This document shows, piece after piece, positions 1 to 64,000 of a DNA stretch of 64,000 bases. Origin of the DNA: Nitrospira defluvii (GTDB lineage: Bacteria > Nitrospirota > Nitrospiria > Nitrospirales > Nitrospiraceae). Under the pieces are notes generated by a model that was not told the DNA's origin, made no database searches, and saw only the letters and a list, made by a program, of their open reading frames with translations. The number at the start of each line of letters is the position of its first letter. Position 1 is the first letter of the stretch. The translations under genes were made by a program, and so were the position numbers. The stretch spans positions 310,001 through 374,000 of the forward strand of contig WYAX01000003.1 in NCBI GenBank assembly GCA_011525625.1, given 5' to 3'.

Positions 1-408
1 AATCGTGACGCGTTCCTTTTCCGGGTTAAAGACCTTGCCCAGCGATCCCCGAAACACCTTCGTCGGCGGCGTCTCGGCAGGACGCTGGTACGCGACGATG
101 TCATCTCGGTCGTTGACCATGATCTCCACCGCCCCCCCGACCTGCAACCCACGGGCTTCATCGCCACCGGCTTCGAGAGAAAGATACCGGGGCGACCGTT
201 CCCCGGTCTCTACTTCCACACGATCGCCGGTGATACCACGGATCGTGCCTTTCAGGAGTTTGGCACTCGCGAGAATCCCCGGTACGGGCTGCAGCTCTTC
301 GATACTCAGACCGGACATCAGCTTGGCCGAGCTTCCACACCCGGCCATACTCATGGCGAGGACCAGCAACCCCGCCGGCACTACACGTCCAATGTGACTC
401 ACCTTCAT
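1..408 (-). CDS. Putative lipoprotein, 3' part beyond window edge
   Basis: The reading frame is open from the ATG at 408 down to base 1 and has no stop inside the window, so the C terminus is missing; 136 residues are visible. Residues 1-24 form a bacterial lipoprotein signal: a short basic N region, a hydrophobic stretch (VPAGLLVLAMSM) and a Cys at 24 in a lipobox-like MAGC. The mature part begins with a Ser/Leu-rich linker, then a small beta-rich segment (about residues 50-120) containing GDRVEVETGE and VEIMVNDRD, which looks like an OB- or KOW-like barrel. I do not recognise a named family. A GGAAG lies about nine bases before the ATG. It is divergent from the PiT transporter. Being a real gene is well supported; its function is unknown. 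Confidence 0.7.
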   Translation of the reverse strand, partial: MKVSHIGRVVPAGLLVLAMSMAGCGSSAKLMSGLSIEELQPVPGILASAKLLKGTIRGITGDRVEVETGERSPRYLSLEAGGDEARGLQVGGAVEIMVNDRDDIVAYQRPAETPPTKVFRGSLGKVFNPEKERVTI

Positions 409-529
409 TCCGATTGCGCTTCCGACCATGCCCGATGATAGACGATCTCCCCGTCCCAAGGCGAACGCAGGATGACCCGACAGAGTTAACGGAATCTTGA
501 TCCAATGTCCACTCCTGGGTAACGGCGCA

Positions 530-564
530 TTGACACAGTGTCGCCGCTAGGTGCCCATGTGTCA
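530..564 (+). promoter_or_regulatory. Possible promoter/operator of the PiT gene
   Basis: A perfect -35 hexamer TTGACA (530-535) overlaps the 11-bp palindrome GACACAGTGTC (532-542). A second GTGTCA half-site (559-564) lies inverted to the TGACAC at 531-536. No good -10 hexamer stands at 17 nt, so promoter function is uncertain. The sequence is not a recognisable Pho box. Confidence 0.2.
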
Positions 565-591
565 CCCGCTCTAACGGAAAAGGATTCTCCC

Positions 592-2208
592 ATGACACCC
601 CCTCCCGGCGAGACCATCGACACCGTTGCCGACCGACCGCTCAGTGCGTCGTTCGAAGACAACAGCTCTCAGATCGGCCTGTTTCTCATTCTGCTGCTCC
701 TCACCATCGGTGGAATCTATGTCGCCGGTCAATTGACCTCAGACCTATCCGACGTCCGCGCCTCGTCGGTCTGGCCGTTTGTGCTGCTCGGATTTGCACT
801 CTTGATCGCGCTGGGCTTCGAATTCGTCAATGGATTCCATGACACGGCGAATGCGGTGGCGACGGTCATCTATACGCATTCCATGCCGGCGCACGTCGCC
901 GTCGCGTGGTCGGGCATCTGGAATTTCATCGGCGTCATGCTCGCGTCCGGCGCGGTGGCGTTCGGCATCGTCGCCCTGCTGCCGGTCGAGCTGATTCTTC
1001 AAGTGAGCGCCGGAGCAGGGTTCGCCATGGTCTTCGCCCTACTGATTGCCGCCATCATTTGGAACCTGGGCACCTGGTACCTGGGACTGCCTTCATCCAG
1101 TTCGCACGCGCTGATCGGCTCGGTCATCGGCGTCGGCATCGCCAACCAGCTGATGGCCGCAGGCGGCACGAACACCAGCGGTGTCGATTGGGGACAAGCC
1201 CTCAACGTGGGGAAGTCCCTGTTGTTCTCTCCACTCATCGGATTTTCAGCCGCCGCGTTTCTTCTCCTCATTGCCATGAAGACCATCCCCATCGACAAAT
1301 TGTATAAGCCGCCGCGCGGCAAAACGCCGCCGCCCCTGTGGATCCGAGGCTTGCTCATTCTCACCTGCACCGGAGTCAGCTTTGCCCATGGCTCCAACGA
1401 CGGACAAAAGGGCATGGGCCTCATCATGCTCATTCTGATCGGCACGGTGCCGACCGTCTATGCGCTCAATCGCACCGTCGATGTCTCCTACGCGCCCGCC
1501 TTCGTCGAGGCGTCGACCAAAACGGAAGCCGTGTTCCAGCGGTACGCCAAGTCGTCGATGCCCCCGGCCGATCCACGAAAGACCGCGGCAGAGTACATCC
1601 GCACGCACGAGGTTCGACCGGATACCTTGCCGGCCCTGCGCGCATTGAGCGGCATGGTGCGCACACAGATCGCCTCCTATGCGACCGTCGCCCAGATCCC
1701 GACGGAACAGACCTCCAACGTGCGCAACGACATGTACCTGCTCGGAGAATCGCTGCGTTGGATGGACAAGACCCGCGAACCGGCTTTTACGCGAGCGGAT
1801 CGAGACATCCTGCTCCACTACAAATCTATGCTGGATAACGCCACCAAGTACATTCCGGTGTGGGTCAAAGCGGCCGTGGCGATCGCACTGGGGTTGGGCA
1901 CCATGATCGGATGGAAACGCATCGTGGTGACCGTCGGGGAAAAAATCGGGAAGACGCACCTCTCCTATGGACAGGGCGCCAGCGCGGAGCTGGTGGCCAT
2001 GACGACCATCGGCGCCGCGGACCTCTTCGGCCTACCGGTCAGCACCACCCAAGTGCTGTCTTCCGGCGTCGCGGGCACCATGGCGGCGAATCGATCGGGA
2101 TTGCAATGGCAGACGGTTCGGAGTCTCGCCCTCGCCTGGGTCATGACCCTCCCGGCGTCGATTCTGCTGTCGGGGACCTTATTCTGGCTCTTCCGGCACT
2201 TCGCCTGA
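592..2208 (+). CDS. PiT-family inorganic phosphate transporter
   Basis: Inner-membrane phosphate (or metal-phosphate) permease of the PiT/PHO4 family, 538 residues. The family signature is visible twice, as expected from its internal duplication: GFEFVNGFHDTANAVAT at about residues 73-90 and SFAHGSNDGQKGMG at about 262-275. Roughly ten hydrophobic segments are split by a long soluble region (about residues 300-420), a layout common in bacterial PiT proteins. I chose the ATG at 592 because AAAGGA stands about seven bases upstream; an in-frame GTG at 538 would add 18 residues of unlikely sequence. It is a single gene, convergent with the TPR gene downstream. Phosphate as substrate follows from the family. 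Confidence 0.92.
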   Translation: MTPPPGETIDTVADRPLSASFEDNSSQIGLFLILLLLTIGGIYVAGQLTSDLSDVRASSVWPFVLLGFALLIALGFEFVNGFHDTANAVATVIYTHSMPAHVAVAWSGIWNFIGVMLASGAVAFGIVALLPVELILQVSAGAGFAMVFALLIAAIIWNLGTWYLGLPSSSSHALIGSVIGVGIANQLMAAGGTNTSGVDWGQALNVGKSLLFSPLIGFSAAAFLLLIAMKTIPIDKLYKPPRGKTPPPLWIRGLLILTCTGVSFAHGSNDGQKGMGLIMLILIGTVPTVYALNRTVDVSYAPAFVEASTKTEAVFQRYAKSSMPPADPRKTAAEYIRTHEVRPDTLPALRALSGMVRTQIASYATVAQIPTEQTSNVRNDMYLLGESLRWMDKTREPAFTRADRDILLHYKSMLDNATKYIPVWVKAAVAIALGLGTMIGWKRIVVTVGEKIGKTHLSYGQGASAELVAMTTIGAADLFGLPVSTTQVLSSGVAGTMAANRSGLQWQTVRSLALAWVMTLPASILLSGTLFWLFRHFA

Positions 2209-2220
2209 CGATACCCCGAC

Positions 2221-2264
2221 GCTGCCGAGCGGGAGGGGCGATCCGTCCCGTCCGCCTCGGCGGC
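2221..2264. terminator. Imperfect hairpin between convergent genes
   Basis: GCTGCCGAG plus CGGGA pairs with TCCCG and CTCGGCGGC, with one mismatch and a five-base bulge. It starts 13 bases after the PiT stop. There is no T tract, so terminator function is only suggested by its position. Confidence 0.3.
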
Positions 2265-2392
2265 GAGACACTCCCCTCCCTACTCCTGACGGATCGTCGA
2301 TCGTCCATGCCAGAACGGCATACAGTCGCTTGTCCCTCATCCTCACCGTTGCCGGATTGTACGGCGCGAGAGGCACGGACGAGGCAACGGCC

Positions 2393-3121
2393 TCAGGAGG
2401 GAGGCAAGGCCTGCAGCACCCGTTCGGCTTCCGGCTTGAACAGATGCATCCAACTGTAGGGATAGTGAGGCTGTTGCACCTCGATGACAGCCCGCAGATG
2501 CAGGCGCGCCTCGGCAAACCGGCGCTGCTTCATGAGCAATCGGGCCAGGATCAAATGCGCGTTCGTGTAGCGCCCATCCGCCTCAATCGCACGACGCAGG
2601 TACGACTCGGCCTCTGCCTCGCTCCCGCCGAGCACCCACGGCAGCTCGGCATAGAGCCCCCCCATCATCTGGAGCGCTTGCGGGTGAGTCGGGTCGATGG
2701 CCAACGCCTCTCGGAGGTGGCGCTTGATGTCGTTCAGTACCAGCCCCGCATTGGCAAGGCCTTTCAACCGCTCGGCACTTCCGAGAGTTGCCGCATACAG
2801 AAAATGGGCATGGGCCTGACGTGAATCGATGTGAAGTGCACGCTTGGCCATCGCCGCACCGGCCTCATAGGCCGATTGCCGCTGTCCCTCTTCGGTGAAC
2901 AGATCGTCGGCCATCTGCATGTAGAGCTCGGCTCCCTCCAGCAACGCCTTCACCTCATCGCCCGCTGAAGCAAGCCGGGACAGCACGGCGGCGAGCTCGC
3001 GTTCGAGAGATCGGGGATAGTCGGGGGGCAGGACATCCTGACCAGCCATGACCGGAGAGATGAACAGGCAACAGGCTATCCCGGCAAGAAGGAGCTGCGG
3101 ATATCTGACGTGGCGACGCAC
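2393..3121 (-). CDS. Exported TPR-repeat protein
   Basis: Last gene of the four-gene operon 7596-2393; 242 residues. An N-terminal signal sequence (LLLAGIACCLFISPVMAG, about residues 9-27) predicts export, with cleavage near AMAG-like VMAG. The rest is helical with tetratricopeptide-like units: KRALHIDSRQAHAHFLYAA (about 98-116), LREALAIDPTHPQALQMMG and LRRAIEADGRYTNAHLILA. The GTG at 3121 lies three bases after the stop of the Lgt-like gene, so translation is probably coupled; an in-frame TTG at 3127 is an alternative. TPR proteins are scaffolds, so it probably docks partners of the operon's membrane enzymes in the periplasm. That role is inference. Confidence 0.75.
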   Translation of the reverse strand: MRRHVRYPQLLLAGIACCLFISPVMAGQDVLPPDYPRSLERELAAVLSRLASAGDEVKALLEGAELYMQMADDLFTEEGQRQSAYEAGAAMAKRALHIDSRQAHAHFLYAATLGSAERLKGLANAGLVLNDIKRHLREALAIDPTHPQALQMMGGLYAELPWVLGGSEAEAESYLRRAIEADGRYTNAHLILARLLMKQRRFAEARLHLRAVIEVQQPHYPYSWMHLFKPEAERVLQALPPS

Positions 3122-3123
3122 GG

Positions 3124-4179
3124 TCAAATCTGATCCTGTGCCACCTGCATCGACACCGTCGATTGGGTCACTCGACTCCGGCCGGTGAACAGAAACATGA
3201 CGACCCATAACATTTGCAGACCGATCAGGACGCCCGGCTGCCACAGCGTGTGAACCCCGCGCAGCAGATCCGGCGGCGCAGACGGACCATCCGGCAACCA
3301 GAGAGTCAGCAGGCCGGCATAGACAACTCCGGCAAGGGAGAGCAGCTGATAGCGCGAAAAGGCCTGCCCGCCGCGGTAATCGGCGCGTAGATACTCCGAG
3401 ACAACTCGCCACACCTGCGTGACCAGGACCGTGACCAGAAATGCGGCGAGGAAGTGTCCCTGCAGGAACAACCACAACCCGACGATCCCTGCCGCCACGC
3501 AAACGCCGGCGGTCATGGCTTGAACCGGAATCAGAGGAATCGCATCCAGATGTCGTTCATAGGCTGCCTTTCTGGTGGATTCCGAAAAAACGGCATGGTG
3601 GCGGGCGAACAAGGTGGAGAGCCATCGATGGCTCTGCTCCAGGGGAGCGCCGTAGCAGCACCCGAAGCTTAAACAGGCCAGTCGCCCGGTGCCCTCGCCG
3701 AACGCATAGGCGATACTGACCACTGCCAGCACGGCGGTCATCGGCAGCGAGTCTACCCCCGACGCCCCGAGCCCGACATTCATCACCGCAACGACCCATG
3801 GCAGGAGCAGCAAGCCGAACATCGACGCGCCGCCCACCGTGAAGGTATTCGCCTTCCCCTCGATGAGACGTGCCAGCCCCTTGGCCGAGGGGACGCACGC
3901 GCCCAGCAGGATCGCCGCCAACGCCAGTATGCCGGTGAGAGACACGCCCACACTGCTCATCAACACCACGCTCCATGCCACCGCGATCACGACCGCGCTG
4001 GCGGTGAAGGCGCCATAGTAGGTCAGGTTGAGACCGACCCATTGTCCGTCAGGCCGCTTGGTGAGGGGCACCGCGGCGAGAAACTGCCACCCCTCCCCCG
4101 GCAAGACGCGAAAGGCCCACCAGAACAGTGCTGCGTAGAAGGTTACTAGGCCAAAGAGGACAAGTTCGTTGACGGCCAT
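3124..4179 (-). CDS. Lgt-like membrane acyl/glyceryl transferase homologue
   Basis: Polytopic membrane protein of 351 residues with seven or eight hydrophobic segments. Two stretches match the prolipoprotein diacylglyceryl transferase (Lgt) family: GEGTGRLACLSFGCCYG at about residues 161-177, corresponding to the conserved GR..(N/C)F.(N/G) region, and RVVSEYLRADYRGG at about 256-270, corresponding to the conserved E..R region. The Asn residues of canonical Lgt are replaced by a GCCYG signature, and the classical HGGL loop is not seen. It may therefore be a divergent Lgt or an enzyme using another acceptor. The start is five bases from the decarboxylase stop; the stop nearly touches the TPR start. 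Context links it to phospholipid chemistry. Confidence 0.7.
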   Translation of the reverse strand: MAVNELVLFGLVTFYAALFWWAFRVLPGEGWQFLAAVPLTKRPDGQWVGLNLTYYGAFTASAVVIAVAWSVVLMSSVGVSLTGILALAAILLGACVPSAKGLARLIEGKANTFTVGGASMFGLLLLPWVVAVMNVGLGASGVDSLPMTAVLAVVSIAYAFGEGTGRLACLSFGCCYGAPLEQSHRWLSTLFARHHAVFSESTRKAAYERHLDAIPLIPVQAMTAGVCVAAGIVGLWLFLQGHFLAAFLVTVLVTQVWRVVSEYLRADYRGGQAFSRYQLLSLAGVVYAGLLTLWLPDGPSAPPDLLRGVHTLWQPGVLIGLQMLWVVMFLFTGRSRVTQSTVSMQVAQDQI

Positions 4180-4183
4180 CCTG

Positions 4184-5191
4184 TTATCCTCCCTTTCTCC
4201 ACCCGATCGTCGAACGCACCTTCACATCGGTCTCGACCAGTGCACGACCGAATCCCTCCGAGAAGCGACTATACACCCCGGAGCGCAACCGGTTCCGGAC
4301 GAGGTCTTCGCAGAAGCGCACACGGCCGGGCTCAAACAGCAGCACATCCGTCGAACTACCCGGTCGATAGAGACTTTTCGGACGCCCCTTTTCAAGCATC
4401 ATCCCGACATGCATGGTTTTGGGATCGTCATAGGCGACCGAGGAGTAACATTGATCGATCTGTCCGATCATGAGGGCCACGATCTCGATCATCGCCACAA
4501 TGCCCACGCGCGATCCACCGGGCACCTCTGTGTCGAGAATCGTCACAACCCGTTTGTTTTTGGAGTAGGGCGTGGCCGCGACGACCACCGGCCCAGGGTT
4601 GCAGGAATGGTAACGCCCGGAGATTTCATACCAATCGAGCACCTGCCCGGCGACCGGCGTGTGATTGTAGTGGTATTTGTCCGGGGTCAGTCGGAAGATC
4701 GCCCAATCGCCTTGGCGAAACAGATCCCGCCAGGGCGCCCGATCGCAGCCGAGCAGTTCGTCATAGTCGAAAAACTTGCCTTTGAGAAACAGCGACGAGT
4801 CGTCGGCAAAGGACCCGAGGAGCAACCGGGCATCCGCGGGAGACACGACCGCCCGTGGATCGGCATCCATCGGCCGCACTTGCCAATACCGCACGCGCCG
4901 CTGGAACAGCCGACGCAGCGTATTGAGTCGCGTCGGATCGTCGAGGCACTCGGACAGGTCCACACCCAGCGTCCCGGCACAACGTGTCACCCCCTCCTGC
5001 GTCGCGGTAAACGGCCGGTCGTAGTTGAAGAACCCCAACACTTGCGTCATCCGCTGCGACGTCAGGGCCCTCATGAACCATGCGGCGTCCTCCCACAAGG
5101 CGCGATAGGCCCAATTGAGCCAACGGTCGCCGAGGAACTGTTCGGTCCTCACCAGGCCCGTCTCGCGATCGATATATTGATGCGGCGTCAT
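4184..5191 (-). CDS. psd: Phosphatidylserine decarboxylase-like protein
   Basis: Pyruvoyl enzyme converting phosphatidylserine to phosphatidylethanolamine at the inner membrane; 335 residues. Family landmarks are in order: SPADARLLLGS (catalytic-Asp region, about 116-126), LFRQGDW, RLTPDKYHYNHTPVAG (the DYH..H region, about 168-183), NKRVV, ILDTEVPGG, and the self-cleavage site in YRPGSSTDV (GSS, about 279-281). About 55 residues follow GSS, longer than in the E. coli enzyme. The ATG at 5191 shares a TGATG overlap with the upstream stop; a GTG at 5203 is the alternative. It sits between an unknown 801-residue protein and an Lgt-like protein, so its substrate may be specialised. Confidence 0.85.
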   Translation of the reverse strand: MTPHQYIDRETGLVRTEQFLGDRWLNWAYRALWEDAAWFMRALTSQRMTQVLGFFNYDRPFTATQEGVTRCAGTLGVDLSECLDDPTRLNTLRRLFQRRVRYWQVRPMDADPRAVVSPADARLLLGSFADDSSLFLKGKFFDYDELLGCDRAPWRDLFRQGDWAIFRLTPDKYHYNHTPVAGQVLDWYEISGRYHSCNPGPVVVAATPYSKNKRVVTILDTEVPGGSRVGIVAMIEIVALMIGQIDQCYSSVAYDDPKTMHVGMMLEKGRPKSLYRPGSSTDVLLFEPGRVRFCEDLVRNRLRSGVYSRFSEGFGRALVETDVKVRSTIGWRKGG

Positions 5192-7596
5192 CACGAGGCC
5201 CACGACTGTTCGTCCCGATGACTGTTCAACGCCTGGGATCGCGAAATGGCGAGAAGGCAGAGCCCCAGGGAACGAAGCAGGGCCTGGCTACCGGCGGATC
5301 CCGACAGGAGTTCCGGCGCCGTTTCCGTGAGCGCCTCGGCAGACGAACGGGGGCCAACCAGTGCGGTCGCAATTCCCCGGCACCGTCGATCTGTTTCGGA
5401 CTCAGCCTGGTCGATCGCACGCAGATCTTCCTCGACGCAGGTCAGGGCTTCCCGCACATACTGTGCACGCAACGGACCACGGTAATAACTTTCCGCCGCC
5501 TGGGCAAACTCCTCACCGGAGAGCCGCATCGGACGATCGACTCCCGCCACCTCCACAATCCCCCTCGTCAACTTTCCGGCCGTACCACACCGATCCGGTT
5601 CAAGGAGTCGTTCACGCAGTCGCACCAGATGGTCCCGGAGTTGAAAGGCCTCGATCAGTTCCGGCGCATCGTCTTCAATCGTCGACAGGAGCGCCAACCG
5701 ATAGTCCTCGATCCGGACTCGCAAATGTCCCGCATAGCGCCGGCTGCTCCTCGTCTTCTGCGTACGACCGACAATACGCGCCAGAAACCGGTTCGGACCG
5801 GCCTCGCGCACATTCACGGTCGCGACCCCGATGGCCGAGGCGAACATGCACTGCCGGCGTTCGCTTTCGGTAAAGGGATCGTCGGGGATATCCTCGTGGG
5901 TCACCTGCCCCGTGGCAACGTACCGAAAGGCCAACGCCGTCACCAATGCCTGCAGACTGGCCGCATCGGCAAAATCTTCCAAATGATTCGAAAACAGACT
6001 GTAGTGTCGACCTTCGAAACCCGAGAATCCCATCACCGACTGTGCACGCAGCTTGTAGCAGAGATAGAGCGACATCCGTTCGTCGAACACGCCGAGTTGC
6101 CCGAGATCGCGTCTGAGCCGGAAGTCATTCCCCAGCAGGCCGTCGAGCGCCGGACTTTGATCGGTCGACAACAGCGACACCAAATAGTCGATGAGCCGGA
6201 AATCCGGCACGTAGTCTCCGCGAAGGTGGAAGAGCGCACTGAGGGCACGATCCAACCACATGGGACCGACCGGCGTGATGGCCCGACCGAAGACCGACAG
6301 TTTCGCTTTCTTCTTCCAGCGCCGCCACAACATGCGCAAATGGGTAAAGTCCAGTTCGTGGGGCAGAAATCCCAGCGCCAGCTCGGGATGGAAATCTTGA
6401 AAATTCATGCGGTAAGGCGCCGCGCTATAGGTCCCGACAAACAGCGGCAGAAAATGCTCCACAATCTTAATGACGAGATCCCCGACCACCTTCTCGTGCG
6501 CGGGGGTATAGCGTTTCGTCCCGGCCCGCAACACCTCGCTCAACCGTCGGCTGCCGAGGCTGAGGTGCGTACCGTTGTTGGCCAGGCTGATATTCGACGT
6601 GGACGGCAACACCACCAGATTGCGCGTGATGATGCCGGCATCCTTTAATCGGAGCACGGCATTCAGTTGGCTGCGTGATAACACTTCATGACAGAGTCCC
6701 ATATAGCGGGACTTCTCCTCCCCTCGTTCCCATCCGGAGAGGCAGGGGTTCATGAACAGTTCGCGATAGAAGGCATCGGAGACGAGATGATTGAGGCGCC
6801 GCTGCCGCATGGGAGGGTGCGGCGACGCATACACCACCACACATTGCCCGCGCTCCTCCAATCCGAATCGCCTGTTCGCATACAGCACCAGCAAGTGGGT
6901 CAGCAGAAAGCGAATCGCCGTTTCTCGCGCAATCCCTGTTCCCATTCCCCCGGAGGGTTCCATGCGGGACACATAGAACGAAAAGGTTTCCGGCGAACTG
7001 TTATCGTTCAGGAAATGATCCAGCAGGCGCCGGCTCTCGCTCGCCAGCGTCGGCACATGCTCTTCGAATTCGCCAAGCACCTCGGCCAAGGTCAACGTCA
7101 AGAGATAGCTGATAGGAAGCCGGACCCACTCCTCCCCCTGCTCCACCAGCAGATACCGGTCGACATCGGCGCGACGAGGCCCTTGCGGGGCGCGTTTATC
7201 GGCCGCCAGGTCTCGCTCCAGGAGCTGAGTGGCCGCCCGGTTGAGGCAGCGCCGCGGGAAACGGACCCATGAGTTTTCCCACACGGTCGCCTCGGAAGAC
7301 GTCAGCAACTCCTGTAACTGACGAATGAGGATGCGAGGACTGTCTCCCGCCGCAGTCCGCTCCCGGATATTCTTCACATAGTTCGAAGCATGAATCGTGC
7401 GCGGCAGATCCACGTCCTCGGAACGGCCGCAGACCGCCGCTTGCAGCTCGCTCTCTGAACCGGCAGTGATGTCGTCGTGAGAAAAGGGCAACGCCGGAAG
7501 GTCGGCAAGGAACTGAATGGCCTGTCGCTGAAGCTCATGGCGGGGTTCGGCTGCGTGGAGAGCAGCATCGGAGGGAATCGCAGTCGTTCGACTCAT
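5191..7596 (-). CDS. Large protein of unknown family heading the psd operon
   Basis: An 801-residue predicted cytosolic protein with no signal peptide and no clear membrane helix. I do not recognise any domain. It is rich in Arg and Leu, largely helical in appearance, and has several ordered blocks: SNYVKNIRER (about 74), FYVSRMEPSGGMGTG (about 208), VVLPSTSNISLANNGTHLSLGS (about 333) and a region around MGFSGFEGRHYSLFSNHLEDF (about 530). The GGMGTG glycine loop could be a nucleotide or cofactor contact, but no Walker motif is present. The ATG at 7596 has GGAGG four to five bases upstream; the GTG at 7602 is too close to that site. It overlaps the decarboxylase start by one base, so the two products are likely made together. 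Confidence 0.8.
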   Translation of the reverse strand: MSRTTAIPSDAALHAAEPRHELQRQAIQFLADLPALPFSHDDITAGSESELQAAVCGRSEDVDLPRTIHASNYVKNIRERTAAGDSPRILIRQLQELLTSSEATVWENSWVRFPRRCLNRAATQLLERDLAADKRAPQGPRRADVDRYLLVEQGEEWVRLPISYLLTLTLAEVLGEFEEHVPTLASESRRLLDHFLNDNSSPETFSFYVSRMEPSGGMGTGIARETAIRFLLTHLLVLYANRRFGLEERGQCVVVYASPHPPMRQRRLNHLVSDAFYRELFMNPCLSGWERGEEKSRYMGLCHEVLSRSQLNAVLRLKDAGIITRNLVVLPSTSNISLANNGTHLSLGSRRLSEVLRAGTKRYTPAHEKVVGDLVIKIVEHFLPLFVGTYSAAPYRMNFQDFHPELALGFLPHELDFTHLRMLWRRWKKKAKLSVFGRAITPVGPMWLDRALSALFHLRGDYVPDFRLIDYLVSLLSTDQSPALDGLLGNDFRLRRDLGQLGVFDERMSLYLCYKLRAQSVMGFSGFEGRHYSLFSNHLEDFADAASLQALVTALAFRYVATGQVTHEDIPDDPFTESERRQCMFASAIGVATVNVREAGPNRFLARIVGRTQKTRSSRRYAGHLRVRIEDYRLALLSTIEDDAPELIEAFQLRDHLVRLRERLLEPDRCGTAGKLTRGIVEVAGVDRPMRLSGEEFAQAAESYYRGPLRAQYVREALTCVEEDLRAIDQAESETDRRCRGIATALVGPRSSAEALTETAPELLSGSAGSQALLRSLGLCLLAISRSQALNSHRDEQSWAS

Positions 7597-7735
7597 CAAC
7601 ACCTCCCGGTGATCGTCCGCGGATCGTTCATGCCGATATGGCTCGAGCGTACCGCCGACCTGTTACGAATAGCTCATCGACACAGAAATGTTGTGTAACA
7701 AGAGGGACCGGGGAGCAGAGGGAGAGAGGACGTCT

Positions 7736-8410
7736 TCACGCCAACCGGCGCAGCAGTCGCTCGAGCGTCGTGGTCTGCAACGAGGGGACGACGACATCGG
7801 CTGCCGAGAGACGAGACTCAGGCAGGGTGGTGGCCACCGCGATGCACCGCATCCCGGCCTGATGAGCGGCCTCAATGCCGTGCGGTGTGTCTTCGATGGC
7901 CACACACTCGTCGGCCCGCAGCGCCGACCGGCGATTCAGTGCCGCAAGGGCATGGAGGTAGAGCGCGGGGGCAGGCTTCCCTTGGTGCACATCCTGTGCG
8001 GCCGACACATGCTCAAACAGGGATGCCATGCCGGCCAACTCCAAACACAAGGCGATTTCCTCCCGTAACGCCCCCGAAGCCACGGCCGTGCGGTATCGCG
8101 ACGCAACAGTCTCGACACAATCCCTGACACCGGGCACAACAGGGAGCCGGGCTCGCAACGATGCCTGCATGAGCTCCGTCTTGCACTGTACCAGCCGCGC
8201 GACCGTCTCGGAGGAGGCCGGAGATCTGCCGTGATCGGCGAGGACGGCGCGGAAACAGGCGGGATCGGTGAGTCCGACGTAGCGTGCGTAATAGACCTCC
8301 GGCGCCAGCGAGATCCCTTCCATGCGCAACACCTGCCGGAACATGTCGAAATGCAGCGGTTCCGTGTCGAACAGCACGCCGTCGAAATCGAACACAATCG
8401 CTTTGACCAT
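7736..8410 (-). CDS. HAD-superfamily hydrolase, phosphoglucomutase-like subfamily
   Basis: Cytosolic phosphatase/mutase of the haloacid dehalogenase superfamily, 224 residues. Motif I FDFDGVLFDTE (residues 7-17) holds the nucleophile Asp and the acid/base Asp. The helical cap follows (about 18-90). Motif II is the Ser/Thr in TAVASGA (about 110-117), the motif III Lys is in HQGKPAPALY (about 144), and motif IV is ECVAIEDTPHGIEAA (about 168-182). This arrangement fits beta-phosphoglucomutase-like and phosphoglycolate-phosphatase-like enzymes; the substrate cannot be told from sequence. It is monocistronic, 140 bases upstream of the unknown operon on the same strand. Confidence 0.88.
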   Translation of the reverse strand: MVKAIVFDFDGVLFDTEPLHFDMFRQVLRMEGISLAPEVYYARYVGLTDPACFRAVLADHGRSPASSETVARLVQCKTELMQASLRARLPVVPGVRDCVETVASRYRTAVASGALREEIALCLELAGMASLFEHVSAAQDVHQGKPAPALYLHALAALNRRSALRADECVAIEDTPHGIEAAHQAGMRCIAVATTLPESRLSAADVVVPSLQTTTLERLLRRLA

Positions 8411-8634
8411 GACACGCCTTCCCTCTACGCCAAGATACCCGTTCGTCGCCGCGCCCTGCCAGCGACACCGGCAATCTTGAGCGACACTTAATGTTCCCGT
8501 AACCGCACTCCTCTACAGTGATCCTCTCGACCGAGCCCGGCCTGCTGTGCCTGGATAAGCGTCAATCACGTACAGGCTTGCAGTCTTGCTTCCACTCACC
8601 TCATCATAGGTAACGTTTCCAAAGAGAACCGCCG

Positions 8635-9753
8635 ATGCCGAATCCTGTCGCCACCTCACTGCGTATCGAACAAGGCACCTGTTACGCCCTGTTCGCCTAC
8701 GACATCGGTTTGGCCATTCACCTCGACGAAGCGGAACGGCATATCACGGCCATCAAAGAGCGCGGCCGCATCCGGCATAAGGCCCGGGCACCGCAATACT
8801 TCGACTATCGCCCGGCGCCGCTTCGCCTCACGCAAGACGGACAGGTCTTGGAATTCGGCACCTACCGCTCGCAAGCCGCGGTCGAGGTCATGCTCTATGA
8901 CTTCGGCGCCGTCACCGTCATCTACCGCATTCCCATCGAGGGGCCTTTCGAGAGCCTGTTGGGATTAAGCGAAGCGCTCTACGAAAACGACACCTTGCGG
9001 ACGGAATCTCGCCGGCGATTGGAACAGCTGGTGCGGGATATTCAGCCCGCTGTCGAGCGGCCCACGATGTCCGACGACGTCGAGGACTATCTGCTGTTTG
9101 CGATCGAACGCTGTACGCCGCCCGACATTCACACGCTCGGCACCCTCTACGACCATCTATTCGCGCGTGTGCTCCGCAGCGAGGCCACACCGCTGTCCGA
9201 CCAGGAGATCCATGAGGCGACGTCCTGCCGCATCGCATTCAGTCGCGGCGACCTCGCCCTCATCGACTGGAATGCGGCCCTCATATTCGGGCAGGGCATG
9301 GAAGACGTGCGGGCAGTGCTGGAGTTCGTCAACGTGGAACTGCTGGAGATGCGCACGCTGGATCAACAACTCGACAGAGCCCTGGACGAGGGATACGAGG
9401 CGCTTACGCGAAGGCCCGGTCGCAAACTGTGGTTGCCTGGTTCCCACGAACGAGCCGTGACCCACATCGGGCAGTTGCAGGTCGAGAGTGCGGTGCTCTT
9501 CGAACGGGTCGCGAACACCCTCAAACTCCTCGGCGATCAATACCTGGCCCGTGTCTACCGTCTGGCCTCGCAACGGTTCCATCTCGACGCGTGGGACGCC
9601 AGCATTCTGCGGAAACTGCAAACTCTGGACAGCATCTACGGCAAGATGGCCGATCGTTCGACGACTCAGCGGATGGAGTATCTGGAATGGATCATTATTG
9701 TCCTGATCGCGCTCTCGATCGTGCTCTCGTTCCTTCCATCCTCGGGGCACTGA
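8635..9753 (+). CDS. RMD1/YagE (DUF155) family membrane-anchored protein
   Basis: A 372-residue protein of the RMD1/YagE (DUF155) family. Family features visible are the N-terminal ALFAYDIGLAIHLDEAE, the RAPQYFDYRPAPLRL segment, the FGAVTVIYRIPIEG strand and the conserved FSRGDLALIDWNAALIFG region (about 202-219). The protein ends with a helical coiled part and a single C-terminal transmembrane helix (WIIIVLIALSIVLSFL, about 352-367), the family's usual tail anchor. Eukaryotic relatives act in mitochondrial translation and sporulation; the bacterial role is not settled. A long upstream region (8411-8634) probably holds its promoter. Confidence 0.85.
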   Translation: MPNPVATSLRIEQGTCYALFAYDIGLAIHLDEAERHITAIKERGRIRHKARAPQYFDYRPAPLRLTQDGQVLEFGTYRSQAAVEVMLYDFGAVTVIYRIPIEGPFESLLGLSEALYENDTLRTESRRRLEQLVRDIQPAVERPTMSDDVEDYLLFAIERCTPPDIHTLGTLYDHLFARVLRSEATPLSDQEIHEATSCRIAFSRGDLALIDWNAALIFGQGMEDVRAVLEFVNVELLEMRTLDQQLDRALDEGYEALTRRPGRKLWLPGSHERAVTHIGQLQVESAVLFERVANTLKLLGDQYLARVYRLASQRFHLDAWDASILRKLQTLDSIYGKMADRSTTQRMEYLEWIIIVLIALSIVLSFLPSSGH

Positions 9754-9829
9754 CGGGCAGGCCTTTCCGCTAGGCTTCCGGAAACAGGTGTGTTACAAGC
9801 CGTACAACCTAACCCGTGACTGGTGATCG

Positions 9830-11029
9830 GTGTCCAACCCTGCAAGGACGAGACAACTGGCAAGCCTGTTCGGCATCGTCGCCGCCCTGAGTTCGGCCGG
9901 TTGCCTGTCGCCTCCCACCTTGAACCGGGCGGTCCTCGCCTATGACGAGGCCATCACCGATGCGATCTCGAAACAGTTGCTGATCAATATCGCCAGGGCG
10001 CACCATCACGAGCCGATTCACTTTACCGGTGTGGCCAACGTGGCCGCCACATTCGATTTCCGCATCACTGCCGGAGCGACCCCGACTCTCACCGGCGAAC
10101 ATGGCCGCACTCTGATGCCGTTGTTCGGCGGGTCCATCGCGGAGAACCCCACCATCAGCATCGCGCCGATCGAAGGAGAAGAATTCACCAAGCGGCTTCT
10201 GGCGCCGTTCCAGGAGAGCAAGCTTACCCTGCTGCTCCGGCAAGGCGTCGACATCGATCTCCTCTTACGACTCATGGCGAACGAGCTCCGGTTGAAACAC
10301 CAGGGCGAGGAAATCGCCTACCGCAACAGGCCGTCCGACAAAGACGACTACGAGATGTTCCGCAAAGTCGTCTTGCATCTCTCGGCCATTCAAGACGCCA
10401 ACCGGCTCTATGCGGAAGCGATGACGTTCGAGCGCACCTGGACCATTCCCGCTGAATCCGTCACGGCGGAAGGCTTCGCTGCGCTGGAACAGCAATACCT
10501 GATCGCCTATCTCCCCGAGCAGCGGGCCTACATGCTCCGCAAGCCGGTGTCGGGTCGGATTCTCATCACCAACTACGATCCCGCGACCCTTCCGCCCGAT
10601 GAACGGATTCGATTGCACGAAACCGCCGACCAACGGCCCGCGAACGATGTGTCCTTCGATATTCGGCCCGGCCATATCGGCGGAGAATGGCCGATGCGCG
10701 GGGATTTCAGACTGCGCAGTTTCAACGCTATGCTGAATTTCTTGAGTCGCTCCGTCGATGACGAGCGCGAATATGACGTCGACAAGGATCTTCGGACACC
10801 GTCCGTGGCGGAAAATCCCGTCCACACGATGGAGTTGCTGATCTCAGACCGGGCGCCCGAGGCCTCGGCCCTCTTTGTTCGCTCGCATGGGCGCTACTAT
10901 GCCGTGAACGGAGAAGGCCCGTTGGGCCGGTGGAATCGTGAAGCCTTCAAGCTGCTGACGCAACTATTTCAGATGACCGTGACCGAAGTTCCTCGTAGCG
11001 GCGTCCCCGGCATCACCATCGCAAAATAG
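9830..11029 (+). CDS. Lipoprotein of unknown function
   Basis: A 399-residue predicted lipoprotein. The N terminus has a hydrophobic run and a lipobox SSAGC with Cys at about 25. The mature protein starts LSPPTLNRAVLAYDEAITDAISKQ, then an INIARAHHHEPIHFTGV segment and a beta-rich core; I do not recognise a named family. The start is a GTG with only a weak ribosome site. It precedes the DUF481 gene by 130 bases on the same strand, so both may serve the outer envelope. The high-quality lipobox and consistent coding character make the gene secure; the function is not known. Confidence 0.75.
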   Translation: MSNPARTRQLASLFGIVAALSSAGCLSPPTLNRAVLAYDEAITDAISKQLLINIARAHHHEPIHFTGVANVAATFDFRITAGATPTLTGEHGRTLMPLFGGSIAENPTISIAPIEGEEFTKRLLAPFQESKLTLLLRQGVDIDLLLRLMANELRLKHQGEEIAYRNRPSDKDDYEMFRKVVLHLSAIQDANRLYAEAMTFERTWTIPAESVTAEGFAALEQQYLIAYLPEQRAYMLRKPVSGRILITNYDPATLPPDERIRLHETADQRPANDVSFDIRPGHIGGEWPMRGDFRLRSFNAMLNFLSRSVDDEREYDVDKDLRTPSVAENPVHTMELLISDRAPEASALFVRSHGRYYAVNGEGPLGRWNREAFKLLTQLFQMTVTEVPRSGVPGITIAK

Positions 11030-11159
11030 GCAGGCGACAGTTTTTCACCCCATCCGCTTGCAACTCCCTGAGGCCGTCCAGTAGGGTGCGGCTTGAACAG
11101 ACCGCGGTCCCTCCGCCTCTCGCCGTGAGTCGCGAGTCCGCCGGACCCCATTCATATCC

Positions 11160-12182
11160 ATGTCCCGTCACGACATCTATCGCCGCCTGCTTCAGCAGGG
11201 CACACTGTTGTTCTTCAGCCTCTGGACCGGCCTTGCATGGGCCGACGAAGTGCATTTGCAGAACGGGGACCGACTGACGGGCACGATCGTCAAAATGGAG
11301 GAGCGGGTATTGACCCTCCAGACGGACTATGGCGGCGAGATCAAACTGGATTGGGGCAAAGTCGAACGTCTGACATCGACAAGCCCGCTCAGAATCCTGG
11401 TACCGGGGGCCTCGCACGACGTGCTGCGCGACTTCCTCTACGGGTCGCAAGAGCTTCAGGAGGCCAGGGAGCTCGGACCGGAAAGCCCCGTCCCGCTGAC
11501 CGACATTACCGCGATCAATCTGGACCCGCTCCGCGTGACGGGCACCATCACGGTCGGCGGAAACAGCACTTCCGGGAACAGCAGCACCAAGGCCTTCAAC
11601 AGCGCCGCTCGCGTGACGATCCAAGCCTATCGTCAGCGGCTGTTGCTCGAAGGGAAATACAACTATGGGCAGGCGGGCGACCAGGTCACGGCCCGCAACT
11701 CGCTCGCGAGCCTGAAGCACAACTATTTTGTCAGCAAACAGATCTTCATCGAAACGTTCGGCATGCTGGAAAAGGACACGCTGCAGAACCTGCAACTCCG
11801 CTCCACCATCGGTAGCGGTTTGGGCTACCAATTTTTCGAAACGGCCCGCACGACCCTGGCGCTCTCCGTCGGTCTCGCGCACGTGAACGAACATTTCACG
11901 AACAGCCCCAATACACAGACCCCTTCCGCACGATGGAGCGTACGGTGGGAGCACGCCCTCTGGCCGGATCGCGTCAAGGTGTTTCATCGCCACGAAGCAT
12001 TTTATGACCTCAATGCCGGTAACGCCTTCCGGGTGAACGCCGACCAGGGTGTCCGCATCACCGTGTACAAGAATCTCTTTTTCAATGTGGAATACGACCT
12101 GCGATTGAACACGCAACCTGCGCCGGGGCGGAAAACCACCGACGAAGCGGTGATCTTCGGTGTGGGTTATGAGTTCCGCTGA
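11160..12182 (+). CDS. DUF481 (YdiY-like) outer-membrane protein
   Basis: A 340-residue exported protein. A signal peptide (FFSLWTGLAWADE, cleavage near residue 28) is followed by a short beta domain typical of the family's N terminus, VHLQNGDRLTGTIVKMEERVLTLQTDYGGEIKLDW. The remainder matches the DUF481/YdiY barrel type: INLDPLRVTGTITVGGNSTSGNS, then alternating strands (RQRLLLEGKYNYG, TTLALSVGLAHVN) and a C-terminal strand ending GVGYEFR, where the terminal Arg follows the aromatic residue usual in outer-membrane barrels. The physiological role of the family is poorly known (salt or acid induced in E. coli). It is convergent with the flavoprotein, with a 12-base gap. Confidence 0.82.
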   Translation: MSRHDIYRRLLQQGTLLFFSLWTGLAWADEVHLQNGDRLTGTIVKMEERVLTLQTDYGGEIKLDWGKVERLTSTSPLRILVPGASHDVLRDFLYGSQELQEARELGPESPVPLTDITAINLDPLRVTGTITVGGNSTSGNSSTKAFNSAARVTIQAYRQRLLLEGKYNYGQAGDQVTARNSLASLKHNYFVSKQIFIETFGMLEKDTLQNLQLRSTIGSGLGYQFFETARTTLALSVGLAHVNEHFTNSPNTQTPSARWSVRWEHALWPDRVKVFHRHEAFYDLNAGNAFRVNADQGVRITVYKNLFFNVEYDLRLNTQPAPGRKTTDEAVIFGVGYEFR

Positions 12183-12194
12183 GTCCGTCCCTGT

Positions 12195-13487
12195 CTAGCC
12201 CCCTCCCGCAAGGAGACTCGCCGCTGCCGCGCGACCCGCTATCCGGCCGGTCGCCCAGGCCCATTGAAAATTGAACCCGCCGATTCGGCCGTCGCAATCG
12301 ATCACCTCCCCGACCAGATAGAGCCCCGGCACCACCTTCGATTCCATCGTACGGAAGTTGATCTCTTCCAACGGCACTCCGCCGGCAGTGACCTCGGCAA
12401 CATTCCAGCCACGATCCCGCACCACCGGAAACGGGAACCGTGTCAGTGCGGCGAGCAGACGATCGCGAAGCGAACGAGGCACCTGCCCACAGGCCTGCCG
12501 CGAGTCCGCTCCGACGTGAAGACAGATCGCCTCGGCACAGCGCTCCGGCACCACCTCTGCAACGAGTTTCACCAGCGACCGCCGTGGCGCGGCGGCAGCC
12601 CGCCCCAAGAACCACTCGCGCGCCTGATCGGGAGTCTTGCCGGGCATGAAGTTCCCGTAAACCTCCGCCTTCGCGCCGCGCTCTTTGGCCAGACACCAGA
12701 ATCGGCTCGCATCCATCACGACAGGCCCGCTGATCCCGAAATGTGTCCAGAGCAAGCTCCCGGTCCGCCGATCCACCGACCGTCCCTCTACGACGGTCTC
12801 CACTTCCACCTCGTGGGACAGACCTGACAGTCTCTCGTGGAAACAACGGTCATCCAACACCAACGCCACCAGCGCCGGAACGGTCGGGGTCACCCGGTGT
12901 CCCAACGCGCGCGCCAGTCCGTATCCCGACCCGTCACTCCCCGTCCGAGGCAACGATCGCCCGCCGGTGGCGAGCATGACGCGCCGCGCCACTGTCTCAC
13001 CCTCCTGGTGGCGGATCACAAACCGGGCTGTGTGGTCTGTGCCGATGACGTTGTTGGATGTGTCGAGTCTGGTGATGGCCGACACTCGATGCCCGGTACG
13101 CAGCACAACCCCGAGGTCCCGGGCGCGCGTCAGCAACGCATTGAGCACCGTGCGCGCCTTATCGGTCACAGGGAAAAGCTTCCCGGTCTCCTCGCATTTC
13201 AGTTGGACGCCGAGCGAGGCAAACCACTCGACCGTCTCACGGACTGAAAAGGCGGCCAACACGTTGCGTATGAGATGCCGGGTGCCGAAAAAATCATCCG
13301 GTGTGACCGCCTCGTGCGTGACATTGCAGCGGCCCCCGCCGGAGACGAGGATCTTGGCCCCGAGACTCTTAGCCCCGTCCAGTAATTCCACCCTGATAGC
13401 CGGATTGTGCTCTGCCGCGAAAATGCCGGCTGCCAGCCCGGCCGCCCCCGCCCCGATCACACACACGTCCACCACCGGCTCCGGCAT
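12195..13487 (-). CDS. HI0933/BaiN-type NAD(P)/FAD-dependent oxidoreductase
   Basis: A 430-residue flavoprotein. The N-terminal dinucleotide-binding motif VCVIGAGAAGLAAGIFAAE (about residues 7-25) is followed by the family signature KILVSGGGRCNVTHE (about 46-60). An ATGGRSLPRTGSDGSGYGLA block and a C-terminal GLYLVGEVIDCDGRIGGFNFQWAWATG complete the FAD site. HI0933-like proteins are reductases of unclear substrate. The ATG at 13487 has GAGGTGAC directly upstream; a longer frame to 13553 lacks one. A second member of the same superfamily lies at 19163-20401. Confidence 0.88.
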   Translation of the reverse strand: MPEPVVDVCVIGAGAAGLAAGIFAAEHNPAIRVELLDGAKSLGAKILVSGGGRCNVTHEAVTPDDFFGTRHLIRNVLAAFSVRETVEWFASLGVQLKCEETGKLFPVTDKARTVLNALLTRARDLGVVLRTGHRVSAITRLDTSNNVIGTDHTARFVIRHQEGETVARRVMLATGGRSLPRTGSDGSGYGLARALGHRVTPTVPALVALVLDDRCFHERLSGLSHEVEVETVVEGRSVDRRTGSLLWTHFGISGPVVMDASRFWCLAKERGAKAEVYGNFMPGKTPDQAREWFLGRAAAAPRRSLVKLVAEVVPERCAEAICLHVGADSRQACGQVPRSLRDRLLAALTRFPFPVVRDRGWNVAEVTAGGVPLEEINFRTMESKVVPGLYLVGEVIDCDGRIGGFNFQWAWATGRIAGRAAAASLLAGGG

Positions 13488-13640
13488 GTCACCTCGTCGA
13501 GAATCGGTTGAGTCCTGCCGCCGCATGATGCCCGTTGCGAAGAAGGCGCGCAATCGTAAAACTTGGCATGGAAACCGGCGCCGTCACTATGCCAAGATCC
13601 GGAATCGTTTCCAGGAAGACGCCGATATCCGCGAGATCCC

Positions 13641-13958
13641 ATGCGCCTATTCCACCGATTGCTGCTCCCGATACTTCTATTCAGCCTCTCGGCCGGATGT
13701 CTGTTGCCCGCCTCCTCCACCTTGCCCGATACGCCGAAGGACGCGACGATTTCCACGAATGTCGAAGCGAAGTTGGCGGAAGATCAGCAAGGCGGTTTGA
13801 CCGGCATCATCGTGACCACCGAAGGAGGAACCGTGACCCTGACCGGCACCGTGCACAAGGCCGAACGCAAGGCGAGGGCCGCTGAATTAGCGAGGCAGGT
13901 AACGGGGGTAAGGCGGGTGAAGAACGATCTGGAGATTCGCGCCACCGCTGCACCGTGA
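13641..13958 (+). CDS. BON-domain lipoprotein
   Basis: A 105-residue lipoprotein with signal LLLPILLFSLSAGC, Cys at about residue 20. The mature part is one BON domain: DATISTNVEAKLAEDQQG, IIVTTEGGTVTLTGTVHKAERKARAAELARQVTGVRRVKNDLEI. This alpha/beta fold is found in OsmY-like periplasmic proteins and is thought to bind membranes or phospholipid. A frame extension to 13563 exists, but the ATG at 13641 puts the signal peptide at the N terminus. It is divergent from the flavoprotein and convergent with the AsmA-like gene. Confidence 0.82.
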   Translation: MRLFHRLLLPILLFSLSAGCLLPASSTLPDTPKDATISTNVEAKLAEDQQGGLTGIIVTTEGGTVTLTGTVHKAERKARAAELARQVTGVRRVKNDLEIRATAAP

Positions 13959-13979
13959 CGAGTCTCGACTGGCCGAGCG

Positions 13980-16900
13980 TCAAAACTCCTCTTCCTCTCC
14001 TCCGGTCATCTCTTCTTCCACCATCGAAAAGGCTTTTTGCGGCAGGGTGATGGCATTGACCAAAATATCGAACGCTAATTGTGCAGTGCCCTTGACCCCC
14101 GTCATCAAGGATTCTGTGGGGAGATACCTCAAGTCCGGCTGCTCGCCGCTCCCCTTCAGTTCGAACACGGCGGTATCGAAGCCCTGGCGGTCTCCGGCAA
14201 GGAGTTGACCGAACAGCGGGATGCGCTTCAACATATCGGAATAAGAACCGAGGGGGCTGGTCGCCAGCACCATGTCGAATTCATCCGCCACGAGATCATA
14301 TCGCCCCGTTCCGCTGATCTTGAGGATGGGACTGTCGAGCAGGAATTCCTTCGCCGTGACGACACCGTTGTTCAGCGACCCCACCAGTTTGAGCCGATCG
14401 AACGGCAACCCCTCTTTGTCGAGATTCACCTGCCCCTGCAACACAGCCGGCAGGTTCAAGACAGACAGCAGGGTAGACAGCACCGGGACTTGATACAGCC
14501 GTCCGTCCTGAACGAGGATTTGAAGCGGCCGACGACTCGTCAGGCTTGCAGGCAGCAGCGTCCCTCGCTCAAATTCGGCTTGGACTTTCCCCGATGTGGT
14601 CAGCCACCCCGAGACGACCGGCTTGTCCTGGAACGGCGACAAGACCCGCTCGACCGGAAGACCGCCGGCGCGGAAGGTGCTGCGGGCCTGTTCCATCTGC
14701 CCGTTTCTCATGCGAATCTTTACCTGGCCCGCGAGCTGGCCCTCGTTCGTGTCCCCGCTGATCCGCTCAACTGTCAGGAGTCCGTGCTCCCAGGTGATTT
14801 TGCTGGAGAGGTCGGTGAGCAGGAACTTCTTGTAATAGACATGATCGGCAAACAGGAACGCGTGCAGCGTCGCGTCCGACCAGAGATGGCTCGAAGATCG
14901 GTGGAGGGCGGCGCGCGGCCGTCGTGGCCGAGACATCCGAAAGGCGGCGAGATCGATTTCGGACGACTCTACGACGAGCCGGGCCTTCGGGGAGTCCGCC
15001 CATTGAGCGATGGAGCCGGAGATCCGCAGATCGCTGCCACCCACGTGACAGGTCATACGCGCAATATGAATCCGGTCTTGATCGAAACGCAGCGTCACGA
15101 ACGCCTCGCGAATCGGCTCGTCCAAGGCATCCAGCTTGATCGTGCCCTCATCGAATGCGATCTGGCCTGTGGTGCGCCAGGAGGATCGGTCGTTCATCCG
15201 GCCCTCCATATCGAGAGTGACGTCCAACGTCCCCGACCGGACGGGTCCCAGCACGATGCCCTTCGGCAGTCTGCCGACGGCAATCCGGCCGGACGACACA
15301 TGCACCGAAAACTCTCCCTCCTCATCCAATTGGATCGCCCCGGAGGCTGAAACCGCGACCGGAGGCACCTTGATGCCGACATGTCGAATCTCCAGACGAT
15401 TGTCTCGAGAGAGCTGCCCTTCAAAATGTATCTCGGCGGGAGCCTGCTGCGGCTTGGTGAACCAATTCTGCACACGCAGCCCCGTCTGCCCGAGATCGAT
15501 GCGGCCTTTGATTCGTGGATGTCCGAGCCCCCCCGTCAGCGCAGCGCGCAGACGAATGGTGCCGCCCAGCTCAGGAATCAATTCGTCCTCAGCTCGCTCA
15601 GCCAGCCAGGATTGGACCTCCGCCGCCTCCATGCTCATCGCCAGCGTCACATTGGAGTAGGCTTTGCCGTCCACCATCGTCACTGACCCCTGCATGTTGA
15701 ATGCGGCCGGCCCCATCCACCCGTCAACATGCTCGATCGCCACCAGGATCGGCGTGGCGGTGAGATGCGCCTCTACCTGCCGTACCGGCATCGGCAGCAG
15801 GGCACTGCGCCCTCCGCCCCGCTGCAGCCGGAGATCGGCATCAACCAGCGCGAGCGGTTGCCCACTCAGCGGTCGCCCCATCACATGGGCGATCATCTCG
15901 ACATCCCCGGTTGGTTGCTCCAGCTCGGTCGCCACGTCTCGCAGAAGCGGAAATTCATCCAGACGGCGCACGGTCTCCACCAAGCCGGCCACCGGAGCCG
16001 ACCCTGCGATCTTCACATCGATGTACGGATCGGTCGCCCATCGGGTGATCAGCAAGTCTTCTCCCGTCAGCCTGATGGGGCCACATTGCGCACGCAGCTC
16101 CGTCATGCGGAGCTGATCGGCATCCAATCCTATATTTACGGAGAGGGCCTCCACAGGCGGGTACTGTGGAGCCAGCGTGAACCGGCCGTTTCGAATCGCC
16201 ACGAGACCATTGACGCGCGGCCGTGCCCCTGGCCCGATTTCACCGGCAATCGACAAGGTTTGCAGTGTGATCACCCCTTCCACCGCATGCTCCGTAAACT
16301 GAGCCCGCAACTGATCCGAGACCCAGGCGGACGGCAGTTCACTCAACAGTCGCCTCACCGTCACCGGCGGCGCAGACATCGTGGACGAAAATCGTGGTTG
16401 CAGGGTTCCGATCCCGAGCACCGCTCCGGAACCCTGCAAGGAGACATCCGCAAGCTCTGCCCGCACGTCGTCGGCGAGCAGATCGGACCCGGCTGCCCTC
16501 GGCACCCAGCGCAGGTGAGCCGTCAGTTGGGCAGGCTGCGAAAAACCGTCGGAGACCCCGCCGTCGCCCAGCCAGTGAGACAACGCATGCCGCACATCCA
16601 GTCGGTGGATCCGTAGATCTCCTTCTGCCTGTATGCCTTCTCCTTCGTCGGTGTGCGTCAACGAACCCTCATACAGAAATGCCGCCTGCCCGCGGGCCTG
16701 CGGAATCTCACCCGAGAGATGCAGCATCGCGCGGCGCCCCATCATGTCACTCGATAACGCCCCCTGCGTCACAGTGATAGGGAGTGGAGCAGGCGTAGAC
16801 ACCGATTCGTCGATAAAGGTCACGACTCCGTGAATCACGAACAGATTCCGGACAACCTGAAACAGCGAGAACGGCCGAGTGGAATCCGGACTGTCAGAGG

Positions 16901-17321
16901 ATGAATTCTCCTTGCCCAGGGACCACGTTCCGTTCGGCCACCGGCGGATGGTGACCTGAGGGCGGTCGATGACCAGATCTTTGGCGACGAGGCGTCCCTC
17001 CAGCAACGGTAGCCACTGCAGGGCGATCTCCACCCGCTCCGCACTCACCAGCGGCATGTTGGAAGCGGAGTCGTAGAGCCGGGGCTGCGTCAGTGCCAGC
17101 CTAGGCGAGGGAACGATCCCAATATGCGAGTGCTCGATGGAAATCCGATGTCCCGTCCGCGCTTCGATCTCCTGAAGCCATGCCGCCGTACTCTCAGGGC
17201 GGTTCAGGAGCCAGGGTAGCGCCAGGACCGCGCCGACACAGACAATCGCCAGGAAAAGCACCGCGAACAGGAGCACCTGTCCTGTTCGCTTGAGCACGGG
17301 CAGGATGATCGTGTGGTTCAT
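13980..17321 (-). CDS. AsmA-like/DUF748-type envelope protein
   Basis: A 1113-residue protein with one N-terminal membrane anchor (VLLFAVLFLAIVCVGAVLALPWLLN, about 15-40) and a very long periplasmic part of repeating beta segments. The beginning (RTGHRISIEHSHIGIVPSPRLALTQPRLYD) and the C-terminal AsmA-like part (about 870-1090: ISGTGRYDLVADEFDMVLATSPLGSYSDMLKRIPLFGQLL) are typical of AsmA/TamB-related bridges. Such proteins span the periplasm and move phospholipids between membranes. The tail is strongly acidic (MTGGEEEEF). AAGGAG lies about nine bases before the ATG at 17321. A 423-codon frame on the opposite strand is only its shadow. Confidence 0.85.
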   Translation of the reverse strand: MNHTIILPVLKRTGQVLLFAVLFLAIVCVGAVLALPWLLNRPESTAAWLQEIEARTGHRISIEHSHIGIVPSPRLALTQPRLYDSASNMPLVSAERVEIALQWLPLLEGRLVAKDLVIDRPQVTIRRWPNGTWSLGKENSSSDSPDSTRPFSLFQVVRNLFVIHGVVTFIDESVSTPAPLPITVTQGALSSDMMGRRAMLHLSGEIPQARGQAAFLYEGSLTHTDEGEGIQAEGDLRIHRLDVRHALSHWLGDGGVSDGFSQPAQLTAHLRWVPRAAGSDLLADDVRAELADVSLQGSGAVLGIGTLQPRFSSTMSAPPVTVRRLLSELPSAWVSDQLRAQFTEHAVEGVITLQTLSIAGEIGPGARPRVNGLVAIRNGRFTLAPQYPPVEALSVNIGLDADQLRMTELRAQCGPIRLTGEDLLITRWATDPYIDVKIAGSAPVAGLVETVRRLDEFPLLRDVATELEQPTGDVEMIAHVMGRPLSGQPLALVDADLRLQRGGGRSALLPMPVRQVEAHLTATPILVAIEHVDGWMGPAAFNMQGSVTMVDGKAYSNVTLAMSMEAAEVQSWLAERAEDELIPELGGTIRLRAALTGGLGHPRIKGRIDLGQTGLRVQNWFTKPQQAPAEIHFEGQLSRDNRLEIRHVGIKVPPVAVSASGAIQLDEEGEFSVHVSSGRIAVGRLPKGIVLGPVRSGTLDVTLDMEGRMNDRSSWRTTGQIAFDEGTIKLDALDEPIREAFVTLRFDQDRIHIARMTCHVGGSDLRISGSIAQWADSPKARLVVESSEIDLAAFRMSRPRRPRAALHRSSSHLWSDATLHAFLFADHVYYKKFLLTDLSSKITWEHGLLTVERISGDTNEGQLAGQVKIRMRNGQMEQARSTFRAGGLPVERVLSPFQDKPVVSGWLTTSGKVQAEFERGTLLPASLTSRRPLQILVQDGRLYQVPVLSTLLSVLNLPAVLQGQVNLDKEGLPFDRLKLVGSLNNGVVTAKEFLLDSPILKISGTGRYDLVADEFDMVLATSPLGSYSDMLKRIPLFGQLLAGDRQGFDTAVFELKGSGEQPDLRYLPTESLMTGVKGTAQLAFDILVNAITLPQKAFSMVEEEMTGGEEEEF

Positions 17322-17519
17322 GCCGGGCGACTCCTTCACTCCACTGTACGCAGGGGGAGGAGGCCGACACAAGCGGCACCACTCGACCCGGGAAGAGGGA
17401 GGGGCCGGCACTGGTTGGCCTCCGCGAGGATTCCGGTGAGCCGGCCGCAGTGGGGCTGCGCACGAGAGGACTATGCTACACTCCGAAACTCACGACGACT
17501 TCAACTGGCGAATTGAGGC

Positions 17520-18311
17520 ATGGGATTGACGACGGAACCGATTCTCCCGATCGCATTGTTGCACCTGGCGCCGATCCCCGGGGCGTTGGCGCGGAACCGT
17601 CAACTGATCACCAGCGCCATCTGCAGGGCCGCCCGCCTAGGGGCGACATGGATCATCACCCCGGAACTGGCGGTCAGCGGCTATACCTTCGCCGATACAC
17701 TTGGGACGGAGTGGATCGAACCGCAACCGGACCACTGGATGAGCAGGGTCTGCCGACTCGCTGCCCGGCTTCGCGTCACCCTGTTCCTCTCGCACCCAGA
17801 AAAAGATCCACGTTCGCGGCACCTCTACAACACGATCTTTGCGATCGGCCCGGACGGTCGCATTGCGGGTCGCCACAGAAAGATCAATGCCCTACGCGTC
17901 GGGTCTGAGGCCTGGTCGACGCCGGGCACAGAGGCGACCGCGTTTCGCTTGGCGCCGTTCGGCAACGTCGGCCTCCTCATCTGCGCCGACGCCTATTCGC
18001 CCGGGATTGCCAAGAGCCTGAAGGCGCAGCAAGCCCAGGTTCTTGTTTCTTCAGCTGCCTGGGCACCCGGCCTGCATGGCCCGAACGGCGAGTGGGAACG
18101 CTGCACGAAAGACACGGGACTGCCGTTGTTCGTCTGCAACCGAACCGGTCAGGACCGCACGCTGGATTTCAGAAAGGCCGAAAGCGTCGTGGCACAAGGG
18201 GGCAAGCGACTCCTCTCCCTGTCATGCGAACAGTCCGCCCTCTTCCTCATCGACTGGAATCTCACAACGGGGACGCTCGCCGACCGGAACGCCCGGCGCA
18301 TTCTGCTCTAG
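17520..18311 (+). CDS. Carbon-nitrogen hydrolase (nitrilase superfamily)
   Basis: Cytosolic amidase-type enzyme, 263 residues. The Glu-Lys-Cys triad of the nitrilase superfamily is in place: Glu in ITPELAVSGYTF (about 44), Lys in GRHRKINAL (about 121) and Cys in GLLICADAYSP (about 157). A catalytic Glu region, WAPGLHGPNGEWERC, and the VCNRTGQDRTLDF stretch follow. It is shorter than N-carbamoylputrescine amidases and the substrate is not evident. A repeat element starts at its stop codon. Divergent from the AsmA-like gene across a 200-base promoter region. Confidence 0.87.
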   Translation: MGLTTEPILPIALLHLAPIPGALARNRQLITSAICRAARLGATWIITPELAVSGYTFADTLGTEWIEPQPDHWMSRVCRLAARLRVTLFLSHPEKDPRSRHLYNTIFAIGPDGRIAGRHRKINALRVGSEAWSTPGTEATAFRLAPFGNVGLLICADAYSPGIAKSLKAQQAQVLVSSAAWAPGLHGPNGEWERCTKDTGLPLFVCNRTGQDRTLDFRKAESVVAQGGKRLLSLSCEQSALFLIDWNLTTGTLADRNARRILL

Positions 18312-18435
18312 CAGGATGCGGAAAAAGTCCGCCAGCGGCGTTCTCGCATCGCTCAGCGGCTCACCGTACGGCACGAGTACGATTCGCCGCTTCGTTCGCT
18401 GCGGCCTTGATGGACGGCCCTTTTCCGCATCCTGC
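18311..18435. repeat. Repeat family 2, full-length 125-bp palindromic element
   Basis: Perfect 15-bp terminal inverted repeats, GCAGGATGCGGAAAA at 18311-18325 and its complement at 18421-18435, bound an imperfectly self-complementary interior. The left end overlaps the stop codon of the nitrilase-family gene. There is no coding capacity and no obvious target duplication. It looks like a non-autonomous palindromic element. Related sequence lies at 34378 and 55820. Confidence 0.7.
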
Positions 18436-18515
18436 GGGCGATTCTGACGCGAGACAGCCCCTGTGCGAAATGCGACGTACGACGCAATCATCGAGTTTTT
18501 CCACAGACTGTTAGC

Positions 18516-18575
18516 CGTATCTCGTCGCTTGTATCACGTATTTCGCCACAGGCCGGCTCGTTCGGACGAGATACG
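18516..18575. repeat. Inverted repeat in the 18.3-18.6 kb intergenic stretch
   Basis: CGTATCTCGTC (18516-18526) is exactly complementary to GACGAGATACG (18565-18575) across a 38-base spacer. It lies 41 bases before the 3' end of the serine hydrolase gene. Together with the family 2 element it accounts for most of the 304-base gap 18312-18615, in which I see no gene. Confidence 0.5.
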
Positions 18576-18615
18576 TTGCACGTTTCGCGAGAGACGAACG
18601 CTGAGATCGAACAGG

Positions 18616-19176
18616 TTACGACGACTTCAGCAGGCCGTCCAAGAGGACCAGCCCGGCCGGCCAGTCGCCATGTCCGCTCTCGGCATTGATATGGCCGGCA
18701 GCGCCGACATGCACGAATGTGCTTCCCCACTGCTCGGCGCAGCGCCGGGCATACGCGATCGATCCAAACGGATCATCGCTGCTGGCGACCACGAGACTGG
18801 GAAATCGAAGTGTGACGGTTGGTGTGGTCTGGAACCCCTGCGCGGTGAGGGGAAACGCCGGTTCGGCCGGATCGGGAGGCGCGACCAGCAAGGCCGCGCG
18901 CACAGGCAGTGACGAGCGTTGCGCCCAATGCGCCACCAGCAGACAGCCCATGCTGTGGGCAATCAGGACGGTGGGCTGAGGCTGTTCGGCCATCGCGGCA
19001 TCGAGCCCCCGCAGCCACTCCTCCAACCGCGGATGCTCCCAATCCCGCTGCCGCACCCGTCTCCACTGGGGATGGTGCCGCAGCCAGAGGGTTTGCCAAT
19101 GCTGTGGCCCGGAATCACCGATGCCCGGGACGATCAGGGCCACAACCCCGTCGTCTGCTACGTTACGACCGACCAC
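18616..19176 (-). CDS. RBBP9/YdeN-type alpha/beta hydrolase
   Basis: A 186-residue serine hydrolase of the RBBP9/YdeN family. The early ALIVPGIGDSGPQHWQTLW motif is diagnostic. The nucleophile elbow is IAHSMGCLLVAHWA, the acid is probably the Asp in VASSDDPFG, and the His is in GAAGHINAESGHGDWP near the C terminus. Substrates of the family are unknown. The GTG at 19176 is preceded by GGAG ten bases upstream and overlaps the end of the flavoprotein gene by 14 bases. A GTG at 19143 would start just before the motif and is equally possible. Confidence 0.85.
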   Translation of the reverse strand: MVGRNVADDGVVALIVPGIGDSGPQHWQTLWLRHHPQWRRVRQRDWEHPRLEEWLRGLDAAMAEQPQPTVLIAHSMGCLLVAHWAQRSSLPVRAALLVAPPDPAEPAFPLTAQGFQTTPTVTLRFPSLVVASSDDPFGSIAYARRCAEQWGSTFVHVGAAGHINAESGHGDWPAGLVLLDGLLKSS

Positions 19177-20401
19177 GGGCTGCACGCTCCGCAAGCCAGG
19201 CCACGGCCCCCGCTCCGGCGGTCCGACCACTGGCGAAACAGGCCGTGAGCAGATACCCGCCCGTCGGCGCTTCCCAATCCACCATCTCTCCCGCGCAGAA
19301 CACCCCCGGTAACGCACGCAACATGAGCCGTTTGTCGAGCGCCTTAAACTCCACCCCGCCGGCGGTGCTGATCGCCTCCGCCAGGGGACGCGGCGCTGTC
19401 ACCGTGATCTGCAGTGATTTGATCGCGGTCGCCAGGCGGGTCGGGTTCGTAAACTCATCCTTCGACAGGAATTCGCGAAGCAGCCCGGCCTTCACCCCGT
19501 CGATATGCGCCCGCCGTTGCAGATGGGTCGCCATCGTTTTCTTGCCGCGCGGCTGGGATAGATCCTTGATCAGACGCGGCAGCTCACGATCAGGAGCCAG
19601 ATCGAGCCGGAGCGTACCCCGCCCGGTTGCTTCGATTTCATCCCTCAGGAACGGCGCGACGGCGTAAATCACGCCGCCCTCCAGGCCGGTCTCCGTGATC
19701 ACGAATTCTCCCATGCGACGCATGACCGCGCCGGTCGGTGCTTTCGCCACCACGCCCACCGTTTTGACCGGATGCCCGGCAAACTTGGCGCGAAAATGTG
19801 CGGTCCACCCCACATCGAACCCGCAATTGGCCGGTCGCAACGGGGCGACGGAAATGGAGCGCGCGCCAAGCACCGGCACCCACGCGCCGTCCGAGCCGAG
19901 GTTCGGCCAACTGCCCCCTCCTAACGCGAGGATGACGGCATCCGCCCGTACGGAGGTCGACCCTTGTGGCGTCTCGAAGCGCAGGGCTTTGTGTTCGTCC
20001 CAGCCGCACCAGCGATGGCGCACGTGGATCACCAACCCTGACTGACGCAGGCGCCGCAGCCAGGCGCGCAACAGCGGGGCCGCCTTCATGTCCTTGGGGA
20101 ACACGCGGCCCGATGACCCGACAAACGTCTCGATCCCGAGCCCCTGAGCCCAGGCACGGGCCGCGTCGGGCCCGAACGCAGCCAGCCACGGCGCCACCTG
20201 CGCCCGGCGTTCACCGTACCTGGAGAGGAAGAGCTCAGCCGGATCGGAATGGGTGAGATTCAACCCACCCTTGCCGGCCAGGAGAAACTTCCGGCCCAAG
20301 GAGGCCATGGAATCGTAGAGCGAAACCTGCACGCCTCCGGCCAGCGCTGTTTCTGCGGCCATGAGTCCGGCCGGCCCGCCACCGATAATCGCAATATGCA
20401 T
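19163..20401 (-). CDS. TIGR03862-type flavoprotein (HI0933 superfamily)
   Basis: A 412-residue FAD-binding protein. The N-terminal IAIIGGGPAGLMAAETALAGG dinucleotide motif begins at residue 3 and is followed by GRKFLLAGKGGLNLTHS (about 37-53), the variant seen in the TIGR03862 group instead of the usual SGGGRCN. Further signatures are ALGGGSWPNLGSDGAW and, at the C terminus, LPGVFCAGEMVDWEAPTGGYLL. It is paralogous to the flavoprotein at 12195-13487. It overlaps the downstream serine hydrolase start, so the two are likely co-transcribed. Confidence 0.88.
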   Translation of the reverse strand: MHIAIIGGGPAGLMAAETALAGGVQVSLYDSMASLGRKFLLAGKGGLNLTHSDPAELFLSRYGERRAQVAPWLAAFGPDAARAWAQGLGIETFVGSSGRVFPKDMKAAPLLRAWLRRLRQSGLVIHVRHRWCGWDEHKALRFETPQGSTSVRADAVILALGGGSWPNLGSDGAWVPVLGARSISVAPLRPANCGFDVGWTAHFRAKFAGHPVKTVGVVAKAPTGAVMRRMGEFVITETGLEGGVIYAVAPFLRDEIEATGRGTLRLDLAPDRELPRLIKDLSQPRGKKTMATHLQRRAHIDGVKAGLLREFLSKDEFTNPTRLATAIKSLQITVTAPRPLAEAISTAGGVEFKALDKRLMLRALPGVFCAGEMVDWEAPTGGYLLTACFASGRTAGAGAVAWLAERAARGRS

Positions 20402-20486
20402 AGGGTCTTTCGATTCAGATCGTGAATGACTGTTGTCTATCGGGAATCGCGTTGCAGTCTTACCACGGATGAGGGGGGAACCGCAC

Positions 20487-20942
20487 TCACCTGCGAGGGC
20501 GTCTCGCCCTCGGGCGAACAGCCTTGCGGAGTTGCGAGGTGACGGGGAGAAACCATTTCGGGTGCATCCGCCCGAAATCCACCCGCACGTGCGTCTTCAG
20601 GGATGCGTTGGAATCAAGCACACACGCACGGCCACGATCACGCACACACACGACCCAATGCCAGCAGGGCCGACGCCCTTCCCGATGCCATTTGATCGCC
20701 AGCAGCGCACAATCCGGCAGATCGGCCCACGAGCGAAACGGCCTAGTCGTCCGTGCGGCACGCAAGCCAAACCGTGAAAGCAATCGCTGAACCGGCCCCA
20801 TCTCGGACCAGAGTGACACCTCGTGCGCGAAGATCCCTGACGAGGCAGCCACTGCCTTGGCACGCGCATAGGATACGCCGGCGATCGCCGCGACCGCCGC
20901 AATACCACAACCGGTTCGATCCTCCTGCACCACCGGTTTCAT
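20487..20942 (-). CDS. Standalone C39-like cysteine-peptidase-fold protein
   Basis: A 151-residue protein that resembles a lone peptidase C39 domain. It starts MKPVVQEDRTGCGIAAVAAIAG, the Q-x-D-x-x-x-C-G layout of C39 (Cys12), with His95 in CWHWVVCVRD and Asp110 in CVLDSNA completing a Cys-His-Asp triad. No signal peptide, ABC transporter domain or membrane helix is attached. The C terminus is strongly basic (VRPRARRPRR) and its end encodes a 7-bp hairpin (20494-20512). Its ATG overlaps the stop of the acetyltransferase gene in an ATGA, so the two are translated together. The target is unknown. Confidence 0.68.
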   Translation of the reverse strand: MKPVVQEDRTGCGIAAVAAIAGVSYARAKAVAASSGIFAHEVSLWSEMGPVQRLLSRFGLRAARTTRPFRSWADLPDCALLAIKWHREGRRPCWHWVVCVRDRGRACVLDSNASLKTHVRVDFGRMHPKWFLPVTSQLRKAVRPRARRPRR

Positions 20943-21412
20943 CGCACATCCACCTTCATTTTTCTTCCGCCGGACACCGTGAACCCCTGTCGCGTATAAA
21001 ACGCCAAGGTCCGATCGAACTGCGGCAACGGCGGGGTGGTGACTTCCAGCCTAGTCCAGCCTTTAGAGCAGGCAACCCGCTTAGCCTCCGTCACCAGCGC
21101 TCGCCCCACCCCCTGCGACCGCCGGTCCGGACAGACATATAACTCCGGGATGATCCCGATCAGCCCTTCGGCATACAGCGCACGGCATTCGGACAGGGCC
21201 AGAAACCCGACCGCGACATCGCCCTCCCACGCCAGCAGCACGGTATAACTTCCATCCTCCAACCAAGCCCGAGTCCGTGCTTCCGTCTCGACCAGCGAGA
21301 AGGCAAACGCCCGCGTCCCGATGGCGGCCATAATCCCTTGTAGTAAGTCACCAAGCAACCTCGCAATGGTCGGCGCATCGGACGGCTGTGCCGTGGTGAG
21401 ATGAATGGGCAT
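20939..21412 (-). CDS. GNAT-family N-acetyltransferase
   Basis: A 157-residue GCN5-type acetyltransferase. The acetyl-CoA-binding motif A is clear: PELYVCPDRRSQGVGRALVTEAKRVA (about 89-114), where RSQGVGRA is the R/Q-x-x-G-x-G/A loop. The C-terminal LAFYTRQGFTVSGGRKMKVDV is the usual final strand with the Tyr near the CoA thiol. The substrate is not identifiable. It overlaps the C39-like gene downstream by four bases. Confidence 0.87.
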   Translation of the reverse strand: MPIHLTTAQPSDAPTIARLLGDLLQGIMAAIGTRAFAFSLVETEARTRAWLEDGSYTVLLAWEGDVAVGFLALSECRALYAEGLIGIIPELYVCPDRRSQGVGRALVTEAKRVACSKGWTRLEVTTPPLPQFDRTLAFYTRQGFTVSGGRKMKVDVR

Positions 21413-21556
21413 GGCGCGACCCTACCAGGAGCAGGGTCGCGCGTCAAGCAACGAGAGGAGGATTTCGTGGAGGGAACGACAGGTCCGTTGTCTTCGGGAA
21501 TCCCGGTCAGCGAATGCGACCGGCACTTGAGCAGACTTTGTGCCGTCCGATTGAGG

Positions 21557-22201
21557 TCAAAAGAGATAGCGAATGCCGATCAGACCGAGCACGGCCGTCG
21601 CATCATACGGGCCGCTGCGTCCGAGCTGCGTCCATTCGCCCTTATTCAGCCGCCACGCCACTTCCGTATTCAGACTCCAATGCGCCGTCAACGGCACATC
21701 GATGCCACCGGCGATGCGGGCGGCGAAGGTATGGTTGTAGTCGAGGGCAGGGACTCCGGACTCAGCCGAGAACATATTGAAGTTCATGCCAAGTCCGACG
21801 GACAGGTACGGAATGACACCGGTGGTGAGAAAGGGGCGCATTTCCATCGTCGGCATCACCGCCACCGTGAAGAGATCACCGAACGTGCCCCTCCCACCTT
21901 TGACATCCAGTGTCTGCTGCTGGCCATCGACGGTCACGCCAAAACGAACATGCGGGTTGAATTGGTACAACAGCTGAACGCTCCCGGCGCCCCCCAGTGA
22001 GGGTGATCCATTGGACACATGATCTTGCGTTCCCTGGACCACACCGCCTCGAACTGAAAACACCCAACGCGACGCAGATGACCCGTCCGGAACCTCGGTG
22101 CCGACGTCACCCTCCTCCGCATAGATTGGCTGGGCCATGCCGCACACCCCTCCGAAGCTCAACAACAACACCGCCACACCAACCACTCGTATGCCCCACA
22201 T
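21557..22201 (-). CDS. Outer-membrane beta-barrel protein (small porin-like)
   Basis: A 214-residue exported protein with signal peptide VAVLLLSFGGVCGMAQPIYAEE (cleavage about residue 28) followed by alternating amphipathic strands (VQLLYQFNPHVRFGVTVDG, GVIPYLSVGLGMNFNMF, WSLNTEVAWRLNKG) and a C-terminal barrel strand LGLIGIRYLF ending in Phe. This resembles OmpW/opacity-type small barrels. GGAGG stands eight bases before the ATG. A second barrel of the same general type is at 43927-44511. A cargo cannot be named. Confidence 0.78.
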   Translation of the reverse strand: MWGIRVVGVAVLLLSFGGVCGMAQPIYAEEGDVGTEVPDGSSASRWVFSVRGGVVQGTQDHVSNGSPSLGGAGSVQLLYQFNPHVRFGVTVDGQQQTLDVKGGRGTFGDLFTVAVMPTMEMRPFLTTGVIPYLSVGLGMNFNMFSAESGVPALDYNHTFAARIAGGIDVPLTAHWSLNTEVAWRLNKGEWTQLGRSGPYDATAVLGLIGIRYLF

Positions 22202-22443
22202 CGTAGAGTCCTCCCCCCGTCCCGGCGCTTGCCGGTCAGCACAACATCTGTGTGAACCCCGTCGGAAATCTGGCCGAGGGCGCACTATCCAGAATTCGTG
22301 CGCCAAGAACACAGTCCTCTGAGGGGTTAACACGAAGGAGGATGGTCAGGCCGAGGCGTCACAGCGAGGGCTGCAACCGACCAACAGGCACGGCGCGGGG
22401 CCGATGCGATTGGTATCGTGAGCGCAGGGGGGCCTCGCGTAAT

Positions 22444-24057
22444 CTAGCTGCGGGCCCTCCCCATGCGCCGCTCACCGACGCCCAGGTGGAGAGAGGCCAC
22501 ATCCAGTTCCTGTTCCAGGTGATGCAGCACATCATCGCTGATGGTGCCATCGTTCCTGAGGCCGATCAGGGCCCGCCGCTCCGCCGTGAAGGCCTCATGC
22601 TGGAGCCGTTGGAACGAGTCGGTATCGGAACCAGCGTCCTCATCGCGAAGACTCGACTTGCTCAGCCGTTCCAGTCGTCGGAGATATCGCAGACGGACAC
22701 GCTCCACCTGCTCCATCACGACCCAGGTTTCCGTCGCCACCTGATCCAGTCGAACCAGCGCCGCTGTTGCCGCATGTTCCCGTGCCAACGTTTCTTCCTG
22801 CTTCAGGTCGTCTTCCTCTTGGACACGTAACAACCGGATGATCGGCGGCAGCGAGAGGCCCTGCAGAACCAGCGTGACGAGAATGACGGTAAAGCTGATC
22901 AGAATGATTTCAGACCGGAACGGAAAGGGCGCCCCGGCAGTGGTCGATACGGGAAGGGCCAACGCCGCCGCAAGTGTCACAATACCGCGCATCCCGGTCC
23001 AGGACACGAGAAAGATTCCCGCCCAGGACGGCATGGGATCGCGCGCACGGAGCTTCGCGCTCACCCAACGCGGGATGAGGGCCACCAATGGAACCCATGC
23101 AAACCGCACCACAATCGCCGTCGCGCTGACCACCAGCCCGGCAATCAGGGCCGGGCGAACCTGTCCCGCCGGCATGGCGTCGCGGAGCACGCCCAGTTCC
23201 AGCCCGATCAGAATGAAGATCACACCATTCAGCAGAAAGATCAGCAAATCCCATACGGCGCGCGCCTGCAATCTCGTGGCCGGCGACACGGCACCGCTGA
23301 ACGACTGACGAAGATACAGCCCGCCCGCGACACAAGCCAGGACTGCGGAAGCATGCACTAACTCTCCGCACACCCAGGCGATGTATGGCGCGAGCAGCGT
23401 CACACCGATCTGGGAAAACCCATCCTCCATCGCACAGAGCGTCCACCGCGTGATCCAGGCCACACCGATCCCGATGACCACCCCGGCCAGCGCAGCAAAG
23501 ACGAACTCGAACAGCGTATGGCCGAGCGCAAACGACCCGCTCATCGCGGCGCCCACGGCCGCCCGATACAACACCAACGCCGTGGCATCATTGACCAGGC
23601 TTTCGCCTTCGAGAATGGTGACCACACGGCGCGGAATTCCTAGCCGTTTACCGATGGCCGTCGCGGACACCGCATCGGGCGGCGAGACGATCGCACCCAG
23701 CGCAATCGCTTCCGCCCAACCGATCCCGGGCAGGAACGTATGCGCCGCCACGGCCACACCGGCGGTCGTCGCCAAGACCAATCCGATAGCCAGAAGGGAA
23801 ATCGGCCGGAGGTTCCGGCGAAACTCACGAACGGAGGTGAAATAGGCAGCCGCCCACAGGATCGGCGGGAGAAAGACGAGAAACACGAGGTCTGGATGGA
23901 GCGTCACCCTTGGCAGGCCCGGCACGAGCCCCAACACCAGTCCGCCAAGCACGAGCACCATCGGGTAGGGAATACCAATCCGCTGCGCGATCGTGGTCAA
24001 CGCGAGCACTACCGCCAACAGCATGATGATGATTTCGAGTTGGTGCAGGCCTTCCAT
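22444..24057 (-). CDS. CPA1-family Na+/H+ antiporter
   Basis: A 537-residue inner-membrane cation/proton antiporter of the CPA1 family. About twelve hydrophobic segments fill residues 5-410. The ion-binding core is visible in GAIVSPPDAVSATAIGKRLGIPRRVVTILEGESLVNDATALVLYR (about 142-186), with the conserved Asp of SPPD and the ND of SLVND. WTGMRGIVTLAAALALP (about 352-368) is the other typical helix. A roughly 110-residue cytoplasmic helical tail follows (QEEDDLKQEETLAREHAATAA onwards), probably regulatory. It serves pH or sodium homeostasis. Overlaps nothing; the AKR gene is 67 bases upstream. Confidence 0.9.
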   Translation of the reverse strand: MEGLHQLEIIIMLLAVVLALTTIAQRIGIPYPMVLVLGGLVLGLVPGLPRVTLHPDLVFLVFLPPILWAAAYFTSVREFRRNLRPISLLAIGLVLATTAGVAVAAHTFLPGIGWAEAIALGAIVSPPDAVSATAIGKRLGIPRRVVTILEGESLVNDATALVLYRAAVGAAMSGSFALGHTLFEFVFAALAGVVIGIGVAWITRWTLCAMEDGFSQIGVTLLAPYIAWVCGELVHASAVLACVAGGLYLRQSFSGAVSPATRLQARAVWDLLIFLLNGVIFILIGLELGVLRDAMPAGQVRPALIAGLVVSATAIVVRFAWVPLVALIPRWVSAKLRARDPMPSWAGIFLVSWTGMRGIVTLAAALALPVSTTAGAPFPFRSEIILISFTVILVTLVLQGLSLPPIIRLLRVQEEDDLKQEETLAREHAATAALVRLDQVATETWVVMEQVERVRLRYLRRLERLSKSSLRDEDAGSDTDSFQRLQHEAFTAERRALIGLRNDGTISDDVLHHLEQELDVASLHLGVGERRMGRARS

Positions 24058-24124
24058 CTTCCGAGAAGATTCGTCTTCCGCCGGTCGCGCGCCTCACCCC
24101 ATCGATCTCCGGCGCGAACGGTCC

Positions 24125-24961
24125 TTATATCCCTATCGTCTCAAGCCGCCGCAGATCGTCAGGCTCGATCGTGAACGTATCGGATTGGAGATCTTCCTTC
24201 ATATGCTGCGGATCGGTCGTACCGGTCAACGGCAGCATGCCGATCTGCATCGCGAACCGGAACACCAGTTGCGCCAAGCCCATGCCGTATTTGGCCGCCA
24301 TGGCCCGCACCTCCGGATCGGCGAAGATCTCGCGATTGGCGGTCAGCAACGAGAAGCCTTGATAGACGATCCGGTGGTTCCGGCAGATCTCGCGCACGTC
24401 CTGATCCCAACCCAGCGCGGCATAACAACGATTTTGGACGACCATCGGCATATGTCTCGCTTTGGCGCAGAGGAGTGTCAGTTGTTCGGCGGACACGTTG
24501 CTGATGCCGATCATCCTGGTCTTGCCCGCATCGTACAACGCTTCGATAGCGGCCCAGACCTCCCAATCCTCCGCCCCCAACCCGCGCCGAGAGTACGGAC
24601 CGTGCAGGACGTAGGAGTCCAGATAGTCCGTGTGAAGATGGGCCAGCGAGCTGTCGAACGATTGCTTCACCTGGGTGGTGAGATCGGCCTGCGCATCGTA
24701 GGGCGTGCGATGATCTTGGCCGTTGGCCGGTGTGAACTTGGTTTGTACGAACAACCGCTCACGCGGCACATCCTGCTTCGCCAGCTCCACGAGCGCCTCA
24801 CCGACCAGCGCTTCCTGATAATGGATCAACTGGTTGGCCGTATCGATAGCGGTAAACCCGGCGGCCACGGCCTCCAGCACCAATCGAGTTGTCGCGTCTT
24901 TTTTCCAAGCGGTTCCGTACATGAACGAGGGAATCGGCACCTGATTGTAGGCAGTCAGCAT
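24125..24961 (-). CDS. Aldo/keto reductase
   Basis: A 278-residue TIM-barrel NADPH-dependent oxidoreductase. The catalytic tetrad can be placed: Asp in FTAIDTANQL (about 41), Tyr in LIHYQEALVG (about 49), Lys in LFVQTKFTP (about 76) and His in SYVLHGPYS (about 111). The AKR nucleotide-binding end (QLVFRFAMQIGMLPLTGTTDPQHMKED) is present. It resembles the AKR group acting on small carbonyls, with substrate unknown. It is transcribed with the antiporter but separated by a 67-base gap. Confidence 0.88.
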   Translation of the reverse strand: MLTAYNQVPIPSFMYGTAWKKDATTRLVLEAVAAGFTAIDTANQLIHYQEALVGEALVELAKQDVPRERLFVQTKFTPANGQDHRTPYDAQADLTTQVKQSFDSSLAHLHTDYLDSYVLHGPYSRRGLGAEDWEVWAAIEALYDAGKTRMIGISNVSAEQLTLLCAKARHMPMVVQNRCYAALGWDQDVREICRNHRIVYQGFSLLTANREIFADPEVRAMAAKYGMGLAQLVFRFAMQIGMLPLTGTTDPQHMKEDLQSDTFTIEPDDLRRLETIGI

Positions 24962-25130
24962 GACGTGAAGTCCTCCATGCCGTACCTTACACAGATCGTC
25001 ACGGGCGTCTCAATGCTCCACCCACCCAAACTTGGCGCAGCCTGACGTAGATTCAGTGCGTAGCCGCTGGCGACCGTTCTCAACAACCTGGTAGAGTGCC
25101 TCGTCACCCTCAGCAAGGAGCGCCGCCGGC

Positions 25131-25445
25131 ATGGATGCAGAGCAGAGTAACCAGATCGTGGAACTTCGACTCACCTCCCGATACATCAACGAGCATCCCT
25201 GGACCGTCCAGGCCATCAACGGCTTTCTCTCGGCCTATTTTATGGAGAAGCCAGGATTCGCCGTACAACGGCATTTCGACGACCCGCAATCCGGCATGCA
25301 TGTGTGGCTGTGCGACGTCCCGCCGACTATGAAAATCACGGTGCTCCTGCGGCGATTGCAGGCAGACATTCCTCCCTGTCGCCACCTTCAACCGGCTACA
25401 GATCCATCGGCCAGGCCGCAGTATGTCATCGACTGCCCGGAGTGA
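25131..25445 (+). CDS. Small conserved-looking hypothetical protein
   Basis: A 104-residue protein with no signal peptide or membrane helix. It has an alternating alpha/beta look: NQIVELRLTSRYINEHPWTVQAINGFLSAYF, then GFAVQRHFDDPQSGMHVWLCDVP and MKITVLLRRLQADIPPCRHL. I do not recognise a family. AAGGAG lies about eleven bases before the ATG, and the codon bias matches the neighbours, so it is probably real. It lies alone upstream of the SDR gene on the same strand. Confidence 0.55.
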   Translation: MDAEQSNQIVELRLTSRYINEHPWTVQAINGFLSAYFMEKPGFAVQRHFDDPQSGMHVWLCDVPPTMKITVLLRRLQADIPPCRHLQPATDPSARPQYVIDCPE

Positions 25446-25519
25446 GCGACACCCGCCCGCTTGCGTCCCGCACACTTGACTGACTACCATGCGCGACACA
25501 TGAACAAGGGAGAACTGCC

Positions 25520-26128
25520 ATGCGAGTGATCGTGATCGGAGGAACAGGGACTATTGGATCAGCCGTCGTGAGGCTGCTCTCGACGCGGCACGATGTCGTC
25601 ACGGTGGGCCGCACACAAGGTGCCTATCAGGTGGATCTGGCGTCGCCGGATTCCATCACCAGCCTCTTCAAGGCCGTCGGCAGCTGCGATGCCGTCGTGA
25701 GCACGGCGGGGATCGCCAAGTTCGCGAGCCTGGACGATCTGACGTACGACGACTACTTCATCGGCCTGAAGAACAAACTCATGGGGCAAGCGAATCTGGT
25801 CCGCATCGGCAAACCGTTCGTCACCAACCACGGATCGTTCACGCTGACCAGCGGCGTGCTCAGCCGGGAACCCATGAAAGGCAGCTGCGCGATCAGCATG
25901 GCCAATGCGGGCCTGGAGGGATTCGTCCGCGCCGCCGCGCTCGATGTGCCGCGCGGCCTCCGCGTCAATGTGGTCAGCCCGCCCTGGGTGACGGAAACGC
26001 TGATCGCCAGAGGCATGGATCCATCCATCGGCATCCCTGCGGATCAGGTGGCGCAGTCCTATCTGGCGAGCGTGGAAGGCACAATGACGGGACAGACCCT
26101 GGATCCGCGACAGATCGCTCGACCATAG
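25520..26128 (+). CDS. Short-chain dehydrogenase/reductase-like protein lacking YxxxK
   Basis: A 202-residue Rossmann-fold protein. The NAD(P)-binding motif VIVIGGTGTIGSAVVRLLS is at residues 3-21 and the usual CDAVVSTAGIA strand is at about 58-68. At the catalytic position the typical Tyr-x-x-x-Lys is missing: after the Ser-bearing SFTLTSGVLS the sequence reads KGSCAISMANAGLEGFVRAA. A subset of SDR proteins has this SMAN..LEGF form. It probably still binds a cofactor, but classical catalysis is doubtful. AGGGAG precedes the ATG by about seven bases. Convergent with the AlkC-like gene. Confidence 0.85.
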   Translation: MRVIVIGGTGTIGSAVVRLLSTRHDVVTVGRTQGAYQVDLASPDSITSLFKAVGSCDAVVSTAGIAKFASLDDLTYDDYFIGLKNKLMGQANLVRIGKPFVTNHGSFTLTSGVLSREPMKGSCAISMANAGLEGFVRAAALDVPRGLRVNVVSPPWVTETLIARGMDPSIGIPADQVAQSYLASVEGTMTGQTLDPRQIARP

Positions 26129-26133
26129 CAGGA

Positions 26134-26155
26134 GTCAGGCATACTATGGCCTGAC
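26134..26155. terminator. Weak hairpin between convergent genes
   Basis: GTCAGGC and GCCTGAC form a 7-bp stem with an 8-base loop five bases after the SDR stop. The hairpin covers the stop codon of the AlkC-like gene. It has no T tract. Confidence 0.35.
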
Positions 26156-27259
26156 CAGGTCAAAGGCCCCGAGAGGGTAACCGCGTCCGTTGATCAGCAC
26201 TTCAACCCGATGCGTTCCCGGATGGTGCCTGCGCGTCGTCAATTGCGCAAGCGACAGCTTTTTGCTGAACGGCTCCACGGCGCGCGGCCCCAGATCCACC
26301 ATCTTCAGCTTAAACACCTTGGCACTGGTCGTACCGTTGGCCTTCACGTAGTGCACGCGCAGATCCACCAGAAGCCGCTGCACACGAGTGGCGCAACTCG
26401 TGACCTCGAACGTCAGCGACACCGTCGAACCGATGGTGGGGCGTTTCGGGAAGATCCGGACCTTTTCCACCGCGACCCTCGGGACAGCACCGAAGCCCAA
26501 GACCTCCAACGCCCCGGACTCCCCGCGCTTCACCGCCGAGCGCAAGGCATGGCGAACGATCCAGCGGCGGGCCTCCGTCGCATCCGCGAGCCATCGCTGA
26601 GCCGTCTCGACCAGCACGGCGGGATGATCCTTCCCGATGTCATTCAGATTGTTGGCCACGCTGCGGCGCACGTAGAGCGAGGTATCGTCTTTCAACCGCT
26701 CCAAGAGAGCCAGGACCGGTCGCGGATCAGCCTGGAACGCGCGAAGTCTCGGGGCCCAGGGCAGCCGGGGGCGCGTGCCTTCCGAAACCAGACGCCGAAC
26801 ATCCTCGCTGGGATCGGTCGTCCATTCAGTCAGTCGAGCCAAGGTGGCCGCCTGGTGCCGCTCTAGATACCGGCGGATGCTGAATTCCGCCGTGAAGCGT
26901 TGCGTCAGCACATACTGTGCGCGCATAGACGCCTCGAAATGCTCTAACCCGTATTCGGCGACGAAGAACACGTGTGGGAGAAAGAGGAAGCCGCCCATTC
27001 CCTGGACAGCCATTCGCCCCTGGTGCTGGTCGAGCGAGTTTAGAAGAATCTCGATGGCCTGCTCATAGTCGTCCGGCATGAAACGGCGAAGTTCATGCGC
27101 AATTTTCCGGCCGCGCGGCATGAGTTCGAGAACCTCATACCCGGCCAACGTCGACCGGACGAACGCCTTCTCGTCGAATCGAGGATAGACGGCGGCAATC
27201 ATCCTGGCGATGGTGCGTGGCACATCGGCGCCGAAACGATGTTTGAGCGGTTCCGCCAT
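26144..27259 (-). CDS. AlkC-type DNA alkylation repair glycosylase
   Basis: A 371-residue HEAT-like-repeat protein. The N terminus MAEPLKHRFG matches the AlkC branch of the AlkC/AlkD DNA glycosylases. Residues 1-250 are helical repeats, e.g. SLYVRRSVANNLNDIGKDHPAVL and EARRWIVRHALRSAVKRGE, the latter resembling the catalytic-pocket helices. Residues about 265-371 form a beta-rich Ig-like domain (VEKVRIFPKRPTIGSTVSLTFEV), which AlkC proteins use for DNA binding. It removes cationic alkyl bases such as N3-methyladenine. It is followed upstream by a SUI1-family gene six bases away, so the two may share a transcript. Confidence 0.85.
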   Translation of the reverse strand: MAEPLKHRFGADVPRTIARMIAAVYPRFDEKAFVRSTLAGYEVLELMPRGRKIAHELRRFMPDDYEQAIEILLNSLDQHQGRMAVQGMGGFLFLPHVFFVAEYGLEHFEASMRAQYVLTQRFTAEFSIRRYLERHQAATLARLTEWTTDPSEDVRRLVSEGTRPRLPWAPRLRAFQADPRPVLALLERLKDDTSLYVRRSVANNLNDIGKDHPAVLVETAQRWLADATEARRWIVRHALRSAVKRGESGALEVLGFGAVPRVAVEKVRIFPKRPTIGSTVSLTFEVTSCATRVQRLLVDLRVHYVKANGTTSAKVFKLKMVDLGPRAVEPFSKKLSLAQLTTRRHHPGTHRVEVLINGRGYPLGAFDLVRP

Positions 27260-27265
27260 GGTCCG

Positions 27266-27658
27266 TCACCCGCCCGCAAAGACCGGACGGAATCCGGCCT
27301 TGGTGAGTATGCGCGCGACGTCATCGCGTTGATCGCCTTGAATCTCAATCCGCCCGTCCTTCACCGTACCGCCGACCCCGCAGGCCTTCTGCATCTCCTT
27401 CGCCAATTGTTCCTTCTCGGCCTGGCCGATGCCGACAAATCCCGTGACCACCGTGACCGTCTTGCCGCCGCGATGCGCCGTCTGCCGGACGATATCCACC
27501 CGCCCGCGACTCTTCGCCTTCACCGGTTGTGGTACGGCAGGCTGGTCGACCTTCTCCCGCGCCGGAGTCGGCGGCAGTTCAAGACGCCTCAAGGCCTCGA
27601 ACGGGCTCTTCCAGGCCATCACGTCTCCGTCGGTAGGAATGCGTTTCTTCTCTTTCAT
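27266..27658 (-). CDS. SUI1/YciH-type translation initiation factor homologue
   Basis: A 130-residue protein with a disordered N-terminal half (PPTPAREKVDQPAVPQPVKAKSRG) and a C-terminal SUI1/eIF1 domain (about 52-128): VDIVRQTAHRGGKTVTVVTGF, EKEQLAKEMQKACGVGGTVKDGRIEIQGDQRDDVARILTKAGF. The VGGTVKDG and IQGDQRD motifs are family hallmarks. Bacterial homologues (YciH) can influence start-codon selection; they are not essential. The ATG at 27658 is preferred because the domain architecture matches; a longer frame reaches 27739. It lies six bases upstream of the AlkC-like gene on the same strand. Confidence 0.88.
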   Translation of the reverse strand: MKEKKRIPTDGDVMAWKSPFEALRRLELPPTPAREKVDQPAVPQPVKAKSRGRVDIVRQTAHRGGKTVTVVTGFVGIGQAEKEQLAKEMQKACGVGGTVKDGRIEIQGDQRDDVARILTKAGFRPVFAGG

Positions 27659-27711
27659 GATGTCTGATTCCAGCCCAAGGTATGCACCCGATGCCCGGCA
27701 TTTTGCATGGG

Positions 27712-28266
27712 TTACCGGTCCGTGGCCGCCGCTTTCCACGTAGTCAGCTCGATCTGCGCGGCATGCGTTCCGTCACCGATCAACACCTGTCCGTCTTGAA
27801 TCGTGCAGTGCAGGTCCATCTGACGCTTCGCAAGCCCGGCCAGGGCCCGGCTCCCCTCCGGCGACAGGTTCAAGACCGTGAGATTGTTCAATCGATCGAG
27901 GGCCGCCTCCTGCTGCTTCCACCATTGGTCCGCCGCACGGCCGCCATACGTATAGACACAGACTTGCTTGGCGCGGCCGCAGGCTTGGCGGACAGCCCTG
28001 TCGTCGGGCAAGCCCACCTCGATCCACAACTCGATCAGCCCCGTTAGATCCTTCTGCCACAGCGCCGGCTCATCCTCACTGCTCAACCCGCGGCCGAACG
28101 ACAAGGCGTCATGCGCATGCCGTGCAAAGGCCAGCAGGCGGACCATCATGCGTTCGTCGGTTTCCGACGGATGCCGGGCGAGGGTGACCGTATGGTCTTC
28201 ATAATAGTGGCGGTCCATATCGGCGATGTGGAGGACGGCTTTGAAGATCGTCGCGTTCGGGGCCAT
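27712..28266 (-). CDS. yaeQ: YaeQ family protein
   Basis: A 184-residue protein of the YaeQ family, which has a PD-(D/E)XK nuclease-like fold. It begins MAPNATIFKAVLHIADMDRHYYEDHTVTLARHPSETDERMMVRLLAFARHA, the family's characteristic N terminus, and continues GLSSEDEPALWQKDLTGLIELWIEVGLPD, where the Glu and the D-L-T-G segment lie in the putative active site, then QVCVYTYGGRA. Cellular function is uncertain; it was linked to RfaH-like suppression in E. coli but not firmly. The ATG at 28266 is the family-typical start, though the open frame extends to 28407. Confidence 0.88.
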   Translation of the reverse strand: MAPNATIFKAVLHIADMDRHYYEDHTVTLARHPSETDERMMVRLLAFARHAHDALSFGRGLSSEDEPALWQKDLTGLIELWIEVGLPDDRAVRQACGRAKQVCVYTYGGRAADQWWKQQEAALDRLNNLTVLNLSPEGSRALAGLAKRQMDLHCTIQDGQVLIGDGTHAAQIELTTWKAAATDR

Positions 28267-28321
28267 AGAAGCGTGAAGTCCTTGTCTGCGGGCGTTCGGA
28301 ATGAACACACACGGCTGATGG

Positions 28322-28540
28322 TCAGGGCAGCTCTGCGATATACATCCCCTCGACCCGCTCGCGCGCCCACGGTGTCTTGCGCAGAAACGTGAGGCTCGAT
28401 TTGACACTCGGGTTATGCAGAAAACAGCGCACCGGCAGTCGACGACCGAGTTCGGCCCACCCGTGCCGTTCGACCAAGGTAGTCACGATGGTCTCCAGCG
28501 TAATGCCGTGCAATGGATCGCGGGGATGGGAAGTGGTCAT
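28322..28540 (-). CDS. VF530-family (DUF2132) small DNA-binding-like protein
   Basis: A 72-residue protein matching the VF530/DUF2132 family: DPLHGITLETIVTTLVERHGWAELGRRLPVRCFLHNPSVKSSLTFLRKTPWARERVEGMYI spans nearly the whole chain. The family has a compact helical fold related to DNA-binding domains; its role is not established. It lies 55 bases upstream of yaeQ on the same strand and may be co-transcribed. The full length agrees with family members. Confidence 0.85.
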   Translation of the reverse strand: MTTSHPRDPLHGITLETIVTTLVERHGWAELGRRLPVRCFLHNPSVKSSLTFLRKTPWARERVEGMYIAELP

Positions 28541-28602
28541 AGGCGTATGGCGGAGAATCTTAGAAGATGAAGACTCGATAGTGTTTCTGCCGTTTCATCT
28601 CG

Positions 28603-28827
28603 TTAAGTATCCAGGCATTCTTCGGCCTCAGCCTCGAAGTGAAATCTAGCCATCTTTAAGCTGCTTTCAAATTCCAACCTTAACTCAGGCTCTTTGGCGG
28701 TCAGATGCATAAGATCCGTCAGCACGTCGATCAAGGTTCCGCGTGGATCATAAGGATCACCAAATTGCACAGCATACATCTTGAGAACTTCCCTGGCGCG
28801 TTCTGCCCTTTCGTCGTTTGTTGGCAT
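28603..28827 (-). CDS. Small hypothetical protein in AT-richer patch
   Basis: A 74-residue acidic, helical protein: ERAERAREVLKMYAVQFGDPYDPRGTLIDVLTDLMHLTAKEPELRLEFESSLKMARFHFEAEAEE. The GTLIDVLTDLMHL segment recurs in small proteins often found beside mobile or defence genes, but I cannot name a family. GGAG stands five bases before the ATG at 28827. Base composition is lower in GC than its neighbours, like the adjacent HNH gene, so the two probably arrived together. Confidence 0.6.
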   Translation of the reverse strand: MPTNDERAERAREVLKMYAVQFGDPYDPRGTLIDVLTDLMHLTAKEPELRLEFESSLKMARFHFEAEAEECLDT

Positions 28828-28864
28828 GTCTTCTCCATTGTGGCTCACACAAGTGAATCCCAGA

Positions 28865-29665
28865 TTATTCACGAAATATGTTCGAACGATGGAAGGCGAG
28901 GAATTCCTTCTCTGGCCAGAACTTGTCTGGCATACGAATCTGGGCACATGAGAACTCGACGAAATTCACCTCAAGAATTCTGCTTGGCAGGTAGGCTCTC
29001 AGCGCAGAAGACAACTTTATCTGATAGGTATCGTCGATCGCCCATAGTCCATTGTCAAACGCGTCATGATGAAGCGAACACAGACACAAACCATTCCTTG
29101 GATTAACGCGAAGATCCTCTCTCTCAGCCCAAGGAACAATATGTGCAGCCGTGAGCAACTGAGAAACCGGATTGGAACAGACGCAACAACTGTCTCCATA
29201 TGAGGCCAGAACAGCTTCCCTAAAGAATCTCTGGTGCAACCGAACTTTGACTTCACGGGCCGTTTCACTCAGTCCGCTCACAATCTCAGCACACTTGGCA
29301 AGATAACCGCCGACAGGCCGACTCCGTACATGCCGCTCCGGAGGCAGTGCCAATGAACTGCCTGGGAACCGATCTGCCGCAAGTCCACTTTCAATCGAGA
29401 GCTTCCCCCAGTCCTGATTGAACTCATCCCAAATAGCACGGTCCGCTCTGCTTGCCCCAGAAAGCCCCTTGATCCCTTTGGCGCGCAACGCAGAATCGAA
29501 TGAACCAAAATTACCCAGCTTCATCGCTACCGATGCCGCTGATCTTCCTATCTGACGAGCAACTTCGATGACTAAGGGATTGTTCGCCTTGGTTTTTGAA
29601 AAAGGAATTCTACAATACAGGTTAAAAACAACAAGCAGTTGATCACGCGTCCAAGGTTCATTCAT
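28865..29665 (-). CDS. HNH endonuclease-domain protein
   Basis: A 266-residue protein. The N-terminal part (MNEPWTRDQLLVVFNLYCRIPFSKTKANNPLVIEVARQIGRSAASVAMKLGNFGSFD) is a helix-turn-helix-like module often found in front of HNH_2 nucleases. The C-terminal HNH motif (about 175-225) has zinc Cys pairs CCVC, then AAHIVPW (first His), NPRNGLCLCSLHHDAFD (Asn and final His). It is likely a DNA nuclease; a restriction or homing role cannot be told apart. No methylase is next to it. The family-typical start is the ATG at 29665. A GTG at 29731 with AGGGG six bases upstream is an alternative. GC is clearly lower than in the surroundings. Confidence 0.8.
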   Translation of the reverse strand: MNEPWTRDQLLVVFNLYCRIPFSKTKANNPLVIEVARQIGRSAASVAMKLGNFGSFDSALRAKGIKGLSGASRADRAIWDEFNQDWGKLSIESGLAADRFPGSSLALPPERHVRSRPVGGYLAKCAEIVSGLSETAREVKVRLHQRFFREAVLASYGDSCCVCSNPVSQLLTAAHIVPWAEREDLRVNPRNGLCLCSLHHDAFDNGLWAIDDTYQIKLSSALRAYLPSRILEVNFVEFSCAQIRMPDKFWPEKEFLAFHRSNIFRE

Positions 29666-29840
29666 GTGCTGATTCTGCAAAGCAGTCCGAGCTGCCGCGA
29701 AATAATAACCATTTAGACGCGTAATATACACAACCGCCCCTCAAATGGAGAGTGTAGTATCTTGTTTGGAGCGATATATTTCCCAACCATACCATTCATC
29801 ATCGTCCTGCCATCATAGTTGCGAGGTCGTTGTGTGGGCC

Positions 29841-29879
29841 TCCAACGAGGGGCGTCCCCGACCGCGCGTTGCGCGAGCA
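29841..29879 (+). repeat. Repeat family 1 core, copy A
   Basis: A 39-nt core beginning TCCAACGAGG and ending GCGCGAGCA. Its first hairpin is GGGG-CGT-CCCC and its second is CGCG-TTG-CGCG. The flanks are only partly complementary. It lies in the 478-base gap 29666-30143 between the HNH gene and the small Lys-rich protein. I see no gene in that gap. Confidence 0.7.
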
Positions 29880-30143
29880 CAGGGACCACGCGACTGTCTC
29901 GTCGCTCCGTATCTAGACTGCATCGCGCTTCTTATGGAAAAGGCCCGCGCAAGAGTGGTGTAACACGCCTCCGTCATAGTCCAAGATGCCTGCAAGCCAG
30001 GATCGATGGATGCACCAAATAGTAGAACAAAGACGCAACTAAGGCTGGTATAGTGGCCATGGCATCAGCCTAATCAGGTCGACCATGTGCCAACGCCAAT
30101 CCCCCGCGCAGTGAATGGTGCCCATGTACCAAGGAGGCTCATC

Positions 30144-30449
30144 ATGCAGAAGGCATTGATCGTCGCTCTCGCAGTTGCCGTCAGTCTCGGTGCAAGCGCT
30201 GTTTCATCGCTGGTGCCATCAGCCCATGCCGACGGCCTCGTCACTGAAGGCAAAGAGGCGATGAAGGGCACCGGCAAGTCTTTGACGGAAGCCACAGGCA
30301 AACTCAAAACCGATGCGACGCAAACAAAAGAAGACGCGAAGAAATTAGATCTCGACAAAACCAAGCAGGGCGTCGGACAGGTCAAGGGAGACGTCAAGGA
30401 CATCAAGGAAGGCGCCAAGGGAGCATTGACCAATCCGCTGGGCAAATAA
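30144..30449 (+). CDS. Small exported Lys/Asp-rich helical protein
   Basis: A 101-residue protein with a clear signal peptide (LIVALAVAVSLGASAVSSLVPSAHA, cleavage about residue 29). The mature chain is low-complexity, highly charged and probably an amphipathic helix: repeated K-x-x-x-D patterns such as KTDATQTKEDAKKLDLDKTKQGVGQVKGDVKDIKEGAKGA. Such proteins resemble LEA-like or CsbD-like stress proteins. AAGGAGG lies six bases before the ATG. A similar charged exported protein is at 60186-60464. Function unknown; gene reality is good. Confidence 0.75.
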   Translation: MQKALIVALAVAVSLGASAVSSLVPSAHADGLVTEGKEAMKGTGKSLTEATGKLKTDATQTKEDAKKLDLDKTKQGVGQVKGDVKDIKEGAKGALTNPLGK

Positions 30450-30536
30450 CCGCCCCCCGGCTCTCATTGCGCACATGGGACGAGCACATACCGAGCGTGC
30501 GCGCCCCCCAGCTGCTCCATTTCCTATTCTTCCTAC

Positions 30537-30633
30537 GGATGGGGGCTGGGTGATCTCCTACTGCGCGCCGTCCAACGAGGGCCTTCTCAGGCCGCGCGTT
30601 GCGCGAGCATAGGAGATCACCCAGCCCCCATCC
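30537..30633. repeat. 97-bp element: 24-bp perfect inverted arms around repeat copy B
   Basis: The arm at 30537-30560 (starting GGATGGGGGCTGGG) is exactly complementary to 30610-30633. The 49-base centre carries the family 1 core. As RNA or single-stranded DNA this would fold into a long stem topped by small hairpins. It lies in the 299-base gap between the Lys-rich protein and prfC; the gap holds no gene. Confidence 0.85.
30571..30609 (+). repeat. Repeat family 1 core, copy B
   Basis: A 39-nt core, TCCAACGAGG to GCGCGAGCA. First hairpin GGCC-TTCTCA-GGCC, second CGCG-TTG-CGCG. Same length and orientation as copies A and C. Confidence 0.8.
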
Positions 30634-30748
30634 CCCTCCTTGCCCCCGCCCCTTTGCGACTGCTAAAAGAAAGGGTTACCATCCAGCGACGCCAAGAGAC
30701 GCTCCGTCCCTTGTTCCGTTGGCACCTACATCACCCAAGAGAATCGCT

Positions 30749-32368
30749 ATGTCCCTGCCGGTTGAGCATTCCGCAGCAGACGAATTACGGCGCGAGGTCT
30801 TGCGACGGCGCACATTCGCCATTATTTCCCATCCGGACGCCGGAAAGACCACGCTGACCGAAAAGCTGCTGCTGTATGCCGGGGCGGTCCACCTAGCCGG
30901 TGCCGTGCAGGCCCGCTCCACCCAGCGCCAAGCCAAATCGGACTGGATGGAACTCGAACAGGCGCGCGGCATTTCGATTACGTCCACGATGCTGCAGTTC
31001 GACTATCACGGCGCACGGATCAATTTGCTCGACACGCCGGGACACCAGGACTTCAGCGAAGACACCTATCGAACCCTCATGGCGGTGGATAGCGCCGTCA
31101 TGGTCCTGGACGGCGCCAAGGGTATCGAACCGCAGACGAAGAAACTCTTCGCCGTCTGTCGCAAACGCGGCATTCCGATCCTGACCTTCATCAACAAAAT
31201 GGACCAACCCGGACGTCACCCCTTCGACCTGCTCGATGAGATCGAACGCACGCTGGGCATGACGGCCGTCCCGTTCAATTGGCCGATCGGCGAAGGGTCC
31301 GGCTTTCAAGGCGTCTACGATTTCCAACAGCGCCAAGTGTTGTTTTTCCAGCGCACCTCGCACAACCAACGGCGCGCCCCGATGACCGTGGAGACCTTCC
31401 CCAACCCGAAATTGGCGGACACCCTCGGCGAGGCCTACGGTCCGCTACAAGAAGAGATCGGCCTACTGACGGGCGCAGGCACCTCCTTCGATCGCGACCG
31501 ATTTCTCGCCGGTGAACTCACGCCGGTGTTCTTCGGCAGCGCCCTGACCAATTTCGGCGTCGGCCCTTTCCTCGATGCCTTCACGACACTCGCGCCACCT
31601 CCGGGCCCCCGGCACAGCGCCCAAGGCCTGGTGCAGCCGACGGATGAGACCTTCTCCGGCTTCGTGTTCAAGATTCAGGCGAACATGGACCCGCAACATC
31701 GCGACCGCATGGCCTTCCTTCGCATCTGCTCCGGCCGCTTCGAAAAAGACATGATGGTCTATCACGCCAGATTGGGCCGGAAGATCCGGATGACGCGTCC
31801 GCATCGGCTCTTCGGCCGCGACCGCGAAACGATCGACGAGGCCTACCCCGGCGATGTGGTGGGGCTGGTGAATCCGGGCCTGTTCACCATCGGCGATACG
31901 TTGACCTCCGACTCCAAGCTCAGCTTCGATCCCATTCCGCATTTTCCTCCCGAATGTTTCGGTCTCTTGCGGACACAGGACATTTCCAAGCACAAACAGT
32001 TTCAAAAAGGCCTGAAGCAGCTGGAAGAGGAAGGGGTCATGCAGATTTTCTACTCACCGGACCACGTGCGCCGCGAGCCGGTGCTGGCTGCGGTGGGTGA
32101 ACTGCAGTTCGACGTCGTCATGTCGCGCCTGGAGCACGAATACGGCGTCAAAACCTCCGTCGAGCGCATGCCCCACACCATGGCCCGCTGGATCGTCGGG
32201 GACCCCACCGCCATTGCTGCGGTCTATTGGCCATCGGATACCGTCCGCCTCGTGGATCAGCAGGGACGCGGCGTCATGTTGTTTACCACCGAACACCTGC
32301 TGGCCTATTGCGTCAAATCGAATCCTTCCATCAAATTCCTACTGCGAGAAGAAGTCGCCGGCCAGTAA
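30749..32368 (+). CDS. prfC: Peptide chain release factor 3
   Basis: A 539-residue GTPase that recycles release factors RF1/RF2 from the ribosome. The G domain is complete: AIISHPDAGKTTLTEKLLLY (G1, about 25-44), GISITSTMLQF (switch/G2), DTPGHQDFSEDTYRTL (G3), FINKMDQPGRHPFDLLDEIE (G4). RF3-specific segments follow: GSALTNFGVGPFLDAFTTLAPPPGPR, then FSGFVFKIQANMDPQHRDRMAFLRICSGRFEKDM (domain II), and the C-terminal EEEGVMQIFY and VGELQFDVVMSRLEHEYGV. The ATG at 30749 matches the family start; a 50-codon upstream extension is low-quality. Length is typical. Confidence 0.95.
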   Translation: MSLPVEHSAADELRREVLRRRTFAIISHPDAGKTTLTEKLLLYAGAVHLAGAVQARSTQRQAKSDWMELEQARGISITSTMLQFDYHGARINLLDTPGHQDFSEDTYRTLMAVDSAVMVLDGAKGIEPQTKKLFAVCRKRGIPILTFINKMDQPGRHPFDLLDEIERTLGMTAVPFNWPIGEGSGFQGVYDFQQRQVLFFQRTSHNQRRAPMTVETFPNPKLADTLGEAYGPLQEEIGLLTGAGTSFDRDRFLAGELTPVFFGSALTNFGVGPFLDAFTTLAPPPGPRHSAQGLVQPTDETFSGFVFKIQANMDPQHRDRMAFLRICSGRFEKDMMVYHARLGRKIRMTRPHRLFGRDRETIDEAYPGDVVGLVNPGLFTIGDTLTSDSKLSFDPIPHFPPECFGLLRTQDISKHKQFQKGLKQLEEEGVMQIFYSPDHVRREPVLAAVGELQFDVVMSRLEHEYGVKTSVERMPHTMARWIVGDPTAIAAVYWPSDTVRLVDQQGRGVMLFTTEHLLAYCVKSNPSIKFLLREEVAGQ

Positions 32369-32443
32369 GATTGACGGCCGAACACCACGCCTTTGCACGA
32401 CGTGGCAGCGCCACGCCCCTCATCGTGTACGCCGGTCCGTCTC

Positions 32444-32472
32444 TTGACACCGGCAGGAGTGTCCAGTATGAC
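32444..32472 (+). promoter_or_regulatory. Candidate sigma-70 promoter inside a palindrome
   Basis: A perfect -35 hexamer TTGACA (32444-32449), a 17-base spacer and TATGAC (32467-32472, four of six matches to TATAAT). It stands 93 bases before the SGNH-protein start. The palindrome 32449-32489 covers the spacer and the -10 element, so a factor bound there would block RNA polymerase. Confidence 0.45.
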
Positions 32473-32489
32473 TGGACACTCCTGCCGGT
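32449..32489. repeat. Perfect 41-bp palindrome, likely operator
   Basis: Two exactly complementary 19-base arms (32449-32467 starting ACCGGCAGGAG, and 32471-32489) flank the three-base centre ATG. Two more pairs form outside a single mismatch. It has no following T tract and sits 80 bases after the prfC stop, so operator fits better than terminator. Confidence 0.8.
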
Positions 32490-32564
32490 CTCGTTTACAC
32501 CTGACATGGATGCCCGTTCACGGATCGATGCACCATCGGACAACCGGCTCTTGAGCACACGGTT

Positions 32565-33890
32565 ATGAGACGCGACGATCACAGGGGAGTCATCGCCTTC
32601 GCGACGCTGGCCGTCTTCCTTGCCGGCTCTGCCATCCTCCTACTCACGGGGGTGACGACGATCCGCTACCTCCTGGACAACGTCATCTCGGCCTATCTGC
32701 TGGGCTGGGCGTTGTACGGCATGTTCAACCGGATGCCGCTCTCGGAAACCGGAACACGCTTTCTTCTTACGACGGGCTCGCTCCTGTTCTGCTGGGTGCT
32801 CGCAGAAGGAGCCGTCCTGCTCGGTCTCGTCGATTACCGAGTCCTCTTCGGTTCGTACGAATCCGGAACGGCCCTAAGCGTGGCGGGACGACGGTTCGAC
32901 AAGGAACTGTTGTGGCGACACGATCCGCACTATCGCTATGAAGCGCCGTACCAAGGCAACATCGGTCGAGCGCTCTGCATCCCTCCGGATCCTGCCCGAA
33001 CGGTCGCTGTCCGTTATGATCGAAACGGATTTCGCAATGCCCGCGACCTCGACTCGGCCGAGATCGTCGTGATCGGAGATTCATACATGGAGGGCTACTT
33101 CACGCCGGACGAACGTGTGATCACGACCCGGCTGAGTGAATTGCAAGAGAAGTCCGTCGCCAATCTGGGACACTCAGGGTATGGGCCTCAACAGGAATTG
33201 GTCGTCCTGCAACGGTTCGGCTTCCCCCTCGCACCCCAAACGGTGATCTGGGCATTTTTTGAAGGCAATGACTTCTTGGATGCGGAGCGCTACGAGGAGA
33301 AAGTACTCCGATCAGGCAACGGCTGGTGGCAGGATTTCTGGTTTCGGTCATTGAGCAGAAATGTCTCGGCTCTTCTGTTCCGGTCGGAGCAGCCATGCAC
33401 GCCGGATGAGTCCCTGAAGGAGCTCCGCGCCGAGTTTCTCGACAGCATGCACCGGACGACGACCGTCTTTTTTGCCTCCGCCGAAGTGGAGCGGGTCTCA
33501 GAGCCGACTCTTCGCAAAGCCGTTGCTCCGATCATCCGGGCAGCGCAACTCTGCCGCGACCGGAATATCCGTTTCCTGGTGGCGTTTGTGCCGGAAAAAT
33601 TCCGCGTCTACCACGATCTCCCAAACCTAGCCTTGTCGACAGCCGCGATCCGTCAATGGCACGTCAGCGACTTACCCGGTCGACTACAGCGACTGTTGGC
33701 GGACGCAGATCCACGTATCGAGTATGTCGACCTCACCCCGGCCCTGAAAACCGCAGCACGCTCCGGCATACCAACCTACTTGGCGGACGACACACATTGG
33801 ACAGATGAGGGAAACCTGGTGGCCGCTGACGCGATTCACCGCGCGTTACAGAAAGGCTCTCCCGCTGAGCTTCCACCGCGCAACCCATGA
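32565..33890 (+). CDS. SGNH-hydrolase-like membrane protein
   Basis: A 441-residue protein. Two or three N-terminal transmembrane helices (about residues 8-95) anchor it; the rest is an SGNH/GDSL-type hydrolase domain: VVIGDSYMEGYF (nucleophile Ser, about 165-176), a Gly in NLGHSGYGPQQ, an Asn region in FFEGNDFLD and the Asp-His pair in ADDTHWTDEGNLVAADAI (about 407-424). This architecture resembles AlgX/AlgJ-like O-acetyltransferases or esterases acting on surface polysaccharide. The substrate is unknown. The start at 32565 has a weak ribosome site. An unusual palindromic promoter stands just upstream. Confidence 0.78.
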   Translation: MRRDDHRGVIAFATLAVFLAGSAILLLTGVTTIRYLLDNVISAYLLGWALYGMFNRMPLSETGTRFLLTTGSLLFCWVLAEGAVLLGLVDYRVLFGSYESGTALSVAGRRFDKELLWRHDPHYRYEAPYQGNIGRALCIPPDPARTVAVRYDRNGFRNARDLDSAEIVVIGDSYMEGYFTPDERVITTRLSELQEKSVANLGHSGYGPQQELVVLQRFGFPLAPQTVIWAFFEGNDFLDAERYEEKVLRSGNGWWQDFWFRSLSRNVSALLFRSEQPCTPDESLKELRAEFLDSMHRTTTVFFASAEVERVSEPTLRKAVAPIIRAAQLCRDRNIRFLVAFVPEKFRVYHDLPNLALSTAAIRQWHVSDLPGRLQRLLADADPRIEYVDLTPALKTAARSGIPTYLADDTHWTDEGNLVAADAIHRALQKGSPAELPPRNP

Positions 33891-34201
33891 CGTTGGCCGC
33901 ACGACACTGCAGCCGCCACGACCATCGTCAAATGTGTTATAAGGATCTAGCATCTCCGGAACCCCCGGCGACCTCCGGAAAGCTGACGCGAGCACGATCA
34001 CACCTCTTGCTGCCCTTAGCGCCTCAGGCTAACTCGGCCTAGGTGCCTTGCCCGCTCTCACAGGGACTGACGTTTCCACGCCCTCCGTGCAGCAGGACCG
34101 GCATGGATGACCGGGCGTCGCACACCGACGCGATCGGCGATCGGTCCGCCGGACAATCACGATACACACTGAGGCCGATACCGGTTTCGAGGAGAAGACC
34201 C
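33891..34201. other. 311-base gap without a gene
   Basis: Between the SGNH-protein stop and the zinc-finger ORF I see no coding frame with a ribosome site. A local AT-rich GTTATAAGG at about 33934-33942 could be part of a promoter, but no matching -35 element is evident. Confidence 0.4.
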
Positions 34202-34372
34202 ATGCCGAAGGCAAGAACCGCAAAAAACTGTTACTGCTGCGAAGCCGACGATCGAATCAAGATGACCTTCATGATCTGCGCCTTGTGCCACCGACCATTC
34301 TGTAGTGCTCATGGCGTGCCCGACTTGGAGCAATGCACCAAGTGCCTGGAGGCGAGCGAAGAAACGGAGTAA
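34202..34372 (+). CDS. Small Cys-rich zinc-finger-like protein
   Basis: A 56-residue protein with eight Cys and one His arranged as CYCC (10, 12, 13), CALC (26, 29), CSAH (34, 37) and CTKC (45, 48). This pattern suggests a treble-clef or cross-brace site binding two zinc ions. No family could be named. GGAG stands seven bases before the ATG at 34202. It is probably cytosolic, acting through protein or nucleic-acid contact. A family 2 repeat fragment starts six bases after the stop. Confidence 0.65.
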   Translation: MPKARTAKNCYCCEADDRIKMTFMICALCHRPFCSAHGVPDLEQCTKCLEASEETE

Positions 34373-34377
34373 TCCTC

Positions 34378-34420
34378 ACAGGATGCTGCAAAGCCTGTCA
34401 GCCGCGTGCTCGCATCGCTC
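34378..34420. repeat. Repeat family 2, partial/diverged copy
   Basis: ACAGGATGCTGCAAAG... followed by GTGCTCGCATCGCTC aligns with the left half of the element at 18311. The right half is not recognisable. Downstream (34430-34502) the sequence has a tandem GTGCATCGTGA and the tracts ACGTTTCTCG and CGAGAGACGA, similar to those after the first copy. Confidence 0.45.
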
Positions 34421-34539
34421 GCCGATTCGTGCATCGTGAAGCGTGCATCGTGACACGTTTCTCGTGAACAGACGGCATCCGGCTTCGACACGAGAGACGA
34501 CTCCCACATGCTCGAACCGGCCCCGGGAAGCACGACTCG

Positions 34540-35085
34540 TCAGACCGACGTGTTCTTCCTCTTCTTCTTGATCCCCACCATCACCGACACCCGCGCCTGT
34601 CGCGACAGGGCCTGATCGATCCGGCTTTTCCCGTTGGTCGTCAGAATAACCAGCCCGTTATGGTCTTCGATGCGTTGCAGCAGGTGGGCGGCACCGGCAT
34701 CCGCATACGGACTTCCACCCCCGCGTCGCGTGCCGAACAACGCATCGGCCCCGTCGAAAAACAGGATCGAACCGCTGCGCTCCGCGTCGTCGAATACCCG
34801 GTTGATATTCTTTTCGGTTTCCCCGACCCGCCGACTCACCAGGGACGACAGATTCACTTTCGACAGGTCGAGCTTCAGTTCCTCCGCCACCAATTCCGCT
34901 GCTTTGTTCCGGCGGAGCGGGGTCGAGCCGGAGAGCACCACCACTGCCACGGTCGGCCGCTTCGGGCGAGCGGACCGGTTACGCCGCGCAGGTGCCGTCT
35001 GTTTCGTCACCGATGGGGTCACGACCTGCGTGCGGCTCTTCTTGGCAGGCTTTCTCGCCGGCTGCTTCACTCTGGTATCAACCAT
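34540..35085 (-). CDS. Degenerate AAA+-like protein (no Walker A), copy 1
   Basis: A 181-residue protein. After a basic, disordered N-terminal tail (about 1-50, rich in Lys/Arg/Thr), residues about 50-170 align with the core of a CDC48/FtsH-type AAA ATPase: the strand before Walker A, then SGSTPLRRNKAAELVAEEL in place of GPPGTGKT, the VSRRVGETEKNINRVFDDAE helix, and SILFFDGADALFG in place of the Walker B FFDEADALFG. Both the P-loop GK(S/T) and the catalytic Glu are gone, and there is no Arg finger or lid domain. A paralogue at 48149 keeps the same changed P-loop. I infer a nucleotide-independent scaffold. The ATG at 35085 is preferred over 35109. Confidence 0.7.
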   Translation of the reverse strand: MVDTRVKQPARKPAKKSRTQVVTPSVTKQTAPARRNRSARPKRPTVAVVVLSGSTPLRRNKAAELVAEELKLDLSKVNLSSLVSRRVGETEKNINRVFDDAERSGSILFFDGADALFGTRRGGGSPYADAGAAHLLQRIEDHNGLVILTTNGKSRIDQALSRQARVSVMVGIKKKRKNTSV

Positions 35086-35166
35086 GGCTCCCTTTCTTGC
35101 CCCATTCACCGGCGAGAATCTCGCTCGCCCGCGTGACGGCTTCGTTTCATGATGCTCCAGTCGCGC

Positions 35167-36729
35167 TCACCGCTTCCTATCGAAGCCGGAGTCGCGCCAT
35201 TTTTCGAGGAGGGCGATACGCCGCTCCAACTGCGGAATCGTGGCCTGATCGACTCGCCCACCGGTCCGCTTGATCAGCTCCGCATTGAGCTGTCGATGAT
35301 CCACTCCGCACTTTCGCGCCACGGCCCCGACCAGCACGCGATGTCTGTCCCGCAAGCTGTTCTTCTGGTCGTGCAGCGCCACCGCCGGTTCCGGCTGCCC
35401 CTTGCCTTCGCCGGACGACTCACCCTCCTCGGCGCCGATCAAGGCATCGAGACGAGCCACGCCGTTCAACGGGATATATTCCTTCAACGACGTCGCGGCG
35501 GTCCCGAAGAGGGTTCGCTGGACGGCCGGCATGATGTCTTCGAGCACATGATCCCGCTCGACCTTGATGCGCTTGGCATAATGCACCAGCGTCGCATCCT
35601 TGGGCAGGTAGAGCCAGGCCCGCTGCGGTTTCGGCACCTTCTCCTGCATGCGCACGAACCGTCCGACCACCTGGCGAAAATACATCTCCGTCAAGACGTT
35701 GGTGGCATAGATCCCGACCCGCAAGCGGGGAATATCGACGCCTTCGCTGACCATGTTCACCGCCACCAACCATTGCTGCTGCTTGTGATGGGCAAAGGTC
35801 TCGATGGTTTTAGAAGCGGAGGGATCGTCGGAGACCGCCACCTGGGCGCGTGTGCCCGTGATCTTCTGTACGAGGTCGGCCACCTGCCGCGCATGGTCTT
35901 GGTTCATGGTCACGATCAAGCCCCCCGCGTCCGCCTGCTCCTGTTTACGGAGTCGCTGCAGTTCGGCATGGGCATCGCTCAACACCGGCCCCAGCCAGCT
36001 CTCCTGGAGCAACGCCGTCTTCAGCCGCTCGCGTTGGCGCTCGAAGGTCAACCCGTCCTCGAACGTGGCTCGATGCTCGCGCCCATCGGAGAGCCAGGTC
36101 AGTTCCCCTTCATAACTCGGGAAGAGAATCGGCCGGCACACCCCGTCACGGATGGAATGGGAGTAGCCGTAGGTAAAGTCCGCCTGGCTCTCACCCTGCT
36201 CGTACCGCACGTAGGGAATGGGATTGTTGTCGGAGCGAAACGGCGTGCCGGACAGGGCGAGGCGAAACACGGCTTCCCCGAACGATTCGCGCAGGGCCTT
36301 ACCCCAATCCTTGCCGTCTCCGGCATGGTGTAACTCGTCGAGAATCACCAGCGTCTTGCGGCTCCGACAGGCACGACGAAACACGTCCGGCGCCAAACAG
36401 ACTTGTTGATACGTCACGACCGCGCCGTGATAATCCCGCGCCTCCAGCGCCTGCTCGTTCGACAAGGCCGGATCGAGCTGAATGCCGACCTGACCGGCGG
36501 CGGAGGCCCACTGTGTCCGCAGATGGTTCGTCGGACAGACCACCAGCACCCGTCCGGCGCTGCGAGCAGCCAGATAGTGATGGGCAATGCGTAGCGCAAA
36601 GCGAGTTTTACCTGCCGCCGGCGTGGCCGTCACGAGATAGTCCTCGCGCGGCCGTGCCAACACATCGGCCACCGCGCGAGCCTGCCAATCACGAAGCACG
36701 GCTTTCCAAGGGGCGAGGGTCACCGCCAT
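35167..36729 (-). CDS. SF2 DEAD/DEAH-type helicase
   Basis: A 520-residue superfamily 2 helicase. Motif I is LVTATPAAGKTRFALRIAHH (about 32-51), motif Ia VVCPTNHLRTQW, motif II ILDELHHAGDGKDW (DELH), motif III LALSGTPFRSD, motif IV/V LVAVNMVSEGVDIPRLRVGIYAT and motif VI RQVVGRFVRMQ. The C-terminal 120 residues carry a charged linker and a helical region. It resembles the ResIII/UvrB-like group found alone in many bacteria. The substrate nucleic acid is unknown. It lies 81 bases upstream of the degenerate AAA+ gene on the same strand, so the two may be linked. Confidence 0.85.
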   Translation of the reverse strand: MAVTLAPWKAVLRDWQARAVADVLARPREDYLVTATPAAGKTRFALRIAHHYLAARSAGRVLVVCPTNHLRTQWASAAGQVGIQLDPALSNEQALEARDYHGAVVTYQQVCLAPDVFRRACRSRKTLVILDELHHAGDGKDWGKALRESFGEAVFRLALSGTPFRSDNNPIPYVRYEQGESQADFTYGYSHSIRDGVCRPILFPSYEGELTWLSDGREHRATFEDGLTFERQRERLKTALLQESWLGPVLSDAHAELQRLRKQEQADAGGLIVTMNQDHARQVADLVQKITGTRAQVAVSDDPSASKTIETFAHHKQQQWLVAVNMVSEGVDIPRLRVGIYATNVLTEMYFRQVVGRFVRMQEKVPKPQRAWLYLPKDATLVHYAKRIKVERDHVLEDIMPAVQRTLFGTAATSLKEYIPLNGVARLDALIGAEEGESSGEGKGQPEPAVALHDQKNSLRDRHRVLVGAVARKCGVDHRQLNAELIKRTGGRVDQATIPQLERRIALLEKWRDSGFDRKR

Positions 36730-37082
36730 AGCACCACCAGGCGTGTCCGGTGCCTTGCCTCGAACCACGAGTGGCGCCGATTCTGCGCCGTCCCGCCCAT
36801 CTCTCCGGTCTCTACGCACATCATACAATTCCCATCCGCAGTGGTCCGCAGCCGGGGGCTTCCACGAAGACGATCAGTTTGTCACGACGATGAAGATGAG
36901 GTGTGGCGTACACGCGGCCGACAGGCCCTCACGTCACGGAGGCAGCCGGTCACGGCATGGGAGAGACACATCATATCTGTGCGGGATGGTATCGCAAAAC
37001 CAGCCGGGCAACAAGAGGCCGACGGAGCCGCCGCTACCCTTGAAACGCCGGCGCCGTGGTCGCATACTCACGGCACCACGCC
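36730..37082. other. Divergent intergenic region, 353 bases
   Basis: This stretch separates the divergent helicase and sigma-54 activator genes and presumably holds both promoters. I find no clear consensus hexamers, repeat or small gene in it. Open frames that cross it are extensions of shadow frames. Confidence 0.4.
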
Positions 37083-39023
37083 ATGTCGACCGAGCGTCCA
37101 GAAGCCACCCACCCGCTCCATGCCGTGGAAGCCGACGCCGTCTTACGCGCCATTGTGCAGGGCACGGCGACGGAGACCGGCCACGACTTTTTTACCGCCT
37201 TGGTCCGCAACCTCGCCGACGTCTTGGGCACCCATGGAGCCTGGGTCACGGAATATTTTCCGGAATTCCGCCGCCTGCGCGCCCTCGCCTTTTGGATGGA
37301 CGGCCAGTGGGTGAAGGACTACGAAGTCGACATCGCAGGCACGCCGTGCGAGCGGGTGATCGACAGCGCCACCCTGGTCCATTTCCCCGACCGCATTCTG
37401 GAGATCTATCCGCAGGAAGAGGAGTTGCGACAGGCCGGAGCCGTCAGCTACATGGGCGTGCCGCTCAAGGACCACAACGACGCCATCCTGGGCCACCTGG
37501 CCGTCATCGACCGCCGCCCCATTCCCGAAGAACCGCGCATCCATGCCATCTTTCAGATCTTCGCCGCGCGGGCGGCCGCCGAGCTGCGACGTCTGCGGGC
37601 CGAGGCCGAGGTCCGGGATCGGGAGGAAACCGTGGGGCGGCTCCTTGGAAGCGCGCTGGACGCCATCATCGAGTTGGACGACCAACTGCGGATCACCCGC
37701 GTCAATCCGGCCACCGAACGGGTGTTTCGTTGCAGCGGGTCCCGGATGGTCGGCCAGGACTTCCGGCGGTTCATGACCGACGAAGACGCCCGGCGCGTGA
37801 GCAACCTGCTCGCCGAACTGGACACCCGCCCCGAAGGAGAGCGGTCTCTCTGGATTCCCGGCGGCCTCACGGCCCGTTGTCCCGAAGGCGGCTCCTTCCC
37901 CGCTGAGGCTACGCTCTCCCGGTTCGAGTCGCACCGCCGCACCGCCACAACCGTGATCCTCCGCAACGTGCGCGACCGCATCGAGGCTGAACACAAGATC
38001 CGCTCGTTGACCGTAGAGACCGAACTCCTGCGCGAAGAGCTCCAGTCACGTCACCCGGGTACACTGATCGGGGAAAGCCCGGCCCTGCGCCGGGTGCTGG
38101 ACGACATCGCGCAGGTCGCGCCGACGGACGCCACGGTCCTGATCGTCGGCGAAACCGGCACCGGCAAGGAGTTGGTCGCGCGCGCGATTCACCAAGCCGG
38201 CCAGCGACGCGAGCGTCCGTTGGTGATCGTCAATTGCGCAGCGATTCCCGCCACGTTGATAGAAAGCGAGTTGTTCGGCCACGAGTCAGGCGCGTTCACC
38301 GGCGCGACCAAGAAACGGGAGGGCCGGTTTGCCCTGGCCGACCGGGGCACCATCTTCCTCGACGAGATCGGGGAACTGCCGCTGGACCTTCAAGCCAAGT
38401 TACTCCGTGTCCTGCAAGAGGGCGAATTCGACCCTGTGGGCAGCTCCCACACCAAGAAGGTGAACGTGCGAGTCCTGGCCGCCACCAATCGTGACCTCTC
38501 GAAGTCCATCAAGGACGGGCAGTTTCGCGCGGATCTCTATTATCGATTGAACGTCTTCCCCCTCACCCTGCCGCCGTTGCGCGAACGCGGCGACGACATC
38601 GTGCGTCTCGCCTCGGCCTTCGCCCAACGCTGTGCCCGCACCATGGGTCGCACGCTCGCCCCCTTGACCGCCGACTGCGCCGAACGCCTCATGCGGTATA
38701 GCTGGCCCGGCAATGTGCGTGAGCTGCAGAACGTGATGGAACGTGCGGTGATCACCGCCATCGATGGAAAACTGAACCTGGATCGTGCTCTCCCCGAAGT
38801 GCCCCCATCAGAGGCACCACCCGCATCGAGCGGACGACAAGAGCCCTCCGGAATTCTCACTGCCGAGGATTTCGAATCGCTGGAGCGAACGAACATCCTG
38901 CGCGCTCTGGAGGAGACCGGATGGATCGTCGCCGGCGAGAAGGGCGCGGCGAAACGCCTCGGGCTCAATCCCTCAACCTTGGCCTCCCGCATGAAGGCCT
39001 TGGGCATCCGCAAACCTCGCTGA
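37083..39023 (+). CDS. Sigma-54-dependent transcriptional activator (GAF-PAS-AAA+-HTH)
   Basis: A 646-residue bacterial enhancer-binding protein. Residues about 20-180 are a GAF-type sensor ([41 protein letters not shown]), about 190-310 a PAS domain ([29 protein letters not shown]). The AAA+ domain follows: [18 protein letters not shown] (Walker A), [23 protein letters not shown] with the sigma-54-contacting GAFTGA loop, and [24 protein letters not shown] (Walker B). The last 45 residues form a Fis-type HTH. It would sense a small ligand and activate sigma-54 promoters. A perfect palindrome and a -24/-12-like site lie just downstream. The start could also be the GTG at 37056; neither has a good ribosome site. 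Confidence 0.9.
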
Positions 39024-39031
39024 CCGTTGTC

Positions 39032-39053
39032 CCGTCGCGAGATCTCGCGACGG
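39032..39053. promoter_or_regulatory. Perfect 22-bp palindrome, possible activator binding site
   Basis: CCGTCGCGAGA (39032-39042) is followed directly by its exact complement TCTCGCGACGG. It begins nine bases after the activator stop and about 120 bases upstream of a sigma-54-like promoter, the distance at which such activators usually bind. It could instead act as a terminator stem, but no T tract follows. Confidence 0.5.
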
Positions 39054-39153
39054 AGCTCATGACATTTCGCAACACACGGAATCCCGCGTCCCGCCTTCCA
39101 AGTCTCTCCGGCACAACCGGCTGATTTTTCAACCTAACCCATCCGACCACTCC

Positions 39154-39170
39154 CTGGCATCACTCCTGCT
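39154..39170 (+). promoter_or_regulatory. Candidate sigma-54 (-24/-12) promoter
   Basis: CTGGCATCACTCCTGCT has GG and GC exactly ten bases apart, against consensus TGGCACG-N4-TTGC. Three consensus positions differ. It lies about 50 bases before the ATG of the membrane-protein gene and downstream of the sigma-54 activator. Confidence 0.45.
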
Positions 39171-39219
39171 GATAGGCCTGGCATCGATCACGATGCTTCC
39201 ACAAGGCGGGAGGGACACG

Positions 39220-39654
39220 ATGAACAGGATACAGGACATCGGCTGGTGGTACTGGCTGGCGACCGTCGTACTGCTGGGAATCGGACGGCTTGGATGGTCG
39301 CCCGGCATCTGGTTGGCCATGGCGCTCTGCCTCATCCAGATCGCGCATGTGTTTCGCCTTGTCCGCAACGTAACGGCGTTTCCACTTCAGGTCCGGGTGG
39401 CGTACGCGATGCTGCTCGCGGCCGGATTGTGGGCGCCATTGCAGTGGATACACCTCATCCAGCTCGTCGGCACGACGGCACGGGTGCTGGTCGGGTACTG
39501 CCTGCTGGCCCGCACCCTCTCCTTGGCACCGTGGAATCGTCGACAGCCGCTGACCTGGTCGATGCTGCGTCGGACATTCTTCTCGCCGCAGACGGCCGCG
39601 CCGCCCTGCGGGGCGATTTTCGGCCGGCTCTCGCTGGAACGGGTGCCCTCATGA
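39220..39654 (+). CDS. Small inner-membrane protein
   Basis: A 144-residue hydrophobic protein with about four transmembrane helices: WWYWLATVVLLGIGRLGW, GIWLAMALCLIQIAHVFRLV, VRVAYAMLLAAGLWAPLQWI and LVGTTARVLVGYCLLARTLSL. The C-terminal 40 residues are soluble and basic. I cannot name a family. GGGAGGG lies six bases before the ATG. It is followed by the OsmC-family gene 83 bases later and preceded by a candidate sigma-54 promoter, so the pair may form the target of the activator. Confidence 0.72.
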   Translation: MNRIQDIGWWYWLATVVLLGIGRLGWSPGIWLAMALCLIQIAHVFRLVRNVTAFPLQVRVAYAMLLAAGLWAPLQWIHLIQLVGTTARVLVGYCLLARTLSLAPWNRRQPLTWSMLRRTFFSPQTAAPPCGAIFGRLSLERVPS

Positions 39655-39737
39655 ATTGGGAACGAATGTGCCGGAATGCCGACCGGCTGTTGATTCGGCA
39701 AGCCATCATCACTCACTCACAACCAAGGAGGAATCCC

Positions 39738-40298
39738 ATGTCACCAATAACAATTACCGGAACCATGAACGGCGTGGATGTCGACCGAATGGGGGCGACC
39801 GCACAGGCGGTGCAACAACAACCGAGCCTGGCACACTTCCGGTTCCGCGCGAAGAACCAGTGGATCAACGGCGGCCACAACCGCTCGACGATCAAGAGCT
39901 TTTACGGCGCAGGGCAGGAGGACGGCGGGCGCACCCAGCCGTTCGTGCTCGATGCGGATGAGCCGCCCGTGCTCTTGGGCGAAGACCATGGAGCCAACCC
40001 AGCGGAGTATCTGCTGCACGCACTGGCCGCCTGCCTGACCACGTCTATGGTCTACCATGCAGCCGCGCGCGGCATTCGCATTGAGTCGCTGGAATCGACG
40101 TTGGAAGGGGATGTGGATCTGCAGGGCTTTCTCGGCCTGTCCGACCACGTTCGCCCCGGGTATCAAGCCATTCGGGTCACATTCACCGTCCGGTCGGACG
40201 CGAGCCCCGAACAGTTGCGGGAGTTGGCGAAATTCTCGCCGATTTACGACACGGTTACGAACCCGGTGCCGGTCACGATTCACGTGCAGGCGAAGTGA
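39738..40298 (+). CDS. OsmC-family protein
   Basis: A 186-residue cytosolic protein of the OsmC/Ohr fold, thiol-dependent peroxide-detoxifying in characterised members. The family hallmark LGEDHGANPAEYLLHALAACLTTSMVYHAAARGI (about 84-117) contains the second redox Cys in ALAACLT. The C-terminal RVTFTVRSDASPEQLRELAKFSPIYDTVTNPVPVTIHV is the usual ending, but the second Cys position (SPIYD) is not Cys, as in the OsmC-like group with one redox Cys. AAGGAGG stands seven bases before the ATG. A terminator follows the stop. Confidence 0.88.
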   Translation: MSPITITGTMNGVDVDRMGATAQAVQQQPSLAHFRFRAKNQWINGGHNRSTIKSFYGAGQEDGGRTQPFVLDADEPPVLLGEDHGANPAEYLLHALAACLTTSMVYHAAARGIRIESLESTLEGDVDLQGFLGLSDHVRPGYQAIRVTFTVRSDASPEQLRELAKFSPIYDTVTNPVPVTIHVQAK

Positions 40299-40304
40299 GC
40301 ACGG

Positions 40305-40334
40305 GGGCCTGGGCATCCCTGGATGCCCAGGCCC
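40305..40334. terminator. Bidirectional terminator hairpin
   Basis: A perfect 13-bp GC-rich stem (GGGCCTGGGCATC, 40305-40317, with its complement 40322-40334) and a 4-base loop. It lies between the convergent OsmC and DEAD-box genes, four bases from the latter's stop. Confidence 0.7.
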
Positions 40335-40337
40335 GCC

Positions 40338-42065
40338 TCAGTCTCGAAACAACCGCACGGCCACTTTCTGCCCCTTGATCCTGGTCCGGCTTAAGGCGTC
40401 GATGACCTGTCGCGCCGCCTCTTCCTGCACGTCGACGATGGAAAACCGCTCTTCGACTTCGATGGCCCCGATCAGGCGCGACGGTACCCCGGCTTCATTG
40501 GCGATGGCACCGACCAGATCACCCGGTCTGATTCCCATGGCTCGACCGGCTCCGATATACACGCGCACCGCTCCCGCTGCCCGGCCACGACCAGGCCCGC
40601 CTCGCGGCGCGCGACCGCGATCCCCCGACTGGGGAGCCGAACCATACGACGGGCGTGACGAACGGTAGGGCTCCGGCGCTCGCATCTGCACGGCGGGAAT
40701 CTCCTCCTCTTCCCGATCACCGCCATGCGACCGATAGACCAACTTGATGGCCGCCGCCGCGATATCCGCCGGATCGGCTGACGCAGCCAACGCGTCCACG
40801 ACACGGCGAAAATCTTCGAGTCCACCCGCTTCCAGAGTTTCTTGAATCGACGACTTCGTGCGTTCCAGCCGCTTGGCCAACAGATCCCCGAGCGACGGCA
40901 CGGGCGCGATCGTAATGCGCGCCTTGGTGTGTTGCTCGACCGCGCGCAACAACCGTTGCTCACGCGGCTCGACAATGGTCATCGCCGCACCTTCCCGTCC
41001 GGCCCGGCCGGTGCGCCCGATACGATGGACGTATACTTCCAGCGAAGAAGGCAGATCGTAGTTGATCACATGCGACACGGACGGAATATCCAAGCCGCGT
41101 GCCGCCACGTCGGTCGCCACCAGCAGCTCGGTCTGCCCCGTGCGAAAGGCCTGCATGACACGATCCCGTTGAACCTGGCTCATGCCGCCATGAATGGCTT
41201 CAGATCGGTACCCGCGGCTGTTCAACGCCGCCGTCACTTCATCGACCTCCAGCCGCGTCCGGCAAAACACCAGGGCCGACTTCGGCATCGCAATATCCAA
41301 CACGCGAGCGAGGGCCGACACCTTGTGCTGGCGGGCCACCACATAGGCCGTCTGTTGCACGCGTGGAGCGGCACCGGCTTTCACCGGCTCCCGCGCAATC
41401 GTGACTTCCACGGGATTTTTCAAATGCCGGCGGGCGATGGACGCAATGCGCGGCGGCATGGTCGCCGAAAACAACGCGGTTTGTTTCGTCGCCGGAGTTT
41501 CCTCAAGAATGGCGTCGAGGTCGTCGGCGAAGCCCATATCGAGCATCTCGTCTGCCTCGTCCAACACCACGACCTGCAGATCAGCCAGCTTCAAGGTCTT
41601 GCGCCGAAGATGATCCAACGCCCGTCCTGGCGTCGCGACAATGACCTCCACCCCGCGCCGGAGTGCTTGCAATTGCGGACCCATCGCCTGCCCACCGTAC
41701 AACGCCAGCACGGAGATCCGCAGCTCCTTGCCGTACCGTTGCACCGCTTCGCTGACCTGCACGGCCAACTCACGGGTCGGCACCAGCACCAGCGCCGTGG
41801 GCCGCTGCCGTGGGCCGTGCGCGATCCGCTGCAGGAGCGGCAAGGCAAAGGCCGCCGTTTTACCGGTTCCGGTGGCGGCCTGCCCCAGCAGGTCTCTCCC
41901 CTCCAACAAGGGGGGAATCGCTTCACGTTGAATCGGGGTGGGCTCTTCGTAGCCCAGGGCTTCAAGGGTGGTCAACAGCGAGGCTTCTAATCCGAGCGCG
42001 GCAAAACCGGGAGAGAATCCCTTCGCAGCCGGCTCTGTCGGCGATGGCGTCGTGGTGTGTTTCAT
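40338..42065 (-). CDS. DEAD-box ATP-dependent RNA helicase
   Basis: A 575-residue DEAD-box helicase. Motifs in order: Q motif YEEPTPIQREAIPPLL (about 38-53), Walker A AATGTGKTAAFALPLL, PTRELAVQVSE, GGQAMGPQ, TPGRALDH, VVLDEADEMLDMGF (DEAD), FSATMPPRI, FCRTRLEVDEV, TDVAARGLDIPSVSHVINYDLP and YVHRIGRTGRAGREG. A Gly/Arg-rich linker (about 480-500) precedes a C-terminal DbpA/CsdA-type RNA-binding domain (VRVYIGAGRAMGIRPGDLVGAIANEAGV). That places it with the DeaD/CsdA group that remodels ribosomes or mRNA in the cold. It is convergent with the OsmC gene across a terminator hairpin. Confidence 0.93.
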   Translation of the reverse strand: MKHTTTPSPTEPAAKGFSPGFAALGLEASLLTTLEALGYEEPTPIQREAIPPLLEGRDLLGQAATGTGKTAAFALPLLQRIAHGPRQRPTALVLVPTRELAVQVSEAVQRYGKELRISVLALYGGQAMGPQLQALRRGVEVIVATPGRALDHLRRKTLKLADLQVVVLDEADEMLDMGFADDLDAILEETPATKQTALFSATMPPRIASIARRHLKNPVEVTIAREPVKAGAAPRVQQTAYVVARQHKVSALARVLDIAMPKSALVFCRTRLEVDEVTAALNSRGYRSEAIHGGMSQVQRDRVMQAFRTGQTELLVATDVAARGLDIPSVSHVINYDLPSSLEVYVHRIGRTGRAGREGAAMTIVEPREQRLLRAVEQHTKARITIAPVPSLGDLLAKRLERTKSSIQETLEAGGLEDFRRVVDALAASADPADIAAAAIKLVYRSHGGDREEEEIPAVQMRAPEPYRSSRPSYGSAPQSGDRGRAPRGGPGRGRAAGAVRVYIGAGRAMGIRPGDLVGAIANEAGVPSRLIGAIEVEERFSIVDVQEEAARQVIDALSRTRIKGQKVAVRLFRD

Positions 42066-42094
42066 GAGGAGGGGCTAAACCTTTCTTGATAGTC

Positions 42095-42781
42095 CTAGCT
42101 ATTCATGCTGGCGGGCCACATAAATTCCAACTCGGGGAATTTAGCTTTGTAATCGTCGTGGCTGGCGTGGATGACTTTGATGGCTTCGTCGCGTCCGTAC
42201 ATACTGGTAATCTCCACCTTGTTGTGTGCCGTGGAGCCCGGCGCCTGTTTGTAGGTCAGGAAATAGTGCTGCAACCGGTCGAGCAAGGTCATGGGGCATT
42301 CTTTGAGATCGGTCAACGTCCCGTAGACGGCATCGTCCCGCATCACCGCGATGATCTTGTCGTCCGCCTCGCCGCCGTCGGCCATGCTGAACCCGCCGAT
42401 CGGTCTGGCCGTCAGCAAAATATCGCTGTGGGGAATCGCCTTTTCGGTCAGCACGCAGATATCGAGGGGGTCGCCGTCACCGATCATGTCCGGCCGACCG
42501 GCACGGGCGCCGAACAGCTTCGCCACTTGCTCACCGCAATAGGTTTGGGGGATGAGCCCGTAATATACCGGGCAAAAGTTGGAGAACCGCTGAGGACGGT
42601 CGACTTTGAGAAAGCCCGTGGCCTTGTCCACCTCATATTTCACCGTATCGCTGGGGACGATTTCGATGTAGGCCGTCACCAGATCCGGCGCTTCGTCCCC
42701 CATGGACACCCCGTGCCAGGGATGCGCTTTGAACATCAGGCTCATGAGTCGCCGCGCCGCATCGATTTCCTTCTTGCTCAT
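42095..42781 (-). CDS. ppa: Inorganic pyrophosphatase (family I)
   Basis: A 228-residue soluble pyrophosphatase that hydrolyses PPi to drive biosynthesis. Family I landmarks: VPSDTVKYEVDKATGFLKVDR (about 42-62), CPVYYGLIPQTY, then the metal-binding signature GDGDPLDICVLTE (about 101-113), with DGDPLD holding the magnesium-binding Asp residues, and DDKIIAVMRDDAVYG. The N-terminal 35 residues are longer than in E. coli Ppa. It is 29 bases upstream of the DEAD-box gene on the same strand. Confidence 0.93.
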   Translation of the reverse strand: MSKKEIDAARRLMSLMFKAHPWHGVSMGDEAPDLVTAYIEIVPSDTVKYEVDKATGFLKVDRPQRFSNFCPVYYGLIPQTYCGEQVAKLFGARAGRPDMIGDGDPLDICVLTEKAIPHSDILLTARPIGGFSMADGGEADDKIIAVMRDDAVYGTLTDLKECPMTLLDRLQHYFLTYKQAPGSTAHNKVEITSMYGRDEAIKVIHASHDDYKAKFPELEFMWPASMNS

Positions 42782-43155
42782 CCTGCTTCAGTCCCCCCAT
42801 GTGAATGCCTTCGGAATTGACGGTCTGACGATCGTACGATCCGGCAAGGTCTGGATTAATTCGACGACACACCCGCACGAGGGCAGGAGTATCCGGCTAG
42901 ACAAACAGACAGCTTATAACACATTGGGGGCGAAGGAAACAGCACGCACTCTCTCGTCGGCGGAGGACGCATGCAGCCGCGAGGAGATCGCATCGCGTAC
43001 GAGTCATCGACGATCCCCTCTCCAACCCGACCTCCCCGCCCCTGTGCACGCCGCGCCACGGCGTCTCAAGAACGGTCTCCCGGCCGCCGATAAGGGAATC
43101 AGAACGGGAACGCAGAACACCACGCGCGGTCTCTGACTGTCCACGAGGTCTGTCC
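42782..43155. other. 374-base gap without a gene
   Basis: Divergent region between ppa and the CBS-domain gene. It contains no frame with a plausible ribosome site and no repeat I can recognise. It presumably holds the ppa and CBS-gene promoters. Confidence 0.4.
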
Positions 43156-43629
43156 ATGGCCCAACCAGCTTTCGACCAGTCCCCTCACATGCCGCTCTCT
43201 GGAGCCCTCACCGAGACCATCGGAGAACCGACGATCCGTGCCATCATGTCAAGACGAACCGTGACCGTGACCATGGACGATTCCCTCGCTCGAGCCCGAG
43301 AGCTGTTTACTGAACACCATTTTCATCACCTGCTGGTTGTGCAGGGCAAGATCTTGTTCGGCATCATTTCGGACCGCGACCTCCTGAAGGCGGTGAGCCC
43401 GAACATCGGAACACTCTCCGAAACCGATCGCGACCGGGCGACGTTGAACAAACGGGCACATCAGATCATGAGCCGGAACCTAATCACCGTCACAGCCGAC
43501 ACGACCGTGGAGGTTGGGGCGCGACTGCTGCTTGAACATCGCGTCTCTTGCCTTCCTGTCGTCGCTGCAGATGGGGCGCTCGAAGGCATCGTGACCTGGC
43601 GAGACCTGCTCCGCGCGTACCTTCACTAG
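43156..43629 (+). CDS. CBS-domain protein
   Basis: A 157-residue protein made of a tandem pair of CBS motifs (about 27-90 and 100-156): IRAIMSRRTVTVTMDDSLARARELFTEHHFHHLLVVQGKILFGIISDRDLLKAV and HQIMSRNLITVTADTTVEVGARLLLEHRVSCLPVVAADGALEGIVTWRDLLRA. The pair would fold as a Bateman module and bind adenine nucleotides such as AMP or ATP. No effector domain is attached, so it probably acts as a separate regulatory subunit. The partner is not evident nearby. Confidence 0.9.
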   Translation: MAQPAFDQSPHMPLSGALTETIGEPTIRAIMSRRTVTVTMDDSLARARELFTEHHFHHLLVVQGKILFGIISDRDLLKAVSPNIGTLSETDRDRATLNKRAHQIMSRNLITVTADTTVEVGARLLLEHRVSCLPVVAADGALEGIVTWRDLLRAYLH

Positions 43630-43926
43630 GGTTCGACCGGCGGCCGATCGCGAGGCGATTCCGGCCGTGGCCCGCCTCTCAGCCCCCCCGCTCGCGAACA
43701 ACGGAACCAGAGCGTCCTACGCGCGTCTTCCGCCCATCGACGGAACAGCCGTCACGTCCGCAGAGCAGGCCCACGATCATCGGCGGCGCCAGGTCGCGAC
43801 ACACACGATCGCCGAAGGCAGGGAATACAGGAGCCGCCCGGGCGGCCGACAACGGCTGCGCCGCTGCTGACCGCCGGGTCCGGCCGATTCCTGTCCGAGG
43901 ATTTGTCGGAACGTTCGAGTCTGAAA
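43630..43926. other. 297-base convergent gap without a gene
   Basis: Lies between the convergent CBS gene and the barrel gene. No coding frame with ribosome site, no recognised repeat, and no strong terminator stem seen. Confidence 0.35.
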
Positions 43927-44511
43927 TTAGAAGGTGTGACGTACGCCGAAGAGCAAGCCCATCGAGGAGCCGTCACCGTCGGCGGAATTCCGCTTCCAGG
44001 CGGTTTCCATATTAAGCATCAGGCCTTTGGGCGCGTCTTGGAAGAAATTCGTCATGGGGTAGTCCAATCCCGCGCCGAACCGCCAGGCAAACGAATCCGC
44101 CTGATCCTTGGTGTTGATGTTCACGCCGATCCCGCTGGTGACATAGGGGATAAGAGAGCCGATGTGTCCCGGGCGATACTCCAGATTCACCGGCAACAGG
44201 GTGATCGTATTGAGCGACCCGTTGCGTGGCGCATCCAGGCCATGGTTTTCCCACTCCAGCATCATCCCGAAGCGGAACCACTTATTAATGCCATACATGC
44301 CCTGGAAGTTGAGCGCCGGACCGGTCGTGGACAGCCCGGAACTCTGCGTCATGAAACTCGGCCCGACCCGGAAACCATAGGTCATCTTGCCTTCGTCGGC
44401 CATGCCCTCATGTACCCACTCGGCGGCCTGAGCGCCGACCGGAACCACACTCAACGCGCTCGCCAGCACCGACGCTCCTACCCACGTGCCCCATTCTCGA
44501 ATCCTGCGCAT
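43927..44511 (-). CDS. Outer-membrane beta-barrel protein (paralogue-like)
   Basis: A 194-residue exported protein. Signal peptide VLASALSVVPVGAQAAEW (cleavage about residue 31), then alternating strands: KMTYGFRVGPSFMTQ, FRFGMMLEWENHGLD, LLPVNLEYRPGHIGSLIPYVTSGIGVNINTK, GLMLNMETAWKRN, and a C-terminal MGLLFGVRHTF ending in Phe. The SLIPYVTSGIGVNIN segment parallels VIPYLSVGLGMNFN in the barrel at 21557, so the two share ancestry. Function unknown. Confidence 0.75.
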   Translation of the reverse strand: MRRIREWGTWVGASVLASALSVVPVGAQAAEWVHEGMADEGKMTYGFRVGPSFMTQSSGLSTTGPALNFQGMYGINKWFRFGMMLEWENHGLDAPRNGSLNTITLLPVNLEYRPGHIGSLIPYVTSGIGVNINTKDQADSFAWRFGAGLDYPMTNFFQDAPKGLMLNMETAWKRNSADGDGSSMGLLFGVRHTF

Positions 44512-44711
44512 ACATCCTCCTCTGGTGATATTGGACTTTCGGAATGGGCACTGTAGGCAAGCGCGGCTTCAGTTTTCAAGCACACGGACATCCGCAACCG
44601 ACAGCATCGGTCTGTCCCCCCCCTCGCAGATTGAGGCATGGCGCCGCAGCCCTTCAGTCGATTATGATGGAGACCATTAGGCCAGGCAGGCACAGAACCG
44701 GGAACACCACG

Positions 44712-45527
44712 ATGCGGCCCTCCTCCTGCGACATCTCACCGCACCGGCAAGGTACAGGCGCGGCCTTCACCGCCGGGCTGGGGTTCGCGGCTGTCCTGCT
44801 GGCTGGATCCCTTCTCTGGGCCGGCCCTCAGGATCGGCCCAAGGCGGCCGGTCGGCCGCATGATGCGGAACAGGGCCGAACCATCTTCAACGGCAAGGGC
44901 CTCTGCTCAACCTGCCACGGAATCGACGGGCACAGAGACCGATTGCCCCCTCAGCTCAGCGCGCATATCCGAGAGAACATCGAGCGACTCACTCCTGCCC
45001 CCCCTGACTTACGACGGGCGGACACCCTGACATCGACCACGGATAAAGAACGATTCGAGATCATCCGTCACGGGCATCTCCGTACGGCCATGTATCCGCT
45101 CTCGCAGGCCACCCTGTCGGATGAAGACATCCGTGCGTTGCTTCCTTACCTGGCTTCGATCCGTGGCACGCTGTCGCGCACCGTTCCCACGCCTGAGCCA
45201 GTCTCGCCGCTGCGAGGTGATGCAGCCCAGGGGCGGCAACTCTTCCATGAACTGGGCGGCTGCGCCATTTGCCATGGCATTGAAGGCCATCTCGACCGGC
45301 GGCCTCCGATCTCGAAGGACCTGGCTCAACGGTTGGACGCACTCCCTGCGCCGCCGGCCGATCTCCGGAACCCCGCCGCGCTGAAAGCCGAGAACGATGA
45401 AGATCGATTTCTCTCCATCAAACGCGGACACCCCGGCACGGCAATGTACCCGAAAACACTCCTGCGCGATGAGGATATTCGCGACCTCGTCGCCTACCTT
45501 GCGACGCTTCGTGACGGGGGACGGTAG
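44712..45527 (+). CDS. Diheme c-type cytochrome
   Basis: A 271-residue exported cytochrome with two class I-like heme c domains. The N terminus carries a hydrophobic anchor (AAFTAGLGFAAVLLAGSLLWAG, about 16-37). Heme 1 attaches at CSTCHGIDGH (about 65-75), heme 2 at CAICHGIEGH (about 184-194). Each domain has a likely Met ligand in a matching TAMYP motif (LRTAMYPLSQA and PGTAMYPKTLL). The two halves repeat the same sequence plan, so an internal duplication is clear. It would carry electrons in the periplasm; the partner is unknown. The ATG at 44712 places the anchor correctly; earlier in-frame ATGs (44544, 44664) add an unlikely leader. Confidence 0.88.
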   Translation: MRPSSCDISPHRQGTGAAFTAGLGFAAVLLAGSLLWAGPQDRPKAAGRPHDAEQGRTIFNGKGLCSTCHGIDGHRDRLPPQLSAHIRENIERLTPAPPDLRRADTLTSTTDKERFEIIRHGHLRTAMYPLSQATLSDEDIRALLPYLASIRGTLSRTVPTPEPVSPLRGDAAQGRQLFHELGGCAICHGIEGHLDRRPPISKDLAQRLDALPAPPADLRNPAALKAENDEDRFLSIKRGHPGTAMYPKTLLRDEDIRDLVAYLATLRDGGR

Positions 45528-45573
45528 TCCGACCAACCGCCGCCTCCGGCCCGCAACGTCCGACGCACGGCAA

Positions 45574-45966
45574 CTAGCTCGGGCCGGGGGGATCTTCGCG
45601 ATCTTCTCCTGTGAGCGCGTCGACCTCTTGCGCTTCCAATCCCTGTAGTTCGGTCAGAATGCTTTGCAGAAGCTGGCGACGCTGCTGCAGGCCTTTCTTT
45701 GGAATATCCCGCGTCTGCGGCTCCTGCGCCGATTCAGGCAAATTCACGATCGCTTCGGCCTCACCCAACATGGCGTACTTGTAGGATTCGACGTATTGGT
45801 GGGTGCCGCCGAACATCCTCGCGAGCATCGCTTCCGTCTCCCCATCAAAGGCGTCGAAGGTTGGATGCACAACGGTCGCATGAGCCAACCCTTCAAGCTT
45901 CTCGATCTGGGCCTTGATGTCGTCGCTCCTCATTCGGGCCTGATACATGGAATTGACGTCCGCCAT
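45574..45966 (-). CDS. Hypothetical protein
   Basis: A 130-residue, largely helical cytosolic protein: MADVNSMYQARMRSDDIKAQIEKLEGLAHATVVHP, then EAMLARMFGGTHQYVESYKYAMLGEAEAIVNLPES, and a coiled-coil-like KKGLQQRRQLLQSILTELQGLEAQE tail ending in an acidic Pro-rich end. No family recognised. Convergent with the cytochrome gene. Codon use matches neighbours and the frame is fully open, so it is probably real. Confidence 0.6.
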   Translation of the reverse strand: MADVNSMYQARMRSDDIKAQIEKLEGLAHATVVHPTFDAFDGETEAMLARMFGGTHQYVESYKYAMLGEAEAIVNLPESAQEPQTRDIPKKGLQQRRQLLQSILTELQGLEAQEVDALTGEDREDPPGPS

Positions 45967-46091
45967 GGCTCGACCTCCTCTCCTGTCATGTTCTGTACTG
46001 GGGTTGGTATATCTCTTTTCAGGCAGGATGCCAGCTAGGGATTTCCCGGGAGCGCGAGGCTGTCGGTGGAGGCGGTCAGGTTCCGCGAGCC

Positions 46092-46562
46092 TTAACGCAA
46101 CGTCTCTTCTGCCAACCGGCGGACCAGATACCCCACGATGGCGATATTCACCGCCAGCACCGTCAGCCCTGACATCGACCAGTCCCGAACGACCTCCTGA
46201 AACTCATCGGGCAGTAGAATACATGTGGAAATGACCGTCAGGTAGGCAGCCCACGAGGTTTCGCTCCACAAGCCGAACCCCTCGACGAAGAGGAGTGTCG
46301 CGTAGGAGAGGCTGACGAGGCTCATCAGAAATAGACTGTGGCCCGGCAACGAATCCACCGTGAGGGCCAGGGCCTGGAGGAACCGCGTGTGAATGCTCAA
46401 ATGCAGCGCGTCCAGAACGGGAGCGAGCACGGTCTCGATCTCGGGATCGATCCACCGGGAAAAGCCTGACCCGGCCAGCAAGACCAGCAACCCTTTCAAG
46501 ACCTTAAAGAGGGCAATGGGAGCCAGGCTCGTCTGGTGCCGCACCGGCGCCTGTCCCGTCAT
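46092..46562 (-). CDS. DUF2127-family membrane protein
   Basis: A 156-residue inner-membrane protein with about four helices. The DUF2127 pattern is recognisable: an early IALFKVLKGLLVLLAGSGFSRW, a middle SLVSLSYATLLFVEGFGLWSETSWAAYLTVISTCILLPDEFQEVV and a final LTVLAVNIAIVGYLVRRL. Function of the family is unknown. It is divergent from the NTF2-like gene, 103 bases apart. Confidence 0.82.
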   Translation of the reverse strand: MTGQAPVRHQTSLAPIALFKVLKGLLVLLAGSGFSRWIDPEIETVLAPVLDALHLSIHTRFLQALALTVDSLPGHSLFLMSLVSLSYATLLFVEGFGLWSETSWAAYLTVISTCILLPDEFQEVVRDWSMSGLTVLAVNIAIVGYLVRRLAEETLR

Positions 46563-46665
46563 ACCACCGATTCCCGCCGCACGACGAGGATACGCGCTTG
46601 CTCACCAAGCCCTCTTTCCCCTAGGCTACTTCCGACCATAGGCTCTCGATGAACGGTTCACCGTG

Positions 46666-47091
46666 ATGAACGAACAGTGTGCACATAGCCTGGCCGAGGA
46701 CTGGATCGCCGCCTGGAACCGGCACGATCTCAATGCCATTCTTCGTCACTATGCATCGGACGTCGAGTTTACCAGTCCCTTTGTCACGGCGCTATCCGCG
46801 GATGCGTCCGGTACGATCCGAGGCCGCGACGCGTTGCAGGCCTATTTTCAGAAGGGACTCACCGCCTATCCGGAGCTGCAGTTCGACCTCATCCGCGTCC
46901 TGCCGGGAGTGGGCAGCCTGGTTCTCTATTATCGAAGCGTCCAGGGACTATTGGCGGCTGAAGTGATGACGGTCAACGACGAGGGTTTGATCCAAACCGT
47001 ACGCGTGCACTATGCGAAGGAAGAGGCGACCGCCGAGGCCGGACTCAGGAAAGTGACCCGCCCGGACGATGCCCGGTCAGATGGGCGATGA
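46666..47091 (+). CDS. SnoaL/NTF2-like protein
   Basis: A 141-residue single-domain protein with the NTF2-like cone fold of the SnoaL group: LAEDWIAAWNRHDLNAILRHYASDVEFTSPF (about 8-38), the GRDALQAYFQKGLTAYPELQFDLIRVL helix-strand pair and YYRSVQGLLAAEVMTVNDEGLIQTVRVHY. Such proteins are often small-molecule isomerases or binding proteins; the ligand is unknown. The ATG at 46666 follows a GTG at 46663. Its 3' end overlaps the convergent next gene by 47 bases. Confidence 0.82.
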   Translation: MNEQCAHSLAEDWIAAWNRHDLNAILRHYASDVEFTSPFVTALSADASGTIRGRDALQAYFQKGLTAYPELQFDLIRVLPGVGSLVLYYRSVQGLLAAEVMTVNDEGLIQTVRVHYAKEEATAEAGLRKVTRPDDARSDGR

Positions 47092-47392
47092 TGAGACCGG
47101 CATCGCCGACCGGATCGCAGGGAAACGGGGTGTCGTGCCGGCGAGTGACGGATGTCGTCAATCGTTCAGCGGCCTCTCTGACGGGAAGCGGGAACTCCAC
47201 CTCCTGCTGAATCCGTCGCAGGTGAGCCAGCGTATCTCCCTGCCACAGCCGGTGACCTGCCGCAGCCAACCAGGCCCGATCGGCCAACGCCACCGCCCGC
47301 CTCGCGCAGACCCGCGCCTTGCCTTCCTGCCCCTGCTCCCAAGCTGCCCTCGCCGATGAGAGCTCTCGATCCATGCGTACAGAATCGGACAT
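47045..47392 (-). CDS. Hypothetical helical protein
   Basis: A 115-residue protein: DRELSSARAAWEQGQEGKARVCARRAVALADRAWLAAAGHRLWQGDTLAHLRRIQQEVEFPLPVREAAERLTTSV, mainly helical and Ala/Arg-rich, with a C-terminal FPCDPVGDAGLIIAHLTG. No family recognised. It overlaps the end of the convergent NTF2-like gene by 47 bases. Coding confidence is moderate. Confidence 0.5.
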   Translation of the reverse strand: MSDSVRMDRELSSARAAWEQGQEGKARVCARRAVALADRAWLAAAGHRLWQGDTLAHLRRIQQEVEFPLPVREAAERLTTSVTRRHDTPFPCDPVGDAGLIIAHLTGHRPGGSLS

Positions 47393-47621
47393 GCGTCATC
47401 ACGCTACGGCTGTATGGTCGGACCTGTCAACAACACACCGCAGCCGCGACGCAGGCCTCGAACCAGACTCAGGACGATTTCCGTCTGTTTCAGGGAATCC
47501 CCTATTCCCTTCCCCACACCAAACAGGCATAGTGAGCGCAACCATTCGAGCTGCCCTTGAAATCGGCAGCCTGTCATCGACGCCGCCCGCAACACTTGAA
47601 CGGATTAAGGCAACTCGTCCT

Positions 47622-47765
47622 ATGCGCAAATCCAGCCTGTACCGCTTCCACGATTCGGCACGCAAAGACCGGAAGTTTATGCTCGCGGCGGTGGCCGCAG
47701 CGCTCCTCCTCGCCGCTCTGCTCTCGAACCTCGGCCTGGATGTGTTCCACCTCAGCGTCAAGTAG
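47622..47765 (+). CDS. Possible small single-pass membrane protein
   Basis: A 47-residue frame: charged N terminus MRKSSLYRFHDSARKDRK followed by a hydrophobic helix LAAVAAALLLAALLSNLGL and a short tail. It has the shape of a small membrane-anchored peptide, but the ribosome site is weak and nothing else supports it. Marginal call. Confidence 0.35.
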   Translation: MRKSSLYRFHDSARKDRKFMLAAVAAALLLAALLSNLGLDVFHLSVK

Positions 47766-47861
47766 TCGCGTCCCTTCGCGCGTTCGACTATGATCGTGCC
47801 GACTCCACAACCAACTTCTCGCATGAAACGAGGCGAATCGCACGCCTCACCCTCACCACAG

Positions 47862-48110
47862 ATGACGTGGACCGTCTATATCCTGGAATGTGCCGACGGG
47901 AGCCTCTACACAGGCATCACAAACGATTTGGATCGTCGCATGCGGGCGCACGCCAGCGGGAGGGGCGCAAAATACACGAAACGCCGAGGGCCATTTACGG
48001 TGCGGTATACCGAACTCCTGGACAGCAAGGGCGCCGCCTTACAGCGTGAGGCCGCCATCAAATCGCTGGACCGAACGGCGAAAAAAGCGCTGCTGGAAGG
48101 CGCTCCGTAG
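47862..48110 (+). CDS. GIY-YIG nuclease-domain protein
   Basis: An 82-residue single-domain GIY-YIG protein of the UPF0213/YhbQ type. Visible motifs are VYILECADGSLYTGITNDLDRRMRAHASGRGAKYTKRRGP (about 4-43), including the YIL/YTG pair and the catalytic Arg in DRRMRAH, and a Glu/Lys helix SKGAALQREAAIKSLDRTAKKALLE. Such proteins are thought to nick or process nucleic acids. An upstream in-frame ATG at 47823 would add a basic leader; the domain starts right after 47862. Confidence 0.87.
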   Translation: MTWTVYILECADGSLYTGITNDLDRRMRAHASGRGAKYTKRRGPFTVRYTELLDSKGAALQREAAIKSLDRTAKKALLEGAP

Positions 48111-48148
48111 TCGCGTCAGGCGAATAGGCCGCACGATTCCCTTCCGCC

Positions 48149-48715
48149 TTATTTCTTTTTCACCACCGTCTTTTTGGGTTTCGAAGCCGGCTTGGCTGGT
48201 GTCTTCGACGGCTTCCTTTTCGCGGTTCCACCCAACACAATAACCGGCTTCTCCGGCGAGAATGCCTCCTCGATCCGGCTCTTGCCGTTCGTCGCCACGA
48301 TCACGAGCCCCTGGTGCTTCTCGATACTCTGCAGCAGATACGACACATCGGTCTGTGCAACCCGATCATGCGCATCCTGCACCCGGCTGCCGGTCCCGAA
48401 CAACGCGTCCGCCTCGTCGAAAAAGAGAATCGACCCATGGCGATTCGCCATGTCGAATACGCGATTCACATTCTTTTCCGTTTCACGAGTGTGTTTGCTG
48501 ACGACCGCTCCAAGATCCACGCTGGCCAGATGAAGCTGCAGTTCTTCCGCTAACACTTCCGCCGCCTTCTGTCGACGCAGCGGCGTGGCCCCTGACAGCA
48601 CAATCACCGCACCGGACGGCTCCTGAGCACGAGCCTTCCTCGTTTTTTTTGCAGGCGCCTTCTTACTCTGCTGCGGAATGTTCTTGCGTTGCCGAGTCAC
48701 CGTTGCACCTGCCAT
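48149..48715 (-). CDS. Degenerate AAA+-like protein (no Walker A), copy 2
   Basis: A 188-residue paralogue of the protein at 34540. Both termini are Lys/Pro/Ala-rich tails. The core (about 35-150) matches a CDC48-type AAA domain: VIVLSGATPLRRQKAAEVLAEEL stands where the P-loop should be, then VVSKHTRETEKNVNRVFDMAN, SILFFDEADALFGTGSRVQDAHDRVAQTDVSYLLQSIEKHQGLVIVATNGKSRIEEAF. Walker B (FFDEAD) is intact here but the P-loop GK(S/T) is replaced by RRQ, as in copy 1 (RRN). The shared G(S/A)TPLRR(N/Q)KAAE motif suggests it is under selection. Probably a non-hydrolysing binder or regulator. Confidence 0.72.
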   Translation of the reverse strand: MAGATVTRQRKNIPQQSKKAPAKKTRKARAQEPSGAVIVLSGATPLRRQKAAEVLAEELQLHLASVDLGAVVSKHTRETEKNVNRVFDMANRHGSILFFDEADALFGTGSRVQDAHDRVAQTDVSYLLQSIEKHQGLVIVATNGKSRIEEAFSPEKPVIVLGGTAKRKPSKTPAKPASKPKKTVVKKK

Positions 48716-48873
48716 AGCCTTCGTCCCTTTCCGGTTCTAGTATGACCCACGGTCCCCCCTGATGAGGAGGGCGGACCCAGAGTATAACCGGTTCTCATTC
48801 CTGCCGCTGAATTTCTTCTGCTCGCGGAAGGACAGACGCCCCCTCACACCGACGTCATCTCGCACTACGCACG

Positions 48874-48912
48874 GCCGACGAGGGTCTACCCTGACCCCGC
48901 GTTGTGCGTGTC
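48874..48912 (+). repeat. Repeat family 1 core, copy D (diverged)
   Basis: Same 39-nt register as copies A-C, starting GCCGACGAGG. The first hairpin is GGG-TCTA-CCC; the second, CGC-GTTGT-GCG, is weakened. It lies in the 381-base gap 48716-49096, which otherwise shows no gene. Confidence 0.6.
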
Positions 48913-49096
48913 GTCGACCTAGCACCTCCGCTCGATATGGTGGGACTTTCGATCTTATTCCGCTCAACCGGACCGGGCAAGCCCGGCACCAACGCGATGC
49001 GTCTCACTTGACGTTGATGCGATGCGAGTGCAAGGTTAAGCGATGCTTCGATTGCGTGAGTCCGCGGGTTGTTCCTTATCTCAACGGGATATCATC

Positions 49097-50053
49097 ATGA
49101 TCGGTTTCTGCTTGCTCCTCCTTTGGCTTCTGTCGCCCACTCTCCCGTCGTCCGCTGCGTCACCGACACCGAGCACGCCGACCGCCTCTCCTAACCAGCT
49201 TTCGGGCCATGAATTGCTGCGCATCGGCGAGATCCACGATCAGCAGGAGCACTTTCCTGAGACCTTGACCTATTACCAGTTGGCCCTGTCGAAGTTTCGG
49301 GAGAAACAACAGCCCCAGGGCATCGCCACGGCCTTGATGAAGATCGCGCGCGTCCAGGAGCGCCAGGGCAAGCTCCAAGAAGCCTATGCCTCGCTCAAGG
49401 AGGCCGTGCCGTTGTTTGCTCAGACCGCCGATCGCTCCGCGCACGCCGAGGCGCTGCTGGCCACAGGCCGCGTCGCAGCGCAACTGGGGCAACGCGAGGT
49501 CTCACGCGAAGCCCTGACCCAGGCTGCCGCGCTCTTTACACGCGTGCGAAACGCCAGGGGACGGAACGACACGCTGGTGCAACTGGGGCTGTTACAAGTA
49601 GTCGATGGCGAGACCGACGCCGGGCTCTCAGCCTTACAACAGGCGGCAGAAGAGGCCCGCAACCGGCGACATATCGAGCAACAATTTACCGCCACCGTCG
49701 CACTCGGCGACGCCCATTGGCTGCTGGGGCACATGGGTGACGCGCGGACCCATTACCTCGAGGCGCTGGCCCTCGCCGAAGCGGAACATCACCTGCCGTT
49801 CGAAGGCATGCTCAAGCTCCGACTTGCCAGGCTTGACGAGGGTAAAGACTCGCTCACCGATCGTCTTGCGCTGGCGAAACGTGCCCTGTTGATCGCGCAA
49901 TCGATCCAGGACCCCGCCGGCGAGGCCGATGCCTGGTCGCTCATTGCCGACCTCCATCGGCAATTGGGACAACAGGCCGAGGCCGACCAAGCCGATGCAC
50001 GGGCCATCGCGATCTATCGCAGCCGGGAACTCTTCGTCCACGGTGTCCGCTAG
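49097..50053 (+). CDS. Exported TPR-repeat protein
   Basis: A 318-residue protein with an N-terminal signal-like helix (FCLLLLWLLSPTLPSSAAS, about 3-22) and a Pro/Thr linker, then about seven TPR-like units: GEIHDQQEHFPETLTYYQLALSKF, ATALMKIARVQERQGKLQEAYASLKEAVPLF, AEALLATGRVAAQLGQREVSREALTQAAALF and others to GEADAWSLIADLHRQLGQQAEADQADARAIAIY. It is a helical scaffold, probably periplasmic. Start 49097 places the hydrophobic segment at the N terminus. A 54-base longer frame is possible. Partner unknown. Confidence 0.75.
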   Translation: MIGFCLLLLWLLSPTLPSSAASPTPSTPTASPNQLSGHELLRIGEIHDQQEHFPETLTYYQLALSKFREKQQPQGIATALMKIARVQERQGKLQEAYASLKEAVPLFAQTADRSAHAEALLATGRVAAQLGQREVSREALTQAAALFTRVRNARGRNDTLVQLGLLQVVDGETDAGLSALQQAAEEARNRRHIEQQFTATVALGDAHWLLGHMGDARTHYLEALALAEAEHHLPFEGMLKLRLARLDEGKDSLTDRLALAKRALLIAQSIQDPAGEADAWSLIADLHRQLGQQAEADQADARAIAIYRSRELFVHGVR

Positions 50054-50099
50054 GCCATGATGTAGGCCGTCCGATCGCGCAGCGAATGTTCCTGGTCTA

Positions 50100-51326
50100 T
50101 CAAGCGCCCCTGGTCGCGCGCCAGGCAGTTACTGCCCCGATCAACAGCAACAGCGTCGAGAGCAGATAGGGCGCACCGGGCAGGTGCCAGTCGGCTTGTG
50201 GACCGATGAAGGCCGCAAAGGTCTGGGTGAACAGCGTGGGGCCGAGCAACCCGGCAATCCCGGTGAGGCTGGCGATCGCGCCCTGTAACTGCCCCTGCTC
50301 GGACGGGCTCACACGGCGCGTCATGAACACTTGCGCTGAAGGCGCTGCAAGCCCCCAGAATGCCATCACCGGAATGCCGAAACAGTAGATGAGCGGCGTG
50401 GGGGCCAGCCCGTAAATCGCAAACCCGGTCGCCCCGGCCAGAAGCCCCAGAAGCAACGTCCGCCGTTCTCCCATGCGCGCAGTAATCGGCCGCACCAACA
50501 TCCCCTGGACGATCATGGCGCAGACGCCGACTCCGGCCAACGTGAAGCCCACTGCCGAGGGTCCCCACCCATAACGATACCCCAGATACAGCACCGCCAC
50601 GCTGGGCAACACCGCATGCGCCAGGTTCATCAGGAAGTTAGTCGTTGCCAGACCGAAGAGTTCGTGATGGGAGCGCAGTAGGATCAATGCGCCGACCGGA
50701 TTAGCCCGGCGCCACCGGAAGGGAGCCCGTTTTTCGACCGGAAGCGATTCCGGCAACACAAAAAACCCATAGCACGCATTGAGCAAACTGGTCGCCGCCG
50801 CTCCCCAAAACGGCCAGCGTGGATCGACGGCGCCCAAGAGCCCGCCCACGGCCGGGCCCAAGACGAAACCGAGTCCGAAGGACGCGCCCATCATGCCGAA
50901 CGCCGCAGCCCGTTTGTCCGGGGGCGTCACGTCGGCGATGTACGCGCCCGCTGTGCTGAAGCTCGATGAGGCGATGCCGGAAATCACCCGTCCGGCGAAG
51001 AGCCAGGACACACTCGGCGCCAGCGCCATGAGAATGAAATCAAGGCCCAATCCGACATTCGACAGCAGGACGACCGGGCGTCGACCGAAGCGATCGGACA
51101 GCGAGCCCTGGATCGGCGAACAGACAAACTGCATCAGCGCCCACGCCGTGCCCATGAGGCCGTAAATTTGGGCCGCTCGCGGCGTGTCGCCCCCTAAGAA
51201 CTCCTCCACCAGTTTCGGCAAGACGGGAATGATGATCCCGAACGACAACATGTCGAGTACGACCGTGACGAGAATAAACGCCATCGCGGCTTGTCGCGGG
51301 CGAGGTGAGGGCTGACTGTGCGTCAT
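50100..51326 (-). CDS. MFS transporter (TetA/DHA1-like)
   Basis: A 408-residue major facilitator with about twelve transmembrane helices. The family motif A is present: QGSLSDRFGRRPVVLLSNVGL (about 63-83), as is an early FGIIIPVLPKLVEEFLGG. Drug/H+ antiporters of the TetA type share this. The C terminus ends in helix LLSTLLLLIGAVTAWR. Substrate unknown; drug or metabolite efflux is likely. The ATG at 51326 is the most family-like start; an in-frame ATG at 51338 is also possible. Divergent from the AEC gene. Confidence 0.9.
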   Translation of the reverse strand: MTHSQPSPRPRQAAMAFILVTVVLDMLSFGIIIPVLPKLVEEFLGGDTPRAAQIYGLMGTAWALMQFVCSPIQGSLSDRFGRRPVVLLSNVGLGLDFILMALAPSVSWLFAGRVISGIASSSFSTAGAYIADVTPPDKRAAAFGMMGASFGLGFVLGPAVGGLLGAVDPRWPFWGAAATSLLNACYGFFVLPESLPVEKRAPFRWRRANPVGALILLRSHHELFGLATTNFLMNLAHAVLPSVAVLYLGYRYGWGPSAVGFTLAGVGVCAMIVQGMLVRPITARMGERRTLLLGLLAGATGFAIYGLAPTPLIYCFGIPVMAFWGLAAPSAQVFMTRRVSPSEQGQLQGAIASLTGIAGLLGPTLFTQTFAAFIGPQADWHLPGAPYLLSTLLLLIGAVTAWRATRGA

Positions 51327-51435
51327 AAAAGGGGCCATCGTACCAGGCCAGCCGCACCGGCGCATACAAAAAGGCGGCCCGGAGCCCCATCGCCCATACC
51401 TCCTCTTGCCCGCGCTTTTCTGCTACCCTGCCCCG

Positions 51436-52350
51436 ATGCCCGCCACGCTCCAAGCCTTCATCGCCATCTTTGTGGTCGGCGCCGCGCTCCGTTCCTCGGG
51501 ACTGTTGGGAAAGCCCCATGCGGAGCAGCTCGCCGCGTTCGTGTTTTCGATCAGCCTCCCGGCGACCATTGTCGTGTCACTCGATCACATCGTCGTAGCT
51601 CCCAGCGCGTGGAAGCTGCCCATTTCAGCCTGCCTCGTCACAGTCTCCATGTTGCTGTGCGCCTGGCCGCTGGCGCGCCTCCTCCACCTGCCGCGCGCGT
51701 CGCAAGGTGGATTCCTGCTCGGCACCGGCTGCATCAATTCGGTCTACTTCGCCTATCCCGTGGTGCTGGCCACGTTCGGCGAGCACGGCCTCGCACACGC
51801 GATTCTCTTCGACTTGGGGCAAACCACGCTGACACTCACCATCCTCTACGGCATTGCCGTATGGCACGGGACCAAGGAGGCAACCCTTCAATATGCACTG
51901 GTTCGATTCATCTCTTCGCCACCGTTATGGGCACTCAGCATCAGTCTCCTCTGTTCGCTGGCGGAGTGGCATCTCCCGACCTGGCTCCTCAAGGTGTTGG
52001 CGCCCCTTCACTGGACGACGACACCCCTGGCAAGCCTGGTCCTGGGCCTGTCGATCAATTTCACCGCCCTCCGCCGCACCTGGCCCCTGGCGCTGATCGG
52101 CGTGGCAATGCGAATGGTTGGCGGCTTGCTCTTGGGACTGGCCGTAGCTGCGGTCTTACATCTCACAGGGATAGAGCGAGCGATCGTCATCCTGATCGCC
52201 GCGATGCCGTCGGCGGTCACCGCCGTGATCTTTGCCACCAACACAGGGCTCGATGAAGATCTGGTCACCTCGATCGTGGCGCTCTCGATTTGTTGCGGCG
52301 TCGCCCTGCTTCCCTGGCTGCCATACCTGATGCGCCTGCTGGTGACCTGA
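51436..52350 (+). CDS. AEC-family transporter (auxin efflux carrier-like)
   Basis: A 304-residue inner-membrane carrier with about ten helices. The family's two-half layout is visible: first half LQAFIAIFVVGAALRSSGLL ... LLGTGCINSVYFAYPVVLATFGEHGLAHAILFDLGQTTLT, second half LKVLAPLHWTTTPLASLVLGLSINF ... VILIAAMPSAVTAVIFATNTGLDEDLVTSIVALS. The Asn/Pro motifs in these segments resemble the crossover helices of the AEC fold. It probably exports an organic anion. An extra ten codons to 51406 are less likely. Confidence 0.88.
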   Translation: MPATLQAFIAIFVVGAALRSSGLLGKPHAEQLAAFVFSISLPATIVVSLDHIVVAPSAWKLPISACLVTVSMLLCAWPLARLLHLPRASQGGFLLGTGCINSVYFAYPVVLATFGEHGLAHAILFDLGQTTLTLTILYGIAVWHGTKEATLQYALVRFISSPPLWALSISLLCSLAEWHLPTWLLKVLAPLHWTTTPLASLVLGLSINFTALRRTWPLALIGVAMRMVGGLLLGLAVAAVLHLTGIERAIVILIAAMPSAVTAVIFATNTGLDEDLVTSIVALSICCGVALLPWLPYLMRLLVT

Positions 52351-52619
52351 CAGGTCGGACGCTTCCTTTTCCGACTTCCTCTCACAAGGGTGCCGATGTC
52401 CCTCTCGCTCCTCGCCTGTGGGAACCGCATCACGCGTTGTGAGGTTTTTGCGACGGCAAAAATTGCCTAGCGTAGATCCCTCACACGGCCGTGTCTCTCA
52501 GGATCTCGCAATCGCCGCAACTGGACCGGCGTGGAACAGGGTAGGGTCTTCTCTCGCGCAAGACGGCAGGGCGGTATGAGGCTTGCTTTTCTCCTCAGGC
52601 AAACACAGGAGGCCTGATC

Positions 52620-52748
52620 ATGCACGACCCCGCGCTCTGGGCAAGCTGGTACCTCTGGCTGCTGGCGGTACCGGCTCTTGTCATCGGAACTCTCATTCGC
52701 GATTGGTTTCAGCGCAGACAACCGGCGCGATCGCGCAGGCGGAAGTGA
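52620..52748 (+). CDS. 42-residue single-pass membrane protein
   Basis: ATG at 52620 with a strong AGGAGG seven bases upstream; stop at 52746-52748. The peptide MHDPALWASWYLWLLAVPALV forms a Trp-rich transmembrane helix (about 5-26) and the tail is strongly basic (QRRQPARSRRRK). This is typical of small membrane regulators or subunits. Nothing identifies a partner. It is too short for the usual gene-length cutoff, but the ribosome site and composition support it. Confidence 0.62.
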   Translation: MHDPALWASWYLWLLAVPALVIGTLIRDWFQRRQPARSRRRK

Positions 52749-52782
52749 AGGAAGGATGATGCGGCGCGCCCGCCGCTCGCTC

Positions 52783-53670
52783 TCAGTGCCGGAACGAACC
52801 CTCCGCCGGAGTCGGCGCGGGCTCGACGTTCACGTCCATCCACATGCCGCGGGAAAAGTGCGGAGCACCGGTCACCGGGTCTGCCAGAAAGCAGAGCAGC
52901 CCGTATCGCCCCGGCTCCAGATCGAGATGCATGACGGCTGGACGACCCGGATCGATGCCGGTCACCCCACCGGCTTCCCGACCTGCGGAATTAGGAAGCC
53001 CGCCGGGCCGATACCGTTCAATGAAGTCTTGCGCCGATGCGCCCTCAGCGAGACGAATCATCACCACTTCGTGAGCCTGCCGGCCGTCATTCACAAGCTC
53101 CACGGTTCGAGCCCCCGCCTGGAGCGGGCCACTCAGCGCAAATGCAAAATCGGTCAGACGAAGCGTCGCATCGGCGCGCGACGCTGGGCCGCTGGACGAC
53201 GCAGCCTCCACCACCCGAAGCGCGCGGACCATGCCGCGCATGGCGTGGGGCCGACCCGCGACGTCCGGAATGCCGCAGAGCAGCAGATAGTCTCCCGGCT
53301 CAACTTGAATCTCGACGGACGCCTCATTGCCGGGAGCGACACTATTCACTCCCCCATGACGCCGAAGCCAATTCGGCAAGCTTGGCGACCGGGACGCCAA
53401 TACCCGTTCGACATCGGTGAGGGTCTTGCCCGAAGGCAGGGCGAGGAACTGGATCTGATGCACATCCCGGCCGCGATTGATGAGTCGCACCCGGTGGCGG
53501 CCGGATTCGAGTTGCTCTGGGCCGGTGAAGGCATAGTCTTCCGCAATAAACGTGGTGACGGCTGCCTCGACTGAAACCGGTAGACCGCACAGGGTCATGA
53601 AAAGACCCGAGGCCACTAACCAGCCGCGCATGGACCGGAGCGGCATTGTATTGAGGCGTTGAACAACCAT
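52783..53670 (-). CDS. Tandem cupredoxin-domain protein (two predicted type 1 copper sites)
   Basis: A 295-residue exported protein with two cupredoxin domains. Domain 1 has a His in RDVHQIQF, a Cys in YLLLCGIPD, and His and Met in RPHAMRGM. Domain 2 repeats this: QAHEVVMI, YGLLCFLADP and APHFSRGM. All four type 1 copper ligands are therefore present in each. Signal peptide LVASGLFMTLCGLPVSVEA. Start uncertain: a GTG at 53742 overlaps the previous stop in a GTGA, while the ATG at 53670 is followed closer by the signal. It is the last gene of an operon with a metzincin and a secreted protein. Copper-based electron transfer or copper storage is likely. Confidence 0.8.
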   Translation of the reverse strand: MVVQRLNTMPLRSMRGWLVASGLFMTLCGLPVSVEAAVTTFIAEDYAFTGPEQLESGRHRVRLINRGRDVHQIQFLALPSGKTLTDVERVLASRSPSLPNWLRRHGGVNSVAPGNEASVEIQVEPGDYLLLCGIPDVAGRPHAMRGMVRALRVVEAASSSGPASRADATLRLTDFAFALSGPLQAGARTVELVNDGRQAHEVVMIRLAEGASAQDFIERYRPGGLPNSAGREAGGVTGIDPGRPAVMHLDLEPGRYGLLCFLADPVTGAPHFSRGMWMDVNVEPAPTPAEGSFRH

Positions 53671-53738
53671 CTCCGGATGAGCATACTCCGGGGACCGATT
53701 GGTTTCTAGCCGGCTGTGGGAAACACAGTGGTCGCGGG

Positions 53739-54743
53739 TCACGGGGCAGGATCAGCGCTACGGGGTGTTGCGGTCGGCGTGAGGCCCAGGGCCGGCTCCA
53801 ACCGTATCGCCTGTTGGAAGAGGAGATGAAATTCAGGACGACCCGAGCGTAGACGTTCGGCCCGCTCCATCGATGTTCGAGCCTCGACCGGTCGAGACAG
53901 CTTGATCAGGCACCGGGCTTCATCCAGGCGTTGCTGGATCTGCAAGAAGACCGGCAACCGCTCCGGCCGAACCCTCTGAAAATAGCTCAACGCCGACTCG
54001 CAATCCGCTTGACGCACCTTCCCGACGGCATAATTGCGAAAACTCCGGCTCAGGTTTCTCCCGAACGCGAGCAGCGCATAGTCGGCCAGCGACGAATCGG
54101 GATGCTGCGTCAGCAGCCCGGTCAAGAGGGCCTGTCCCGCCTGCAACTGATCGCCCCGCTGCCAGAGCAGAAACTTTGCCGCTTCCTCGCTCGCGGACGA
54201 GCCCGTCAATAAGGAAGCGCCGACGCCCTGGTCGTCGCTCACCGTCACGCTTTCCGCGCGCGACCGTATCGGCTCCGGTTGAGACCCGCCTTCAGGCCGG
54301 TATTCCGCCGTCACGCGATAGGTTCCCGGCCGATCGAACGTCCATCCCAATGCGCCATAAAAGACCGGAAACACCGCCACGACGGCCTCACCAGGAGCCA
54401 GGGCAGTCCTGGCATGCACGGCATCTGTGTAGAACAACGGCAGAAACACGAACCGCGGCCGATTCGAACTCGACACTACAATCTGAATCGCGCCGGTTTG
54501 CGGGTCGAGCAGGTTGAACACCTCCACCGGCTTCGCCCCTACATTGACGAGCCGAACGGTGGCATAAACCGGCTGGCCAAGTCTCAGGGAAGACGCGCCC
54601 ACATCGAGGGTGAGTTCGAGCGTGGCCGAGCCGGGAGATTCCTCCGCCCGCCCATGGTGTGCCCAGGCCACCAGCCACAGGAGCGCCACGATGCAGACGA
54701 AGCACCTCTTTCCAGGCAGGGAACAGGCAGAATCGAAACGCAT
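53739..54743 (-). CDS. Secreted protein of unknown function
   Basis: A 334-residue exported protein with signal VCIVALLWLVAWAHHGRAEE (cleavage about residue 35). The first half is beta-rich and Ig-like (LELTLDVGASSLRLGQPVYATVRLVNVGAKPVEVFNLLDP and YRVTAEYRPEGGS), the second half is helical and TPR-like (FLLWQRGDQLQAGQALLTGLLTQHPDSSLADYALLAFGRNL). I do not recognise a family. It sits between the metzincin (17 bases upstream) and the cupredoxin gene (GTGA overlap). The shared operon suggests a common envelope task. Confidence 0.75.
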   Translation of the reverse strand: MRFDSACSLPGKRCFVCIVALLWLVAWAHHGRAEESPGSATLELTLDVGASSLRLGQPVYATVRLVNVGAKPVEVFNLLDPQTGAIQIVVSSSNRPRFVFLPLFYTDAVHARTALAPGEAVVAVFPVFYGALGWTFDRPGTYRVTAEYRPEGGSQPEPIRSRAESVTVSDDQGVGASLLTGSSASEEAAKFLLWQRGDQLQAGQALLTGLLTQHPDSSLADYALLAFGRNLSRSFRNYAVGKVRQADCESALSYFQRVRPERLPVFLQIQQRLDEARCLIKLSRPVEARTSMERAERLRSGRPEFHLLFQQAIRLEPALGLTPTATPRSADPAP

Positions 54744-54759
54744 ACATGGCCCTTCAGGT

Positions 54760-55515
54760 TCACTGACAGTCGGTAATCGTCAATTCTTCCTGAGGATGGA
54801 ACCAGGCCGCATGGTCGTTGACCACCCATGTAAACGGCGCAGCGGCAACGGCGCCGGGGAACTTGCACTGCCCCGGATGGTTGGCCAGATGGTCCCGGCT
54901 TTGCTCAGAAAAGCGGTACACCGGATCGCCCGTCAAGTCGTCGGATTGCGTCATGATCGAGGTGCCGTCCCCGTCGCTGTGGTGGAGATTGAAGGCATGC
55001 CCGATCTCATGGGCCGTCGTGCGGAAATAAGCGGCCCCGTCGGTCCGGATGGTGTTCGTGCGGTAAAAAATGGCGAACGCCGATCTGGTGTGTCCCTGCC
55101 ACATTTTACCCAAGACGAACTCAGGCACACAGACATCGAGCACCTCCCCGTAATGATCCACCACCGCACCGTAGAGGTGATAGGTATTGCAGAATTCGAA
55201 GGGGCAGGCGGACGTGGGGAACAACGACAGATGGCGGTGGCCGTTTTCCAGCGTCGAAAGTTCGGCATCGCTGATGCACTCGTCTTGGGCGATATTGAGC
55301 GGCTGAATCCCCGAGTCGTCCTCTTCCACATCGAGGCTGATACCCGCATCGTTGAAGACCGTCCCGAGTGTGACCGCCTGGCCATTGACGGTCTGGGCAG
55401 GAGGAAATGCCGTTCCGGTCATACGGTCGAACTCCAGTGACACACAGGAGACGAGCAGGCCGGCGTATACCGGAATGGCCATCGAAACCAGAGAACGAAG
55501 CGGCAGGGTAAACAT
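54760..55515 (-). CDS. Metzincin-like zinc protease lipoprotein
   Basis: A 251-residue protein. The N terminus has a lipobox LLVSC (Cys at about 20). The mature part has a VLGKMWQGH segment and the zinc motif TTAHEIGHAFNLHHSDGDG (about 167-184), i.e. HExxHxxNxxH with Asn in the position where metzincins usually have Gly; SIMTQSDD follows as the Met-turn candidate. AGGAGG stands six bases before the ATG at 55515. It is probably an outer-membrane-linked metalloprotease. It starts an operon with an Ig/TPR protein and a cupredoxin protein. Confidence 0.8.
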   Translation of the reverse strand: MFTLPLRSLVSMAIPVYAGLLVSCVSLEFDRMTGTAFPPAQTVNGQAVTLGTVFNDAGISLDVEEDDSGIQPLNIAQDECISDAELSTLENGHRHLSLFPTSACPFEFCNTYHLYGAVVDHYGEVLDVCVPEFVLGKMWQGHTRSAFAIFYRTNTIRTDGAAYFRTTAHEIGHAFNLHHSDGDGTSIMTQSDDLTGDPVYRFSEQSRDHLANHPGQCKFPGAVAAAPFTWVVNDHAAWFHPQEELTITDCQ

Positions 55516-55930
55516 GACGGCCTCCTGACGAGCAGCAACTGCCATGGGCCGGAGAACACCGTGAACGGTCTCTTAGACTACGTATTGCGGGGCATACTGT
55601 CAATCCGTGCCGTCCGGCCCTAGTGCCATGCCGACAGCGGCTTGCCTCGCGCCGTCCTGAAGGAGACCGCCTGTCGAATCTGGCACCCAATCTCTGGTCG
55701 GTCGACGGATGGTGCAAGACGTGATCGAGGTGCGGATCGGAGGAGCGCAGGCGGCGAAGGGGCCGTACTGTCATGGCGCATTCTCACGCCTCGATGAACG
55801 GCTATTGATACAGCCTGCCGGCGGCGATCTCGCTTCGTTCAGAGGCTCACCGTTACAGCACGAGCACCATTCACCTCGTCACTCGCTGCGGTCGTGCCGG
55901 GCGGGCTTTCTGAAGGAGGTGGCCCGACCG
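55516..55930. other. 415-base gap carrying a family 2 repeat relative
   Basis: Upstream of the metzincin operon. The right half (about 55820-55893) is a diverged family 2 repeat. The left half holds no convincing gene; open frames here lack ribosome sites. Confidence 0.45.
55820..55893. repeat. Repeat family 2, diverged copy
   Basis: Aligns with the interior of the element at 18311: GGCTCACCGT, GCACGAG and CTCGCTGCGG occur in the same order and spacing with scattered changes. Terminal inverted repeats are not recognisable. Confidence 0.55.
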
Positions 55931-56221
55931 TCACTCAGGAATCTGCACCTTAATGGAGATCGCCCGACGGTCCTCGGTGATCTGCGCCACGATCTTGTCG
56001 CCGGTTTTTACTCGTCCGCCGACGACGCCGTCAATTTTCGTTTCAGGCGTCACTTTCAGACGTTCTTCGTGGCCGGAGAATTCTTTCACAACCAGTTCGC
56101 CCTCTTCCCAATACAACACGTCGGCCTTAATGACCAACGCGGCGGTGGCTTGGGTAGTGTCAGCGGCTGCTGAGGACATGACTGCGGAAAAGAAGAGGAA
56201 TACTGCGAGAATTAGTGCCAT
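55931..56221 (-). CDS. Small exported protein
   Basis: A 96-residue protein with signal peptide LILAVFLFFSAVMSSAAAD (cleavage about residue 21) and a compact beta-rich mature domain: ALVIKADVLYWEEGELVVKEFSGHEERLKVTPETKIDGVVGGRVKTGDKIVAQITEDRRAISIKVQI. Such folds resemble small OB-like periplasmic proteins (DUF5666-like); no firm family. GGGAGG stands seven bases before the ATG. Same strand as the barrel operon, 290 bases upstream of it is a repeat copy. Confidence 0.68.
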   Translation of the reverse strand: MALILAVFLFFSAVMSSAAADTTQATAALVIKADVLYWEEGELVVKEFSGHEERLKVTPETKIDGVVGGRVKTGDKIVAQITEDRRAISIKVQIPE

Positions 56222-56407
56222 CACGAATCCTCCCGTTTTTCTTAGCCTACCGATCACCGCGGGTAGTGTCAATTAGCCTCTCACTGCCGGCAAGACCAAC
56301 TCTTGCGATCCGAATCATCACATCGGTCGGCCGGTCTCAGCACAGGGCTGAACACACTGCCGTCTCGCCCGACACTCCCTTGCGACGTTTGCGCAAGGTT
56401 CGCCTCG

Positions 56408-56446
56408 TCCAACGAGGGCCTTCAGAGGCCGCGCGTTGCGCGAGCA
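56408..56446 (+). repeat. Repeat family 1 core, copy C
   Basis: A 39-nt core TCCAACGAGG to GCGCGAGCA. First hairpin GGCCT-TCAG-AGGCC, second CGCG-TTG-CGCG. Located 37 bases from the stop of the outer-membrane protein gene. Confidence 0.8.
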
Positions 56447-56482
56447 AGGGGACTCACCCAGGTTGCCCGGCTAATCCCTACC

Positions 56483-57268
56483 CTAGAACCCCACGGAGAG
56501 CCCCATCGTTCCCAGCAACGCCGCCCGCTCGGAGGGCCCGAGGAATTCGGTGCCGAGACCGCCGTCCACCACCAGCCGCGAGGTCAGTTGATGTCGGATG
56601 CCCACCTCGATTCCGGTGTGATGCTGTTGCCCGCGCAAATCCGATTGTCTGGTGTAGATGCTGGCGATGAGCGTATCGCGGAAACTGCTCGGATACCCCA
56701 GCGGGTAACTGACGGCCGCTACCGCACGATAGGCGCCGGGGCGCTCCTGCCCTTGTGGCGAGCTAAGCACGGTATACCCCGCATTGAGATGCACCCGCAG
56801 GCGGCCGAACGACCGGGTCAGAATTCCGGTGAGCTGTGTATCCACTCCCTTCGAGTTCACGCCGGTCGGCAGATCGACCTCCACACGCAGGGCCATGGCC
56901 GGGAGGGTCAGGGTCTCGGTATTGAAATTGTAGAGGACACCGAGGTGGAGATCCCCGGACTTGTTCGCGCCCGCGATGGAGCGCGGATCGGTGAACAGAT
57001 CGCCTTGAATTTCAATCTGCGTGTTGTCGAACGCGCCGTAGATGATTTGCGGTTGAAACGTCACCTGCGTGCGGCCTTCACGGCGGTCGTTGAACCGTAC
57101 CCCACCTTCCAACCCGATTTCTCCTTTGGGAATGGCATAGGCATCTTCCATTCCGATCGGACGATTGGGGTCCAGATTGTCATGATCCAACGCCCGCGAG
57201 GGGATCGGCTGCCAGAGCAGCAGAATCAAAGGCAACAGCCCAGCGGCCTGCAGTCCCAGACGATTCAA
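56483..57268 (-). CDS. Outer-membrane channel-like protein
   Basis: A 261-residue exported protein with signal LLPLILLLWQPIPSRA (about 11-26), then alternating strands: PKGEIGLEGGVRFNDRREGRTQVTFQPQIIYGAFDNTQIEIQGDLF, LHLGVLYNFNTETLTLPAMALRVEVDLPTG, FGRLRVHLNAGYTVL and a C-terminal GTMGLSVGF ending in Phe. It resembles the MetA/phenol-degradation-type transporter barrels. Its ATG overlaps the stop of the lipoprotein gene by four bases (ATGA), so the two are made together. Cargo unknown. Confidence 0.78.
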   Translation of the reverse strand: MNRLGLQAAGLLPLILLLWQPIPSRALDHDNLDPNRPIGMEDAYAIPKGEIGLEGGVRFNDRREGRTQVTFQPQIIYGAFDNTQIEIQGDLFTDPRSIAGANKSGDLHLGVLYNFNTETLTLPAMALRVEVDLPTGVNSKGVDTQLTGILTRSFGRLRVHLNAGYTVLSSPQGQERPGAYRAVAAVSYPLGYPSSFRDTLIASIYTRQSDLRGQQHHTGIEVGIRHQLTSRLVVDGGLGTEFLGPSERAALLGTMGLSVGF

Positions 57269-58239
57269 TGGCGATGCTCCTGTTCGCTCCTGACGATCAT
57301 GGGATTGGCCTCATCGGCACTGGCCAGGTAGTAGTGGTCGACCACGCGATAAATTTCTTCCCGTTTGGCCTCCCACGTCGGCAGACGCTCGCTGGTGAGA
57401 ATGTCGCTGATGTTGTCGTGCAACATATGGAGGTTGTCGAAAATGTTCGCCAGCTCCGGGTACCGCGCGGCAAAAGCCGGGCTGTACTCCGCCGTGAGCG
57501 GCATGAAGGTCCACTGCACCGGAGGCTGATCGAGATAGCCCCGATAGGTCGTCAGAATCGGCCGCACGGCTTTGGTCTTGGCGGTCAGGTTCTTCGCCGC
57601 CTGCAAAGGATCGTACACAGCGACCTGCAAGTAGTGATACGACCAGATCGTCGCGTTGAACAGCGGGAAACGCGTCCGGAACGCCTTCGAGTAGGGAAAC
57701 TGGTCCAACCGTCGATGGTCCAGCCGCTTCGACGTGATCGCATAGGCGCTGTTCCGGTAATAGGCCAGCACGTCGCGAATGGCGCGGTCCTTGTCCGGTT
57801 CGTCCGACACCACGATGTCGTAGGTGGCCCGATGGAGGGCATGGGCTTCGTCGAAGGTGTTTTGCGCGCGCCAGGCCAGCTTCATGTAGGTCGGCGCGAT
57901 CGCCTCCTCGTTCGGGTTCAGTCGAGGCCTGGTGGCGATGAAGGCCAGCGTCTCTTTGCGCGCCCGTTCCTCAATAGCCGTCACGTCCTTGGCGCCGGTC
58001 AGCAACAGATTTTCATAGAGATTGGAATGCCCAAAATCGACGCCGTTAAATTCACTGTCGAGTTCGGCGAGATCCTCGCGCAACGAGAAATTCCACAAGG
58101 CGCGGTAATAAAACCGCTTGTCACGCGGCTCGAACTGGCTGCAGGCCGTGAGCGCGAAAGCGAGCGCGACCAAGGCCGAGGCCACGATTGTCAGGCGGTG
58201 CAGGTCTGGTCCACTCGGCATGCTGCATTGCTCCTTCAT
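57265..58239 (-). CDS. Lipoprotein of unknown function
   Basis: A 324-residue lipoprotein, lipobox LTAC with Cys at about residue 33. The mature part is helical: FYYRALWNFSLREDLAELDSEFNGVDFGHSNLYENLLLTG, EAHALHRATYDIVVSDEPDKDRAIRDVLAYYR and FNATIWSYHYLQVAVYDPL. No family recognised. It is co-transcribed with the barrel gene (four-base overlap) and preceded by a His-rich 34-residue ORF. An outer-membrane complex with the barrel is likely. A second start at MPSG (58221) is possible. Confidence 0.72.
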   Translation of the reverse strand: MKEQCSMPSGPDLHRLTIVASALVALAFALTACSQFEPRDKRFYYRALWNFSLREDLAELDSEFNGVDFGHSNLYENLLLTGAKDVTAIEERARKETLAFIATRPRLNPNEEAIAPTYMKLAWRAQNTFDEAHALHRATYDIVVSDEPDKDRAIRDVLAYYRNSAYAITSKRLDHRRLDQFPYSKAFRTRFPLFNATIWSYHYLQVAVYDPLQAAKNLTAKTKAVRPILTTYRGYLDQPPVQWTFMPLTAEYSPAFAARYPELANIFDNLHMLHDNISDILTSERLPTWEAKREEIYRVVDHYYLASADEANPMIVRSEQEHRH

Positions 58240-58269
58240 CTAGGTCAACAGCCCCCTCACGCGCCCCTC

Positions 58270-58374
58270 TCAGTGGCAATGATGCCCATGCACCAGCGCC
58301 TCTTCACCGCCAGGCTGTTGGGCGGTTCCGCGATGGGGAGATAGAGTTGTGCCGGCTGAGTGAGAATGAAGCAT
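58270..58374 (-). CDS. 34-residue His-rich ORF (leader or metal-binding peptide)
   Basis: ATG at 58374 with a perfect AAAGGAGG seven bases upstream; stop 58270-58272. The peptide contains seven His residues: MLHSHSAGTTLSPHRG and C-terminal VHGHHCH. It would bind soft or borderline metals such as copper, nickel or zinc, or act as a metal- or His-sensing leader. It ends 31 bases before the lipoprotein start, so it heads the lipoprotein/barrel operon. A near-perfect inverted repeat lies just upstream of its ribosome site. Confidence 0.55.
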   Translation of the reverse strand: MLHSHSAGTTLSPHRGTAQQPGGEEALVHGHHCH

Positions 58375-58712
58375 GTGATCCTCCTTTGTCTGTGGTGATG
58401 TCTGTCGTCATCACTACAGACGGAGGCGGGGGAGAAGTATTACAGCTGTTCTGTCATCCGGCCTGGTCGATACTGACCTCGTCACCGCCTTGATCATCGT
58501 ACGGGGCTCTCTCGCCCTTGCGGTACCGGTATCGTGTCAGAGATTTCTCACTCCCGCAACCATGGATTGCGGAGAATGGGTGCATTTCCGTTTCACGCCG
58601 CGACGGAATCTGTATCGTCCTGCAACAGTCACGGGAAAAGTCTTGATCTGGACCTTGGAGACATGCTTGACTAAAATTTATTGTTGATCGTCTTCCCTGA
58701 TGGAGGATTTGC
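58375..58712. other. Divergent intergenic region, 338 bases
   Basis: Between the His-rich ORF and the exported protein at 58713. It contains the inverted repeat 58388-58421 and, on the minus strand, a TAATAC -10-like hexamer near 58436, without a convincing -35. No gene seen. Confidence 0.4.
58388..58421. promoter_or_regulatory. Inverted repeat before the His-rich ORF (operator or 5' UTR hairpin)
   Basis: GTCTGTGGTGATG (58388-58400) and CATCACTACAGAC (58409-58421) are complementary with one mismatch, around an 8-base loop. On the minus strand it ends just before the AAAGGAGG ribosome site, so it could be an operator or a translation-controlling hairpin. Confidence 0.6.
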
Positions 58713-59219
58713 ATGCCGCATGGAAGTCTCCGCCTTCTCGTGACTCTCGCCCTGCTCCTGGCCCCGCTCTCCGCATCAGCCACCGATACGGCTCCCGACA
58801 CCAGCCTCGCCCCCTTAAAGTTTCTTGCCGGAGAATGGAAAGGCGCGGACGCCGAAGGGAAGCCTCACAAGATCGCCTTTGCCCTCAGTTCCGGAGGGAC
58901 CACCCTGACCGAAACCTTGACCCCTCCCGACAGCCCGCCCATGACGACCATGTATTACAGCGACGGCGACCAACTGATGTTGACGCACTATTGCTCGCTC
59001 AACAATCAGCCACGGATGCGCGCCGCTGCGGTCAAAGAGGGGGACAAGAGCATCACCTTCGCCTTCGTCGACGTCACGAATCTCAAGAACCCGACCGATG
59101 TGCACATGAGACAGCTCGTAATCGACGTGAAAGACCATGACCACATCATCCAGACCTGGACCCTCAGTAAGGCGGGGAAAGATGTCCCGAAGGTGTTTTC
59201 GTTTGAACGGGTGAAGTAA
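58713..59219 (+). CDS. Exported lipocalin-like (DUF1579/THAP4-type) protein
   Basis: A 168-residue protein with signal LLVTLALLLAPLSASATD (cleavage about residue 23) and a beta-rich mature domain: LAPLKFLAGEWKGADAEGKPHKIAFALSSGGTTLTETL, MTTMYYSDGDQLMLTHYCSLNNQPRMRA and SITFAFVDVTNLKNP. The opening FLAGEWKG and the LTHYC segment fit the DUF1579/nitrobindin-like lipocalin folds. Ligand unknown. GGAGG precedes the ATG. Followed 37 bases later by the methyltransferase gene on the same strand. Confidence 0.72.
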   Translation: MPHGSLRLLVTLALLLAPLSASATDTAPDTSLAPLKFLAGEWKGADAEGKPHKIAFALSSGGTTLTETLTPPDSPPMTTMYYSDGDQLMLTHYCSLNNQPRMRAAAVKEGDKSITFAFVDVTNLKNPTDVHMRQLVIDVKDHDHIIQTWTLSKAGKDVPKVFSFERVK

Positions 59220-59256
59220 CCGTCGCCGCACCGGGCGCAAGAGTAGGAGTCTGCAC

Positions 59257-60114
59257 ATGCCAGCACACACGCCGGAAGCCGTCATCGAAGCGCAACGCCA
59301 GGATTGGAACCGCGTCGCACCGGGCTGGGACAAATGGGACCAATTCTTCAACCGGACCATGGCGTTCATCAACCACCGCCTGGTGGCCGATGCCCGCGTA
59401 CGTCCGGGGCTGCGGGTTCTGGACCTTGGATCAGGGACAGGCTACCCGGCGATCCTCGCCGGCGAAGTGGTCGGCGCAGAAGGCACCGTAGTCGGAATCG
59501 ACCTGGCGGAATCCATGCTGGCCGTCGCCGCCCGCAAGGCCAAAACGCTCGGCCTGCAACAGGTCAGCTTTCGTACCGGCGACGTCACCTCGCTGCCCTT
59601 CGAGACCGGCTCGATCGATGCCGTGATCAGCCGGTTTTGCCTGATGTTCCTGCCGGAGATTCCTAAAGCCGCCGCGGAGATCGCCCGCGTGCTGAAACCG
59701 GGTGGGTATGTGGCGGCCGCCGTCTGGTCGTCGCCCGACAAGAATCCGTTCATTCGCATTCCCATGGATGTCATCAAATCGATTACCCCCCTCCCCCCAC
59801 CAGACCCGGAGGCGCCGGGCATCTTTCGCCTGGCAAAACCTGGGGACTTGGCGGGCATGCTGCAACGAGCGGGGCTCACCCCGTTGGATGATGAGGAATT
59901 TACCGCCGAGGTCGCCTACGAGTCCGGTGAAGAATTCTTTCGCGGGCTGATGGATATCGCGGCGCCGATTCAAAATCTCTTCGCGCAATTGACGCCGGCA
60001 CAACAGGTCGAGGCTGAACAGGGGATCATCAAGGCCGTGAACGACTATCGTGGACCACAAGGCGTGGCCTTGCCGATCGCCGTGCGAATCGTCAGCGCAA
60101 GAAAGCCTCGATAG
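59257..60114 (+). CDS. Class I SAM-dependent methyltransferase
   Basis: A 285-residue methyltransferase of the UbiE/COQ5-like type. The SAM-binding motif I is VLDLGSGTGYPAILAGEVVG (about 53-72); further motifs are VVGIDLAESMLAVAARKA (acidic loop), VSFRTGDVTSLPFETGSIDAVISRFCLMFLPEIP and IARVLKPGGYVAAAVW. The C-terminal part is helical and may cap the substrate pocket. Substrate unknown. Same strand and 37 bases after the lipocalin-like gene. A GC hairpin lies 24 bases past the stop. Confidence 0.9.
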   Translation: MPAHTPEAVIEAQRQDWNRVAPGWDKWDQFFNRTMAFINHRLVADARVRPGLRVLDLGSGTGYPAILAGEVVGAEGTVVGIDLAESMLAVAARKAKTLGLQQVSFRTGDVTSLPFETGSIDAVISRFCLMFLPEIPKAAAEIARVLKPGGYVAAAVWSSPDKNPFIRIPMDVIKSITPLPPPDPEAPGIFRLAKPGDLAGMLQRAGLTPLDDEEFTAEVAYESGEEFFRGLMDIAAPIQNLFAQLTPAQQVEAEQGIIKAVNDYRGPQGVALPIAVRIVSARKPR

Positions 60115-60138
60115 GCACTACGCCGACTTCCTCCTGCA

Positions 60139-60165
60139 GCCCGCCGCCCAAACAGGACGGCGGGC
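60139..60165. terminator. GC hairpin between convergent genes
   Basis: GCCCGCCG (60139-60146) and CGGCGGGC (60158-60165) form a perfect 8-bp stem with an 11-base loop, between the methyltransferase stop and the stop of the small exported protein. No T tract. Confidence 0.5.
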
Positions 60166-60185
60166 CGGGAGCGCCACACAGCCGA

Positions 60186-60464
60186 CTAGTCTTTGGCCTT
60201 CTCCTTCAACTCATTCATCTTTCCCTTCGCCCGCTCGCCGGCACCTTTCACCTTGCCCTTAGCGCGTTCGAGTTCTGCTTTTGTATCGTTCCCCTTGAGT
60301 TCTTCGTGCATGGCCTTGGCCTCGCCCTTCATCTCTTCGATCTCACCTTTCACCTCCCCCTTGGCCTTTTCCATCTTGGCCTTGGTTTCACCGGCTTCGG
60401 CAGAGACCATCATGCCAACCGACAGACAGACACCGATCATCACCACTGTCATGAATGTACGCAT
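60186..60464 (-). CDS. Small exported Lys/Glu-rich helical protein
   Basis: A 92-residue protein with a signal peptide (VVMIGVCLSVGMMVSAEAG, cleavage about residue 25). The mature chain is a highly charged repeated helix, KAKMEKAKGEVKGEIEEMKGEAKAMHEELKGN ... KGKVKGAGERAKGKMNELKEKAKD, close to CsbD or LEA-like stress proteins. It parallels the Lys-rich exported protein at 30144. A GAGGACGG-type purine stretch precedes the ATG. Function unknown, possibly stress or envelope protection. Confidence 0.75.
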   Translation of the reverse strand: MRTFMTVVMIGVCLSVGMMVSAEAGETKAKMEKAKGEVKGEIEEMKGEAKAMHEELKGNDTKAELERAKGKVKGAGERAKGKMNELKEKAKD

Positions 60465-60669
60465 ACCCGTCCTCCGAGTGTAGGTGAACCGCTCCTCTTA
60501 CTGTGCGCGTTCCCCGCCTCCCGCCCCACTGGAGAACCCCCTAGTTTTTGCGTGTCGAGTGCCCTATGGGAAGACACTCGGGTTACCGCCAGTTGAACGA
60601 CTGACCGTGCGGCGACACACTCGTGCCGACGGCCTGTGTACCCCATCTCGTCGAGAAAGGAGAGTGGTC

Positions 60670-64000: not shown

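Follow-up and report, generated by a model that had tools for sequence, protein, structure and literature searches.

What would a bacterium do with an operon in which relatives of two phospholipid enzymes, a phosphatidylserine decarboxylase (PSD) and a diacylglyceryl transferase (Lgt), are encoded immediately behind a large protein, here called UNK? This question is raised by four genes near one end of the window (the whole stretch of Nitrospira defluvii DNA analyzed, 64,000 nucleotides). The initial annotation placed the four genes on one strand in tight succession, and this layout and its junctions were confirmed at positions 7596 to 2393 of the minus strand (Table 1). The UNK and PSD-like genes meet in a TGATG overlap, inside which lies the ATG start of the PSD-like gene; a 4-base gap separates the PSD-like and Lgt-like genes, and the TPR gene begins with GTG two bases past the Lgt-like stop. 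Pfam assigned the second gene to PF02666 (PS_Dcarbxylase; 118 bits, cutoff of 22) and the third to PF01790 (LGT; 36.5 bits, cutoff of 24.9). Elsewhere in the window (8635 to 11029), a pair of genes with no Pfam family (372 and 399 aa) precedes a DUF481 gene.

Table 1. Features of the operon, its surroundings, and a related deletion scar (positions in the window unless another stretch is named)
Feature	Position	Strand	Description
UNK gene	5191..7596	-	801 aa; ligase-fold candidate, putative new family
PSD-like gene	4184..5191	-	335 aa; pyruvoyl-type decarboxylase family; PF02666
Lgt-like gene	3124..4179	-	351 aa, membrane protein; diacylglyceryl transferase family; PF01790
TPR protein gene	2393..3121	-	242 aa; TPR models; N-terminal signal-peptide-like segment (by eye)
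PiT/PHO4-family phosphate permease gene	538..2208	+	Convergent neighbor of the operon
Conserved upstream footprint TTGTTACACAACATTTCTGTG	7681..7701	-	Shared by Nitrospira orthologues; similar to a PHO-box half-site with a second, weak one
Conserved footprint TCGTAACAG	7660..7668	-	Nitrospira orthologues
Remnants at the G206 scar (UNK, Lgt-like, TPR)	L193 (G206:C58:90000-101000), 5585-5932 and 7976-10617

A scan of public genomes returned 284 stretches encoding UNK relatives, 80 of which were examined as loci; these came from Nitrospirota, Desulfobacterota, Geobacter relatives, Syntrophales, Brocadia, and Nitrospinota. Many of the hosts are bacteria of soils and sediments. The order and strand of the UNK, PSD-like, and Lgt-like genes (the trio) were the same in every locus with full-length copies of all three (64/64; Nitrospirota, Desulfobacterota/Geobacter relatives, and Brocadia), and the arrangement is therefore not unique to this genome. 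Both intergenic gaps were shorter than 200 bp in 49 of these 64 loci, and the insertions found among them lay mostly between the PSD-like and Lgt-like genes. Inter-locus distances of the three proteins were strongly correlated with one another (Pearson 0.88 to 0.93), a pattern consistent with their being inherited as one block. Among 296 Nitrospirota genomes, the strong matches to UNK and those to the Lgt-like protein fell in an identical set of 14 (Fisher P = 3 × 10−24, a value that, like that for gene neighborhood given below, is inflated by phylogenetic dependence). Conservation of the trio is far beyond chance. One genome (G206) carries a deletion scar in which UNK residues 32 to 101 are followed closely by the Lgt-like C terminus and then the beginning of the TPR gene; the order of these remnants indicates that the middle of the operon was deleted there. 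Genes for a calcineurin-like phosphatase and PhoD lie near this scar. The TPR gene was found in Nitrospirota loci only. The conserved core is thus the first three genes, with the TPR gene a lineage-specific accessory of Nitrospirota, and the docking part first proposed for the TPR protein does not belong to the core.

Other genes recur in or beside the trio. A DksA-like gene sits between the PSD-like and Lgt-like genes in Syntrophales-type loci (L036, L047, L053, L054, L057, L070, L072, L073, and L080), an insertion that may represent a regulatory link. A protein of ∼800 residues, with a PHP-like N terminus (by eye) and a GT4 glycosyltransferase C terminus (Pfam), is often encoded near the trio (L056:3830-6238 and 14 other loci) and lies between the PSD-like and Lgt-like genes in L081 and L089. 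Many Geobacter-type loci (L030:12334-13815 and similar) carry genes for a DUF2062 membrane protein and a zinc-dependent phospholipase C-like protein directly after the Lgt-like gene.

The two recognizable enzymes are not the genome's housekeeping copies. Another psd (contig C32) and another lgt (contig C2) are present in the same genome, both with better family scores, which rules out a housekeeping reading and bears out the initial view that this is no ordinary psd or lgt context. Since the gene order is conserved and canonical copies exist elsewhere, a specialized lipid system is well supported.

The PSD-like protein aligned with E. coli Psd over 267 columns (probability 98.3). It scored well above the family cutoff (PF02666) and has kept the catalytic residues: equivalents of E. 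coli D90, H144, H147, and S254 are retained, and D121, H175, and H178 are conserved, as is the GSST of the cleavage-site region at 279 to 282 (numbering of P0002, which is one residue longer). It differs in that the cleavage site reads GSST and not GST, and it fell under every NCBIfam equivalog cutoff. The pyruvoyl-forming serine, S281 (or S280), is conserved, and judging from the sequence, self-cleavage could break either the G-S or the S-S bond. Pyruvoyl decarboxylases require a substrate with a free alpha-amine, which limits the reaction orders possible in a pathway.

In the Lgt-like protein, the invariant residues R166, R258, E262, and R265 correspond to R143, R239, E243, and R246 of the E. 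coli Lgt donor site, where R239, E243, and R246 are mutation intolerant and R143 has been called essential for catalysis (PMC4728403). The structural model matched E. coli Lgt (5azb) with a Z score of 13.7 (next row, 4.7), so that the fold and the phosphatidylglycerol donor-site residues are shared with Lgt (PF01790). In contrast to canonical Lgt, however, there is no equivalent of the acceptor-side H103, which is essential in E. coli (PMC4728403); this position aligns with F121 in GGASMFG, HGGL is missing, and the signature motif is GRLACLSFGCCYG in place of GRLGNFINGELWG. The protein is also below the equivalog cutoffs (TIGR00544, 17.6 bits against 118.9). Because the four donor-site residues are retained while H103 and the motif are replaced, we consider the donor site kept and the acceptor side changed.

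UNK itself had no match in Pfam, NCBIfam, or PDB sequences in profile searches, the Pfam GCS2 and Pup_ligase families included. Profile-profile comparison (hhalign), a search suggested in the initial annotation, gave no significant match to PafA, YbdK, or GshA, although the PafA comparison is weakened by 2 of the 20 rows in that profile being wrong-frame open reading frames. We rejected the idea that UNK is one of the genome's own Pup/UBact-type ligases, since PF03136 finds four other genes here and not UNK; PF04107 found no gene in this genome. The four PF03136 genes form two PafA/Dop-like pairs (G000:C26:101413-105816 and G000:C32:612342-617191), and a four-copy complement is common in the host's family.

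The AlphaFold model of UNK (26 aligned sequences; pTM 0.84, mean pLDDT 77) had no match in a viral fold library and no significant one in Foldseek (best E value of 0.17, to GshA). With a second structure aligner, the model matched YbdK (1tt4; Z 13.8, 329 residues, 3.9 Å), PafA (4bjr; Z 13.8, 360 residues, 4.1 Å), bifunctional glutathione synthetase (3ln7; Z 13.6), Dop (4b0r; Z 13.2), and GshA (2d32; Z 12.6). The top 17 rows all belonged to the carboxylate-amine ligase superfamily (Z 9.3 to 13.8), and the next unrelated row had a Z score of 5.2. Three motifs mark this superfamily (PMC2588565): ExE/ExH on core strand 1, [HD]x[NH] on strand 4, and Ex[RK]x2D on strand 6. The first is present in UNK as G46-x-E48-x-E50 (G46-S-E48-S-E50 on the first predicted strand, 43 to 50), with the G and both E residues invariant in the 26 aligned sequences; YbdK alignments start at model residue 41/43 with chain residue 10/12, which, unless there is an early gap, puts E48 and E50 on YbdK residues E17 and E19. 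The invariant H344-x-S346 (strand 342 to 349) is the likely counterpart of the second, its strand being assigned by order only, and it deviates as HxS from the usual HxN/H. E528-G-R530-x2-S533 (strand 525 to 532) compares with the third and deviates in having S533 in place of D after ExR. Conserved motifs of UNK follow superfamily order, namely, DNxSPE (198 to 203), THxS (343 to 346), LPLFVGTYSAAPYR (383 to 396), and FEGRHYS (527 to 533); of these, LPLFVGTYSAAPYR is comparable to YbdK FVPHFIALSAASPY in a short match returned by hhalign, and FEGRHYS is comparable to GshA YIEVRSLD.

UNK is thus like GCS2/YbdK, GshA, and PafA/Dop in its predicted fold (over 325 to 392 residues) and in having GxExE on strand 1, a late-core ExR, and an invariant core-strand His. 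Unlike them, it has no profile-detectable sequence relation to the group, contains large inserts within its 801 aa, and is coupled to PSD-like and Lgt-like genes. From the predicted fold and motifs, we conclude that UNK probably represents a new family in the carboxylate-amine ligase superfamily (glutamine synthetase [GS] fold). The model supports the fold and the metal-site motif, and from these we infer ATP-dependent amide-bond ligase activity. UNK had been proposed to supply a substrate or acceptor; given the fold matches of the model, it is better read as a putative ATP-dependent GS-fold ligase than as a passive acceptor.

These three proteins might maintain phospholipids or lipoproteins under stress without forming one chemical pathway: the PSD-like enzyme would make phosphatidylethanolamine, the Lgt-like enzyme would modify special lipoproteins, and the ligase would make an unrelated thiol or peptide, all under common regulation. 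Retention of the Psd catalytic residues and of the Lgt phosphatidylglycerol site is consistent with such roles. However, canonical psd and lgt genes exist, both the H103 essential to Lgt and the HGGL motif have been replaced (PMC4728403), and the trio genes have been gained and lost together, which fits one pathway better. We regard independent roles as unlikely.

A connection with phosphate, missed in the initial annotation and suggestive of the trio's physiological role, emerged from the surroundings of the trio. Phosphate or polyphosphate genes (PhoU, PstSCAB, PPK1, Ppx, PiT, and CYTH-CHAD, counted within each locus stretch) were found near the trio in 33 of 80 loci, whereas none occurred in 58 stretches of 18.3 kb taken at random from five genomes (Fisher P = 4 × 10−10, which is optimistic since the loci themselves supplied the queries and related loci are not independent observations). 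They were also present in 8 of another 11 Nitrospirota stretches, some of which come from organisms already counted. The genes lie outside the trio's operon and differ by lineage (PiT, pst-phoU, ppk1, ppx, or CYTH-CHAD). As supporting evidence only, because the 20 host genomes were chosen after the first tally, PhoU was seen within 8 kb 6 times against 0.16 expected (20 loci and their host genomes). In several Nitrospira orthologues, the PiT permease gene stays beside the operon. In the genome under study, the pst-phoU cluster (L217:858-9836) continues into a Ppx/GppA-like gene; pstS and a response-regulator-like gene are transcribed divergently there, with an 11-bp-period repeat between the two.

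Upstream regions gave a second line of evidence. In an unbiased scan for repeated pentamers upstream of UNK, a period of 11 bp ranked first. The matrix derived from half of the UNK upstream regions, T[TG]T[CAT]ACA N4 T[TG]T[CAT]ACA, reached at least 10 bits in 53% of the other half, compared to 16% of neighboring genes and 3% of shuffles, and this UNK-trained 11-bp repeat was present in 75% of pstS upstream regions. When training was confined to 12 pstS upstream regions, the resulting matrix matched 24 of 41 UNK upstream regions (loci deduplicated at 75% identity) versus 22 of 107 controls, and matches at UNK favored this spacing (59% at period 11 versus 7 to 27% at other periods). The E. coli-type PHO box CTGTCAT was not enriched upstream of UNK. 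Taking the relatives together, UNK upstream regions are enriched in a PHO-box-like direct repeat with an 11-bp period; hosts with a strong box include Geomonas, Citrifermentans bremense, and Trichlorobacter thiogenes. The window's own promoter scored low with the PHO-box matrix (4.8 bits), and the strict box pattern had no instance in its own genome. Nitrospira orthologues share the upstream footprint TTGTTACACAACATTTCT ... TCGTAACAG, in which the GTAACA of TCGTAACAG lies 33 bp (three times 11) after the GTTACA in the first element. TAnnCT, also conserved and a candidate -10 element, follows ∼8 bp past TCGTAACAG. The genome's own pstS carries ATTAACACGTCATTAACC (ATTAACA N4 ATTAACC, period 11, by eye). 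Given the low matrix score of the operon's own footprint, the case for Pho control here is no more than suggestive.

The best reading of these data is that the trio is part of the phosphate-starvation response in many hosts. The same lipid pathway could instead serve another purpose, e.g., redox or membrane stability in anaerobes, with its phosphate link an accident of neighborhood. Consistent with this, 47 of 80 loci have no phosphate gene in the examined stretch (some being short contigs), the other frequent neighbors are DUF2062, DksA-like, glycosyltransferase, and PLPC-like genes, and the window's own promoter lacks a clear box. Against it, lineages differ in which phosphate genes they carry near the trio, none of the 58 controls has any, and the PHO-box signal is independent; we think it improbable.

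Because a transferase with an altered acceptor side, a decarboxylase, and a ligase are inherited together and tied to phosphate genes, we place slightly more than even confidence in the trio being a phosphate-starvation pathway that converts diacylglycerol from phosphatidylglycerol into an amide-containing, probably phosphorus-free aminolipid. In such a pathway, the Lgt-like protein would bind phosphatidylglycerol and move diacylglycerol to a small acceptor, not to a lipoprotein cysteine, with release of glycerol phosphate. The PSD-like protein would take CO2 off an amino acid bearing, or later to bear, the diacylglycerol, and UNK would spend ATP on joining a carboxylate and an amine of the head group through an amide bond. 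As one concrete chemistry, cysteine or serine could accept the diacylglycerol on its thiol or hydroxyl, and the product would be a phosphatidylserine analogue lacking phosphate; its decarboxylation might then yield an analogue of phosphatidylethanolamine, whose amine the ligase could cap, for instance, with glutamate. The end product would be a phosphorus-free zwitterionic aminolipid standing in for phosphatidylethanolamine when phosphate is short. What the sequences show is that the genes are conserved, that their products have these predicted folds and keep catalytic residues, that phosphate genes lie nearby, and that relatives carry PHO-box-like sites; from this we infer every reaction, the step order, the final lipid, and Pho control of the window's own operon. 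Which head group is made is a guess, and the step order is uncertain because the site of Lgt action is periplasmic, whereas the ligase has to work in the cytosol. Of the earlier interpretation, the specialized lipid system has stood, and the parts given to UNK as supplier of a substrate or acceptor and to the TPR protein in docking have changed.

The main rivals of this pathway are the independent roles considered above and, least probable of all, lipid-to-protein or -peptide conjugation, in which a PafA-like ligase would join a small protein or peptide, through its carboxylate, to a lipid amine made by the PSD-like enzyme (a logic comparable to that of Atg8-phosphatidylethanolamine): PafA and Dop are among the best UNK fold matches (Z 13.8 and 13.2), PSD products bear a free amine, and the Nitrospirota version adds a TPR protein, but no small conserved protein stands out in the neighbor clusters (open reading frames of at least 60 aa), and YbdK and GshA, filed as small-molecule ligases, match UNK about equally well.

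The proposed phosphate-starvation aminolipid pathway has a parallel in Desulfovibrio alaskensis, a sulfate reducer in which phosphate starvation brings about remodeling through OlsF ornithine lipids and Agt glycolipids (PMC5193443). The likely purpose of the trio is similar, and several of its hosts are also sulfate reducers; however, it shares none of the core enzymes. Known bacterial aminolipids are built by N-acyl and O-acyl transferases (PMC11631085), whereas the trio would use a decarboxylase, a ligase, and a diacylglyceryl transferase. As that sulfate reducer makes its known phosphorus-free lipids with OlsF and Agt and known aminolipids depend on acyltransferases, the trio would be a separate route, and our literature search found no paper linking PSD, Lgt, and a GS-fold ligase. 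Our confidence falls a little short of even that the trio specifies a phosphorus-free diacylglycerol aminolipid of a class not described before (in which a new ligase family would work with a diverged decarboxylase and with a diacylglyceryl transferase acting on a small molecule) or, as the more radical option, a bacterial form of peptide-to-membrane-lipid conjugation. If true, widespread nitrifying, metal-reducing, and sulfate-reducing bacteria would make a lipid for which the literature we found names no genes, and the three genes would be a handle for finding it. The Lgt reaction would then be used in bulk lipid synthesis, and the GshA/PafA ligase superfamily would gain a lipid-acting branch. 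In anoxic waters, phosphorus-free lipids are taken to indicate that phosphate is limiting (PMC5193443), so that another such lipid whose genes are known would be of interest to biogeochemists.
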